A stretch of DNA of 64,000 nt from Xanthomonas sp. 3793 (GTDB lineage Bacteria; Pseudomonadota; Gammaproteobacteria; Xanthomonadales; Xanthomonadaceae), in contig NZ_JANTYU010000004.1 in NCBI RefSeq assembly GCF_024806835.1, forward strand, positions 434,001 to 498,000. Direction: 5' to 3'. The notes under the pieces are model-generated. The model was not told the DNA's origin. It made no database searches and was given only the letters and a program-made list of their open reading frames with translations. Position 1 is the stretch's first letter; each line of letters starts with the position of its first letter. The position numbers were made by a program, and so were the translations under genes. This document shows positions 1-64,000 of this stretch, piece by piece.

Positions 1-2
1 GT

Positions 3-455
3 CTGGACGACCCCGGCGTAGGCCTGCGCGACAACGGCCGCCGCGTGCTGCGCTACGGCGATCTGCATAGCCTGTTCGATGACCCGGATGGCCGCGAGCC
101 CGGTCGCGAGATCGAGCTGCACCTGACCGGCCACATGGAAAAATTTGCATGGTCCTTCGACGGCATCGCCTTCGCCTCGGCCGACCCACTGCGGCTGCGT
201 TACGGCGAGCGGCTACGCATCGTGCTGGTCAACGACACCATGATGCAGCACCCCATCCATCTGCACGGCATGTGGAGCGACCTGGAAGATGCCGACGGCA
301 ATTTCCAGGTGCGCAAGCACACCATCGACATGCCGCCCGGTACGCGCCGTACCTATCGCGTGCGTGCGGATGCGCTCGGCCGTTGGGCCTACCACTGTCA
401 CCTGCTGTACCACATGGAAGCGGGCATGATGCGCGAAGTGCGGGTGGAGGCATGA
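3..455 (+). CDS. copA: Multicopper oxidase CopA, C-terminal part (partial at window edge)
   Basis: Periplasmic multicopper oxidase of the copper-resistance system; the gene enters from the left edge, so only about 150 C-terminal residues are visible. The visible part carries the C-terminal cupredoxin copper ligands: HPIHLHG and then HCHLLYHMEAGM, the His-Cys-His trinuclear/type 1 site typical of CopA and PcoA. CopA family proteins usually exceed 600 residues, so most of the gene lies outside. Its stop overlaps the copB start (ATGA), indicating translational coupling. Reading frame begins at base 3. Confidence 0.95.
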   Translation: MDDPGVGLRDNGRRVLRYGDLHSLFDDPDGREPGREIELHLTGHMEKFAWSFDGIAFASADPLRLRYGERLRIVLVNDTMMQHPIHLHGMWSDLEDADGNFQVRKHTIDMPPGTRRTYRVRADALGRWAYHCHLLYHMEAGMMREVRVEA

Positions 456-1720
456 GCGCGTTACGCCTACGCCCACTGTTGGTGAGCATGTGGATGCTGA
501 GTGCGTCGTTAGCTGCGCAGGAGCACCTGGATGCGGCGGGCAGCACCGCAGCGCACGATGCGCATGCGATGCAGATGACGTCCGACGCTGGCGATGCCGA
601 TTTGCCAAAGGCGGCAGCGTCGGATGCGGCGCCGGCCACTGCACAGGACACCATGCCTGCCATGGAGGTGGCGAACGCGCACATGCAGCACGCCGACCAG
701 ACGCCACCGCCTACCGAGCATTCTCATCATGACGCCACAGAATCTGTGGCACCCAGCGATGCACCGGTGTTGCAGCGTGCTCAGACGCAGGAGTCCGCAG
801 TCAGGCCGTCTGCAGATCATGACCACATGTCGCACGCGGGCATGGACCATGGCTCGATGGATCACCCGGCGATGGATCACGCATCCATGACCGCAGGTCC
901 TGCGCAGCAGGCGCCGATGGAGCACACTCCCATGGACCATGCGCGGATGCATGGCGACGCACCAGCCAAGATGCCGATGCAAACGCATGCCTCCCCACAT
1001 AGCGCTGCACTGCCACGCGAGCCGATTCCAGAGCCGACTGCCGAGGACATCGCCGCAGCCTTCGCACCGCTGCACAGTCACGCGATGCATGGGACGGGAG
1101 TCAACCGGTACGTGCTGCTCGATCGACTGGAAGCCTTCGACACCGATCGCGGCAGCGGCCGGCAATGGGAAGCGCGCGCGTGGATCGGTGGCGATATCGA
1201 CCGCGTGTGGCTACGCAGCGAAGGCGAGCGACAGCAGGGGCACACACAAGACGCGTCGGTCGAAGCGTTCTACGGCCATGCCATCTCGCCTTGGTGGGAT
1301 GTATTGGTGGGCGTGCGTCAGGACATCGGCACCGACCATCGCAGTTGGGCGGCGTTCGGCGTGCAAGGCATGGCGCCTTACAAGTTCGAAACCGAGGCCA
1401 CCCTCTTCATTGGCAGCGGCGGTCGCGCGGCCATGCGACTGGAGGGCGAATACGACGTCCTGCTGACCAACCGCCTGATCCTGCAGCCACGCGTGGAAGC
1501 AGACATCGCACTGAGCGAGGATAGGCAACGCGGCATCGACAGCGGCCTGGAGCAGCTCGAAGCAGGCGTGCGACTCCGCTACGAAATCACACGCCGGTTT
1601 GCGCCCTATATCGGCTGGGTGCATCACCGCAGCTTCGGCGACCGTGCCCGGCGCGCCACGATGGACGACGAACCGGCGCGCGACAGCCGCTTCGTCGTCG
1701 GCGTGCGCATCTGGTTTTGA
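452..1720 (+). CDS. copB: Copper resistance outer-membrane protein CopB
   Basis: Outer-membrane copper-resistance protein of 422 residues. The ATG at 452 overlaps the copA stop, and the first 24 or so residues form a signal peptide ending near LAAQ. Residues about 30-190 are a low-complexity, Met/His-rich stretch with repeated MDH triplets (HMSHAGMDHGSMDHPAMDH), a likely copper-binding region whose length varies among CopB proteins. The C-terminal half (from about residue 210) is the conserved CopB beta-barrel (RYVLLDRLEAF, then WEARAWIGGDIDRVW) and ends in the outer-membrane pattern VGVRIWF. The in-frame ORF extends upstream of 452, but that part only reads copA in another frame. Confidence 0.95.
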   Translation: MSALRLRPLLVSMWMLSASLAAQEHLDAAGSTAAHDAHAMQMTSDAGDADLPKAAASDAAPATAQDTMPAMEVANAHMQHADQTPPPTEHSHHDATESVAPSDAPVLQRAQTQESAVRPSADHDHMSHAGMDHGSMDHPAMDHASMTAGPAQQAPMEHTPMDHARMHGDAPAKMPMQTHASPHSAALPREPIPEPTAEDIAAAFAPLHSHAMHGTGVNRYVLLDRLEAFDTDRGSGRQWEARAWIGGDIDRVWLRSEGERQQGHTQDASVEAFYGHAISPWWDVLVGVRQDIGTDHRSWAAFGVQGMAPYKFETEATLFIGSGGRAAMRLEGEYDVLLTNRLILQPRVEADIALSEDRQRGIDSGLEQLEAGVRLRYEITRRFAPYIGWVHHRSFGDRARRATMDDEPARDSRFVVGVRIWF

Positions 1721-1937
1721 ACTGGCCGCAGCACTGCGCATGGGTGCGGCAGCTCGTCCCCATGCGCACGGCAGACATGCACGCAAACGCAGACATGAAC
1801 CGATGACCGCCCAGCGCGCGGCGCCCAGGGCACCGACGCGCGCGATGCAGACACGCCGACCACCATTGCCTGGCTAACATCGGCATCCACCACAGCGCCG
1901 ACCTGTTCCCCCCAAGACGTTTTACAAGGAAACCGAC

Positions 1938-2462
1938 ATGCCTTTGACCGATCTCAATCACGTTCCCGGCGCCAGCACCGCGCCTGCCGAAACCAGCGGT
2001 TTCGTGTTCAACCACACCATGCTGCGCATCAAGGATGCGCAGCGCTCGCTGGATTTCTACACGCGTGTGCTCGGCTTCCGCCTGCTGGATGCGCGCCACT
2101 TCGCCGAGGCCGAGTTCAGCCTGTACTTTCTCGCATTGCTGCCGCAAGACACCGCGATTCCAGACGACGACGCAGCGCGCCGTCTGTGGATGGCCGGCAT
2201 CCCCGGCGTGCTGGAACTCACCCATAACCACGGTACCGAAACCCAGGACGGCCCGGTCTACCACGACGGCAACAGCGACCCACGCGGCTTCGGCCATATC
2301 TGCGTCTCGGTACCGGATATCCACGCCGCCTGCGCACGCTTCGACAGCCTCGGCGTGGCGTACCAAAAACGCTTGGAAGACGGCCGCATGAAGCACCTGG
2401 CCTTCATCAAGGACCCGGATGGCTATTGGGTGGAGATCATTTCCAATACGCCGCTGGCGTAA
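1938..2462 (+). CDS. gloA: Lactoylglutathione lyase (glyoxalase I)
   Basis: Glyoxalase I of 174 residues, converting the methylglyoxal-glutathione hemithioacetal to S-lactoylglutathione in the cytoplasm. It has the duplicated VOC fold with metal ligands in the expected places: NHTMLRI (His), VLELTHNHG (Glu), GFGHICVSV (His) and GYWVEII (Glu). The product starts MPLTDLNHV after an AAGGA ribosome-binding site. It stands alone between copB and the effector module; the gap of about 217 bases before it shows no other gene. Confidence 0.96.
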   Translation: MPLTDLNHVPGASTAPAETSGFVFNHTMLRIKDAQRSLDFYTRVLGFRLLDARHFAEAEFSLYFLALLPQDTAIPDDDAARRLWMAGIPGVLELTHNHGTETQDGPVYHDGNSDPRGFGHICVSVPDIHAACARFDSLGVAYQKRLEDGRMKHLAFIKDPDGYWVEIISNTPLA

Positions 2463-2515
2463 GCACACAGGCCACCCGGCACGCCTGAAGTTTCAGTGGA
2501 CGGGTGAAGCAAGGG

Positions 2516-2544
2516 GATGGGGTGCAGACCTGACACCCCATCCG
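2516..2544. repeat. Perfect 10-bp inverted repeat (hairpin)
   Basis: GGATGGGGTG and CACCCCATCC are separated by a 9-base loop, downstream of gloA and about 120 bases before the lipoprotein gene. No T-run follows, so a simple intrinsic terminator is not clear; it may be a terminator-like or operator element. Confidence 0.5.
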
Positions 2545-2666
2545 TCCGCTGAGTCGGAAGCCCCACGCGCAGCAGGCAACCCGGCCGCGCAAGGCTGGGC
2601 GCGACGACTGGACACATCGCCGCGCTGGAGTAGACTTTCGCCGCCCTCCGCAACGGATGCACCCCA

Positions 2667-3569
2667 ATGCTCGTCAGGAAGATTCCACTGATCCTTGCGC
2701 TAGCGATGCTCGCCGCCTGCAAGCCGGCTGCAACGGACGCCACACCTCCGAAGACAGCCAGCGCCGCGGCCAGCGCCACCCCCAAACCTTCAGACAAGGA
2801 CGCTTCTCCCATGCAGGACGCAACCCAGGGTTCAACCCAACAGCTCCAGCCGCCCCGCCCGGACAGCGTGCTGTACTTCATCAGCAACATCGATGGCGAC
2901 GGCGCAACGTCCTATGAAGTCGCCAATGGCAGCTGGATCAATTACTGGTACGGCTTTCAATTCGAACTCAGCGGCACGCGTTATTACACCGGCTTCGCCT
3001 GGGAAACGCCCGAGCTCTTCGGCACAGAGCGCGAGAACCACTATCCCGCTCCGGGCACGAAGGTGACCTTGGCACATGCCACCTTCATCATTAGCGAACC
3101 TGGCAGCAAGTCGCCATGGAAGCTGCTTGGCGCAGAGCCGTACATCGGCGAATTCGGTGGAATGGAAAAAGGCAACACCGTCGATACGACACGTAAGCCA
3201 CAGACCCTCGTCACCGACGACAGCCGGCTGGTCCTGGCCGTACCGACGTGGAGCCTGCAGTCGGGCGTACGGATCCTTTCCTACGACGCATTCGTGTTCA
3301 ATCCGAAGGAAACCGATGACGTCAACGACAAACATTGGACGTATATCGGCAACATCCCGGCCGGGCAGGACAACAGTGCAAATTGTGGCGAGGATGCGCC
3401 TGGGAAGATTCCCTGTATTAAAAACACCAGTACGCTTGCGTTTGTTAAGCAGCCTGGTCTGCCCGCGCTGCGGGTGACCGTTTCTGCAGACTCGCCGACG
3501 AGCGGGGGTGACGAAACGGTCGTATACCGGTACGATGCGGCCCAGAAATCGTATTTGCCGACCCCTTAA
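2667..3569 (+). CDS. Lipoprotein, putative immunity protein of the adjacent T4SS effector
   Basis: Predicted lipoprotein of 300 residues. The N-terminus MLVRKIPLILALAMLAAC has a positive start, a hydrophobic core and a lipobox (LAAC, Cys about residue 18), followed by an Ala/Pro/Lys-rich linker to about residue 60. The rest is a globular, aromatic-rich domain that I do not assign to a named family. It lies 79 bases upstream of, and on the same strand as, a large effector with peptidoglycan-attacking domains and an XVIPCD secretion signal. In Xanthomonas such effectors are typically encoded next to a periplasmic or lipoprotein inhibitor, so an immunity role is inferred from position and localisation, not from a recognised domain. 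Confidence 0.75.
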   Translation: MLVRKIPLILALAMLAACKPAATDATPPKTASAAASATPKPSDKDASPMQDATQGSTQQLQPPRPDSVLYFISNIDGDGATSYEVANGSWINYWYGFQFELSGTRYYTGFAWETPELFGTERENHYPAPGTKVTLAHATFIISEPGSKSPWKLLGAEPYIGEFGGMEKGNTVDTTRKPQTLVTDDSRLVLAVPTWSLQSGVRILSYDAFVFNPKETDDVNDKHWTYIGNIPAGQDNSANCGEDAPGKIPCIKNTSTLAFVKQPGLPALRVTVSADSPTSGGDETVVYRYDAAQKSYLPTP

Positions 3570-3648
3570 TACAGGACCAAAGGAATTGGTTCGGGCGGCG
3601 TACCGCTGCAGCCACTGGGCTGTAGCACTCAATCAAGGACCTTGAGCG

Positions 3649-5544
3649 ATGCCAACGAATTACTCACGAGCCCAAGTGCTCGACATCATCGAACGCGAAG
3701 CAGCCGAGCGAAATATCCCGCGCGATGACTTCCTGCGGTTTGCCCACGTAGAGACCGGCGGTGCCTTTGACGAGCTGGCCAGCCGCGGAGCCGCTGGTGC
3801 CAAGGGGCTATTTCAGTTCACTCCTCCGACCGCTGCACAATACGGCATCGCTGGACGCGAGTTGGATGCAGTGGTCAACACCGACGCGGCAGCGCGGCTG
3901 TATCTGGATAATCGGACCAGCCTGGTTGACCGGCACGAACGCGATGGCCGGCCTTACCTGTCGGGCAAACCAGTGCCCGATGGCCTGGACATGTACATGG
4001 CCCATCAGCAGGGCGCGAGTGGTTACCGCTCTCTTCAGACCGCGATCGCCACAGGATCTTTCGGGCTTGAGAGCACTCGCGCCAACATCCTCAACAATGT
4101 TGGCGAGAAAGAACTGAAGTCTCTGACAGGTGTCGATTCGGCGACGTTCCAGCGCATGTCGGACAAGGACATGGCACAGACGTTCGTGCAGTACTGGGAT
4201 ACGAAGATGGACCGCATCCGTATCCCTGAAAAAGGCATTGAGCCCATTTCGGCCACGCAGCAGCAGGCACCGTCGCAAACCGCACCATCGCAGTCCGCAG
4301 CCGCACAGCCGGAGAAAGCTGCAGCGCATGGCATCGCGCTCCACGCCGCCTATGACCTCACCAACAAATACGACCACGTCAAGTACGGCATGGGCGCGAA
4401 GGATCCAGACAAAGGGAGGGTCGATTGTTCTGGCTGGGTGGTCGAGATGCAGAATGCGACCATGGGTGAAATCAACGAGGGCGCCGGCAAGGTCATCTTC
4501 ACCAAGGACGAAAAGTTCAGCCCTGGTTTCGATAGTGCATCCGAATTGCTACGCAAGGCCGAACAACGCTCCGGCGTCCTGATCCAAGGCAAGGACGTCG
4601 CTGCCCAGAACCTCAAAGAAGGCATGATCATCGGCGAGGACAATGGGTCACTGGGGTGGGACAAAGGGCGCTACAAGGGCATCGACCACATCACCATGGT
4701 GGTGCGCGATCCCAAGGATGGCGAGCTCAAGATCAGCCAATCGCGTGGCGGTGAGGGCGTCGAGCTCAGCTCGCTGGATACCTACCTTGAACGCAAGCAC
4801 GCCAAGGGCGTCAAGCTCTATGCCAGCGACCCGCTTTCCGAAGCGCGCGACTTGCTGCAGGACCGCAACCAGAGCAAGCAACAATCTCACGACAGCGACG
4901 CGCACAAACCCGCGCATGCGCAGGATGCGGTACAAACATCCGGCGTGCTGCGCGAAAAGGCGCATGGCGCTGAAGTTCTGAAGGTGCAGCAGACCTTGCA
5001 GCAGTTGGGCTACAGGGACGCAAAGGGCAACGAACTCAACTCCGACGGCGCCTATGGCCAGCGGACGGGTGAGGCGGTCAAGGCCTTTCAGCGTGCGCAC
5101 GGACTGCAGGATGATGGCGTCGTCGGCGGCGATACGCTCAAGGCACTGAAGCAAGCCGAGAAGACGCCGTTGCTGTCGGAAAAAACCAATCCCGATAATC
5201 CGCTGTACAACCAGGCCGTGAGCAAGCTGGAACAGCTGGGTCCGAATTCGTTCGCCGACCGTCGCGCGTTGGAGAATGCAGCGGCTTCATTGGCGTTCGA
5301 AGCCAAGGTCAGCGGTCTGCAGCGCATTGACGCGGTGATACTGAGCAAGGACGGCACCGGATTGTTCGCTGTACAGGGTCAGCCAAACGACCCGGCGCAC
5401 CAGCGGATCTATACGGACAAGGCAGGCGCTGCAGAACGCCCATTGGAGCAAAGCAGCAATGCCGTACGACAGGACGCGCAGTCGCAAACGCAGGTCCAGG
5501 ATCAGCAAGAACTGCAACGCAGCCAGGCACGCCAAGTCGGCTGA
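3649..5544 (+). CDS. X-T4SS antibacterial effector: transglycosylase + NlpC/P60-like + PG-binding + XVIPCD
   Basis: A 631-residue protein with four recognisable parts and no signal peptide. Residues about 5-190 resemble a lysozyme-like lytic transglycosylase (HVETGG with candidate catalytic Glu35, then GAKGLFQFTPPTAAQYGI). Residues about 225-395 look like an NlpC/P60 cysteine peptidase (DCSGW with Cys260, and DHITMVV with His347). Residues about 435-510 are a PG_binding_1 domain (LKVQQTLQQLGY, TGEAVKAFQRAHGL). Residues about 525-620 match the XVIPCD signal of effectors of the Xanthomonadales type IV secretion system (NPLYNQAVSKLEQLG, FAVQGQPNDPAHQ) and end in a Gln-rich tail. Secretion through the T4SS into rival bacteria explains the missing signal peptide. 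The two predicted enzymes would cut glycan and peptide bonds respectively; neither activity is proven here. Confidence 0.9.
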   Translation: MPTNYSRAQVLDIIEREAAERNIPRDDFLRFAHVETGGAFDELASRGAAGAKGLFQFTPPTAAQYGIAGRELDAVVNTDAAARLYLDNRTSLVDRHERDGRPYLSGKPVPDGLDMYMAHQQGASGYRSLQTAIATGSFGLESTRANILNNVGEKELKSLTGVDSATFQRMSDKDMAQTFVQYWDTKMDRIRIPEKGIEPISATQQQAPSQTAPSQSAAAQPEKAAAHGIALHAAYDLTNKYDHVKYGMGAKDPDKGRVDCSGWVVEMQNATMGEINEGAGKVIFTKDEKFSPGFDSASELLRKAEQRSGVLIQGKDVAAQNLKEGMIIGEDNGSLGWDKGRYKGIDHITMVVRDPKDGELKISQSRGGEGVELSSLDTYLERKHAKGVKLYASDPLSEARDLLQDRNQSKQQSHDSDAHKPAHAQDAVQTSGVLREKAHGAEVLKVQQTLQQLGYRDAKGNELNSDGAYGQRTGEAVKAFQRAHGLQDDGVVGGDTLKALKQAEKTPLLSEKTNPDNPLYNQAVSKLEQLGPNSFADRRALENAAASLAFEAKVSGLQRIDAVILSKDGTGLFAVQGQPNDPAHQRIYTDKAGAAERPLEQSSNAVRQDAQSQTQVQDQQELQRSQARQVG

Positions 5545-5566
5545 TGCATTCCCAATCCGCAAGACG

Positions 5567-5600
5567 GAACGGGCACTGCTCGATGGAGCAGTGCCCGTTC
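5567..5600 (+). terminator. Probable terminator hairpin after the effector
   Basis: A perfect 15-bp stem (GAACGGGCACTGCTC and its complement) with a GATG loop lies 22 bases after the effector stop. The following bases, TGGTTTC, are only moderately T-rich. It separates the effector from the convergent gene on the other strand. Confidence 0.65.
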
Positions 5601-5677
5601 TGGTTTCAGGATGCGCTGATAGCAATTTTTACAGATCGCCAGAGCGGTCGGATGCCCGGCCTCGCCCGATCCGGCAA

Positions 5678-6832
5678 TCAGTTGGAGGCAGTAACCGTTG
5701 CCCTGTCCGGGAACCACTGCGGCAACTGCTCGGCGAGCTTTGCGGCACATTCGTCGCTATAGGCCTGCGCAGCTTCTTTGACCATCGCGTAATCGTTTGC
5801 TTGCCATTCTTCCAGCGACGCGGTGCGCAGGGTAGGCTGGCACGACAGGCTGTACGGACTGGCCTTGCGCTTCAGGAACCCGCTTGATTCACCACCTATG
5901 CTGACCTGATAGCGCAGCTCGTACGGGGAGTTTTCGTCGCTCAGGCTCTGGTAGACCAGCCGCCATTCGGACATGAGCACCTGCAATGGAAAAGCATCGA
6001 TCGGCATCGCGCCGGGCTTGGCGGTGAAGTAGCGCTTCAACTGCATGTTGATCGCATCGCGCTGTAGCGCATACCCCGGGTTGCCGATGCTTTCGATCTC
6101 CTCGCCCTTCAACTGGCGTTTGTCGAAGGTGAATCCGCCCATCCTGCCCAGCAGGACACCGGTAATTACATTTCCAGCGACCTGCCCCGCGATGACCGCG
6201 CCGGTATGACCTCGCCGGATCACGTGCAACATTTCATCGCCGGCAGGCTGACCATTGGCTGCGACGATCATGCGCGGCTGTAGCGGCAGCATCAACGCCC
6301 AGTCCGCAGAGAGCGATGGCGCAGTCGCTGCATCCCCACCACCAATGGCCGTAGGCTGATCCTGTGCTGCCACCACCACCGTCCCCGCCTCGGCAGCGGA
6401 GGCATACGCGGTTGCAGTAGAAAAGTCGCCACCCGCAAACGCAGGCAGTAGCGCGACTGCTTCTGCATGACGCGTCGGGGTACAGAACGTGCCGGCGGCA
6501 CGCATCTGCGCCGCATGGAATCCGATACCGCTTGTCTGGTGCACCACGGCATCCTTGCCGTACTGCTCCACCAGCTTGGCGATCAGTGCATCCGATGGCG
6601 GTTGCTGTGCGCAAACCTCGGCAGCGGCGATGCGCGACCAGGCGAACTGCAATGCAGGATCCCAGCCCATCGCATCTTCGCCCACGAAACCGTGGTCGTA
6701 GTGATACGCATAGATGGCAGGGTCGATCTCCTGCAGCGTCATTCCGCCCTGACCGGCGTAGCCCGGCGGCAGGTCTTGTGCAACAGCAAGCCCAGGCAGT
6801 GCCAACAGCACTGCCGCGATACACGTCTTCAT
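5678..6832 (-). CDS. Secreted protein of unknown function
   Basis: 384-residue protein with a clear signal peptide (MKTCIAAVLLALPGLAVAQ, cleavage after AVAQ). The ATG at 6832 follows an AGAGGGA ribosome-binding site; an upstream in-frame extension of 43 residues is not signal-like and was discarded. I recognise no family. The mature part starts with DLPPGYAGQGGMTLQEID, has a few Cys residues and alternates Gly/Ala-rich and charged segments; the C-terminus has SLSCQPTLRTASLEEWQAND. It is convergent with the effector gene and stands alone. Confidence 0.75.
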   Translation of the reverse strand: MKTCIAAVLLALPGLAVAQDLPPGYAGQGGMTLQEIDPAIYAYHYDHGFVGEDAMGWDPALQFAWSRIAAAEVCAQQPPSDALIAKLVEQYGKDAVVHQTSGIGFHAAQMRAAGTFCTPTRHAEAVALLPAFAGGDFSTATAYASAAEAGTVVVAAQDQPTAIGGGDAATAPSLSADWALMLPLQPRMIVAANGQPAGDEMLHVIRRGHTGAVIAGQVAGNVITGVLLGRMGGFTFDKRQLKGEEIESIGNPGYALQRDAINMQLKRYFTAKPGAMPIDAFPLQVLMSEWRLVYQSLSDENSPYELRYQVSIGGESSGFLKRKASPYSLSCQPTLRTASLEEWQANDYAMVKEAAQAYSDECAAKLAEQLPQWFPDRATVTASN

Positions 6833-7206
6833 GAATCCACGTCCCTCTGGATGGTTGCGACGCGCAGCATGTCCCCCATGCTGCGCGCGCGATGCGCCGC
6901 AGTGCACCGACGCTGCGACGATCAACAATGCAGGTCCTGATCGTCGGGTAATGGCACTCACCCAGCGGATCTGCCTGCAGGGCTAGTGTGCGCGCAGACG
7001 CAGGCGATGGCAGTCGGGACGGGCCCGACGCGTGTCGGGACGGCCCCTGCCAAGGCTTATTGTTCAGTCCTTCTGGCAACACGTCGCACGCGCCCCGTCC
7101 GGTAGACGCGGACGCGGCGCGCTCATCGTCTGAGTGCACGAGCGGCGATGCCGCACCGGGCACCGGCCGCACGCGCCTGGCGGCTGCACAGCCGCCTTAG
7201 CCGCTC
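6833..7206. other. Intergenic stretch, no gene seen
   Basis: 374 bases between two minus-strand genes. It holds the ribosome-binding site of the left-hand gene. No convincing RNA, repeat or coding frame was found; the ORFs here are compositional. Confidence 0.5.
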
Positions 7207-7680
7207 TCAGGCCTGCAAGATCCCACCCGCCCCAGGCTGCCACTCGCGGGGCGGGCGCAATGCAGCCAGGATGCGGACCAACTCGCGATAGCTGTCGGCC
7301 AGCTGTGCGAACAAGCTCGCATCGCTGCAGCGCGTGTCGGCTACCTCCGAATACGCGCCGCGCCCCAGGTCGATGAAGTAATCAACGCTGAGGCGACGGC
7401 GCTGCGCCACGCCGGGGAATAGCCCGGCAATCAGCAGGCAGCCATCGCCGACATCGCGTAACGCATCGGCCCGCACGCTGCCGATCTGATCCTGCGCATG
7501 CAACCACGCCAGCGCCTGGGTGCGCGACAACAGATGCGCATCGCGCTGAAAGCGCAGCAACACGAACACCAGATAGTGCTCGCGCGATTCGTCCAGCGGA
7601 CGTGCGATCCGCTGCCCCGCCTCGCGCACCAACGCCTGCCACAATTCCGCCGGCGCGCCCTGTTTGAAAGACTCGTGCAT
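7207..7680 (-). CDS. Conserved-looking hypothetical protein, 157 aa
   Basis: Cytoplasmic-looking protein of 157 residues with no signal peptide or membrane segment and no family I recognise. It opens MHESFKQGAPAELWQALVREAGQR and contains SREHYLVFVLLRFQRD and LSVDYFIDLGRGAYSEVAD, a mixed alpha/beta pattern. The start is supported by a strong AGGAGG ribosome-binding site 5 bases ahead of the ATG. A 16-bp palindrome lies about 34 bases upstream. Confidence 0.75.
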   Translation of the reverse strand: MHESFKQGAPAELWQALVREAGQRIARPLDESREHYLVFVLLRFQRDAHLLSRTQALAWLHAQDQIGSVRADALRDVGDGCLLIAGLFPGVAQRRRLSVDYFIDLGRGAYSEVADTRCSDASLFAQLADSYRELVRILAALRPPREWQPGAGGILQA

Positions 7681-7713
7681 ACGTCCTCCTGCGTGGTGTT
7701 GACCCTCGCAAGA

Positions 7714-7729
7714 AGCTTATGCATAAGCT
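7714..7729. promoter_or_regulatory. Perfect 16-bp palindrome upstream of the 157-aa gene
   Basis: AGCTTATGCATAAGCT is a perfect 16-base dyad in an AT-rich patch of an otherwise GC-rich region, 34 bases before the gene at 7680. It has the size and placement of a dimeric repressor operator or an UP/-10 region; no regulator is encoded next to it. Confidence 0.4.
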
Positions 7730-8046
7730 GGGCCAAAGCGTTGGCAGCGGCGATGGTCGAGCGCTAACCGGCCAGCGTCGGCTGGCCGGAGTGTCGCACG
7801 GGTCTCCACACCCGACCGTCCTGAAGCCCACAGGCATCGCCCGCCTCGCCAGGATCGCGGCAAGCGCAGGAGTCCGGTGTCGCGCCAGCATCCACCGCCG
7901 GTCTACGAAGCCGCCAACATCACGTGGGCGAGCGGCTCCAGGGCGGGTGCGCACGGGACACGGCCGCCGGCGTACAAGGCGTGGTGCATGCGCATTCCGG
8001 CACCGTTCGCGACCGCTCGACGGCGCAGCGGGTGTGTGGGCCGCGC
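7730..8046. other. Intergenic stretch between the glmS 3' end and the 157-aa gene
   Basis: About 317 bases with no supported gene. Apart from the palindrome just outside it, no repeat, RNA or terminator could be identified with confidence. Confidence 0.45.
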
Positions 8047-9876
<1,830 letters not shown>

Positions 9877-9915
9877 AGGGACAGCTCATTTGGAAAGAAG
9901 ACCGGCATTTTAGCG

Positions 9916-9988
9916 TGTCCGCTCTTGTCCACTGCATGACCGTGCCCGGACAGCGTGTCCGCGCGGGTGTCCGCGGACACTGCGGACA
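9916..9988. promoter_or_regulatory. Array of TGTCCG half-sites, probable enhancer for the sigma-54 promoter
   Basis: Six TGTCCG/CGGACA half-sites sit in 73 bases. They include a gapped dyad CGGACA-GCG-TGTCCG (9947-9961) and a perfect 14-base palindrome GTGTCCGCGGACAC (9967-9980), with single half-sites at 9916 and 9983. Dyad centres lie about 87 and 107 bases upstream of the predicted start at 10061, the usual distance for activators of sigma-54 polymerase. The likely ligand is the NtrC-family protein encoded at the end of the operon (inference). Confidence 0.7.
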
Positions 9989-10033
9989 CTCGCCGCATTG
10001 GCAAGAATACCTTTGATATCAGCCACTTGGAAT

Positions 10034-10050
10034 CTGGCACGCGGCGTGCT
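10034..10050 (+). promoter_or_regulatory. Sigma-54 promoter of the ABC-exporter/two-component operon
   Basis: CTGGCACGCGGCGTGCT matches the sigma-54 consensus (TGGCACG-N4-TTGCW) at all but one key position, with GG (10036-10037) and GC (10048-10049) exactly 10 bases apart. The predicted transcription start is near 10061. That rules out translation from an earlier in-frame start at 10059 and points to the ATG at 10083. Confidence 0.8.
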
Positions 10051-10082
10051 TTGTCAGCATGACGCCACCGAGCACGCCGACC

Positions 10083-11354
10083 ATGATTCGTGACACCTCT
10101 GCCCAGGACCAGGTTCTTCGTACACCCGCCGGCAACGCGCCGTGGCGTCGCTGGCTGTGGCCCGGCGTCGCCAGCGTGGCGGTATTGGCCGGCATCGGTT
10201 GGGCGATCACTGCCTGGAGCGCCGGCAGCCGCTCCTTCGATGCCAGCCGGGTACGCATCGCCACGGTCAGCCAGGGCGACCTGGTGCGCGACATCGCCGC
10301 CGACGGCCGCGTCATCGCCGCCAACAGCCCGGTGCTGTACGCCATCTCGGCCGGTACGGTGACGCTGAGCGTGGTGGCCGGCGACGTGGTCAAGCAGGGC
10401 CAGGAGCTGGCGCGCATCGACAGCCCGGAGCTGCGCAGCAAACTGGCGCAGGAGCAGGCCACGCTGGCCGGGCTGGAAGCCGAGTCCAGCCGCGCCGGCC
10501 TGGATGCCACGCTCGCCCGCGCAACCGCCAGCAAGCTCACCGACCAAGCCAAGATCGACAAGCAGGCCGCCGCACGCGACCTGGAGCGCTACCAGCGCGG
10601 CTTTGATGGCGGCGCCGTGCCGCAGGTGGAACTGGCCAAGGCGCAGGACACCCTGAAGAAGACCGACATCGATCTGCAGCATGCCGAGCGCGACGCATCG
10701 TTGAAGAGCCAGGGTGCGGACCTGGATTCGCGCAACAAGCGCCTGCTGGCCGACCGCCAGCGCGCGGTGGTGGCCGAAGTGCAGCGCCAGGTCGATGCGC
10801 TCACCCTGCTGGCGCCGTTCGACGGCCAGGTCGGCCAGGTGCAGGCGGTGCAGCACACCCAGGTCGCGGCAAACGCGCCGATCCTGGGCGTGGTGGACCT
10901 GTCCAAGTTCGAAGTCGAGATCAAGGTACCGGAAAGCTTCGCGCGCGACCTCGCCATCGGCATGCCGGCCCAGCTCACCAGCGGCAGCGGCGAGCCGTTC
11001 CCCGGCGCCATCTCGGCGGTGTCGCCGGAAGTGGTCAACGGCGAGGTCACCGCGCGCATCCGCTTTGCCGACAAGCAGCCGCCGGGCCTGCGCCAGAGCC
11101 AGCGCATGAGCGCGCGGGTGGTGATGGATACCCGCCGCAACGTGCTCAAGGTCGAACGTGGCCCGTTCGTCGAACAATCCGGCGGCAGCTACGCCTACGT
11201 CATGGACGGCAACACCGCGGTGCGCCGACCGGTGCGCATGGGTGTCAGCAGCCTGGGCGAGGTGCAGGTGCTGTCCGGCCTGCAGGTCGGCGACCGCGTG
11301 GTGGTGTCCGGCGCAGACAACTTCGGGGATGCACCGCGCGTCACCGTTCACTAG
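10083..11354 (+). CDS. Membrane-fusion (HlyD/MacA-type) periplasmic adaptor of an ABC exporter
   Basis: 423-residue RND/HlyD-family adaptor. A single N-terminal membrane helix (residues about 20-40, WLWPGVASVAVLAGIGWAIT) is followed by a barrel/lipoyl half (GRVIAANSPVLYAISAGTV), a long alpha-helical hairpin (about 115-230), the second lipoyl half (LLAPFDGQVGQVQAVQ) and a beta-barrel domain with VKVPES-like sequence. It should link the permeases in the inner membrane to the periplasm or an outer-membrane channel; no channel gene is present nearby. The start follows from the sigma-54 promoter position. Confidence 0.9.
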   Translation: MIRDTSAQDQVLRTPAGNAPWRRWLWPGVASVAVLAGIGWAITAWSAGSRSFDASRVRIATVSQGDLVRDIAADGRVIAANSPVLYAISAGTVTLSVVAGDVVKQGQELARIDSPELRSKLAQEQATLAGLEAESSRAGLDATLARATASKLTDQAKIDKQAAARDLERYQRGFDGGAVPQVELAKAQDTLKKTDIDLQHAERDASLKSQGADLDSRNKRLLADRQRAVVAEVQRQVDALTLLAPFDGQVGQVQAVQHTQVAANAPILGVVDLSKFEVEIKVPESFARDLAIGMPAQLTSGSGEPFPGAISAVSPEVVNGEVTARIRFADKQPPGLRQSQRMSARVVMDTRRNVLKVERGPFVEQSGGSYAYVMDGNTAVRRPVRMGVSSLGEVQVLSGLQVGDRVVVSGADNFGDAPRVTVH

Positions 11355-11455
11355 AAACGATAACCCTGCAGCCTCCACACCCCGGCGACTACGCGCCACG
11401 TCCCAGCCGTCACGCTCAATCTCTTTCGCACACCTCTCTCGCAAAGGACTCGGCA

Positions 11456-12175
11456 ATGCTCAAGATGCAATCGGTCTCCAAGGTCTTCCGCACCGAACAG
11501 GTGGAAACGCACGCACTGCGTTCGCTGGACCTGCATGTGCGCGAAGGCGAATTCGTCGCCGTCACCGGCCCCTCCGGCTCGGGCAAGACCACCTTCCTCA
11601 ACCTGGCCGGGCTGCTGGAAACCTTCACCAGCGGGCAGTACCTGCTCGACGGCGAAGACGTCAGCCATCTGTCCGACGACGCACGTTCGCGGCTGCGCAA
11701 CCGCAAGATCGGTTTCATCTTCCAGGGCTTCAACCTGATTCCCGATCTCAACCTGTTCGACAACGTCGATGTGCCGCTGCGTTATCGTGGCATGGCGGCG
11801 GCCGAGCGCAAGCAGCGCATCGAAGAGGCCCTGACCAAGGTCGGCCTGGGCTCGCGCCTGAAGCACTACCCCACCGAGTTGTCCGGTGGTCAACAGCAGC
11901 GCGCCGCCATTGCGCGTGCACTGGCTGGCAGTCCACGTTTGCTGCTGGCTGACGAACCCACCGGCAACCTCGACTCGCAAATGGCACGCGGGGTGATGGA
12001 ACTGCTGGAAGAGATCAACAGCCAGGGCACCACCATCGTGATGGTCACCCACGACCCGGAACTGGCCGCACGCGCGCAACGCAACGTCCATATCGTCGAC
12101 GGTCAGGCCACCGATCTGGAACGCAACCCCGCGCTGATGCGCTCGCGCGACAGCGCACCTACCCTGGCCGAGTAA
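11456..12175 (+). CDS. ABC transporter ATP-binding protein (LolD/MacB class)
   Basis: 239-residue ATPase of the MacB/LolD/FtsE class. It has Walker A GPSGSGKTT (residues 38-46), signature LSGGQQQR, Walker B LLLADEP followed by TGNLDS, and the switch VTHDPELA. An AAAGGA ribosome-binding site precedes the ATG. It is the only ATPase in a cluster with four permease genes, so it may serve more than one permease pair. The 101-base gap after the adaptor gene shows no separate promoter that I can defend. Confidence 0.95.
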   Translation: MLKMQSVSKVFRTEQVETHALRSLDLHVREGEFVAVTGPSGSGKTTFLNLAGLLETFTSGQYLLDGEDVSHLSDDARSRLRNRKIGFIFQGFNLIPDLNLFDNVDVPLRYRGMAAAERKQRIEEALTKVGLGSRLKHYPTELSGGQQQRAAIARALAGSPRLLLADEPTGNLDSQMARGVMELLEEINSQGTTIVMVTHDPELAARAQRNVHIVDGQATDLERNPALMRSRDSAPTLAE

Positions 12176-12187
12176 GAGGCACATCCC

Positions 12188-13486
12188 ATGTTCGGCTACT
12201 ACTTCAATCTTGCGTTACGCAGCTTCCGCCGCAACAAGGTGCTGACCGCGCTGATGGTGCTTGCGATCGCGCTGGGCATCGGCGCCAGCATGACCACCTT
12301 GACGGTGTTCTATGTGCTATCGGGCGATCCGATTCCGCAGAAGAGCGATCGGTTGTTCAGCGCCTTGGTGGACCCATACCCCAAGGCAGGCTACCAGCCG
12401 GGAGAAGAGCCTGGCGACCAGGTCACTCGCTTCGATGCCGAAACGCTGCTGCGCGAAAAGCGTGCAAAACGGCAAGCGCTGATGACTGGTGGAAGAGTGG
12501 CGATCGAGCCCGACAAGAATGGTATGACTGCCTTCAAATCGGAAGTGCGCTTTACATCGGCAGATTTCTTCCCGATGTTCGAAACGCCTTTCCTGTATGG
12601 CCAAGGCTGGTCGGCAGGTAGCGACACGGGGCACGAACGCGTTGCGGTGATCACCAAGGAGCTCAACGACAAACTGTTCGACGGCAGCAACAGTGTCGGC
12701 CGTGACCTGCGCATGGACAAGAACACATTTCGTATCGTTGGCGTTCTCAATGACTGGAAAGTCAATCCACGTTTCTATGATGTCAGCAACACCTACGGCT
12801 CGAGCGAGCAAGTGTATCTGCCGTTCTCCGTCGCAATGGATCTGAAGATGGATCATTACGGCAGTATCAATTGCTATGGCAAGAACGACAGCGACCAGAC
12901 AGCGCTCAACGCACCCTGCACATGGATGCAGTATTGGTTGGAGCTCGACAGCCCCGCGCAGGCTGGCGACTACAAAGCCTACCTGGATAACTACTCCGAT
13001 CAGCAGCGCGCTGCAGGGCGTTTTGAACGTCCGAACAATACCCGCCTACGCAACGTGATGGAGTGGCTGGACTACAAGGAAGTGGTCCCTAGCGACGTCC
13101 GCCTGCAGCTATGGCTGGCGATGGGCTTCCTGCTGGTGTGTCTGCTCAATACCGTAGGTTTGCTACTTGCCAAGTTCCTGCGCCGCAGTGGAGAGATCGG
13201 TGTGCGTCGCGCCCTGGGTGCCTCACGCGGTGCCATCTTTGCGCAATGCCTGGTCGAAGCCGGAACCATCGGACTTGCAGGCGGCATTGCAGGGCTTGGG
13301 CTGGCATGGTTGGGGCTGTGGGTCGTGCGCCAACAACCTGTCGACTACGCCAAGCTTGCGCATCTGGATCCGAAGATGTTGTTGCTCACCTTCGCATTGG
13401 CGCTCGTTGCCAGCTTGCTGGCCGGCTTGCTGCCCTCCTGGCGTGCCATCCAGGTTGCGCCTGCGCTGCAGCTCAAAGCGTCCTGA
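12188..13486 (+). CDS. MacB/FtsX-type ABC permease, pair A subunit 1
   Basis: 432-residue permease with the MacB layout: membrane helix near residues 18-45 (MVLAIALGIGASMTTLTVF), a large periplasmic core to about residue 300, then three C-terminal helices forming the FtsX domain (AMGFLLVCLLNTVGLLLAKFLRRSGEIGVRRALGAS). The GEIGVRRALGA segment is the coupling helix contacting the ATPase. It starts 12 bases after the ATPase gene. It resembles the 14817-16145 product across its whole length, notably at both ends. Confidence 0.92.
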   Translation: MFGYYFNLALRSFRRNKVLTALMVLAIALGIGASMTTLTVFYVLSGDPIPQKSDRLFSALVDPYPKAGYQPGEEPGDQVTRFDAETLLREKRAKRQALMTGGRVAIEPDKNGMTAFKSEVRFTSADFFPMFETPFLYGQGWSAGSDTGHERVAVITKELNDKLFDGSNSVGRDLRMDKNTFRIVGVLNDWKVNPRFYDVSNTYGSSEQVYLPFSVAMDLKMDHYGSINCYGKNDSDQTALNAPCTWMQYWLELDSPAQAGDYKAYLDNYSDQQRAAGRFERPNNTRLRNVMEWLDYKEVVPSDVRLQLWLAMGFLLVCLLNTVGLLLAKFLRRSGEIGVRRALGASRGAIFAQCLVEAGTIGLAGGIAGLGLAWLGLWVVRQQPVDYAKLAHLDPKMLLLTFALALVASLLAGLLPSWRAIQVAPALQLKAS

Positions 13487-13541
13487 CCACCAAGCCCGCC
13501 GCCCTGCGGCGGGCACGGCCTCTTATCCGAAGGTACCGCCC

Positions 13542-14774
13542 ATGGACATCCGCCCCATCATTTCCACCCTGCGCCGTCACAAGACCGCGTCAGCATTGAT
13601 CGTGCTCGAGATCGCACTCGCCTGCGCCATCATCTGCAATGCCATGTTCTTGATCGGCAACCGCATCGAGACGCTGCAGCAACCCAGCGGCATCGCCGAA
13701 TCGGAACTGGTCAGCGTCCAATTGGGCGGCATCGGCACCCAGGTCAATGCAGAAGCGCGCACACGCGAAGACCTGGCTGCACTGCGCAGCCTGCCAGGTG
13801 TCCGCAGCGCGATCGTCATCAATCAGATTCCCTTTGTGCATTACTCATGGAACAGCAGCATCTCCCTGACGCGTGAACAAGAGCGCCAGACACTTAGCGC
13901 TGCGCAATACATGGCCGGTGAAGGCACCCTCGGCACACTTGGCCTGCAACTGGTCGCAGGGCGTGACTTCACCGCAAGTGAATTCATCGACATGGCACAG
14001 GCCAATAACGACAGGTCCATCGACCAGAAAGGCCTTTCAGTGATCATCACTCGGCGCATGGCTGACAAGCTGTTCCCCTCGCAAAATGCATTGGGAAAGA
14101 CAGTCTATGCAGGCGATACCGCACTCCACATCATCGGCATCGTGCAGACACTGGCACGCCCCACCAACGATAGCGCCGGCGGTGTTGATCAAAGCAATTA
14201 CTCGATGTTGCTACCACTGCGCATCGACTACACCGCAGGCCAGTACATTATTCGTGTCACCGATCCAACGCGTCGGGCAGAGGTGCTGCAATCTGCCGTC
14301 GCTGCGCTGATGAAATTAGACAATAGCCGGCTGGTCCTGAAACAGCAGACGTATAGCGAAATCCGCACGGAATATTTCGAGAATGATCGCGCAATGGTGT
14401 GGCTACTTGGCGCGGTCTGTATCGCACTGCTGATCGTCACCGCACTGGGCATCGTGGGCTTGGCCAGCTTCTGGGTGCAGCAGCGTACCAAGCAGATCGG
14501 CATTCGCCGCGCACTGGGCGCCACGCGTGGCCAGATCCTGCGCTACTTCCAGATCGAGAACTTTCTGCTGGCCTCGGTCGGTATCGTGCTCGGCATGCTG
14601 CTGGCTTACTCAATCAATATCTGGCTGATGGCCCGCTACGAATTGCCACGCCTGCCGGTGCTGTATCTGCCGATCGGCGCGCTCACGCTGTGGGTACTGG
14701 GCCAGATCGCGGTGTTCTGGCCCGCACGTCGCGCGGCGTTGGTGCCGCCGGCAGTGGCCACGCGCAGCGCGTGA
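13542..14774 (+). CDS. MacB/FtsX-type ABC permease, pair A subunit 2
   Basis: 410-residue FtsX-family permease: N-terminal helix (LIVLEIALACAIICNAMFLIG), periplasmic core with LVAGRDF, then C-terminal helices ending ARRAALVPPAVATRSA. The coupling segment is KQIGIRRALGATRGQI. The ATG at 13542 follows GAAGG; the upstream in-frame extension overlaps the preceding permease and is rejected. It is a clear paralogue of the 16147-17382 product. Confidence 0.92.
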   Translation: MDIRPIISTLRRHKTASALIVLEIALACAIICNAMFLIGNRIETLQQPSGIAESELVSVQLGGIGTQVNAEARTREDLAALRSLPGVRSAIVINQIPFVHYSWNSSISLTREQERQTLSAAQYMAGEGTLGTLGLQLVAGRDFTASEFIDMAQANNDRSIDQKGLSVIITRRMADKLFPSQNALGKTVYAGDTALHIIGIVQTLARPTNDSAGGVDQSNYSMLLPLRIDYTAGQYIIRVTDPTRRAEVLQSAVAALMKLDNSRLVLKQQTYSEIRTEYFENDRAMVWLLGAVCIALLIVTALGIVGLASFWVQQRTKQIGIRRALGATRGQILRYFQIENFLLASVGIVLGMLLAYSINIWLMARYELPRLPVLYLPIGALTLWVLGQIAVFWPARRAALVPPAVATRSA

Positions 14775-14816
14775 GGTGACACAGATGCTGATCGCCACCC
14801 GCAAAGGCCTTCGGTG

Positions 14817-16145
14817 ATGTTGCGCTACTGCCTGCAACTGGCCTGGCGCAGCCTGTTGCGCACTCCGGTTGCCAGCGGCCTGATGGTGCTGGCAATCGGG
14901 CTGGGAATCGGTGCAAGCATGACCATGCTGACGGTCCTGCATGTCATGTCGCGCGACCCGCTACCAGGCAGGAGTCAGACGCTTTACACCCCGCACCTGG
15001 ATCCGCTGCCAAGGGATCTTCCACGCTCGCGGGAATGGGCCGACCCGTCGGACAATCTGACCTGGCCAGATGCGATGGCCTTGCTGCACGCCGGTCCGGC
15101 TGTCCATCAAGCCGCAATGGCGAGCGGGCAGTCGCTGATCTGGCCGGTACAGGCTGCCAACACTCCGCTCGACCTCAACGGCCGCTATGCCACTGCAGGG
15201 TTCTTTGCGCTGTTTGGCATCCCGCTGCAACGTGGGGGCAGCTGGAGCAGGCAGGACGACCAGGACCACACGCGCGTGATCGTGTTGAGCCAGACACTTG
15301 CAAACACCTTGTTCGGTTTGCGCGATCCGATTGGCCAGACCGTCGCCGTCGGCGAGCAGCGCATTGGCTTTCGCGTGATCGGCGTCATCGGCAAATGGAA
15401 TCCGCAACCGCTGTTCTATGCCGATCCAAGCCGCAAAGGCGCCTTTGGCGACCAGGACGATTTCTTCCTGCCGCTCTCAACGGCGATGGAGCTGAAGCTG
15501 GACGCAGGCACCAGCATCAGCAGCTGGGACCCGCACAGCGACAATGACGTCAAACATCTGCAGAGCCCCTCTACCAGCTGGCTGCAGTTCTGGGTGCAAT
15601 TGGATACCCCGCAACAAGTGGCCGCATACCAGCGTTTTCTCTACGACTACGCCGCAACCCAACATGCCAGCGGGCGCTTTCAGCGGCCACCGCAGACCGC
15701 CCGACTGTATTCGTTGATGGACTGGCTGCAACACCTGCAGATGGTGCCCGACGATCTGCGTCTGCAGACACTGCTGGCCTTGGGGTTCCTGTGGATCTGC
15801 CTGATCAACGTGATCGCCTTGTTGCTGGCCAAATTCCTGCGCCGCAGTGGCGAGATTGGCGTGCGACGTGCTCTTGGCGCACGCCGCGGCCACGTGATGT
15901 TGCAGTTTGGCACTGAAGCGGTACTGATCGGCGTCGTGGGTGGCCTGATGGGAACCGCGATCGCCGAGGCGGGGCTCTGGAGCGTGCGCCAGCGCCCCGA
16001 CGACTATGCCGGCTTGGCCCACCTGGATGCGCCAATGCTGCTGACCACCGTGGCGCTTGCCATCGTCGCCGCCCTGCTTGCAGGACTGCTGCCGGCCTGG
16101 CGGGCCAGCCGTATCAACCCGGCCCTGCAGGTCAAGGACCTCTGA
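14817..16145 (+). CDS. MacB/FtsX-type ABC permease, pair B subunit 1
   Basis: 442-residue permease, paralogous to the 12188-13486 product: the N-terminal LMVLAIGLGIGASMTMLTVLHV and C-terminal FLRRSGEIGVRRALGARRG almost repeat it, while the periplasmic core differs strongly. The ATG at 14817 is preceded by AAAGG; a GTG one codon earlier is also possible. The gap to the preceding gene is about 40 bases. The divergent periplasmic domain suggests a different ligand or sensor surface from pair A (inference). Confidence 0.92.
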   Translation: MLRYCLQLAWRSLLRTPVASGLMVLAIGLGIGASMTMLTVLHVMSRDPLPGRSQTLYTPHLDPLPRDLPRSREWADPSDNLTWPDAMALLHAGPAVHQAAMASGQSLIWPVQAANTPLDLNGRYATAGFFALFGIPLQRGGSWSRQDDQDHTRVIVLSQTLANTLFGLRDPIGQTVAVGEQRIGFRVIGVIGKWNPQPLFYADPSRKGAFGDQDDFFLPLSTAMELKLDAGTSISSWDPHSDNDVKHLQSPSTSWLQFWVQLDTPQQVAAYQRFLYDYAATQHASGRFQRPPQTARLYSLMDWLQHLQMVPDDLRLQTLLALGFLWICLINVIALLLAKFLRRSGEIGVRRALGARRGHVMLQFGTEAVLIGVVGGLMGTAIAEAGLWSVRQRPDDYAGLAHLDAPMLLTTVALAIVAALLAGLLPAWRASRINPALQVKDL

Positions 16146-16146
16146 G

Positions 16147-17382
16147 ATGCGTCTGCCATTGCGCCCGATTCTTTCCAGCCTGGGACACCACCGCCTTACC
16201 GCCGGGCTGCTGGCCCTGCAGGTGGCGCTGACCTGCGCATTCGTCACCAATGCGGTGTTCCTGATCGACGACCGCATCGAAAGGCTGCGCACGGCGACCG
16301 GCTTGCCCGAAGACGAAGTGGCGCTGGTCAGCGTTCGCGGCCTGCACGCCAAGGCCGATGCGCCAGCGCAATGGCAGGCCGACCTGATCGCGCTGCGCGG
16401 CATTCCCGGGGTCACGGCGGCCACCGCAATCGGAGCGACGCTGCCGTTGTCGGGCGGCGCGGACGACAGCGGCATCTGTGCCGACAAACGCGCACTGGAG
16501 CGCGCAATCGCCCTGCGATCCAGCGGCGCGGCCGGCTGCGTCGACGCCAGCTACTACAGCGGCTCGCCCGGTTTCGTGCGGGCCATGGGCGCGCGCCTGA
16601 TCGCCGGCCGCGATTTTCGTCCGGACGAGTATTCCAGCGCCACGCCGGGCACGATCATCGTCACCCGCTCGCTGGCGCAACAACTCTGGCCAGATCAGGG
16701 GGCCGTCGGCAAAACGCTGTACGCATGGGATAGCCAGAGCACCGTCGTCGGCGTGGTGGAGGATCTGCTGCGGCCAAGGCTGCGCAAGCCCGAGCTCGAT
16801 CATCTGGTGGCCTTGTCGCCGCAGTTGCCTACCGGCAATCAGACGCACTATCTGGTACGCAGCGCGCCGGAAGACCGCGATCGCGTACTGGTGCAGGTGG
16901 CCGGCGTGCTGGCCAGGTCAGGTCCGTTGCGGATGATCCCGGAAGACAAGCAACGCAGTTTTGCGCAGATACGCGCGCGCTACTTCCAACGCGATACGAC
17001 GATGATCGGCCTGTTGCTTGCCGCGACCACGGGATTGCTGTTTGTCACCGCCCTGGGCATCGGAGGACTGGCCAGTTTCTGGGTCCAGCAGCGGACGCGA
17101 CAGATCGGTATCCGTCGTGCCATCGGTGCAACCCGTGGCGATATCCTGCGTTACTTCCAGGCGGAAAACCTGCTGATCGTCGGCAGCGGCAGCGCCTTGG
17201 GCATGCTGTTGGCAATGCTGCTCAACCAATGGCTGATGCTCCGTTACGACGCGGTGCCCCTGCCGCCGCTTTACTTACCAGCCGGTGCGGTGACCGTGCT
17301 GCTGCTCGGCCAGCTTGCGGTGCTGTGGCCTGCACGACGCGCTGCGACAGTGGCCCCGGCGATTGCCACACGCACTGCATGA
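16147..17382 (+). CDS. MacB/FtsX-type ABC permease, pair B subunit 2
   Basis: 411-residue permease starting one base after the previous stop. It has helix LLALQVALTCAFVTNAVFLI, periplasmic core with LIAGRDFRPDEY, coupling segment RQIGIRRAIGATRGDIL and C-terminal helices ending PARRAATVAPAIATRTA. It parallels the 13542-14774 product in order and sequence, so the operon carries a duplicated subunit pair. Three Cys residues in the periplasmic core (GICADKRA, AAGCVDAS and one at the helix end) are not shared with pair A. Confidence 0.92.
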   Translation: MRLPLRPILSSLGHHRLTAGLLALQVALTCAFVTNAVFLIDDRIERLRTATGLPEDEVALVSVRGLHAKADAPAQWQADLIALRGIPGVTAATAIGATLPLSGGADDSGICADKRALERAIALRSSGAAGCVDASYYSGSPGFVRAMGARLIAGRDFRPDEYSSATPGTIIVTRSLAQQLWPDQGAVGKTLYAWDSQSTVVGVVEDLLRPRLRKPELDHLVALSPQLPTGNQTHYLVRSAPEDRDRVLVQVAGVLARSGPLRMIPEDKQRSFAQIRARYFQRDTTMIGLLLAATTGLLFVTALGIGGLASFWVQQRTRQIGIRRAIGATRGDILRYFQAENLLIVGSGSALGMLLAMLLNQWLMLRYDAVPLPPLYLPAGAVTVLLLGQLAVLWPARRAATVAPAIATRTA

Positions 17383-17490
17383 GGCGCCCGGCCTGCCGGA
17401 TGCCGGCACGACAATCCTGCCTGCTGCTGCGATGATGCGATCTGTCTGCCTCCTCCGTCCGTTCGCCCTCGCACTCCAACAAGGTTCCCG

Positions 17491-18834
17491 ATGCCGCAGA
17501 TCCTGATCATCGACGACAACACCGCGGTAGCCACCGCGCTGGAGGTGCTGTTTTCCTTGCACGACATCGAGGCGCGGCACGCGCATTCGCCGCAGGCCGG
17601 ATTGGCGCTGCTGGACGAGCAGGCGTTCGACCTGGTGATCCAGGACATGAATTTCACCGCCGACACCACCTCCGGCGAGGAAGGCGAAGCGTTGTTCGCC
17701 CAGATCCGTCAGCGCCACCCGGACCTGCCGGTGATCCTGCTCACGGCCTGGACTCACCTGGGTAGCGCGGTCGGGCTGGTCAAGGCGGGCGCCGCCGATT
17801 ACATCGCCAAACCGTGGGACGACAACAAGCTGCTCACCACGGTCAACAACCTGCTGGAGCTATCCGAAGCGCGCCGCGAGCTCGCGCGCCGCCGCGAACG
17901 CGAGCACCGTGGTCGCGAGCAACTGACACAGCGCTACGATCTGCGCGGCGCGGTGTTCGCCGACCCCGCCAGCGAACGCGCCATCGCGCTCGCCTGTCAG
18001 GTCGCACGTTCGGAGTTGCCGGTCCTGATCACCGGCCCCAACGGCAGCGGCAAGGAGAAGATCGCCGAGATCATCCAGGCCAATTCGGTCAACAAGCGCG
18101 GCCCCTTCATCGCGCTCAACTGCGGCGCCCTGCCGGGCGAATTGATCGAGGCGGAATTGTTCGGTGCCGAAGCCGGCGCCTACACCGGTGCCAACAAGGC
18201 GCGCGAAGGCAAGTTCGAAGCGGCCGACGGCGGCACGCTATTCCTGGACGAAATCGGCAATCTGCCGCTGGCCGGCCAGATGAAATTGCTGCGCGTGCTG
18301 GAAACCGGTCGCTATGAGCGGCTGGGCTCCAACCGCGAGCGCCACGCCAAGGTGCGGGTGATCAGCGCCACCAATGCCGATCTGCCGTCGATGATCCGCG
18401 ACGGCAGCTTCCGCGAGGACCTGTATTACCGTCTCAACACGGTGGAAATCGCGCTGCCCGCCCTGGCCGAGCGCCCGGGCGACATCGCGCCACTGGCCGA
18501 GCACTTCCTGGCAGGCGGCAAACCGTTGTCTGCGCAAGCACGCGATGCGCTGCAGCGACACGCCTGGCCGGGCAATGTGCGCGAGCTGCGCAACGTGCTG
18601 CAACGTGCGTCGCTGCTTGCGCAAGGCGCGCGGATCGAAGCGAGCGATTTGAACCTGCCGCGCGCCACCGCAGCGCGGCCGGTGGCGGCAGTCGCCGGCG
18701 AGCCGGATCGCGCACGCATCGAACAGGCCCTGGCGCGCGCGCAAGGCGTGATCGCACAGGCCGCTGCCGAACTGGGACTGAGCCGACAGGCGCTGTACCG
18801 GCGTATGGACCGTTACGGCATCAGATCGGAATGA
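17491..18834 (+). CDS. Sigma-54-dependent response regulator (NtrC family)
   Basis: 447-residue activator. The receiver domain (residues 1-120) has phospho-acceptor Asp52 in VIQDMNF and LLTAW/AKPW switch residues. The AAA+ domain (about 155-385) has Walker A GPNGSGKE (182-189), the sigma-54 contact loop GAYTGA (229-234) and FLDEIGN. The C-terminus is a Fis-type helix-turn-helix ([21 protein letters not shown]). GAYTGA instead of GAFTGA is a known conservative variant. The stop overlaps the kinase start (ATGA). The promoter and half-site array at the head of the operon are its probable target. Confidence 0.96.
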
Positions 18835-20195
18835 CTGCGCGCATGTGGCATCGCTCCTTCACGTTCACCCTGTTTCTAAGGCTGTTGCCGGTGCTTGCAC
18901 TGGCCGCCGCCCTGCCGTGGTTCATGGCGTACTGGCTGGATCGCGGCTGGCAGGTCGCTGCGATTTCGGTCGTCGTTGTGCTGGCCGCGATGTGGTTCAG
19001 CCTCATCCGCGCCACCGCGCCGATGCGCTCGCTGTTCCGCGCCCTGGCCGGCACCACCAGCAGCTACCGCGATGGCGAATACAACTTCGGCGTGTACTGG
19101 CGCGGCAGCGACGAACTGGCGCAACTGGTGCAGGCGCATTCCGAACTGGGCGATGTGCTGCGCGCGCAGCGACGCGACCTGGTGCAACGCGAGTTGATGC
19201 TCGACACCATGCTGCAGAACACCCCCGTGGCAATGCTGCTGGTGGTCGCTGGCGGCGATGGCCTGCGCCGCATCGGGTTTTCCAACAACGCCGCGCGCAA
19301 GCTATTGCATGACGGACGCAAGCTCGAAGGCCAGCATCTGGACGACGTGCTCGAACGCATGCCAGGCGAACTGCGCGATGCGCTGGCGCGTGGCGGCGAC
19401 TGCCTGTTCGCGGTACGCGAGGACGGTGATGACGAGGACGACGAGCAGATCTATCACCTGTCGCGGCGCAGCTTCCACCTCAATGGCCGCGGCCACGAGT
19501 TGCTGCTGATCCGCACCCTGACCACCGAGTTGCGACGGCAGGAAGTGCAGACCTGGAAAAAGGTCATCCGCGTGATCAGCCATGAATTGAACAACTCGCT
19601 CGCACCGATCGCCTCGCTGGCGCATTCCGGCGCCGAGCTGCTGCGCCGCGAGCGCACCGACCGTCTGGGCACGGTCTTCGAAACCATCGAAGAGCGCGCG
19701 CGTCATCTGGAAGGCTTCATTCGCGGCTACGCGCGCTTTGCCAAGCTGCCGCAGCCGCAATTGCAGACCATCGAATGGGCGCCGTTTCTCGAACGGCTGC
19801 GACAACAGATCCCGTTCCAGTTGCAGGGCGAGATCAGCAGTGTCAGCAGCCGCATCGATGCAGCGCAGGTCGAACAGGCCATGCTCAATCTGCTCAAGAA
19901 TGCACACGAGGCCTGCAGCGAAGCGCAACCGCCCAATAGCGAGGTTGCAGTGCGCGTGACACGCTTACCGCAGTGGCTGCGGATCGAAGTGCTCGACCGT
20001 GGCAATGGCATGAACGAAGCGGTGCTGCACAATGCATTGATGCCGTTCTATTCGACCAAACGCAATGGAACCGGGCTGGGGCTTGCGCTCACCCGCGAGA
20101 TCGCCGAAGCGCATGGCGGGCGTATTTCGCTGCATAACCGCGAGCAAGGCGGCCTGTGCGTGACCTTGTTGCTGCCGTCGGCATCGGCTGCATAG
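18831..20195 (+). CDS. Sensor histidine kinase (NtrY/NtrB-like), partner of the sigma-54 regulator
   Basis: 454-residue membrane kinase with two N-terminal helices (residues about 12-60) separated by only a short periplasmic loop, a HAMP/PAS-like region to about 235, the phospho-acceptor box VISHELNNSLAPI with His251, and an HATPase domain (NLLKNAHEAC; GTGLGLALTREIAEAHGG). The near-absence of a periplasmic domain suggests sensing through the membrane or through the MacB-like permeases, as in Bce/Bcr-type modules (inference). Overlaps the regulator gene by 4 bases. Confidence 0.95.
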   Translation: MTARMWHRSFTFTLFLRLLPVLALAAALPWFMAYWLDRGWQVAAISVVVVLAAMWFSLIRATAPMRSLFRALAGTTSSYRDGEYNFGVYWRGSDELAQLVQAHSELGDVLRAQRRDLVQRELMLDTMLQNTPVAMLLVVAGGDGLRRIGFSNNAARKLLHDGRKLEGQHLDDVLERMPGELRDALARGGDCLFAVREDGDDEDDEQIYHLSRRSFHLNGRGHELLLIRTLTTELRRQEVQTWKKVIRVISHELNNSLAPIASLAHSGAELLRRERTDRLGTVFETIEERARHLEGFIRGYARFAKLPQPQLQTIEWAPFLERLRQQIPFQLQGEISSVSSRIDAAQVEQAMLNLLKNAHEACSEAQPPNSEVAVRVTRLPQWLRIEVLDRGNGMNEAVLHNALMPFYSTKRNGTGLGLALTREIAEAHGGRISLHNREQGGLCVTLLLPSASAA

Positions 20196-20328
20196 CCAGA
20201 CATTTTCGACCCGTCCAACGCCTCGTCCAGCGCAGCTCACTGATCGGTCGCCAGGCCCGGCAAGACCACCCCGCCGCGCGGACACCGAGTGTAAGAACGC
20301 GCACGCCCGCCCTGCCACCACGGCGCCG

Positions 20329-40889: not shown

Positions 40890-41450
40890 TCAGTCCAATG
40901 CATCGCGCAGCGATTGCCACGCTTGGCACAGGCGCGGCAACGACCATGCAGCGTTGGCCGGACTGGTGGAAGGCAACGCCACAAGCGGCACGCTGCGCGC
41001 ACCCGGCGATAGCAGCGGATCGACGTGGCGACGCCAGGCCTGCGCCGCTGCGGCGCCATTGCAGGCCACCATGCGCAGCTGCGGCAGGCGTGCCAGCACG
41101 GCTGGCAGCGGATTGACCACGACACTGTCTGCGACGATGGCGGCATCCAGGCTGCCGCGGCGCGCGCACTGGCCGATGACGTCCCACACGCCGACGCCAC
41201 GCGCGTTCAGCGCCTGCATGCGTAAGGCATACGCTGCGGCGGCATCGATGCCTAATAGGGCATGCATCAAGGGCCAGAACCGATTGCGCGGATGCGCGTA
41301 ATAGCGACCCGCCTCCAACGATGCAATGCCGGGCATCGAGCCGAGCACCAGGACACGGCAATCGTTAGGAATGTGCGCTGGCAAGCCGTCACGTACGTCG
41401 TTTTTCGTCACGGCAATCGCATCTGCGTGAATGTCTTTTTCAGCCTGCAT
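40890..41450 (-). CDS. DNA-deoxyinosine glycosylase (UDG superfamily, HDG type)
   Basis: 186-residue uracil-DNA-glycosylase-fold enzyme of the hypoxanthine glycosylase (family 6) group: VLVLGSMPGIASLEAGRYYAHPRNRFWPLM in part and a C-terminal PSTSPANAAW loop. Such enzymes remove deaminated adenine (hypoxanthine) from DNA. The start is not certain: an AGAAGG lies rather far (13 bases) from the ATG, and later starts could be used. Confidence 0.85.
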   Translation of the reverse strand: MQAEKDIHADAIAVTKNDVRDGLPAHIPNDCRVLVLGSMPGIASLEAGRYYAHPRNRFWPLMHALLGIDAAAAYALRMQALNARGVGVWDVIGQCARRGSLDAAIVADSVVVNPLPAVLARLPQLRMVACNGAAAAQAWRRHVDPLLSPGARSVPLVALPSTSPANAAWSLPRLCQAWQSLRDALD

Positions 41451-41594
41451 GTCGCAACCGCAACCTTCTCGGGAAAGTTCCTGAACAAACGAAATTTTAG
41501 CGAGCTGCAGGTAGGCGTGGATTCAGATTTTCAGGAATAGCTTTGGCGCGGCCCACTCCACGGGCCTAACAAAAATTATGCGAGGAGACCTCCA

Positions 41595-42266
41595 ATGCGT
41601 GCCATTTCCATCCTGAGCCTGGCTGCCGTATCCGCTCTTGCGTTTGCACCGTCCGCGTTCGCGCAGGACACCACTTATACCGGCGACACCTCCTCGACTT
41701 CCACCAGCGCCGATAGCGCGTCCGGCAAGCATTGGGCAGTGGTCGGTGGTGTCGCCTTGATCAAGCCGAAGAACGATCCGGCTCCGGGCCTGGACGTCGA
41801 TGGCGGCCCGGCGCCGACGCTGAGCGCCAGCTACTACATCAACGACAACTGGGCCGTTGAACTGTGGGGCGCCGCCGACAAGTTCAACCACCGTGTCAAC
41901 GCCGATGGCGCGGGCAAGCTGGGCACTGTCGAGCAGCAGCCGATCGCCATCAGCGGCCAGTATCACTTCGGCCAGGCCGACAACGTGTTCCGTCCGTTCG
42001 TGGGAGTGGGCTACTACGAGTCGAACTTCAGCAACGAGAAGATCGATGCGGCGTCGACCACCGGCCAGCACGTGGGCCTGGATACCGCCAAGGGCGTGAT
42101 CGGCACCGTCGGTGTGGACATGAACATCAACTCCACCTGGTTCGCACGTGCCGACGCCCGCTACATGCGTTCGCGTCCGGAACTGCGCGTGGGCGGCCAG
42201 GGCACCGGCAGCGAGCTGGAACTGGATCCGTGGACCGTTGGTTTCGGTGTCGGCGCGCGCTTCTAA
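41595..42266 (+). CDS. ompW: Outer-membrane protein OmpW
   Basis: 223-residue eight-stranded barrel of the OmpW family. Signal peptide MRAISILSLAAVSALAFAPSAFA; barrel strands include KHWAVVGGVALIKPKND, APTLSASYYINDNWAVEL, FRPFVGVGYYES and TWFARADARYMRSRPEL, ending WTVGFGVGARF. A GAGGAGA ribosome-binding site precedes the ATG. OmpW is commonly controlled by oxygen or stress; no operator is claimed here. Confidence 0.93.
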   Translation: MRAISILSLAAVSALAFAPSAFAQDTTYTGDTSSTSTSADSASGKHWAVVGGVALIKPKNDPAPGLDVDGGPAPTLSASYYINDNWAVELWGAADKFNHRVNADGAGKLGTVEQQPIAISGQYHFGQADNVFRPFVGVGYYESNFSNEKIDAASTTGQHVGLDTAKGVIGTVGVDMNINSTWFARADARYMRSRPELRVGGQGTGSELELDPWTVGFGVGARF

Positions 42267-42294
42267 GCACGTCGCGATACGCAACGTCCGAGTC

Positions 42295-42325
42295 GAAAAA
42301 ACGGGCCGTCAGGCCCGTTTTTTTA
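42295..42325 (+). terminator. Intrinsic terminator of ompW
   Basis: ACGGGCC-GTCA-GGCCCGT followed by seven T residues, with a matching A-run before the stem, so it could work in both directions (ompW and the convergent membrane gene). Confidence 0.95.
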
Positions 42326-42384
42326 TGCACGACATCCACGACTGCGCCAGGCTGCGTCGGCGCATGGCGTGCACCTGACGCGTT

Positions 42385-42942
42385 TCAACGCCAGTAGACG
42401 CTGCCGCGCAAGCGCGCGGTGCGCCAGCGCCACCACAGCAAGGTGGCGTAAGCCAACGCATAGCCGAGCAGCACGCCGGCGGCACCCAGCAGGCTGGCAT
42501 GGCTGAGCCAGCCATCGACCGGCCATGCCACGCCCTGCCAGGCACTGCGCCAACCCTGCACCATGCCGGCGATCACCCGCACCACTACCAGCGCGGTCAA
42601 GGCCAGCACGAGCCAGAGATTGGGCCGATAGAACAACCCTTGGGTAGTGCGCTCGAACTGGGTCAGGCGCAACGCCAGCACACCCAGCGCCAGCCCGCAT
42701 GCCCAGCCGAAGGCGGCATGACTGATCGCACCTGGCCAGAATGCCGCGGCGATCGCGGTGAAAATGACGAACAACACGCTGGAAAGGACCGCCGACACCA
42801 GATTGATCATCAGCAACCAGCCGCGTGCCTGGCGGCGCGCGGTACCGACACGGAAACGCTGCAGCAACGATAACGGGAACAGCACCGCGAACACCGCCAG
42901 GGCGATGATCACGGCCAGCGGGATGGCAAGAAGCAGGGGCAT
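42385..42942 (-). CDS. Small multi-pass membrane protein (DUF1453/CcdC-like)
   Basis: 185-residue integral membrane protein with five or so helices (LLAIPLAVIIALAVFAVLFPLSLL; WLLMINLVSAVLSSVLFVIFTAIAAAF; WACGLALGVLALRL; LWLVLALTALVVVRVIAGM; ASLLGAAGVLLGYALAYATLL). The segment FERTTQGLFYRPNLWLVLAL resembles the DUF1453/CcdC motif of aromatic-PN between helices, so that family is the best guess. Function unknown. Confidence 0.72.
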   Translation of the reverse strand: MPLLLAIPLAVIIALAVFAVLFPLSLLQRFRVGTARRQARGWLLMINLVSAVLSSVLFVIFTAIAAAFWPGAISHAAFGWACGLALGVLALRLTQFERTTQGLFYRPNLWLVLALTALVVVRVIAGMVQGWRSAWQGVAWPVDGWLSHASLLGAAGVLLGYALAYATLLWWRWRTARLRGSVYWR

Positions 42943-43067
42943 CGCATCGGTGGCCGGAGAGCAGGGCTGCCCACGCTACTACGCCGGCGTCAGCCCTGTG
43001 TGTTCGGTGCCACCGGTGCGATCGGCCGCGCGCACCGGCCTGGTGAGCGCGACCGTCGTGATCGCAC

Positions 43068-43868
43068 TCAGAACGCGGGCAGGACCGCGCCCTTGTACTT
43101 CTGTTCGATAAAGGCCTTCACTTCCGGGCTGGTCAAGGCCTTGGCCAGCTTCTGCACGCGCGCATCGTCCTTGTTGTCTGCGCGCGCCACCAGGAAGTTC
43201 ACGTATGGCGACTCCTTGCTTTCGATCGCCAGCGCATCGCGGGTGGGGTTGAGCCCGGCATCGAGCGCGTAGTTGGTGTTGATCAGCGCCAGGTCCACCT
43301 GATCCAGCACGCGCGGCAACATCGCCGAATCGAGCTCGCGGAATTTCAGCTGCTTGGGGTTGTCGACGATGTCGCGCTGGGTGGACAGCGCGTTGCTCGG
43401 GTCCTTGAGTTTGATCACGCCGGCCTTGTCGAGCAGGATCAGCGCGCGGCTGTTGTTGCTCGGGTCGTTGGGAATCACTACGTCGGCGCCGGTCGGCAGA
43501 TCGGCCAGCGCCTTGAAGCGGCGCGAGTATGCACCGAACGGCTCGATATGCACGCCGACCACGGTCACCAGCTGGCTCTTGCGGTCGCGGTTGTAGGCGT
43601 CCAGGTAGGGCTCGGTCTGGAAATAGTTGACGTCGATCTGCTTCTGCACGACCTGGTCGTTGGGCTGCACGTAGTCGTTGAACACGCGTACATCCAGCTT
43701 CACCCCCTGCTTGGCCAGCAGCGGTTCGACCACTTCCAGGATTTCGGCGTGCGGCACCGCCGTGGCTGCGACGGTGAGGGTATCGCCACCGCTGCCGCCA
43801 TTGCCGCCGCAGGACGCCAACGCAAGCGTGGCCACAGCAAGAAGGGAACGAAACGCAAATGTGCTCAT
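43068..43868 (-). CDS. metQ: D-methionine-binding lipoprotein MetQ
   Basis: 266-residue substrate-binding lipoprotein of the methionine ABC importer. It has a lipobox ALASC (Cys about 20), then the NlpA family motifs TVAATAVPHAEILE, FNDYVQPND and QTEPYLDAYNRDR, and VIPNDPSNNSRALILL. It lies 234 bases after metI in the same direction. Confidence 0.96.
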   Translation of the reverse strand: MSTFAFRSLLAVATLALASCGGNGGSGGDTLTVAATAVPHAEILEVVEPLLAKQGVKLDVRVFNDYVQPNDQVVQKQIDVNYFQTEPYLDAYNRDRKSQLVTVVGVHIEPFGAYSRRFKALADLPTGADVVIPNDPSNNSRALILLDKAGVIKLKDPSNALSTQRDIVDNPKQLKFRELDSAMLPRVLDQVDLALINTNYALDAGLNPTRDALAIESKESPYVNFLVARADNKDDARVQKLAKALTSPEVKAFIEQKYKGAVLPAF

Positions 43869-44073
43869 GAAAGGGTCCGTGGGAGGAGGAATGCGGACGG
43901 GCCGCAGGCGTTAAACCTAGCAGACCGCAGGTGCAGCGGCGATGCGGCGGCCCGCGCCGGCCGTGCAGGCAAGACGAACGCCGGGAAGATGCCAGCGCAG
44001 CCGGCTGCAGCTGACCGCAACGATGGCCGCCGATGCGGGCACGCACCGCGGCCAACGGTTGCCGACCCGGCGG

Positions 44074-44110
44074 CGCCTCTGGCTCAGCGGCGCGCCTCTG
44101 GCTCAGCGGC
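44074..44110. repeat. Imperfect tandem duplication at the metI stop codon
   Basis: GCGCCTCTGGCTCAGCGGC (44074-44092) is repeated at 44093-44110 with one G missing. The second copy contains the metI stop codon (44103-44105), so the first copy lies just beyond the gene. Confidence 0.85.
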
Positions 44111-44801
44111 GGCTGTAGCGGGCCACCAGGCGATCGCCCAGCATCTGCAACAGCTGCACCAGCACCAGCAAGGCGATGACGGTGATCAGCGCGACATCGG
44201 CATGCGAGCGCATATAGCCCTCGCGGTAGGCCACATCGCCCAGGCCGCCGGAGCCGATCGCCCCGCCCATGGCGGTGAAGCCGATCAGCGCGATGGTGGT
44301 GACGGTGGCGCCTGCGATCAGGCCGGGGCGCGCTTCGGGCAACAGCACCCACAGCACCAGCTGGCGCGTGGTGGCACCCATCGCCTGGCTGGCTTCGATA
44401 ATGCCGCGGTCCACCTCGCGCAGCGCGGTTTCCACCAGGCGCGCATAGAACGGCGCGGCGCCCACCACCAGCGGCAGGATCGCGCCGCGCACGCCGAGCG
44501 AGGTGCCCATCAGCGCCAGGGTGAGCGGGATCATCGCAATCATCAGGATGATGAAGGGCACCGAGCGCAGCAGGTTGATCACCAGGGCCAGCGCGCCGTA
44601 CACCACCGGACGACGGCGTAGCTGCGGGGCGCCGCACAGGAACAGCGCAACACCCAGCGGCAGGCCGATCAGCAAGGTCAGCGGCAGCGCGCCAGCCAGC
44701 ATCAGCAAGGTATCCAGGGTCGCCTGCCCGATGTCGCCCCATTTGGCGGCATCGAGATTGCGGAAAAAACCGCCTGCGGCGGCGATCGGCGTCAGGTTCA
44801 T
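44103..44801 (-). CDS. metI: Methionine ABC transporter permease MetI
   Basis: 232-residue inner-membrane permease with about five helices and the EAA coupling loop ([27 protein letters not shown]). The start overlaps the metN stop by 4 bases. Confidence 0.96.
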
Positions 44802-45805
44802 ACGCGCAGGTCCTCCACGTGCACGCCGGCGGCGACAAAGCCGGCACGCGCAGCATTCTGGTCGCCGCCGGTCAGCGCGACGATGAGCTGGCCGTACGGC
44901 GTGTCCTTGATGCGGTCCACGCGCCCGGACAGGATGTTGTAGTCGACCCCGGTCTCGCGGGCGATGCGGCCCAGCACCGGCTCATAGGTACCGTTCCCCA
45001 GGAAGGTCAGGCGCACGACGCGCCCGCCGACGGCGGCGAAATCGCGGTGCAGCTCGGCCTCGTCCACGTGCTCGGCTTCGGACACGAAGCGCCGCGTGGT
45101 GGCATGTTTGGGATGCAGGAACACCTCGGTGACCGGGCCGGTTTCCACCAGCTTGCCGGCGTCCAGCACCGCCACGCGGTCGCAGACCCGGCGGATCACG
45201 TCCATTTCGTGGGTGATCAGCACGATGGTCAGGCCCAGCTCGCGGTTGATCTGCGCCAGCAGTTGCAGCACCGAGGCGGTGGTCTGCGGGTCCAGCGCGC
45301 TGGTGGCCTCGTCGCACAGCAGGATCTGCGGCCGGGTGGCCAGCGCGCGCGCAATGCCCACGCGCTGCTTCTGGCCGCCGGACAGCTGCGCCGGATACTT
45401 GCTGGCGTGCTCCTGCAGGCCGACCCGCGCCAGCAGCTCGGCAACCCGCGCATCGACCTGCGCGCGCGCGGTGCCGGCCAGTTCCAGCGGAAAGGCCACA
45501 TTGCCGGCCACGGTGCGCGAGGACAGCAGGTTGAAGTGCTGGAAGATCATGCCGATGCGCCGACGCAGGCCACGCATGCCCTGGCTGTCCAGCGCGGTGA
45601 CGTCTTCCTCGCCAATCAGCAGGCGCCCACCGCTAGGCTCCTCCAGCCGGTTGATCAAGCGGATCAGCGTGGATTTGCCGGCACCGGAATGACCGATGAT
45701 GCCGAACACCTCGCCAGGGCCGATCCGCAGATCGAGCGGATGCAGCGCCACGATCTGGCGACCGTCGACGGAGTAAGACTTGTGCAGGCCCTGAAACTGG
45801 ATCAC
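44798..45805 (-). CDS. metN: Methionine ABC transporter ATPase MetN
   Basis: 335-residue ATPase: Walker [10 protein letters not shown] (residues 38-46), signature LSGGQKQR, Walker [13 protein letters not shown], and a C-terminal NIL domain (about residues 260-335) that senses methionine. The start codon is GTG at 45805 (product [11 protein letters not shown]), without a strong ribosome-binding site. With MetI and MetQ it forms the complete importer. No methionine-type riboswitch was recognised upstream. Confidence 0.96.
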
Positions 45806-45882
45806 CGCGCGTGGCCGATTGGGGGGTCGTGAAGCCTACCAGTCAATGTTTACGGCCGTCATTCCATTAGGTTCTAACGGCT

Positions 45883-45979
45883 GGGATTCGGGAGTCGGGA
45901 TTGGGGATTCGCAAGGGCAACGGCAAGGCGCTTTGGCTTTTGCGAATCCCCAATCCCCAATCCCGAATCCCCAATCACG
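45883..45979. repeat. Paired GGGATTN heptamer arrays between metN and the EamA gene
   Basis: Four units GGGATTC, GGGAGTC, GGGATTG, GGGATTC (45883-45910) face five inverted units (AATCCCC-type, 45945-45979, the last degenerate). GATTCGC and GCGAATC extend the pairing inwards. The stop codon of the EamA gene (45975-45977) lies inside the last unit. Confidence 0.85.
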
Positions 45980-46871
45980 GCCTATCCAGCGGCGGCGGCC
46001 TATCGGCCTGCCTTATCCGCTCCCGCCGCAACAAATACAGCCCGCTGGCGACGATGATGCCGGCGCCGGTCCAGGTCCAGCCGTCGGGCAAGGTCTGCCA
46101 CAGCAGCCAGTCCCAGCCGATCACCCAGACCAGGCCGGTGTATTCCAGCGGCGCGATCATCGAGGCCTCGCCGCGCAGGAAGGCCTGGGTCAGCGCAATC
46201 TGCCCTAGCGCGCCGGCCAGGCCCATGCCGGCGATCAGCCAGCCGTGGCTGGCCTGCAACGGCACCCAGTCGGGGATGGCCAGCAAGCCGGCGCCGATGG
46301 CCATGAACAGCAGGAACCACACCACCATGGACTGCGGCGTATCGGTGCGGGTCAGCAGGCTCACCGTGACTGCGGCGATGGCATAGGCGGTGGCCGCCAG
46401 CAGCACCATCAGCCCTGGCAGCGACACCAACCCGCCCACGCCCGGGCGCAGCACCACGATGACCCCGACCAGGCCGATGGCGATCGCCGTCCAGCGCCGC
46501 GGCCCCACGTGTTCCCCCAGTAGCGGCACCGACAAGGCCGCCACCAGCAACGGTGCCACGAAGTAGATGGTGTAGGCGGTGGACAGCGGCATCCGCTTCA
46601 GGCCGTAGACGAAGCAGCCGATCATCACCATGCCCAGGCCCCCGCGCAGCAGATGCAGGCCCCAGCGCACCGGCACGATGGCACGCGGCCCGGCGGTGGC
46701 GAACACCCACACCAGCACGAACGGCAGCGACGCGGCGCCACGCAACAGGGTCACCTGCAACGGCGGGTAATGCGCCGACAGCAGCTTCATCGCCGCATCC
46801 ATCAGCGAGAAGCAGGCCACGGCGGCGACCATCCAGGCGATGGCGGCAAGCGGAGAACGGGGGTTGGGCAT
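45975..46871 (-). CDS. EamA-family (DMT) transporter
   Basis: 298-residue inner-membrane protein with ten predicted helices in two EamA repeats: first GAASLPFVLVWVFATAG to GLVGVIVVLRPGVG, second LLAATAYAIAAVTVSLL to YTGLVWVIGWDWLLW. The ATG at 46871 opens MPNPRSPLAAIAWMVAAVACFSLMD; the longer frame upstream overlaps the divergent yajQ and is rejected. Substrate unknown; members export amino acids, nucleotides or drugs. Confidence 0.93.
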   Translation of the reverse strand: MPNPRSPLAAIAWMVAAVACFSLMDAAMKLLSAHYPPLQVTLLRGAASLPFVLVWVFATAGPRAIVPVRWGLHLLRGGLGMVMIGCFVYGLKRMPLSTAYTIYFVAPLLVAALSVPLLGEHVGPRRWTAIAIGLVGVIVVLRPGVGGLVSLPGLMVLLAATAYAIAAVTVSLLTRTDTPQSMVVWFLLFMAIGAGLLAIPDWVPLQASHGWLIAGMGLAGALGQIALTQAFLRGEASMIAPLEYTGLVWVIGWDWLLWQTLPDGWTWTGAGIIVASGLYLLRRERIRQADRPPPLDRP

Positions 46872-46977
46872 GGACGCATTATCGCCGTCGCAACGCGCCA
46901 ACCGCCATGCGCCGATGACGGGCATCCGGGCGCGATGGCCTAGAATGGCCGCTGTTTTCAGACAACAGGAGCTTTGC

Positions 46978-47463
46978 ATGCCTTCCTTCGACGTCGTGTC
47001 CGAAGTCGACAAGCACGAACTGACCAATGCGGTGGACCAGGCCAACCGTGAACTGGACACGCGTTTCGATTTCAAGGGTGTGGAAGCCAAGTTCGAACTG
47101 GAGGACGGCAAGGTGATCAACCAGTCCGCGCCCAGCGACTTCCAGCTCAAGCAGATGACCGACATCCTGCGCGCGCGGCTGTTGGCGCGCAGCATCGATG
47201 TGCGCTGCCTGGACTTTGGCGATGTGGAAACCAATCTGGCCGGTGCGCGGCAGAAGGTCACCGTCAAGCAGGGCCTCGAGCAGAAGCAGGCCAAGCAGCT
47301 GGTGGCCAAGTTGAAGGAAGCCAAGATCAAGGTCGAGGCGCAGATCAACGGCGACAAGCTGCGCGTGACCGGCAAGAAGCGCGACGACCTGCAGGATGCG
47401 ATCGCGCTGCTGAAAAAGGCCGATTTCGAGCTTCCGCTGCAATTTGACAACTTCCGCGACTGA
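46978..47463 (+). CDS. yajQ: YajQ-family nucleotide-binding protein
   Basis: 161-residue YajQ protein with the two ferredoxin-like halves: MPSFDVVSEVDKHELTNAVDQ and FDFKG at the start, then VKQGLEQKQAKQLVAKLKEAK and KVEAQINGDKLRVTGKKRDDLQ. In Xanthomonas campestris a YajQ protein has been reported as a cyclic-di-GMP effector linked to virulence. The ATG follows AGGAG. Divergent from the EamA gene, separated by 106 bases. Confidence 0.96.
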   Translation: MPSFDVVSEVDKHELTNAVDQANRELDTRFDFKGVEAKFELEDGKVINQSAPSDFQLKQMTDILRARLLARSIDVRCLDFGDVETNLAGARQKVTVKQGLEQKQAKQLVAKLKEAKIKVEAQINGDKLRVTGKKRDDLQDAIALLKKADFELPLQFDNFRD

Positions 47464-47615
47464 GCGTGCGCGGGCGATGCCGGTGAGTGCGGTGGCCAAC
47501 GCCGACATGCAGGCGCCTGCAGTGCGTTGCGGCGCCGTGCAGTGGGGCCAGCAACGCCTGCGTTGCGGCCGCGCTGAGCGCGATCGTCGCTGCGGGCCGC
47601 AGGTCTAGCGGCGCG

Positions 47616-48077
47616 ATGCGCTCCCTGCTCACCCGCCTGCTGCATCGCCTGCGCACCTTACAGGCCAGCGCGCCTGCCGCAGGCGGCGTGCAGGCGGTCA
47701 GGATCCATGCGCAACCGCAGATCGAAAGCGGATCCACGCTGCACACCATGGCCGGCCTCGACCCGGTGGCTGCTGCGGCCTTTGCCGACGCCTTTGCGGT
47801 GGAGATCGAACACGCCATTGCGCGGTGCACGCTTGGCGACGCCAACACCAGCCACGCGCAGGCACTGGAACAGATCCACTCGTTGAAGAACACCATCTCG
47901 TTGACCGGCTCGCAGCCCTTGCTCAAGGCCTGCGACCAGCTGCGTGACGATGTGGAACGCGACGCGTTGAGCGACATGCTTGCGCACCGCTTCACCGCCG
48001 TGGCCACTGCCGCAGGTCTACTGGTCAAGCGCTACCGGCGCACTCTTCCCATCGACGACGCGGAGCCTCATGCGTAG
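47616..48077 (+). CDS. Histidine phosphotransfer (HPt) protein
   Basis: 153-residue stand-alone HPt protein. His88 in QIHSLKNTISL is the predicted phospho-acceptor, in a helical bundle that includes LDPVAAAAFADAFAVEIEHAIA and ACDQLRDDVERDALSDMLAHRF. The start at 47616 is the last plausible ATG before the conserved part, but upstream in-frame starts (to 47487) remain possible because no ribosome-binding site is strong. Its 3' end overlaps the hybrid kinase gene by 8 bases, so the two are translationally coupled and form one phosphorelay (inference). Confidence 0.8.
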   Translation: MRSLLTRLLHRLRTLQASAPAAGGVQAVRIHAQPQIESGSTLHTMAGLDPVAAAAFADAFAVEIEHAIARCTLGDANTSHAQALEQIHSLKNTISLTGSQPLLKACDQLRDDVERDALSDMLAHRFTAVATAAGLLVKRYRRTLPIDDAEPHA

Positions 48078-49809
48078 CACTTCCGACGGCGCAGCGCCCG
48101 GCCTGATTCTGGCCGCCCGGCAGCTGCGCAACGACAGACTGGTGCGGCTGTTCGAGTCGTTTCTGGAATACCGCGCCTGCGTCGGCCGGGTGATCGTGCA
48201 GACCATGGTGACCCTGTGGTGCCTGGGCTGGCTGTATGGCCCACAGCCGGTGCTGGTCAAGGACGCGCACAACGTATTCCCCACCGCCGTGGCCTTATGG
48301 GTCATCTCGGTCGCGTGGATGGTGCTGGTGCGGCGCCGGGTCATCCCGCCCAGCGAGTGGCTGGATGCGATGGGCTTTGCGATGAACCTGCTGTTCATCG
48401 GCATCCAGACCACGCTGGCCTTCATCCTGTTGATGTCGTTGAACGCGTTTTTGCCGTTCATCACCATCGCGGCGGTGGCCCGCTATGGGCAACGCGCGAC
48501 CTTGCCGGTGCTGCTGGCCACCTTCGTGCTGATGCTGCTGACCGCGCCCAGCGGCTATTGGCTGTCGCGGCCGGCGTACTTCGTGTATGCGGTGGCGCTC
48601 AGCATGGTGCTGCCGCTGCTGGTGGCGCGCATCGTGCTTGCGATGCAGGAAGTGGCGCTGCAGGCGCTGGCCTCGCGCGATGCGCAAAGCCGTTTCATCA
48701 GCACCATGAACCATGAGCTGCGCACGCCGTTGAATGCGGTCATCAATTGCGCGCAGCTGATCGACACCGACAGCATGTCGTCCGAACAGCGCGACCTGAT
48801 GCAGGCCATGACCGTCAATGCGACCGCACTGCGCCATCGCGTCAATGAAGTGCTGGACGTTGCCAGCATCGACGGTGGGCGACTGCAGCTGCAGAGCAAG
48901 CCTCTGAGCCTGCTGGACGTGCTGACCACCGTCAAAGCGGTCTGCGCAACCGCCGCATCCACCAAGGGCGTGTCGCTGAGCGTGCGCATGGAGGCACCGA
49001 ACACGCCCTACGTGCTGGGCGACGAGGGCCGCATCGAGCAGGTGATCAGCAACCTGGTCATCAATGCGATCAAGTTCACCCCGGCCGGTGGCGCGGTCGA
49101 ATTGCTGCTCGAAGCCACCCAGATACAGCAGCGCTGGTTGATCGCCGCGACGATCACCGACACCGGCATCGGCGTGCCCGACGACAAGAAGGCCTACATC
49201 TTTACGCCGTTCACCCAGCTCAGCACCGGATTCAGCCGTGCCGAGGGCGGGGTCGGCCTGGGGCTGTATATCGCCCTGTCGGTGTCCGATGCAATGCGCG
49301 GCAGCCTGACGGTGGGCGACAACCCGGCCGGCGGCAGCATCTTCCGCTGGATCTTCGAGCTGCCGGTGGCCGCAGCCGACAGCAGCCGCACGCTCGACCT
49401 GCGCGATGCGTTGGCGCACCACGCGCAGACCGTTCCGCCGCTGCATTGCCTGGTCTTCGAGGACATGGACACCAATCGCCTGGTGATCGGCAACCTGCTG
49501 ACGCGCGCCGGGCATCGGGTGAGCTTTCATGTCGATGGCACCGATGCGGTGCAGCGCATTGCCCAGGCCGCGCCGGACCTGGTGTTTCTCGATCTGCACA
49601 TGCCCGGCACCTCCGGCTGGGATGCCTTGGGGCAGGCCCGCGATGCGATTGCCGCGCTGCCGCCGATCGTCGTGCTGACCGCCGACACGCGTACCGATTC
49701 GATGCGCGAAGCCGCAGCCGCCGGCGTGGCCGGTTACCTGTCCAAGCCGATCAACGCCCACGAACTGCTGGCCCTGCTGGCCCACCATGCACAACGACCA
49801 CAGCACTGA
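48070..49809 (+). CDS. Membrane hybrid histidine kinase (RpfC-like architecture, HPt in separate gene)
   Basis: 579-residue hybrid kinase. Five or six helices fill residues about 40-192 with short loops (no large periplasmic domain); then HisKA with His215 in TMNHELRTPLNAV, HATPase (NLVINAIKFTPAGG; GGVGLGLYIALSVSDAM), and a C-terminal receiver with Asp508 in LVFLDLHMPGTSG. The membrane-only sensor and domain order resemble RpfC, the DSF receptor kinase, but the HPt that RpfC carries at its C-terminus is here the preceding gene. The ligand is unknown. Confidence 0.92.
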   Translation: MRSTSDGAAPGLILAARQLRNDRLVRLFESFLEYRACVGRVIVQTMVTLWCLGWLYGPQPVLVKDAHNVFPTAVALWVISVAWMVLVRRRVIPPSEWLDAMGFAMNLLFIGIQTTLAFILLMSLNAFLPFITIAAVARYGQRATLPVLLATFVLMLLTAPSGYWLSRPAYFVYAVALSMVLPLLVARIVLAMQEVALQALASRDAQSRFISTMNHELRTPLNAVINCAQLIDTDSMSSEQRDLMQAMTVNATALRHRVNEVLDVASIDGGRLQLQSKPLSLLDVLTTVKAVCATAASTKGVSLSVRMEAPNTPYVLGDEGRIEQVISNLVINAIKFTPAGGAVELLLEATQIQQRWLIAATITDTGIGVPDDKKAYIFTPFTQLSTGFSRAEGGVGLGLYIALSVSDAMRGSLTVGDNPAGGSIFRWIFELPVAAADSSRTLDLRDALAHHAQTVPPLHCLVFEDMDTNRLVIGNLLTRAGHRVSFHVDGTDAVQRIAQAAPDLVFLDLHMPGTSGWDALGQARDAIAALPPIVVLTADTRTDSMREAAAAGVAGYLSKPINAHELLALLAHHAQRPQH

Positions 49810-50644
49810 GCTGAAGCCAGGTACCGCGGCACGCTGGCATTGGCGCAGCGCTGCCCAGCAACGCACCCCACTGGCGCTGCTGTTCCTGCATGGGTTTTCT
49901 GCAAGTCCGGGCGAGGCCGGCGCGCTGCCCGAACAGATGGCCGATGCATTGGGCGCCAACGGCTACGTGCACCGCTGGCCCCAGCATGGTGACAGCGCAC
50001 CCGATGCGATGCGGGGGCTGACCACAGCGGCGCTACACAGCTCTGCACGGGAGGCGCTGGCGCTGGCGCAGCGCATGGGCGAGCGCGTTGCGATTGTCGG
50101 TTCATCACTGGGCGGCACGCTGGCGTTATGGCTTGCGGCCCGGCATCCCGAGCAGGTTGCGGCGGTGGTGGCGTGGTCGCCCGGCATCCAGCCGGTCAAT
50201 GCGGACCTGCTCGATCGGCTCTGCGACGCCGATGCGCCGATCGCCGACCCGTACCCGCGCAGCGCCGCGGAGCTGGCCTACTGGTCGGACAGCATCCACC
50301 CGGATGGCTTTCGAACCTTGCGCGGCGTCTTCGATGCGCTCGCCACCGCGCCGCCGTGGTCACAGGTGCGCTGCCCGGTGCTGCTGGGCTATTACCGCGC
50401 GCCCAATGGCGACGAAGATCAGATTGCCTCGGTGCCGGCGATGCTGGCCATGTTCGACGCGCTGGGCACCGCTGCTCCGCTCAAGCAGGCGATCGCCTTC
50501 GACAGCGGCGCGCATGCCATCGGGTCGCCGCACAAGACGCCGCTGGCCGGACACGTTGCACAGGTGTCGGTGGAGTTCTTGCGTGCGCATGTCGGTGCAC
50601 ATGTTGACGAGGCTGAGTACGGCGACGACGGCGACACGCGCTGA
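49787..50644 (+). CDS. Alpha/beta hydrolase
   Basis: 285-residue alpha/beta hydrolase without signal peptide. The oxyanion strand LLFLHGFSASPGE, the nucleophile elbow GSSLGG (Ser107) and the late GAHAIGSPHKT (candidate His) form the triad scaffold. The start overlaps the kinase stop by 23 bases. Substrate unknown; probably an esterase, thioesterase or monoacylglycerol-lipase-type enzyme. Confidence 0.88.
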   Translation: MHNDHSTELKPGTAARWHWRSAAQQRTPLALLFLHGFSASPGEAGALPEQMADALGANGYVHRWPQHGDSAPDAMRGLTTAALHSSAREALALAQRMGERVAIVGSSLGGTLALWLAARHPEQVAAVVAWSPGIQPVNADLLDRLCDADAPIADPYPRSAAELAYWSDSIHPDGFRTLRGVFDALATAPPWSQVRCPVLLGYYRAPNGDEDQIASVPAMLAMFDALGTAAPLKQAIAFDSGAHAIGSPHKTPLAGHVAQVSVEFLRAHVGAHVDEAEYGDDGDTR

Positions 50645-50774
50645 TTGCGTGGGCGCAGCAACATCGCGCCGGACGGCATCGGTTGCGTCTGCTGCGTCCT
50701 CGTTGATGAATCGGCTAGCGCCGCCGCGCCCGCAGCGATCGCATACACTGGCGCGCCATCACGCTGCCGCCACG

Positions 50775-51335
50775 ATGACCACCACGCCTGCCACGCCCGA
50801 TCCGTTGACCGCGACCCGCACCTGGATCGAGCGCGCGGTGATCGGGCTGAACCTTTGCCCGTTCGCCAAGGCGGTGTACGTCAAGGACCAGGTGCGGCTG
50901 GTACTCAGCGATGCCAGCACGCCCGAAGCCCTGCTGGAACAACTGGCCGAAGAACTGGTGCTGCTACGCGACACGCCGTCCGAGCAGATCGACACCACGC
51001 TGATCGTGCATCCGGACGTGCTCACCGACTTCCTGGAGTACAACGACTTCCTCGACAACGCCGACGCAGCGGTGGAAGCGCTGGATCTGCAAGGCATCCT
51101 GCAGGTGGCCAGCTTCCATCCCGATTACCAATTCGCAGGCGCTGCGCCGGACGATGTGGCCAACTTCACCAACCGCTCGCCGTTCCCGACCCTGCACCTG
51201 CTGCGCGAGGACAGCGTGGAACGTGCGGTGGCGGCGTTCCCGGATCCTGACGTGATTGTCGAGCGCAATATCCAGACGCTGGAACGGCTGGGCCACGCGG
51301 GCTGGGACCGCGTATTGAACGGCGCCGAGCACTGA
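50775..51335 (+). CDS. DUF1415 family protein
   Basis: 186-residue DUF1415 protein with the family's conserved RTWIERAVIGLNLCPFAKA, TTLIVHPDVLTDFLEYNDFL and ASFHPDYQFAG motifs; the Cys and His residues suggest metal binding or catalysis, but no activity is known. The long in-frame extension upstream overlaps the hydrolase gene and is rejected. Confidence 0.9.
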   Translation: MTTTPATPDPLTATRTWIERAVIGLNLCPFAKAVYVKDQVRLVLSDASTPEALLEQLAEELVLLRDTPSEQIDTTLIVHPDVLTDFLEYNDFLDNADAAVEALDLQGILQVASFHPDYQFAGAAPDDVANFTNRSPFPTLHLLREDSVERAVAAFPDPDVIVERNIQTLERLGHAGWDRVLNGAEH

Positions 51336-51523
51336 GCACGCCTGCTGTTACGCGCCATCGCGTGCAGCAAGCCACGACCGTCGGCAGCCTGCGTCGACAG
51401 CTCATCGGTTGAAGTGCCGATAAGGACCACGTTTGCGTCACTGTCGCACGCATACCCGGTGTTGCTGCAGCACTGACATGGCGCGCGCTACAGTGCCGCA
51501 TCCTTCCGTTATGTGCGCACGCC

Positions 51524-52330
51524 ATGGCCCTGATTCCCGCTGTTTCCGCATGGAACCCGTCACCGCTGCAGGACCGCGTGGTGGTGATCACCGGTGGCGC
51601 GCAAGGCATTGGACGCGGGATTGCGCAGGCTGTGCTTGGTGCCGGCGGCAGCGTGGTGATCGGCGATCTGGATGCCGATGCCGGAAAGGCCTGCCTGCAG
51701 GAATGGGCGCTGCCACAACGCAGTGCGTTCGTGCGCTGCGATGCCGCGCGCCAGACCCAGGCCGCGCGCTTGATCGCCACGGCGCGCAAGCGCTTCGGCA
51801 GACTCGATGGCCTGGTCAATAACGCCGGCGTCGCAGACCCGCACGTTGCGCCGCTGCCGCAGCTGGAATGGGACGACTGGAACCGGCGTCTGGCAAGCCT
51901 GCATGGCGCATTTTTATGCAGCAAACATGCCTTGCCTGCGCTGACGCAGGCGCAGGGCGGTGGTGCGATCGTCAATATCGCCTCCACCCGCGCCTGGCAG
52001 TCCGAGCCGCATAGCGAAGCCTATGCGGCGGCCAAGGGCGGCCTGGTCGCCTTCACTCACGCATTGGCGTTGAGCGAAGGCCCGCAGGTACGCGTCAACA
52101 GCATCAGCCCGGGGTGGATCAGCACCGATGCCTGGCGTGCGCCGCAGCGCCGTCGTGCGCCCAAACTGTCGCGACGCGACCATGCGCAGCACCCGGCCGG
52201 ACGTGTGGGCACGCCGGAAGACATCGCGCAGCTGGCGGTCTATCTGCTGTCGCCGCAGCTGTCCGGGTTCGTCACCGGGCAGGACTTCGTCGTCGACGGC
52301 GGCATGTCGCGCAAGATGCAATACGTGTGA
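51524..52330 (+). CDS. Short-chain dehydrogenase/reductase
   Basis: 268-residue classical SDR. Cofactor motif TGGAQGIG (residues 23-30), NNAG at 99-102, catalytic Ser154 and the Tyr167-x3-Lys171 pair (YAAAK), and a C-terminal SGFVTGQDFVVDGG. The acidic GDLDAD after strand beta-2 suggests NAD(H) preference. Substrate unknown. Confidence 0.93.
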   Translation: MALIPAVSAWNPSPLQDRVVVITGGAQGIGRGIAQAVLGAGGSVVIGDLDADAGKACLQEWALPQRSAFVRCDAARQTQAARLIATARKRFGRLDGLVNNAGVADPHVAPLPQLEWDDWNRRLASLHGAFLCSKHALPALTQAQGGGAIVNIASTRAWQSEPHSEAYAAAKGGLVAFTHALALSEGPQVRVNSISPGWISTDAWRAPQRRRAPKLSRRDHAQHPAGRVGTPEDIAQLAVYLLSPQLSGFVTGQDFVVDGGMSRKMQYV

Positions 52331-52764
52331 GGTGTGCTGCCGATGCGGGCTGGGTGATGCGCGTTGCAGCGTGCCGGGCGTGACGCTGCTACGCGCGTGC
52401 TTGCCGGTCTGTGGCGGTGGTCATGCACGACAACCCCGTTTGCGCATCGGTGAGGCGCAAGCTCCGATAGCGGTGCGCATCGTGCATCCGCTGCAGCGGG
52501 GCTTTGCGCGTTGTCCATGCGTGAAGCGGTTTGGGTTGGTTTGTCCGTACCGCACCGCGCCCAGCCCGCGTTTGCGACGCAGGCGCTCCAAACCGCGCGC
52601 GCCAGTGGCGCGCAAACCGTGCCTTCTCGCCCCGGCGGGAGCGGGGCGTTGGTGGTCGCGCGCTGATCGCCAGCGTGCCATGGGCTGATCGCCAGCGCGG
52701 ATTGCTGCGCCTGGCATCGCACTGCGGTCCGGATGCGCGTCCGCACGCTCACCCACCCCGCCGG
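52331..52764. other. Intergenic region carrying a dispersed repeat
   Basis: About 434 bases between convergent genes. The segment 52545-52648 is an inverted-orientation relative of the 233-bp element at 61847-62460. The remaining bases show no gene or RNA. Confidence 0.6.
52545..52648 (-). repeat. Dispersed copy of the hairpin-rich intergenic element
   Basis: Read on the minus strand it matches the third unit at 62314: GCCCCGCTCCC...GGGGCGAG, then GGCACGGTTTGCGCGCCA, a GCGCGCC/GGCGCGC dyad, and CGCGGGCTGGGCGCG. Orientation is opposite to the alr-side array. Confidence 0.8.
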
Positions 52765-53445
52765 TCAGCCCGACAATTGCGCTTCCAGCAGGCGCTGCGC
52801 ATCGCTCAGCGAAGGCATGATGCGATGGCCCAGCGCGCGCACGTCCGCATCCGGTTCGAGCAGGTCCGGGATCTGGATCGGGGTCATGCCCGCCGCCAAT
52901 GCGGCGCGCACGCCGGTCGGCGAATCTTCCAGCACCAGGCAGTGCGCAGGGTCCACCTGGAGCGAATGCGCTGCCAACAGGTAGATGTCCGGCGCCGGCT
53001 TGGGATGGGCCACATCGCTGGCCGTGCACACCGCGTCGAAGCGCCACAGCAGATCGGCCGCCTTGAGCTTGCGCAACGCAAGCGGGCGCTGGGTGGAGGT
53101 CGCCACCGCACGCGGCATGCCGATCGCCACCAGATACTCCAGCAACGCAATGATGCCGGGCCGGTGCGGGATACCGCGTTCGGCAACGACGGCATAGAGC
53201 AGCTGCGCGCGCGCCAGCATGCGGTCGGCAGCGGCGTCGCCGACGCGTTCGCCGAGCAGGCGGCGGCAGGCGACATCGCCGGTGCCCACCATCTGCAACC
53301 AGAACGCCGGCTCGATCGTCAGCCCCTGCGCCTCGGCCGCCTGTGCCAGGCAGGCGGTGATGGCGCGCTCGCTGTCGAGCATCAGGCCATCCATATCGAA
53401 GATCACCGCCTGCGGGCGGAACGGCAGCGGGGTGGCCGCCGTCAT
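52765..53445 (-). CDS. HAD-superfamily phosphatase
   Basis: 226-residue HAD hydrolase (beta-phosphoglucomutase/GPH-like subfamily): motif I FDMDGLMLDSE, motif II VATSTQR, Lys in AHPKPAPDIY, motif IV VLEDSPTGVRAA. Its ATG overlaps the rRNA pseudouridine synthase stop by 4 bases (ATGA). Probable sugar- or nucleotide-phosphate phosphatase. Confidence 0.92.
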   Translation of the reverse strand: MTAATPLPFRPQAVIFDMDGLMLDSERAITACLAQAAEAQGLTIEPAFWLQMVGTGDVACRRLLGERVGDAAADRMLARAQLLYAVVAERGIPHRPGIIALLEYLVAIGMPRAVATSTQRPLALRKLKAADLLWRFDAVCTASDVAHPKPAPDIYLLAAHSLQVDPAHCLVLEDSPTGVRAALAAGMTPIQIPDLLEPDADVRALGHRIMPSLSDAQRLLEAQLSG

Positions 53446-54155
53446 GCAACCGCTCCACGCCCGAACAACACCTCCAGATCGCTGTCCTGCAGCGCACGCC
53501 ATTGCCCGGCCGGCAACGCGTCCAGCGACAAGCCGCCGATACGGCTGCGGTGCAGCGCCGCCACATGATTGCCGGCTGCGGCGAACATGCGGCGTACCTG
53601 GTGATAGCGGCCCTCGTGCAGGGTCAGGCGTGCCTGGCGTGGGCCAAGCACCTCAAGCTCGGCCGGCAGCAATGGCTTGGTTTCGCCTTCCAGCAGCAGC
53701 GTGCCGCTGGAAAACAGCGCCGCTTCGTCGCCGCGCAGGTCGTCGGCCAGGCTGACGTCGTAGACCTTGTCCAACGCGGACTTGGGCGAAATGATCCGGT
53801 GCAGCAGCGCGCCATCGTCGGTCATCAGCAGCATGCCGCTGGTGTCGCGATCCAGCCGCCCCACCGGCGCCAATACCGGCGCACGCGAGCGAAAGCGCGA
53901 TGGCAGCAGCTCGTAGATCAGCCGGCCGGTGTCCTTGGTCGAACAGGTGTACCCGCTGGGCTTGTGCAGCAACAGGCTGAAACCCGGCGGCGGGTCCAGC
54001 GGCTCGCCGTCGATGCGGATGGCATCGTGCTCCACCTGGTCGTCGGCATACAGCACCTCGCCCTGCGCATCGGTGACGGCGCCCTGGCGAAACAGCTGGG
54101 TCACCTGCTTGCGGCTGCCATAGCCGAGATTGGCGATGTGTTTGACCAGCTTCAT
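53442..54155 (-). CDS. rsuA: 16S rRNA pseudouridine synthase, RsuA type
   Basis: 237-residue pseudouridine synthase: N-terminal S4 domain (KLVKHIANLGYGSRKQVTQLF), then the RsuA catalytic core with GRLDRDTSGMLLMT (catalytic Asp102) and EGRYHQVRRMFAAAGNHV. It probably modifies U516 of 16S rRNA. Overlaps the methyltransferase stop by 4 bases, so the three genes form a tight operon. Confidence 0.93.
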   Translation of the reverse strand: MKLVKHIANLGYGSRKQVTQLFRQGAVTDAQGEVLYADDQVEHDAIRIDGEPLDPPPGFSLLLHKPSGYTCSTKDTGRLIYELLPSRFRSRAPVLAPVGRLDRDTSGMLLMTDDGALLHRIISPKSALDKVYDVSLADDLRGDEAALFSSGTLLLEGETKPLLPAELEVLGPRQARLTLHEGRYHQVRRMFAAAGNHVAALHRSRIGGLSLDALPAGQWRALQDSDLEVLFGRGAVA

Positions 54156-55219
54156 GCGCGCGCCGCCTTGCCGCGCACGGCAGCAATCAACTTGAAGCCG
54201 TCGCGCTCGGCGGCCACGCGGACCTGCCCGAAGCTTTCGTTGAGCACCTGCTCGTAGGGCAGATGCCGGTTGGCCACCAGCAGCAGCTGCCCGCCCGGGC
54301 GCAGTGCCTGCGCGGCCACGGCGATGAAACGCTGGCCGATGTCCGGGCGATCGGCGCGCGAGGGCGTGTGGAAGGGGGGGTTGCTGACGATGAAGTCATA
54401 CTGCGCCGCCAGCCCGGCGGTGACGTCATGCCAGAGGTACTGCACCTGCGCCGGATGCGCGATGTCCTGCAGATTGCGTCGCGCCAACGCCAGTGCGCGC
54501 GCCTCGGCTTCGTACAGGTCCAGCGCGGTGACCTTGGGGCAGCGCGCCAGCAGTTCGGCCGAGAGATACCCGAACCCCGCACCCAGGTCGGCACCATGCC
54601 CGGACAGAGTGGCCGGCAGGTGCTCGACCAGCAACGCCGACGCAGGATCGATGCGATCCCAGGCGAACACGCCCGGTCGGCTGACGAAGCGCCCATCCAG
54701 GATCTTGCGTGGCGCATCCAGCGCGGCCCAGCGCGCCTGCAACGCGGCGTCGGTGTCGGCAGGCAGCGGCGCGGTCCAGTAGGTGCGGCAGTGGTGCTTG
54801 GTCAGGCTGCCGGCCAGGCCGGCGAGCTGGCGCAGATCGGCCTCGCCCGAGCGCGCGCCCTCGTTGTTGGACTGGCACGCCACCACCCTGCCGCCGGGCG
54901 CGGTCAGCGCGAGCGCGCGTGCAAACAGCGCGCGCGCTTCTTCGCGCTGCCGCGGCGGCAGCACCAGCACCAGCGCATACCGCGTACTGTCGGCCTCGAT
55001 CTCGCTCTCTTCGCGCACGCCCCAGCCGCTCCCCTGCAATGCCTGCGCAAACGGGCGAAAACTCTGCTCGCAGGTCAGCGCGTCGGCGGATGCATGCTCG
55101 CGCAGCGGAAAACCGTCGCGCGCGCGCAGAAACAGGACCGGGCCTGTCGGCCACGGCAGCGCGCCTTGGGCGAAGGGCAGGAACAGGGCTTGAAGCGGTG
55201 CATCGTGCGGGCCAGCCAT
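54152..55219 (-). CDS. Class I SAM methyltransferase, RsmC/RlmG-like rRNA methyltransferase
   Basis: 355-residue enzyme with two methyltransferase-like halves: a degenerate N-terminal half and a C-terminal catalytic half with GADLGAGFGYLSAELL (SAM-binding) and DFIVSNPPFHTPSRAD (the NPPF motif of N2-guanine methyltransferases). RsmC makes m2G1207 in 16S rRNA. The start is either 55219 (MAGPHD) or 55249; neither has a clear ribosome-binding site. Confidence 0.85.
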   Translation of the reverse strand: MAGPHDAPLQALFLPFAQGALPWPTGPVLFLRARDGFPLREHASADALTCEQSFRPFAQALQGSGWGVREESEIEADSTRYALVLVLPPRQREEARALFARALALTAPGGRVVACQSNNEGARSGEADLRQLAGLAGSLTKHHCRTYWTAPLPADTDAALQARWAALDAPRKILDGRFVSRPGVFAWDRIDPASALLVEHLPATLSGHGADLGAGFGYLSAELLARCPKVTALDLYEAEARALALARRNLQDIAHPAQVQYLWHDVTAGLAAQYDFIVSNPPFHTPSRADRPDIGQRFIAVAAQALRPGGQLLLVANRHLPYEQVLNESFGQVRVAAERDGFKLIAAVRGKAARA

Positions 55220-55448
55220 CGGATCGTCGGGTCGTGAACAGGCGGCCATTGTAAGGGAGCGCTGCCTGCCACCCGTCCTGGTCGCCCCCGATCCGGTCTT
55301 GCAGCATGACAGCCCGTCACGCGCTGATGCGGGTCGTCCATTACGTGACCTGCGAACAGGCGACCTTGCACGGTTTATACGGAGCGTTGATGCATACGCA
55401 ACATCTGCCGGCCTAGGCTGGAATTCAAGCCCACACCGGAGATACGCG

Positions 55449-55709
55449 ATGCGAGCCCTGTTCGTAGGTGGAGTTGTCGACAACAGCGAAATGGATCTGG
55501 ACGACACACCGCCACCGATGCACTACCCCGAAAACACCGGCGCAGGCCGCCCCCGTTACCGTCTGCACCAGGTCGGTGAGCGCGACGACGGCAGCGTGGC
55601 CTACGCCGTCTACGGTGCGCCGGAAATGGCCGACGACGACATCAGCCGCATCACCGAAGAGCGCGGCTACGCACGCCGTTTCAGCGCATCGCCGGAATCG
55701 CCGCGCTAA
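55449..55709 (+). CDS. Small hypothetical protein
   Basis: 86-residue acidic, cytoplasmic protein beginning MRALFVGGVVDNSEMDLDDT, with RYRLHQVGERDDGSVAYAVYG and MADDDISRITEERGYARRF. The GGAGA ribosome-binding site 6-7 bases ahead supports the ATG at 55449. No known function; the LHQVGE...YAVYG pattern looks like a compact beta domain. Confidence 0.72.
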   Translation: MRALFVGGVVDNSEMDLDDTPPPMHYPENTGAGRPRYRLHQVGERDDGSVAYAVYGAPEMADDDISRITEERGYARRFSASPESPR

Positions 55710-55819
55710 GCGTTGTTATCACAGCCAGGACTTGACGCGCTGCGGCTATCGACTCGCTGCCACTGTATGAAAGGTGTGCGATGGGTGAGTCAGCGGTTCA
55801 CGTTTCGACCATGTGTAAA

Positions 55820-55926
55820 GCCCCTCTCCCTTCGGGGAGCGAGGGCACAGTTGCGCGCCAGTGGCGCGTGCTCTGGGGCGCCTGCGTCGCAAGTGCGGGC
55901 TGGGGCTCGGAGAGGGAGTGGGGTGC
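55820..55926 (+). repeat. Degenerate copy of the hairpin-rich intergenic element
   Basis: GCCCCTCTCCCTTCGGGGAG, then GCGAGGGCACAGTTGCGCGCCAGTGG in parts, GCGCCTGCGTCGCAAGTGCGGGCTGGG: same order of motifs as the 233-bp units near alr, with many changes. Confidence 0.7.
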
Positions 55927-55974
55927 GGTCACGAGGCGAAGCCACGCTGTGCAGCAGGCCCGCGCTGCGCGCGT

Positions 55975-56147
55975 ACCCTCATCCGCCCCTTCGGGGCACC
56001 GTCTCCCGGCGGGAGAAAGGACAGTTCCGCGGTAAAGAGGTTGGGCGAGGCTAGGAGGCGAAGCCATGCAACGCGGCAGTTCCGCGAGGCTGCGCGCGTA
56101 CCCTCATCCGCCCCTGCGGGGCCCCTTCTCCCGGCGGGAGAAGGGAT
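55975..56147. repeat. Two REP-like hairpins (CCTCATCCGCCCC...TCTCCCGGCGGGAGAA)
   Basis: The segment starting ACCCTCATCCGCCCC is present at 55975-56020 and again at 56099-56147. Each contains two stacked stems, CCCCTTCGGGG or CCCCTGCGGGG, and TCTCCCGGCGGGAGA. The same second stem occurs in the 233-bp units at 62040 and 62275. Confidence 0.75.
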
Positions 56148-56181
56148 CGAGAGAAGAGATAAAGCCTGCGAACGTCTCCGC

Positions 56182-57519
56182 TTAGCGCGCCTTCGGCGTC
56201 ACCCGCCAGATCACATTGCCCACGTCATCGGCGACCAGCAAGGCACCGCTATTGTCCGCTGCAACGCCCACCGGGCGACCCTGGGCATTGCCTTCGGCGT
56301 CCAGAAATCCATCCAGGACCGTGATCGGCGTTGCGCTGGGCTTGCCAGCGACAAACGGGACGAACAGTACCTTGTAGCCACTGGGCGGGTCGCGATTCCA
56401 CGAGCCGTGCTGGCCAATGAAGGCGCCCTGGCGGAACCGCTCCGGCAGCAGAGTTCCGCTGGCGAAGGTCAGGCCAAGTGAGGCCGTATGCGGGCCTAGC
56501 GCGTAATCCGGCTTGATCGCCTTGGCCACCAGCTCGGGGTTCTGCGGCGTGACCCGCTCATCTATATGTTGACCGTAGTAGCTGTAGGGCCAGCCATAGA
56601 AGCCGCCATCGCGTACCGAGGTCAGATAGTCCGGCACCAGATCGCTGCCGATTTCATCGCGCTCGTTGACCACAACCCACAGCGATTTGCTCTGCGGTTC
56701 CCACGCGGTGCCCACCGGGTTGCGCAAGCCGCTGGCGAACACCCGGCTGCTGCCGGTGGCTGGATCGATCTCCAGGATCGCCGCGCGGTTGAGCTCGGCC
56801 TCCATGCCGTTTTCGGCCACGTTGCTGTTGGACCCGACGCCCACATACAGCTTGCTGCCATCGGCGTTGGCCAACAGCGACTTGGTCCAATGGTGGTTGA
56901 TCCCGCCGGGCAGATTGGCCACGAACGTCGGCTTGGCACTGATGTGCGTATCGCCAGGCTTGTACGGGAAGCTCACTAGCGCGTCGGCATTGGCCACGTA
57001 GAAGCGGTCGCCGACCAGCGCCATGCCGAATGGCGAGAACAGGCCGCTGATGAACTGCGTGCGCACCTCTGCCACGCCGTCGCCATCGGCGTCGCGCAGC
57101 AGGGTGATGCGGTTGACACTGGGCACCACGGCGCCAGCTTTCTTCATCACCGCGCCCTGCACTTTCTTGCGCAGGCCGCCGCCGCTTTCGGCATTTTCCG
57201 GCTTCGGCGGTTCGGCGGTTTCGGCCACCAGCACATCGCCGTTGGGCAGCACGTAGACCCAGCGCGGATGATCGAGATCGCGCGCGAACGCGTTGACCTG
57301 CAGATCGTCGGCCGCCATGGGTTTGGCGTTGGCGGCCCAGCGCTTGACCGGGGCCACCTTCACCGTGGGGATCAGGCGCTTGACCGGCTCGGGCAATTGC
57401 GGGTCAGGCCCGGTTCCCTGTTCGATGGCCAGCGTGGCGGTGTCGCCGCATCCGGCGAGAACGGCCAACGCCATCAAGGACAGCGGCCAGCGAATCAGCG
57501 TAGGCAGGGATGCATGCAT
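56182..57519 (-). CDS. PQQ-dependent sugar (sorbosone-type) dehydrogenase lipoprotein
   Basis: 445-residue lipoprotein (lipobox VLAGC, Cys about residue 24) with the six-bladed GDH-B/sorbosone dehydrogenase propeller: ARDLDHPRWVYVLPNGDVLVAE, INHHWTKSLLANADGSKLYVG, DGGFYGWPYSYYG, and GQHGSWNRDPPSGYKV (active-site region). Such enzymes oxidise aldoses with PQQ in the periplasm; no PQQ synthesis genes are nearby. Electron acceptor and substrate unknown. Confidence 0.9.
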   Translation of the reverse strand: MHASLPTLIRWPLSLMALAVLAGCGDTATLAIEQGTGPDPQLPEPVKRLIPTVKVAPVKRWAANAKPMAADDLQVNAFARDLDHPRWVYVLPNGDVLVAETAEPPKPENAESGGGLRKKVQGAVMKKAGAVVPSVNRITLLRDADGDGVAEVRTQFISGLFSPFGMALVGDRFYVANADALVSFPYKPGDTHISAKPTFVANLPGGINHHWTKSLLANADGSKLYVGVGSNSNVAENGMEAELNRAAILEIDPATGSSRVFASGLRNPVGTAWEPQSKSLWVVVNERDEIGSDLVPDYLTSVRDGGFYGWPYSYYGQHIDERVTPQNPELVAKAIKPDYALGPHTASLGLTFASGTLLPERFRQGAFIGQHGSWNRDPPSGYKVLFVPFVAGKPSATPITVLDGFLDAEGNAQGRPVGVAADNSGALLVADDVGNVIWRVTPKAR

Positions 57520-57608
57520 TGCGAACCATTCCTGAACAGTTGCGACAGTCGGCCATCATGCCGACAACTGCTCGGAGAGAAGTAAATACATCGTCAACAC
57601 GCCCCGTA

Positions 57609-57917
57609 TCACGGCACGACGTGTGGATCGGAACCCAATGGCAGCGGGTGCACGGCCACGATGCGATCCATCCAGATCCAGTGCGGCTCCTGGGTGGCGT
57701 CCAGCTGATCCAGGCGCAACTGCCCGTTGACGCCTTCGTTGTCGTTCTCGTCGAGATAGGTCTGGATGGTCGGGCGCACGGCAACGGTGCCGCTGAGCGT
57801 GCTGCCGTCGTCGAGTTCGATGCGCACGCGTTCCTGTCCGTCGAGCAGGGCCACCCAATGCTCGAGGGTGGCGATCTGCACGTGCTCGGAATAGACGTGC
57901 GGGGCGTATCTGGACAT
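57609..57917 (-). CDS. DUF3247 family protein (Sm-like fold)
   Basis: 102-residue DUF3247 protein, a family nearly confined to Xanthomonadaceae; from memory, an Xcc member has an Sm/LSm-like structure. It has ALLDGQERVRIELDDGSTLSGTV and HWIWMDRIVAVHPLPLG. The ATG at 57917 follows GGAGA; an in-frame start 30 bases upstream is less likely. Confidence 0.88.
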   Translation of the reverse strand: MSRYAPHVYSEHVQIATLEHWVALLDGQERVRIELDDGSTLSGTVAVRPTIQTYLDENDNEGVNGQLRLDQLDATQEPHWIWMDRIVAVHPLPLGSDPHVVP

Positions 57918-58133
57918 CGCGATATCTCCATGAGCGGAGCGCATCACGCTAGGCCAACGTGCGTGAAAGATGCAGCAAACGCGGCGTATTGCCGCATCTA
58001 CATCCGCACCCTACGCACACCGCGCAGGCATCGGCGGCCTGTCATGCGACCAGCTATCGAGCGCAACCGCCTTGCGATCGGCCCGCGCGCACCGCGACAG
58101 CGTCGACTGCGCGAGGTTGCCGCCGCGCCCGCA

Positions 58134-60167
58134 TCACTCCACGGATTCGCGTGCTGCCCGGACCGCGGTGACCAGCTGCGCAACGCTGTAAGGCTTGGCC
58201 AGATGTTCCTGAAATCCCGAATCCAGCGCGCGCTTGCGATCGTCGTCGCGTGCCAGTGCCGTCACCGCCACGGCCGGCAGCGCCTGCCCGTCCAGCCCCA
58301 GGTTATCGCGCACGGTACGGATCAATCCGTAGCCATCCATGCCAGGCATCCCGATGTCGGTCAGCATCACGTCGAAACGCGCGTGCCCGCGATGATCGAT
58401 CAAGGCCAAGGCATCGGTGGCGCTGCCGGCGGTGACCACTTCGGCGCCCTGTTCTTCGAGCAGGCGGCGCAGGTAGTCGAGCATGTCCGGCTGGTCTTCG
58501 ACCGCCAGCAGGCGCAGGCCGTTGAGCGCACGCGCTTCGACGATCTGTTCGGACATCAGGCGCCGCCGCAGCTCGCGGCGCGGGCGCTTGGCGTGATCGG
58601 GAACATGCTCGGGCAGGCGCACCGTAAAGGTGGCGCCCTTGCCGCGTCCGCCGCTGGTGGCGCCGACCTGCCCACCGTGCATTTCCACCAGTTGCTGCAC
58701 GATCGCCAGGCCCAGGCCCAGGCCGCCGTGCTGGCGCGTGGTGGTGCCGTCGGCCTGACGGAAGCGGCCGAACAGATGCGGCAGGAACTCGGCCGCAATG
58801 CCGTCGCCGGAGTCGCGTACCGACACCAGCAAATGCCCGTCGTCGCGTTCGATGGTGACGTCGATGCGGCCGTGCGCAGGGGTGAACTTGATCGCGTTGG
58901 AGAGCAGATTCCACAGCACCTGCTGCAGGCGCGTGGCATCGCCGAGCACCAGGCACGGGGTGGGGGGCACATGCAGTTCCAGCAGCTGATCCTTGCCGTC
59001 GGCGGCCAGTTCCTGCGTGCTCAGCGCCTCGCGCACCTGTTCGGCCAGGTCCAGCGCTTCGACTTCCAGCTGCACCTTGCCCAGCAACATGCTGCTGAGG
59101 TCGAGCATGTCCGAGATCAGCCGCTTCTGCGCGCGCGCGCTGCTGGCGATCACCGACAGGCCCTTGTAATTGGGATGCCCTTCTTCCACGCGCTGCAGCA
59201 GCAACTCGCTCCAGCCCAGAATGGTGGTCAACGGGGTGCGCAACTCGTGCGACAACGTGGCCAGGAACTCGTCCTTCAGCCGCGCCATGCTTTCGGCTTC
59301 GTTGCGCGCGCTGCGTTCCGATTCCAGCAGCTGCTCGCGTGCCAGTTCGATTTCGCGCTGTTCGGTTACATCCGGGCTGCTGCCGGCCAGGCCGATAAAG
59401 CGTCCATCGGCCGAGTAGCGCGGCGTAGCGGTCATTTCGATCCAGCGCCACTGCCCGTCGTGGCGGCGCGCACGCACCAGCGCACGCAGCCCGCGCTGTT
59501 CTTCCAGCGCAGCCGAGAGCTCGAATTGGAAAATCGACAGATCGTCCGGGTGCAGCAGTTCGCTCCATGCCGACACGGTGCCGCTGGAAATGTCCAGGCC
59601 GAAGAACTCACCGTAGGCGCTGTTGACGAAGCGCACCACGCCCTGGGCGTCCAGCACCCATACCGGCATCGGCAGGCCGTCTGCCAGTGCGGAAAAACGC
59701 GCCTCGCTTTCGGCCAGTTCGCGCTCCACGCGTTTGCGCTCGGTGATGTCCATGAACAGCACTGCGACCCGCGCCTGGTCAGGCTGGCCGACCCGGAACG
59801 CGTCCACCGAATACCAGCGACGCAGCGCCTTGGCCTGCATTTCGAAATGGATGCGGTTGCCGGTGCGGGCGACCTGGCCATAACGGTCGAACCACTCCTG
59901 CTCATGATCGGGGAGCATGCCGCGAATGGACACGTTCAGCGCGTTGGACAAACCGGTATATCGCTCGAATGCGCCATTGGTCGTGCGAATGACGTAATCG
60001 ACCGCCTCCTCGCCCTCGAACACCATATCGATGACGCAGAAACCGGCATCGATGTTGTGGAAGATCTCATGATACATCGCCGGATCAAGAAACGATTCGG
60101 CGATGGCGGCCGGCAAGGCGGCGGCCAGGTCTTGGCTGGCACTGGAGGTGTTCAAATCGGAAACCAC
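58134..60167 (-). CDS. PAS-domain hybrid histidine kinase
   Basis: 677-residue cytosolic hybrid kinase, without membrane helices. Two PAS domains (about 30-145 and 152-275; PDVTEQREIEL marks the end of the second), then HisKA with His307 in ATLSHELRTPLTTI, HATPase (NLLSNAIKFTPAHG; GGLGLGLAIVQQLVEMHGG), and a C-terminal receiver (VMLTDIGMPGMDGYGL) with the phospho-acceptor Asp. No partner regulator is encoded beside it. It may sense a soluble ligand or redox state through the PAS domains. Confidence 0.94.
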   Translation of the reverse strand: MVSDLNTSSASQDLAAALPAAIAESFLDPAMYHEIFHNIDAGFCVIDMVFEGEEAVDYVIRTTNGAFERYTGLSNALNVSIRGMLPDHEQEWFDRYGQVARTGNRIHFEMQAKALRRWYSVDAFRVGQPDQARVAVLFMDITERKRVERELAESEARFSALADGLPMPVWVLDAQGVVRFVNSAYGEFFGLDISSGTVSAWSELLHPDDLSIFQFELSAALEEQRGLRALVRARRHDGQWRWIEMTATPRYSADGRFIGLAGSSPDVTEQREIELAREQLLESERSARNEAESMARLKDEFLATLSHELRTPLTTILGWSELLLQRVEEGHPNYKGLSVIASSARAQKRLISDMLDLSSMLLGKVQLEVEALDLAEQVREALSTQELAADGKDQLLELHVPPTPCLVLGDATRLQQVLWNLLSNAIKFTPAHGRIDVTIERDDGHLLVSVRDSGDGIAAEFLPHLFGRFRQADGTTTRQHGGLGLGLAIVQQLVEMHGGQVGATSGGRGKGATFTVRLPEHVPDHAKRPRRELRRRLMSEQIVEARALNGLRLLAVEDQPDMLDYLRRLLEEQGAEVVTAGSATDALALIDHRGHARFDVMLTDIGMPGMDGYGLIRTVRDNLGLDGQALPAVAVTALARDDDRKRALDSGFQEHLAKPYSVAQLVTAVRAARESVE

Positions 60168-60292
60168 GGATGCTGCCGGAGCGGATGACGGACAGATGAA
60201 ACCATGCCCGATGTCGTCAGCGGGTGCACAGGGGCACGACGGAGTTCACGTCTCCGGTGCACCCTCTGGTCGCCTGGAGGGCTGCCGCTCAC

Positions 60293-60583
60293 TCACCAGA
60301 GGGTGGCGGCGGCCAGGGCAATGCAGGCGGCCAGGACCACGATGCCGGCGATCACGCCGCGAAACACCCACTCGCCCTCGCGGCGCAGCTGCTCGTCCAT
60401 CCAACGCTGCGCCTCCTCGCGCCAGGCGGTGGAACGTGCGTAGTCTGCATCTAGCAACAGCAGCCTTACCCGCGATAGCCCGAGTTCGGCGCATTCGCCC
60501 CGGCAACGCTCACTGAAGCCGTCTTGGCCCGGGGCCACCTGTGCGCCGAGTGGCAATTCCAGTTCGAGCTCATGCCTGGACAT
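60293..60583 (-). CDS. Small protein with C-terminal membrane anchor
   Basis: 96-residue protein: a charged N-terminal part (MSRHELELELPLGAQVAPGQ, ECAELGLSRVRLLLLD) and one C-terminal membrane helix (GVIAGIVVLAACIALAAATLW). Its start overlaps the neighbouring gene by 14 bases. No family recognised. Confidence 0.65.
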   Translation of the reverse strand: MSRHELELELPLGAQVAPGQDGFSERCRGECAELGLSRVRLLLLDADYARSTAWREEAQRWMDEQLRREGEWVFRGVIAGIVVLAACIALAAATLW

Positions 60584-61067
60584 AACGCGGACGCTCCTGA
60601 TCAAGCTCGTGTTCCAGCGCCATGCGCGCCAGTTGGGTGTAATTTGCGCGCGGGCCCTGGCCACGGCCGGTCAGCATTCCCTGGTAGTCCAGGTCCTGCC
60701 AGACCCGCCCGGTCCACTCTACGCAATCTTCGGCGATCACCAGCATCAGCGAGTAGCGATACTCAAGACCAGTTGCAGCGGTGTACGCGTATACAGGGGG
60801 AAACTGCACTGCCACGTCGACCTGACGTGCCAGCCCGGCCAGATGCTCGCGCAGCGCGTCGCGTGGGTCGGTACCCGGGTCGATGCGCAAGCTGCGAGTG
60901 GCCAGATCCAGGTCCACTTCGCTTTGCAGGGCGACGAAGGCTGCGGCGCCGGTGGCGGGATTGTGGCCGTGCTGTTTTGCCCAGTCGATGAACTGCAGGC
61001 GCACGTCCGCCGGCATATGCGCCGGCGCCGATGAAGCTGACTTTGTGCGAAACGAGTGGGTATCCAT
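60570..61067 (-). CDS. Hypothetical protein, 165 aa
   Basis: 165-residue soluble protein beginning MDTHSFRTKSASSAPAH, with PADVRLQFIDWAKQHGHNPATGAAAF in part and ATRSLRIDPGTDPRDALREHL. It forms an overlapping pair with the next small gene, so both may act together. The upstream in-frame extension was rejected because it is low-complexity and lacks a ribosome-binding site. No family recognised. Confidence 0.65.
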   Translation of the reverse strand: MDTHSFRTKSASSAPAHMPADVRLQFIDWAKQHGHNPATGAAAFVALQSEVDLDLATRSLRIDPGTDPRDALREHLAGLARQVDVAVQFPPVYAYTAATGLEYRYSLMLVIAEDCVEWTGRVWQDLDYQGMLTGRGQGPRANYTQLARMALEHELDQERPRYVQA

Positions 61068-61264
61068 GCACTCGATCTTCCAGGCTGCGCCGTGAAGCGC
61101 GGGCGCAGGCGCGGTGAACTCGCCGTCATGGCCGCTGCGACGCGGATTAACCGGGCGGCAACGCAGGGGCGGCACCAGTGCGGCGCGCGTTGCGGGCGGC
61201 GTGGTGCAGCCCCACACTACCTTGACAGCTGGTACGCAACGTCCCTTTCGCTTGGAGGCTTTCC

Positions 61265-61840
61265 ATGAAACTTTCCAGTGTTTCCGGCGCCGGCCTGTTG
61301 CTGGCAGGACTGCTTGCAGCGACTGGTGTGCAGGCGCGCGTGCGCAACGTCACCGACCCGCAGGCGCCACGCGCGCTCGCCAGCGATAGCAGGGTGGATG
61401 TGCGCTGGACCGACCCGGCCGAGTTTTCCGATCTCCGCTTCAGCGGCAATCGCTGGGAAGCGCAGCGTGGCGACTGGGTGACCCAGCTGGCAACCCATTT
61501 CCGGCAGAGCGCGGCGCGGCAGCTGCCCGAAGGCCAGCACCTGAGCGTGACCATCACCGACATCCGCCGCGCCGGCCAGTACGAGCCCTGGCACGGCCCA
61601 CGCCTGCAGGACGTGCGCGTGGTCAAGGACATCTACCCGCCCCGCCTGAGCTTTAGCTACACGCTGACCGGTGCCGACGGCCGGGTGATCGACCAGGGCG
61701 AACGCAAGCTGGTGGACTCGGCCTTCCTGATGAGCGGCCCGCGACTGACCGACAGCGACCCGCTGCGCTTCGAGAAGGCGATGATCGACGACTGGGTGCG
61801 CAAGCAATTCCGCAGCGATCGTAGTACGGCCGGGTTGTGA
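61265..61840 (+). CDS. Exported DUF3016 protein
   Basis: 191-residue DUF3016 protein with a signal peptide (GAGLLLAGLLAATGVQA). Conserved parts are VRWTDPAEFSDLRF, LSVTITDIRRAGQYEPW and YPPRLSFSYTLTGADGRVI. The ATG follows a GGAGG-like site. Function unknown. Confidence 0.85.
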   Translation: MKLSSVSGAGLLLAGLLAATGVQARVRNVTDPQAPRALASDSRVDVRWTDPAEFSDLRFSGNRWEAQRGDWVTQLATHFRQSAARQLPEGQHLSVTITDIRRAGQYEPWHGPRLQDVRVVKDIYPPRLSFSYTLTGADGRVIDQGERKLVDSAFLMSGPRLTDSDPLRFEKAMIDDWVRKQFRSDRSTAGL

Positions 61841-61846
61841 GCTGAC

Positions 61847-62465
61847 GCTTGAAGCCACGCTGCCGTCGGGGCGAGGAGGCACGGGTTGCGCGCCGCTGGC
61901 GCGCGTGACCTGGAGCGCCTGCGTCGCCAACGCGGGCTGGGACGTGACGGGGGGTTGAGGTGAGGGTATGGGCGACGCTTTCGTATCGTTCAAACTGCAT
62001 GAGGTCTCAAGCGCACCCTCATCCGGCGCTGCGCGCCACCTTCTCCCGCCTGGCGGGAGAAGGACAAGCAGTCGAGCTGGCGCTTGAAGCCCCGCTCCGG
62101 TCGGGGCGAGGAGGTACGGTTTGGGCGGCGCTGGCGCGCGTGCCTGGAGCGTCCGCGTCGCCAACGCGGACGTGGACGCGCGCGGGCTTTAGGTGAGGGT
62201 ACGGGCGACGCTTTCGTGTCGTTCAAACTACACGAGGCCTCAAGCGCACCCTCATCCGGCGCTGCGCGCCACCTTCTCCCGCCTGGCGGGAGAAGGACAA
62301 GCAGTCGAGCTGGCGCTTGAAGCCCCGCTCCCGGCGGGGCGAGGAGGCACGGTTTGCGCGCCAGTGGCGCGCGTGCCCTGGAGCGCCCGCGTCGCCAACG
62401 CGGGCTGGGCGCGCAGCGGGGGTCGGGGTGCAGGTACGGGCAAAGCGCGCGTGTCGTTCAAACTG
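61847..62465 (+). repeat. Tandem array of a ~233-bp hairpin-rich intergenic element
   Basis: Three head-to-tail units start at 61847, 62082 and 62314 (periods 235 and 232), each with the opening GCTTGAAGCC. The last is partial and runs into the 3' end of alr at about 62458-62465. Each unit contains GCCCCGCTCC/GGGGC, GCGCGCCA/TGGCGCGC, CCCGCG...CGCGGG and, in the first two, TTCTCCCGCCTGGCGGGAGAA stems. The alr stop codon (62458) falls in the shared GTTCAAACTG segment of the unit. Confidence 0.85.
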
Positions 62466-63558
62466 CCGATCTTTCAACTGCTGCAGCCTCGCCCACATAC
62501 ACGCGAGGCACGCGCTTGAGTCCGCACAGCAGCTGATACGCGCTGACATTGCACTGCGTCGCCAGCGGGCTGACGCGCGGCGCATCGCCCCATAGCTGTA
62601 CGCTAGCACCGATGTCGGCCTGCGGGTGGTCGGTAAGATCCACGGTGAGCATGTCCATCGACACGCGGCCGATCAGCGGGCAGACCTGGCCGTTCACCAG
62701 CACCGGCGTGCCGTTGGGCGCGAACTGGGGGTACCCGTCGGCATAGCCCATCGCCACCACGCCCACACGCGTCGGGCGCTCGGCCACGAAGCGTGCGCCG
62801 TAGCCCACCGGCTCGCCGGCCGGCAGGTCGCGCACGCTGATGATGCGCGAGCGCAGCGTCATCACCGGGCGCAGCTGCGTGGTGAGCTCGGTGTCCTGCG
62901 GGAACGGGTTTGCGCCGTACAGCATCAGGCCCGGACGCGACCAATCGTTGCGCAGCGCCGGCCAGCCCAGCAGGCCAGGAGAATTACGGATGCTGGTTTC
63001 CGCACGCATGCCGCCAGCGGTCAGCGCAAACGCCACTGCCTGTTCGTCGGTGCGGCTGCATTCCAGCTCGTCGGCGCGCGCCAGATGTGTCATCAACACC
63101 ACCGAGGCGATCTGCGGCAATCCGCGCAGGCGCAGCCAGGCGGCGCGGAAGTCTTCCGGCGACAGCCCCAGCCGGTGCATGCCGCTGTCCAGCTTCAACC
63201 AGATGCGCAGCGGCCGCGGGCTTTGGAACTCGGCCAGCGCGCGTACCTGTTGCGGCGTGGCCACCACCGTCCACAACGCGTGCTCTGCGATCAGGCGCAG
63301 CTCGTCCTGTTCGAAGAAGCCTTCCAGCAACAGGATCGGCGCGCGGATGCCGGCCTGGCGCAGTTCCAGCGCTTCTTCGATGCACGCCACCGCAAAGCCG
63401 TCGGCTTCCGGCTCCAACGCCTGCGCGCAACGCACCGCGCCGTGCCCGTAGGCATCGGCCTTGACCACCGCCAGCGCCTTGCCGCTGCCCAGCTGCCTGG
63501 CCAGGCGGTAGTTGTGACGCAACGCATCCAGATCGATCGACGCTTGCGCAGGACGCAC
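62458..63558 (-). CDS. alr: Alanine racemase
   Basis: 366-residue PLP enzyme interconverting L- and D-alanine. PLP Lys33 in [10 protein letters not shown]; the second catalytic Tyr in GYGARF; SMDML and VYVGEAAA at the C-terminal. It starts with GTG at 63558, one base overlapping the dadA stop (TAGTG). Beside dadA it is probably the catabolic (DadX-type) enzyme. Confidence 0.96.
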
Positions 63559-64000
63559 TACGCGGCCTCCCGCTGCGGGCGCTGGCTGCGCGTGGACAGG
63601 TAACGGAAGACGTCCAGACCCTCGGTATCGATCTCGGGCGTGCGGCCCTGCATCAGGTCGGCCAGGTAGCGCCCGGAGCCGCAGGCCATGGTCCAGCCCA
63701 GCGTGCCGTGGCCGGTATTGAGGAACAGGTTGGCGTACGGGGTGGCGCCCACCACCGGGGTTCCGTCCGGGGTGGCCGGGCGCAGGCCGGTCCAGAACTC
63801 GGCCCGGGCCAGGTCGCCGCCGCCTGGATACAGGTCGTTGACCACCATTTCCAGCGTGGCACGCCGGCGCGGGTTCAACGACAGGTCAAAGCCCGCCACC
63901 TCGGCCATGCCGCCCACGCGGATACGGTCGTCGAAGCGGGTCAGCGCGATCTTGTAGCTCTCGTCCAGCACGGTGGAGGTCGGTGCGCGCGCGGCATCGA
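63558..64000 (-). CDS. dadA: D-amino acid dehydrogenase small subunit DadA, C-terminal part (partial)
   Basis: C-terminal ~147 residues of the FAD-dependent D-amino-acid dehydrogenase; the N-terminal FAD-binding part lies outside. Visible: [26 protein letters not shown] in pieces and [23 protein letters not shown], both characteristic of DadA. Coupled with alr, it turns L- and D-alanine to pyruvate. Confidence 0.95.

Follow-up and report, generated by a model that had tools for sequence, protein, structure and literature searches.

The region at 9916-10049, which lies between the divergent gene glmS and an ABC transporter operon, very probably controls an autoregulated sigma-54 module, as judged from its sequence and that of its relatives. 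All coordinates refer to the window, that is, the whole stretch of 64,000 nucleotides from Xanthomonas sp. 3793 that was analyzed. Comparison with related genomes supports the reading of 10035-10049 as a sigma-54 promoter, as well as the linkage of the upstream half-site array to the regulator encoded at the end of the operon, and self-amplification of the operon's own sensor is plausible. Control of sigma-54 promoters by NtrC-type regulators is known; no description of this operon's motif was found in the literature searched, and its predicted secreted-protein target is unexpected. Overall, the observation made in the original prediction was confirmed, and its interpretation was partly supported.

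Half-Site Array and Sigma-54 Promoter

Seven TGTCCR/CGGACA half-sites are present at 9916-9988. Six of these are perfect TGTCCG/CGGACA copies starting at 9916, 9947, 9956, 9968, 9974, and 9983, exactly the number that had been predicted, and we add an imperfect seventh, TGTCCA (9926-9931, forward strand; identity 0.93), which reads TGTCCG in some relatives. An identity of 1.0 in 10 aligned Xanthomonas loci was found for TGTCCG at 9916-9921 (forward strand), CGGACA at 9947-9952 (reverse strand), and TGTCCG at 9956-9961 (forward strand). Two further half-sites, with identities of 0.98 and 1.0, form the 14-base palindrome GTGTCCGCGGACAC at 9967-9980, which was verified to be perfect, as claimed. 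The promoter-proximal half-site CGGACA at 9983-9988 (reverse strand) is located 52 bp above the -24 element and is the positionally fixed one. Measured from the -24 element, the half-site starts thus lie 52-119 bp upstream, equivalent to 78-145 bp upstream of the predicted transcription start at 10061. Six perfect half-sites fall within 73 bp; when the entire window was simulated 200 times with a Markov model, the highest count was three. Window-wide, half-sites are slightly above chance (54 vs. 44.6), and 10 of 100 shuffles reached 54. The dyad TGTCCGCGGACA had been proposed as a searchable signature of the regulon, a role that it cannot fill with a single occurrence in the whole genome; paired half-sites (TGTCC-N0-20-GGACA), searched for genome-wide, were hardly commoner than the reversed control (82 vs. 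76). A workable signature is CGGACA approximately 50 bp above a -24/-12 element. A plasmid collection searched with the control region returned no match.

The -24/-12 promoter TGGCACGCGGCGTGC is located at 10035-10049 on the forward strand, with T10050 directly 3' of TGGCACG-N5-TGC; it had been placed at 10034-10050, and the element is indeed present, with its true start one base later. The sigma-54 consensus is given as TGGCACN5TTGCW in an excerpt of PMC7280030, and relative to TGGCAC-N5-TTGC, the TTGC part of TGGCACGCGGCGTGC differs at one base. In the window, TGGCACGCGGCGTGC is one of two zero-mismatch matches among 143 with at most two mismatches, and since 182 such matches were expected, the promoter motif by itself does not exceed chance density; the case therefore depends on the array and on how well it is conserved. 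The genome encodes two RpoN DNA-binding domains. A start at 10061 excludes the ATG at 10059 as the initiator of the first gene and is compatible with the ATG at 10083 (MIRDTSAQD), for which a MIRDTS-like equivalent start exists in relatives.

Genes of the Operon and Its Neighbours

On the forward strand, the promoter is followed by genes for a periplasmic adaptor (membrane fusion protein; 10083-11354, start moved from 10059; TIGR01730, E 5.4e-39), a LolD/MacB/DarD-like ABC ATPase (11456-12175), the MacB/FtsX-type permease P1 (12188-13486), the FtsX-type permease P2 (13539-14774), the second-pair permeases P3 (14814-16145) and P4 (16177-17382), an NtrC-type response regulator (17491-18834), and a sensor histidine kinase (18831-20195), with the ATPase, permeases, and kinase assigned by profile matches. 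The regulator has the features of the NtrC family, namely a receiver (PF00072), an AAA+ domain (PF00158) with a GAFTGA-type loop, here GAYTGA, and a Fis-type helix-turn-helix (PF02954). Across 83 regulators, the loop was GAYTGA in 74 and GAFTGA in three, with no match or no extraction in six. Only one of the 15 PF00158 matches in the genome (11 strong and four weak, hence ten strong ones besides the operon's regulator) lies in the window, at 17491-18834, which bears out the prediction that this is the only sigma-54 activator there. Within 9800-20500, neither internal sigma-70-like promoters (0) nor terminator-like sites (5 vs. 6.7 expected) exceeded chance, which fits transcription as a putative single operon.

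The divergent neighbour is glmS (8047-9876, reverse strand; TIGR01135, E 1.8e-259), for which TAAAAT at 9907-9912 (reverse strand) is a possible -10 element that adjoins the outermost half-sites; the corresponding ATTTTA is kept in 10 of 10 aligned Xanthomonas loci. The convergent neighbour is an open reading frame at 21394-22788 (reverse strand) that we take to be glmU, with a homologue in most relatives' stretches. Elsewhere in the window, an open reading frame at 3649-5544 (forward strand) presumably resembles an antibacterial type IV secretion effector of the Xanthomonadales that includes peptidoglycan-related parts. Assignment of the transporter to the DarBCD darobactin exporter was rejected because its scores are below the NCBIfam equivalog cut-offs (DarD 264.3 vs. 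375 bits; DarC 50.4 vs. 450).

Conservation of the Control Region

A regulator orthologue (E <= 1e-110) was found in 212 of 247 family genomes and in 48 of the 54 genera sampled. We compared the surroundings of 60 regulator loci in the family in 15.3-kb stretches. Genes for adaptor, ATPase, regulator, and kinase were all present in 57 of these, and 43 had glmS and glmU in addition, some missing neighbours being due to stretches that ended too early. Permease pairs per locus range from one to at least four.

TGGCAY-N6-TGC was found in 66 of 69 orthologous promoter regions (all except L059, L091, and L140). Half-sites in the 150 bp upstream numbered 5.46 per promoter versus 0.63 expected, with a minimum of three (set A, n = 65), although related genomes are not independent samples and such counts exaggerate how many independent events there were. 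One of the 66 (L028) was too short for half-site counts, and set A left out four of the 60 family loci (L024, L029, L030, L066) and 10 of 22 other loci (L124, L128, L130, L133, L134, L135, L138, L141, L142, L143), either because these lacked an adaptor start or because the start fell beyond the fetched stretch or belonged to a distant homologue. The nearest CGGAC was 49-52 bp above the -24 element in 49 of the 65 promoters, and the base after CGGAC was A in 71% and G in 26% of half-sites. As a control, TGGCAY-N6-TGC sites elsewhere in these loci (19 in all) averaged 0.37 half-sites, none having three or more. The starts of adjacent half-sites are mostly separated by 3-12 bp, in some cases by far more, and several orientations occur, so that no single dimer site can be named. 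Within the genus, half-sites were 98.7% and -24/-12 bases 95.6% identical, as compared with 67.3% for the rest of the spacer (nine relatives, excluding the window's own row; 98.8% for half-sites and 70.5% for the rest with the window counted). The region thus has repeated, conserved sites 50-150 bp upstream that co-occur with an activator, as in an enhancer array.

The consensus for integration host factor (IHF) is WATCAANNNNTTR, and an IHF-like site with one mismatch to it, TATCAGCCACTTG, lies between array and promoter at 10017-10029 (forward strand). With at most one mismatch, such a site occurs in 46 of 65 orthologous promoters versus 1.39 expected, nearly always at one of two adjacent positions, and at the promoters of a second target described below in 13 of 27 (set B, vs. 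0.94 expected) and 44 of 77 (named set, vs. 2.69). It is absent from 19 of 65, 14 of 27, and 33 of 77 promoters, respectively, and its columns within the genus are 72.6% identical, little above the 67.3% of the spacer (nine relatives).

Outside the family, relatives in the same order with regulators 64-69% identical (L125-L127, L129, L131, L132, L136, L137, L139), as well as L090 from elsewhere in the class (61%), have the promoter with three to seven half-sites, and glmS was not found in the fetched stretches of any of these loci. At greater distance, the sigma-54 site of L142 (regulator 46% identical) is free of half-sites, and that of L143 (44%) has four. These comparisons bear on the idea that the array is chiefly an operator for the divergent glmS, with the sigma-54 promoter being incidental. 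That idea draws on the two outermost half-sites abutting the possible glmS -10 element and on the divergent position of glmS within the stretch in most of the 60 family loci. We consider it highly improbable, given that the array also occurs at operon promoters in stretches where glmS was not found, that the proximal half-site keeps its distance to the -24 element, and that the same array and spacing recur at the promoter of an XAC0231-family gene. A form of dual control, which is compatible with the autoregulated sigma-54 module, deserves more weight, albeit as a possibility that we hold to be somewhat unlikely: the regulator may act on both divergent units, activating the operon and altering glmS expression by occupying 9916-9931. 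The outer pair adjoins the possible glmS -10 element and both of its half-sites are conserved in the genus, whereas in many of the more distant genera, as judged by eye, the pair has not been retained at this position.

Linkage of the Array to the Operon's Regulator

In 60 family genomes, CGGACA-N30-58-TGGCAC-N6-TGC yielded 95 matches versus 30 for the reversed control. A match was present in 44 of 51 genomes with the regulator (presence set at E <= 1e-110) versus three of nine without it (one-sided Fisher p = 0.002, uncorrected for relatedness). We inspected 14 matches from 13 genomes, mostly ones not beside a mapped regulator. Six were adaptor operons of the same type (L234, L237, L241, L244, L245, L246), including two of the three matches in regulator-negative genomes (L237, L245). 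One of these two genomes is rated 72% complete; either the linkage is imperfect or assemblies are incomplete. Small open reading frames with signal-peptide-like starts, unlike the XAC0231 repeats and with trmL in the locus, were seen at L233, L238, and L240, and other small open reading frames without trmL in the locus at L235, L239, and L243. At L236 and L242, sigma-54-like sites that have one and three half-sites immediately precede other adaptor genes, HlyD-like by eye; these are possibly paralogous modules.

One family locus, L066, has kept the regulator and kinase, with transporter genes not found between glmS and the regulator. Its 848-bp glmS-regulator gap contains no sigma-54 element and no perfect half-site, only two five-base cores, and it shows that the regulator pair is able to persist without the array. 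The same gap (10153-11000 of L066) carries repeated CGTCATCCCCGCGAA-type elements. A regulator orthologue with an in-frame TGA was seen in another genome of the same genus as the window (G092:C324:11860-13173).

Because the motif was assigned by co-occurrence and linkage, and because the genome has eleven strong PF00158 matches, the array might be bound by a sigma-54 activator other than the one encoded in the operon. We regard this as quite unlikely: the half-site/promoter pattern co-occurs with this regulator, which is encoded in the same operon; L066 lacks transporter and array jointly; and the SRQALYRR stretch of the Fis-type domain is conserved in most extracted orthologues. The operon's own regulator remains the favoured ligand of the array.

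Predicted Second Target: An XAC0231-Family Repeat Protein

A genome search for the regulon had been suggested. The dyad was of no use for it, and the half-site, fixed spacing, and sigma-54 element together led to one further target. In the own genome, GGACA-N25-55-TGGCA-N7-TGC was found at 15 places versus five for the reversed control; two correspond to the ABC operon, one lies on contig C7 with several half-sites upstream, and the other 12 have zero or one half-site in the 150 bp upstream. A looser pattern, CGGAC-N34-54-TGGCANG-N5-TGC, gave five matches, three of which are the ABC operon and C7 promoters, and was no commoner than its control (five), so that the search was not exhaustive and targets with other geometry could exist.

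The C7 promoter is located 162 bases upstream of a gene for a 153-residue protein that has, by eye, a signal-peptide-like start and repeats of the type TLxAVQVRPSAEQ. The gene next downstream is presumably trmL, and all 30 and all 80 homologous loci of the two comparison sets described below contain a trmL-like gene. The repeat protein was assigned to the XAC0231 family (NCBIfam NF052303, cut-off 140 bits) via its homologues L149 (218.7 bits; 93% identical to the own-genome protein) and L111 (152.9 bits). Pfam scans returned no family, only weak scattered matches, and a PDB profile search returned one match at E 0.59; the predicted structure of one homologue had a mean pLDDT of 59 and a pTM of 0.16, a confidence so low that we claim no fold. 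A homologue also occurs in a record titled Bacillus subtilis (L216), which is perhaps a contaminated or mislabelled assembly. No paper mentioning XAC0231 was found in the literature searched, which lacks most subscription journals.

Relatives of this protein were chosen by protein, not by promoter, and the promoter is therefore a fair test for them. Of 149 genomes, 33 had a match, and 30 family loci were picked by protein similarity. A sigma-54 site was present in 27 of the 30, which form set B, with 4.63 half-sites in the 150 bp upstream versus 0.54 expected, and the nearest CGGAC was at 48-50 bp in 24 of the 27; set B omits L104, L122, and L123, the last having a site beyond the distance rule. 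In the named set, comprising the best 80 of 93 loci and nearly all from Xanthomonas and Stenotrophomonas, 77 had a sigma-54 site, never more than one per locus, with 4.84 half-sites versus 0.53 expected (n = 77) and the nearest CGGAC at 48-50 bp in 74; L158, L164, and L168 had no site, and L199 had a site and no half-sites. Some species are probably represented in both sets.

The leader of the second target contains GGTGT-N14-ACACC in 75 of 77 named loci. This sequence corresponds to GGTG-N16-CACC, the motif that PMC6746942, in excerpt, attributes to a YtrA-like regulator of Xanthomonas citri with reference to Zhou et al. 2017. Searched for in the own genome with at most two mismatches, GGTG-N16-CACC was found in the leader (zero mismatches), near a short GntR gene (one), and at one more place (two). 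At L230 (approximately 863-1525, contig C2 of the own genome), a short GntR-like gene is followed by an ABC ATPase-like open reading frame and has a site of this type upstream; both genes were identified by eye, with GntR-type profile matches below cut-off. The second target thus probably also has a repressor site for a YtrA-type GntR protein, as predicted from the motif, and the likeness to the X. citri regulator concerns this target only, not 9916-10050. HpaR1 was rejected as the source of the leader motif, as neither a motif nor GTGTA was found in the excerpt of PMC4730234.

Proposed Mechanism

In the proposed mechanism, an envelope signal is presumably detected by the kinase, which would then phosphorylate the NtrC-type regulator. 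Dimers or higher oligomers of this regulator would occupy several CGGACR/YGTCCG half-sites, of which the proximal one lies at a nearly fixed distance of approximately 50 bp above -24, and the DNA separating the array from the promoter is presumably bent by IHF. Remodeling of the sigma-54 polymerase at 10035-10049 by the regulator would allow transcription of the genes for adaptor, ATPase, MacB/FtsX permease pairs, regulator, and kinase, which would add positive feedback. The same regulator would activate the second sigma-54 promoter, which precedes the gene for the secreted-looking XAC0231-family repeat protein near trmL, with the leader of this gene probably also bound by the YtrA-type GntR repressor.

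Relation to Known Systems

Among the closest known systems is GlrR/QseF (with GlrK/QseE) at enterobacterial glmY, which likewise combines an NtrC-type regulator, a sigma-54 promoter, TGTC...GACA half-sites, and putative IHF sites; its consensus is TGTCN10GACA according to an excerpt of PMC8745638. The glmY of that system acts on glmS. In contrast, the half-sites here are TGTCCR copies in arrays with other spacings, and the target is an ABC operon that holds the regulator gene. Membership in GlrR was rejected: the regulator scored 279.5 with the NCBIfam GlrR model versus a cut-off of 763, and no forward-reverse pair at a start-to-start distance of 14 was among the common adjacent spacings listed.

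BceAB-type systems, in which a transporter with a MacB-like permease goes together with a two-component system that responds to extracellular antibiotics (PMC5985334, in excerpt), resemble the present operon in joining such a transporter with a two-component system; the present operon differs in encoding an adaptor and in having an NtrC-type regulator at a sigma-54 promoter. A survey in 2025 reported sigma-54 promoters to be enriched at COG0577 in gamma-proteobacteria, Opitutia, and Bacteroidia (PMC12316311); the excerpt of that survey named neither a binding motif nor a cognate regulator, nor did it name a secreted-protein target. Our literature searches, which covered titles and abstract starts and few subscription journals, returned no description of the operon or its motif among the matches listed, and the matches listed for the six-base half-sites were unrelated by title and abstract start.

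Permease Variation and Significance

The permease cassette (12188-17382; L012-L020) is far more variable than its flanks. In L012, which is of the same species, one permease pair replaces two, with P1 82% and P2 77% identical, as against 100% for the adaptor, 99.2% for the ATPase, 99.3% for the regulator, and 99.8% for the kinase. Divergence peaks in the middle parts of the permeases. Another genome of the genus, L015, has the two-pair permease form in common with the window, at 89-97% identity. One speculative and rather doubtful extension is a two-target envelope circuit in which transporter and XAC0231-type protein are paired, the latter as a substrate, ligand, or source of a signal peptide, and the permease pairs differ in number and sequence among close relatives, as in an arms race or substrate polymorphism. 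If this pairing is true, the small secreted-looking open reading frames near trmL in L233, L238, and L240 would be fast-evolving counterparts.

Our comparisons predict a small regulon, comprising an envelope ABC transporter and a secreted repeat protein under dual control. They provide a concrete, transferable cis signature, CGGACA approximately 50 bp above a -24/-12 element and often with an IHF-like site between them, that belongs to a two-component envelope system for which no description was found. They also suggest a regulatory home for the XAC0231 family, which has so far had only a locus-tag name. As an NtrC-type activator and a YtrA-type site would meet at one gene, the inducing signal may be testable with one reporter.
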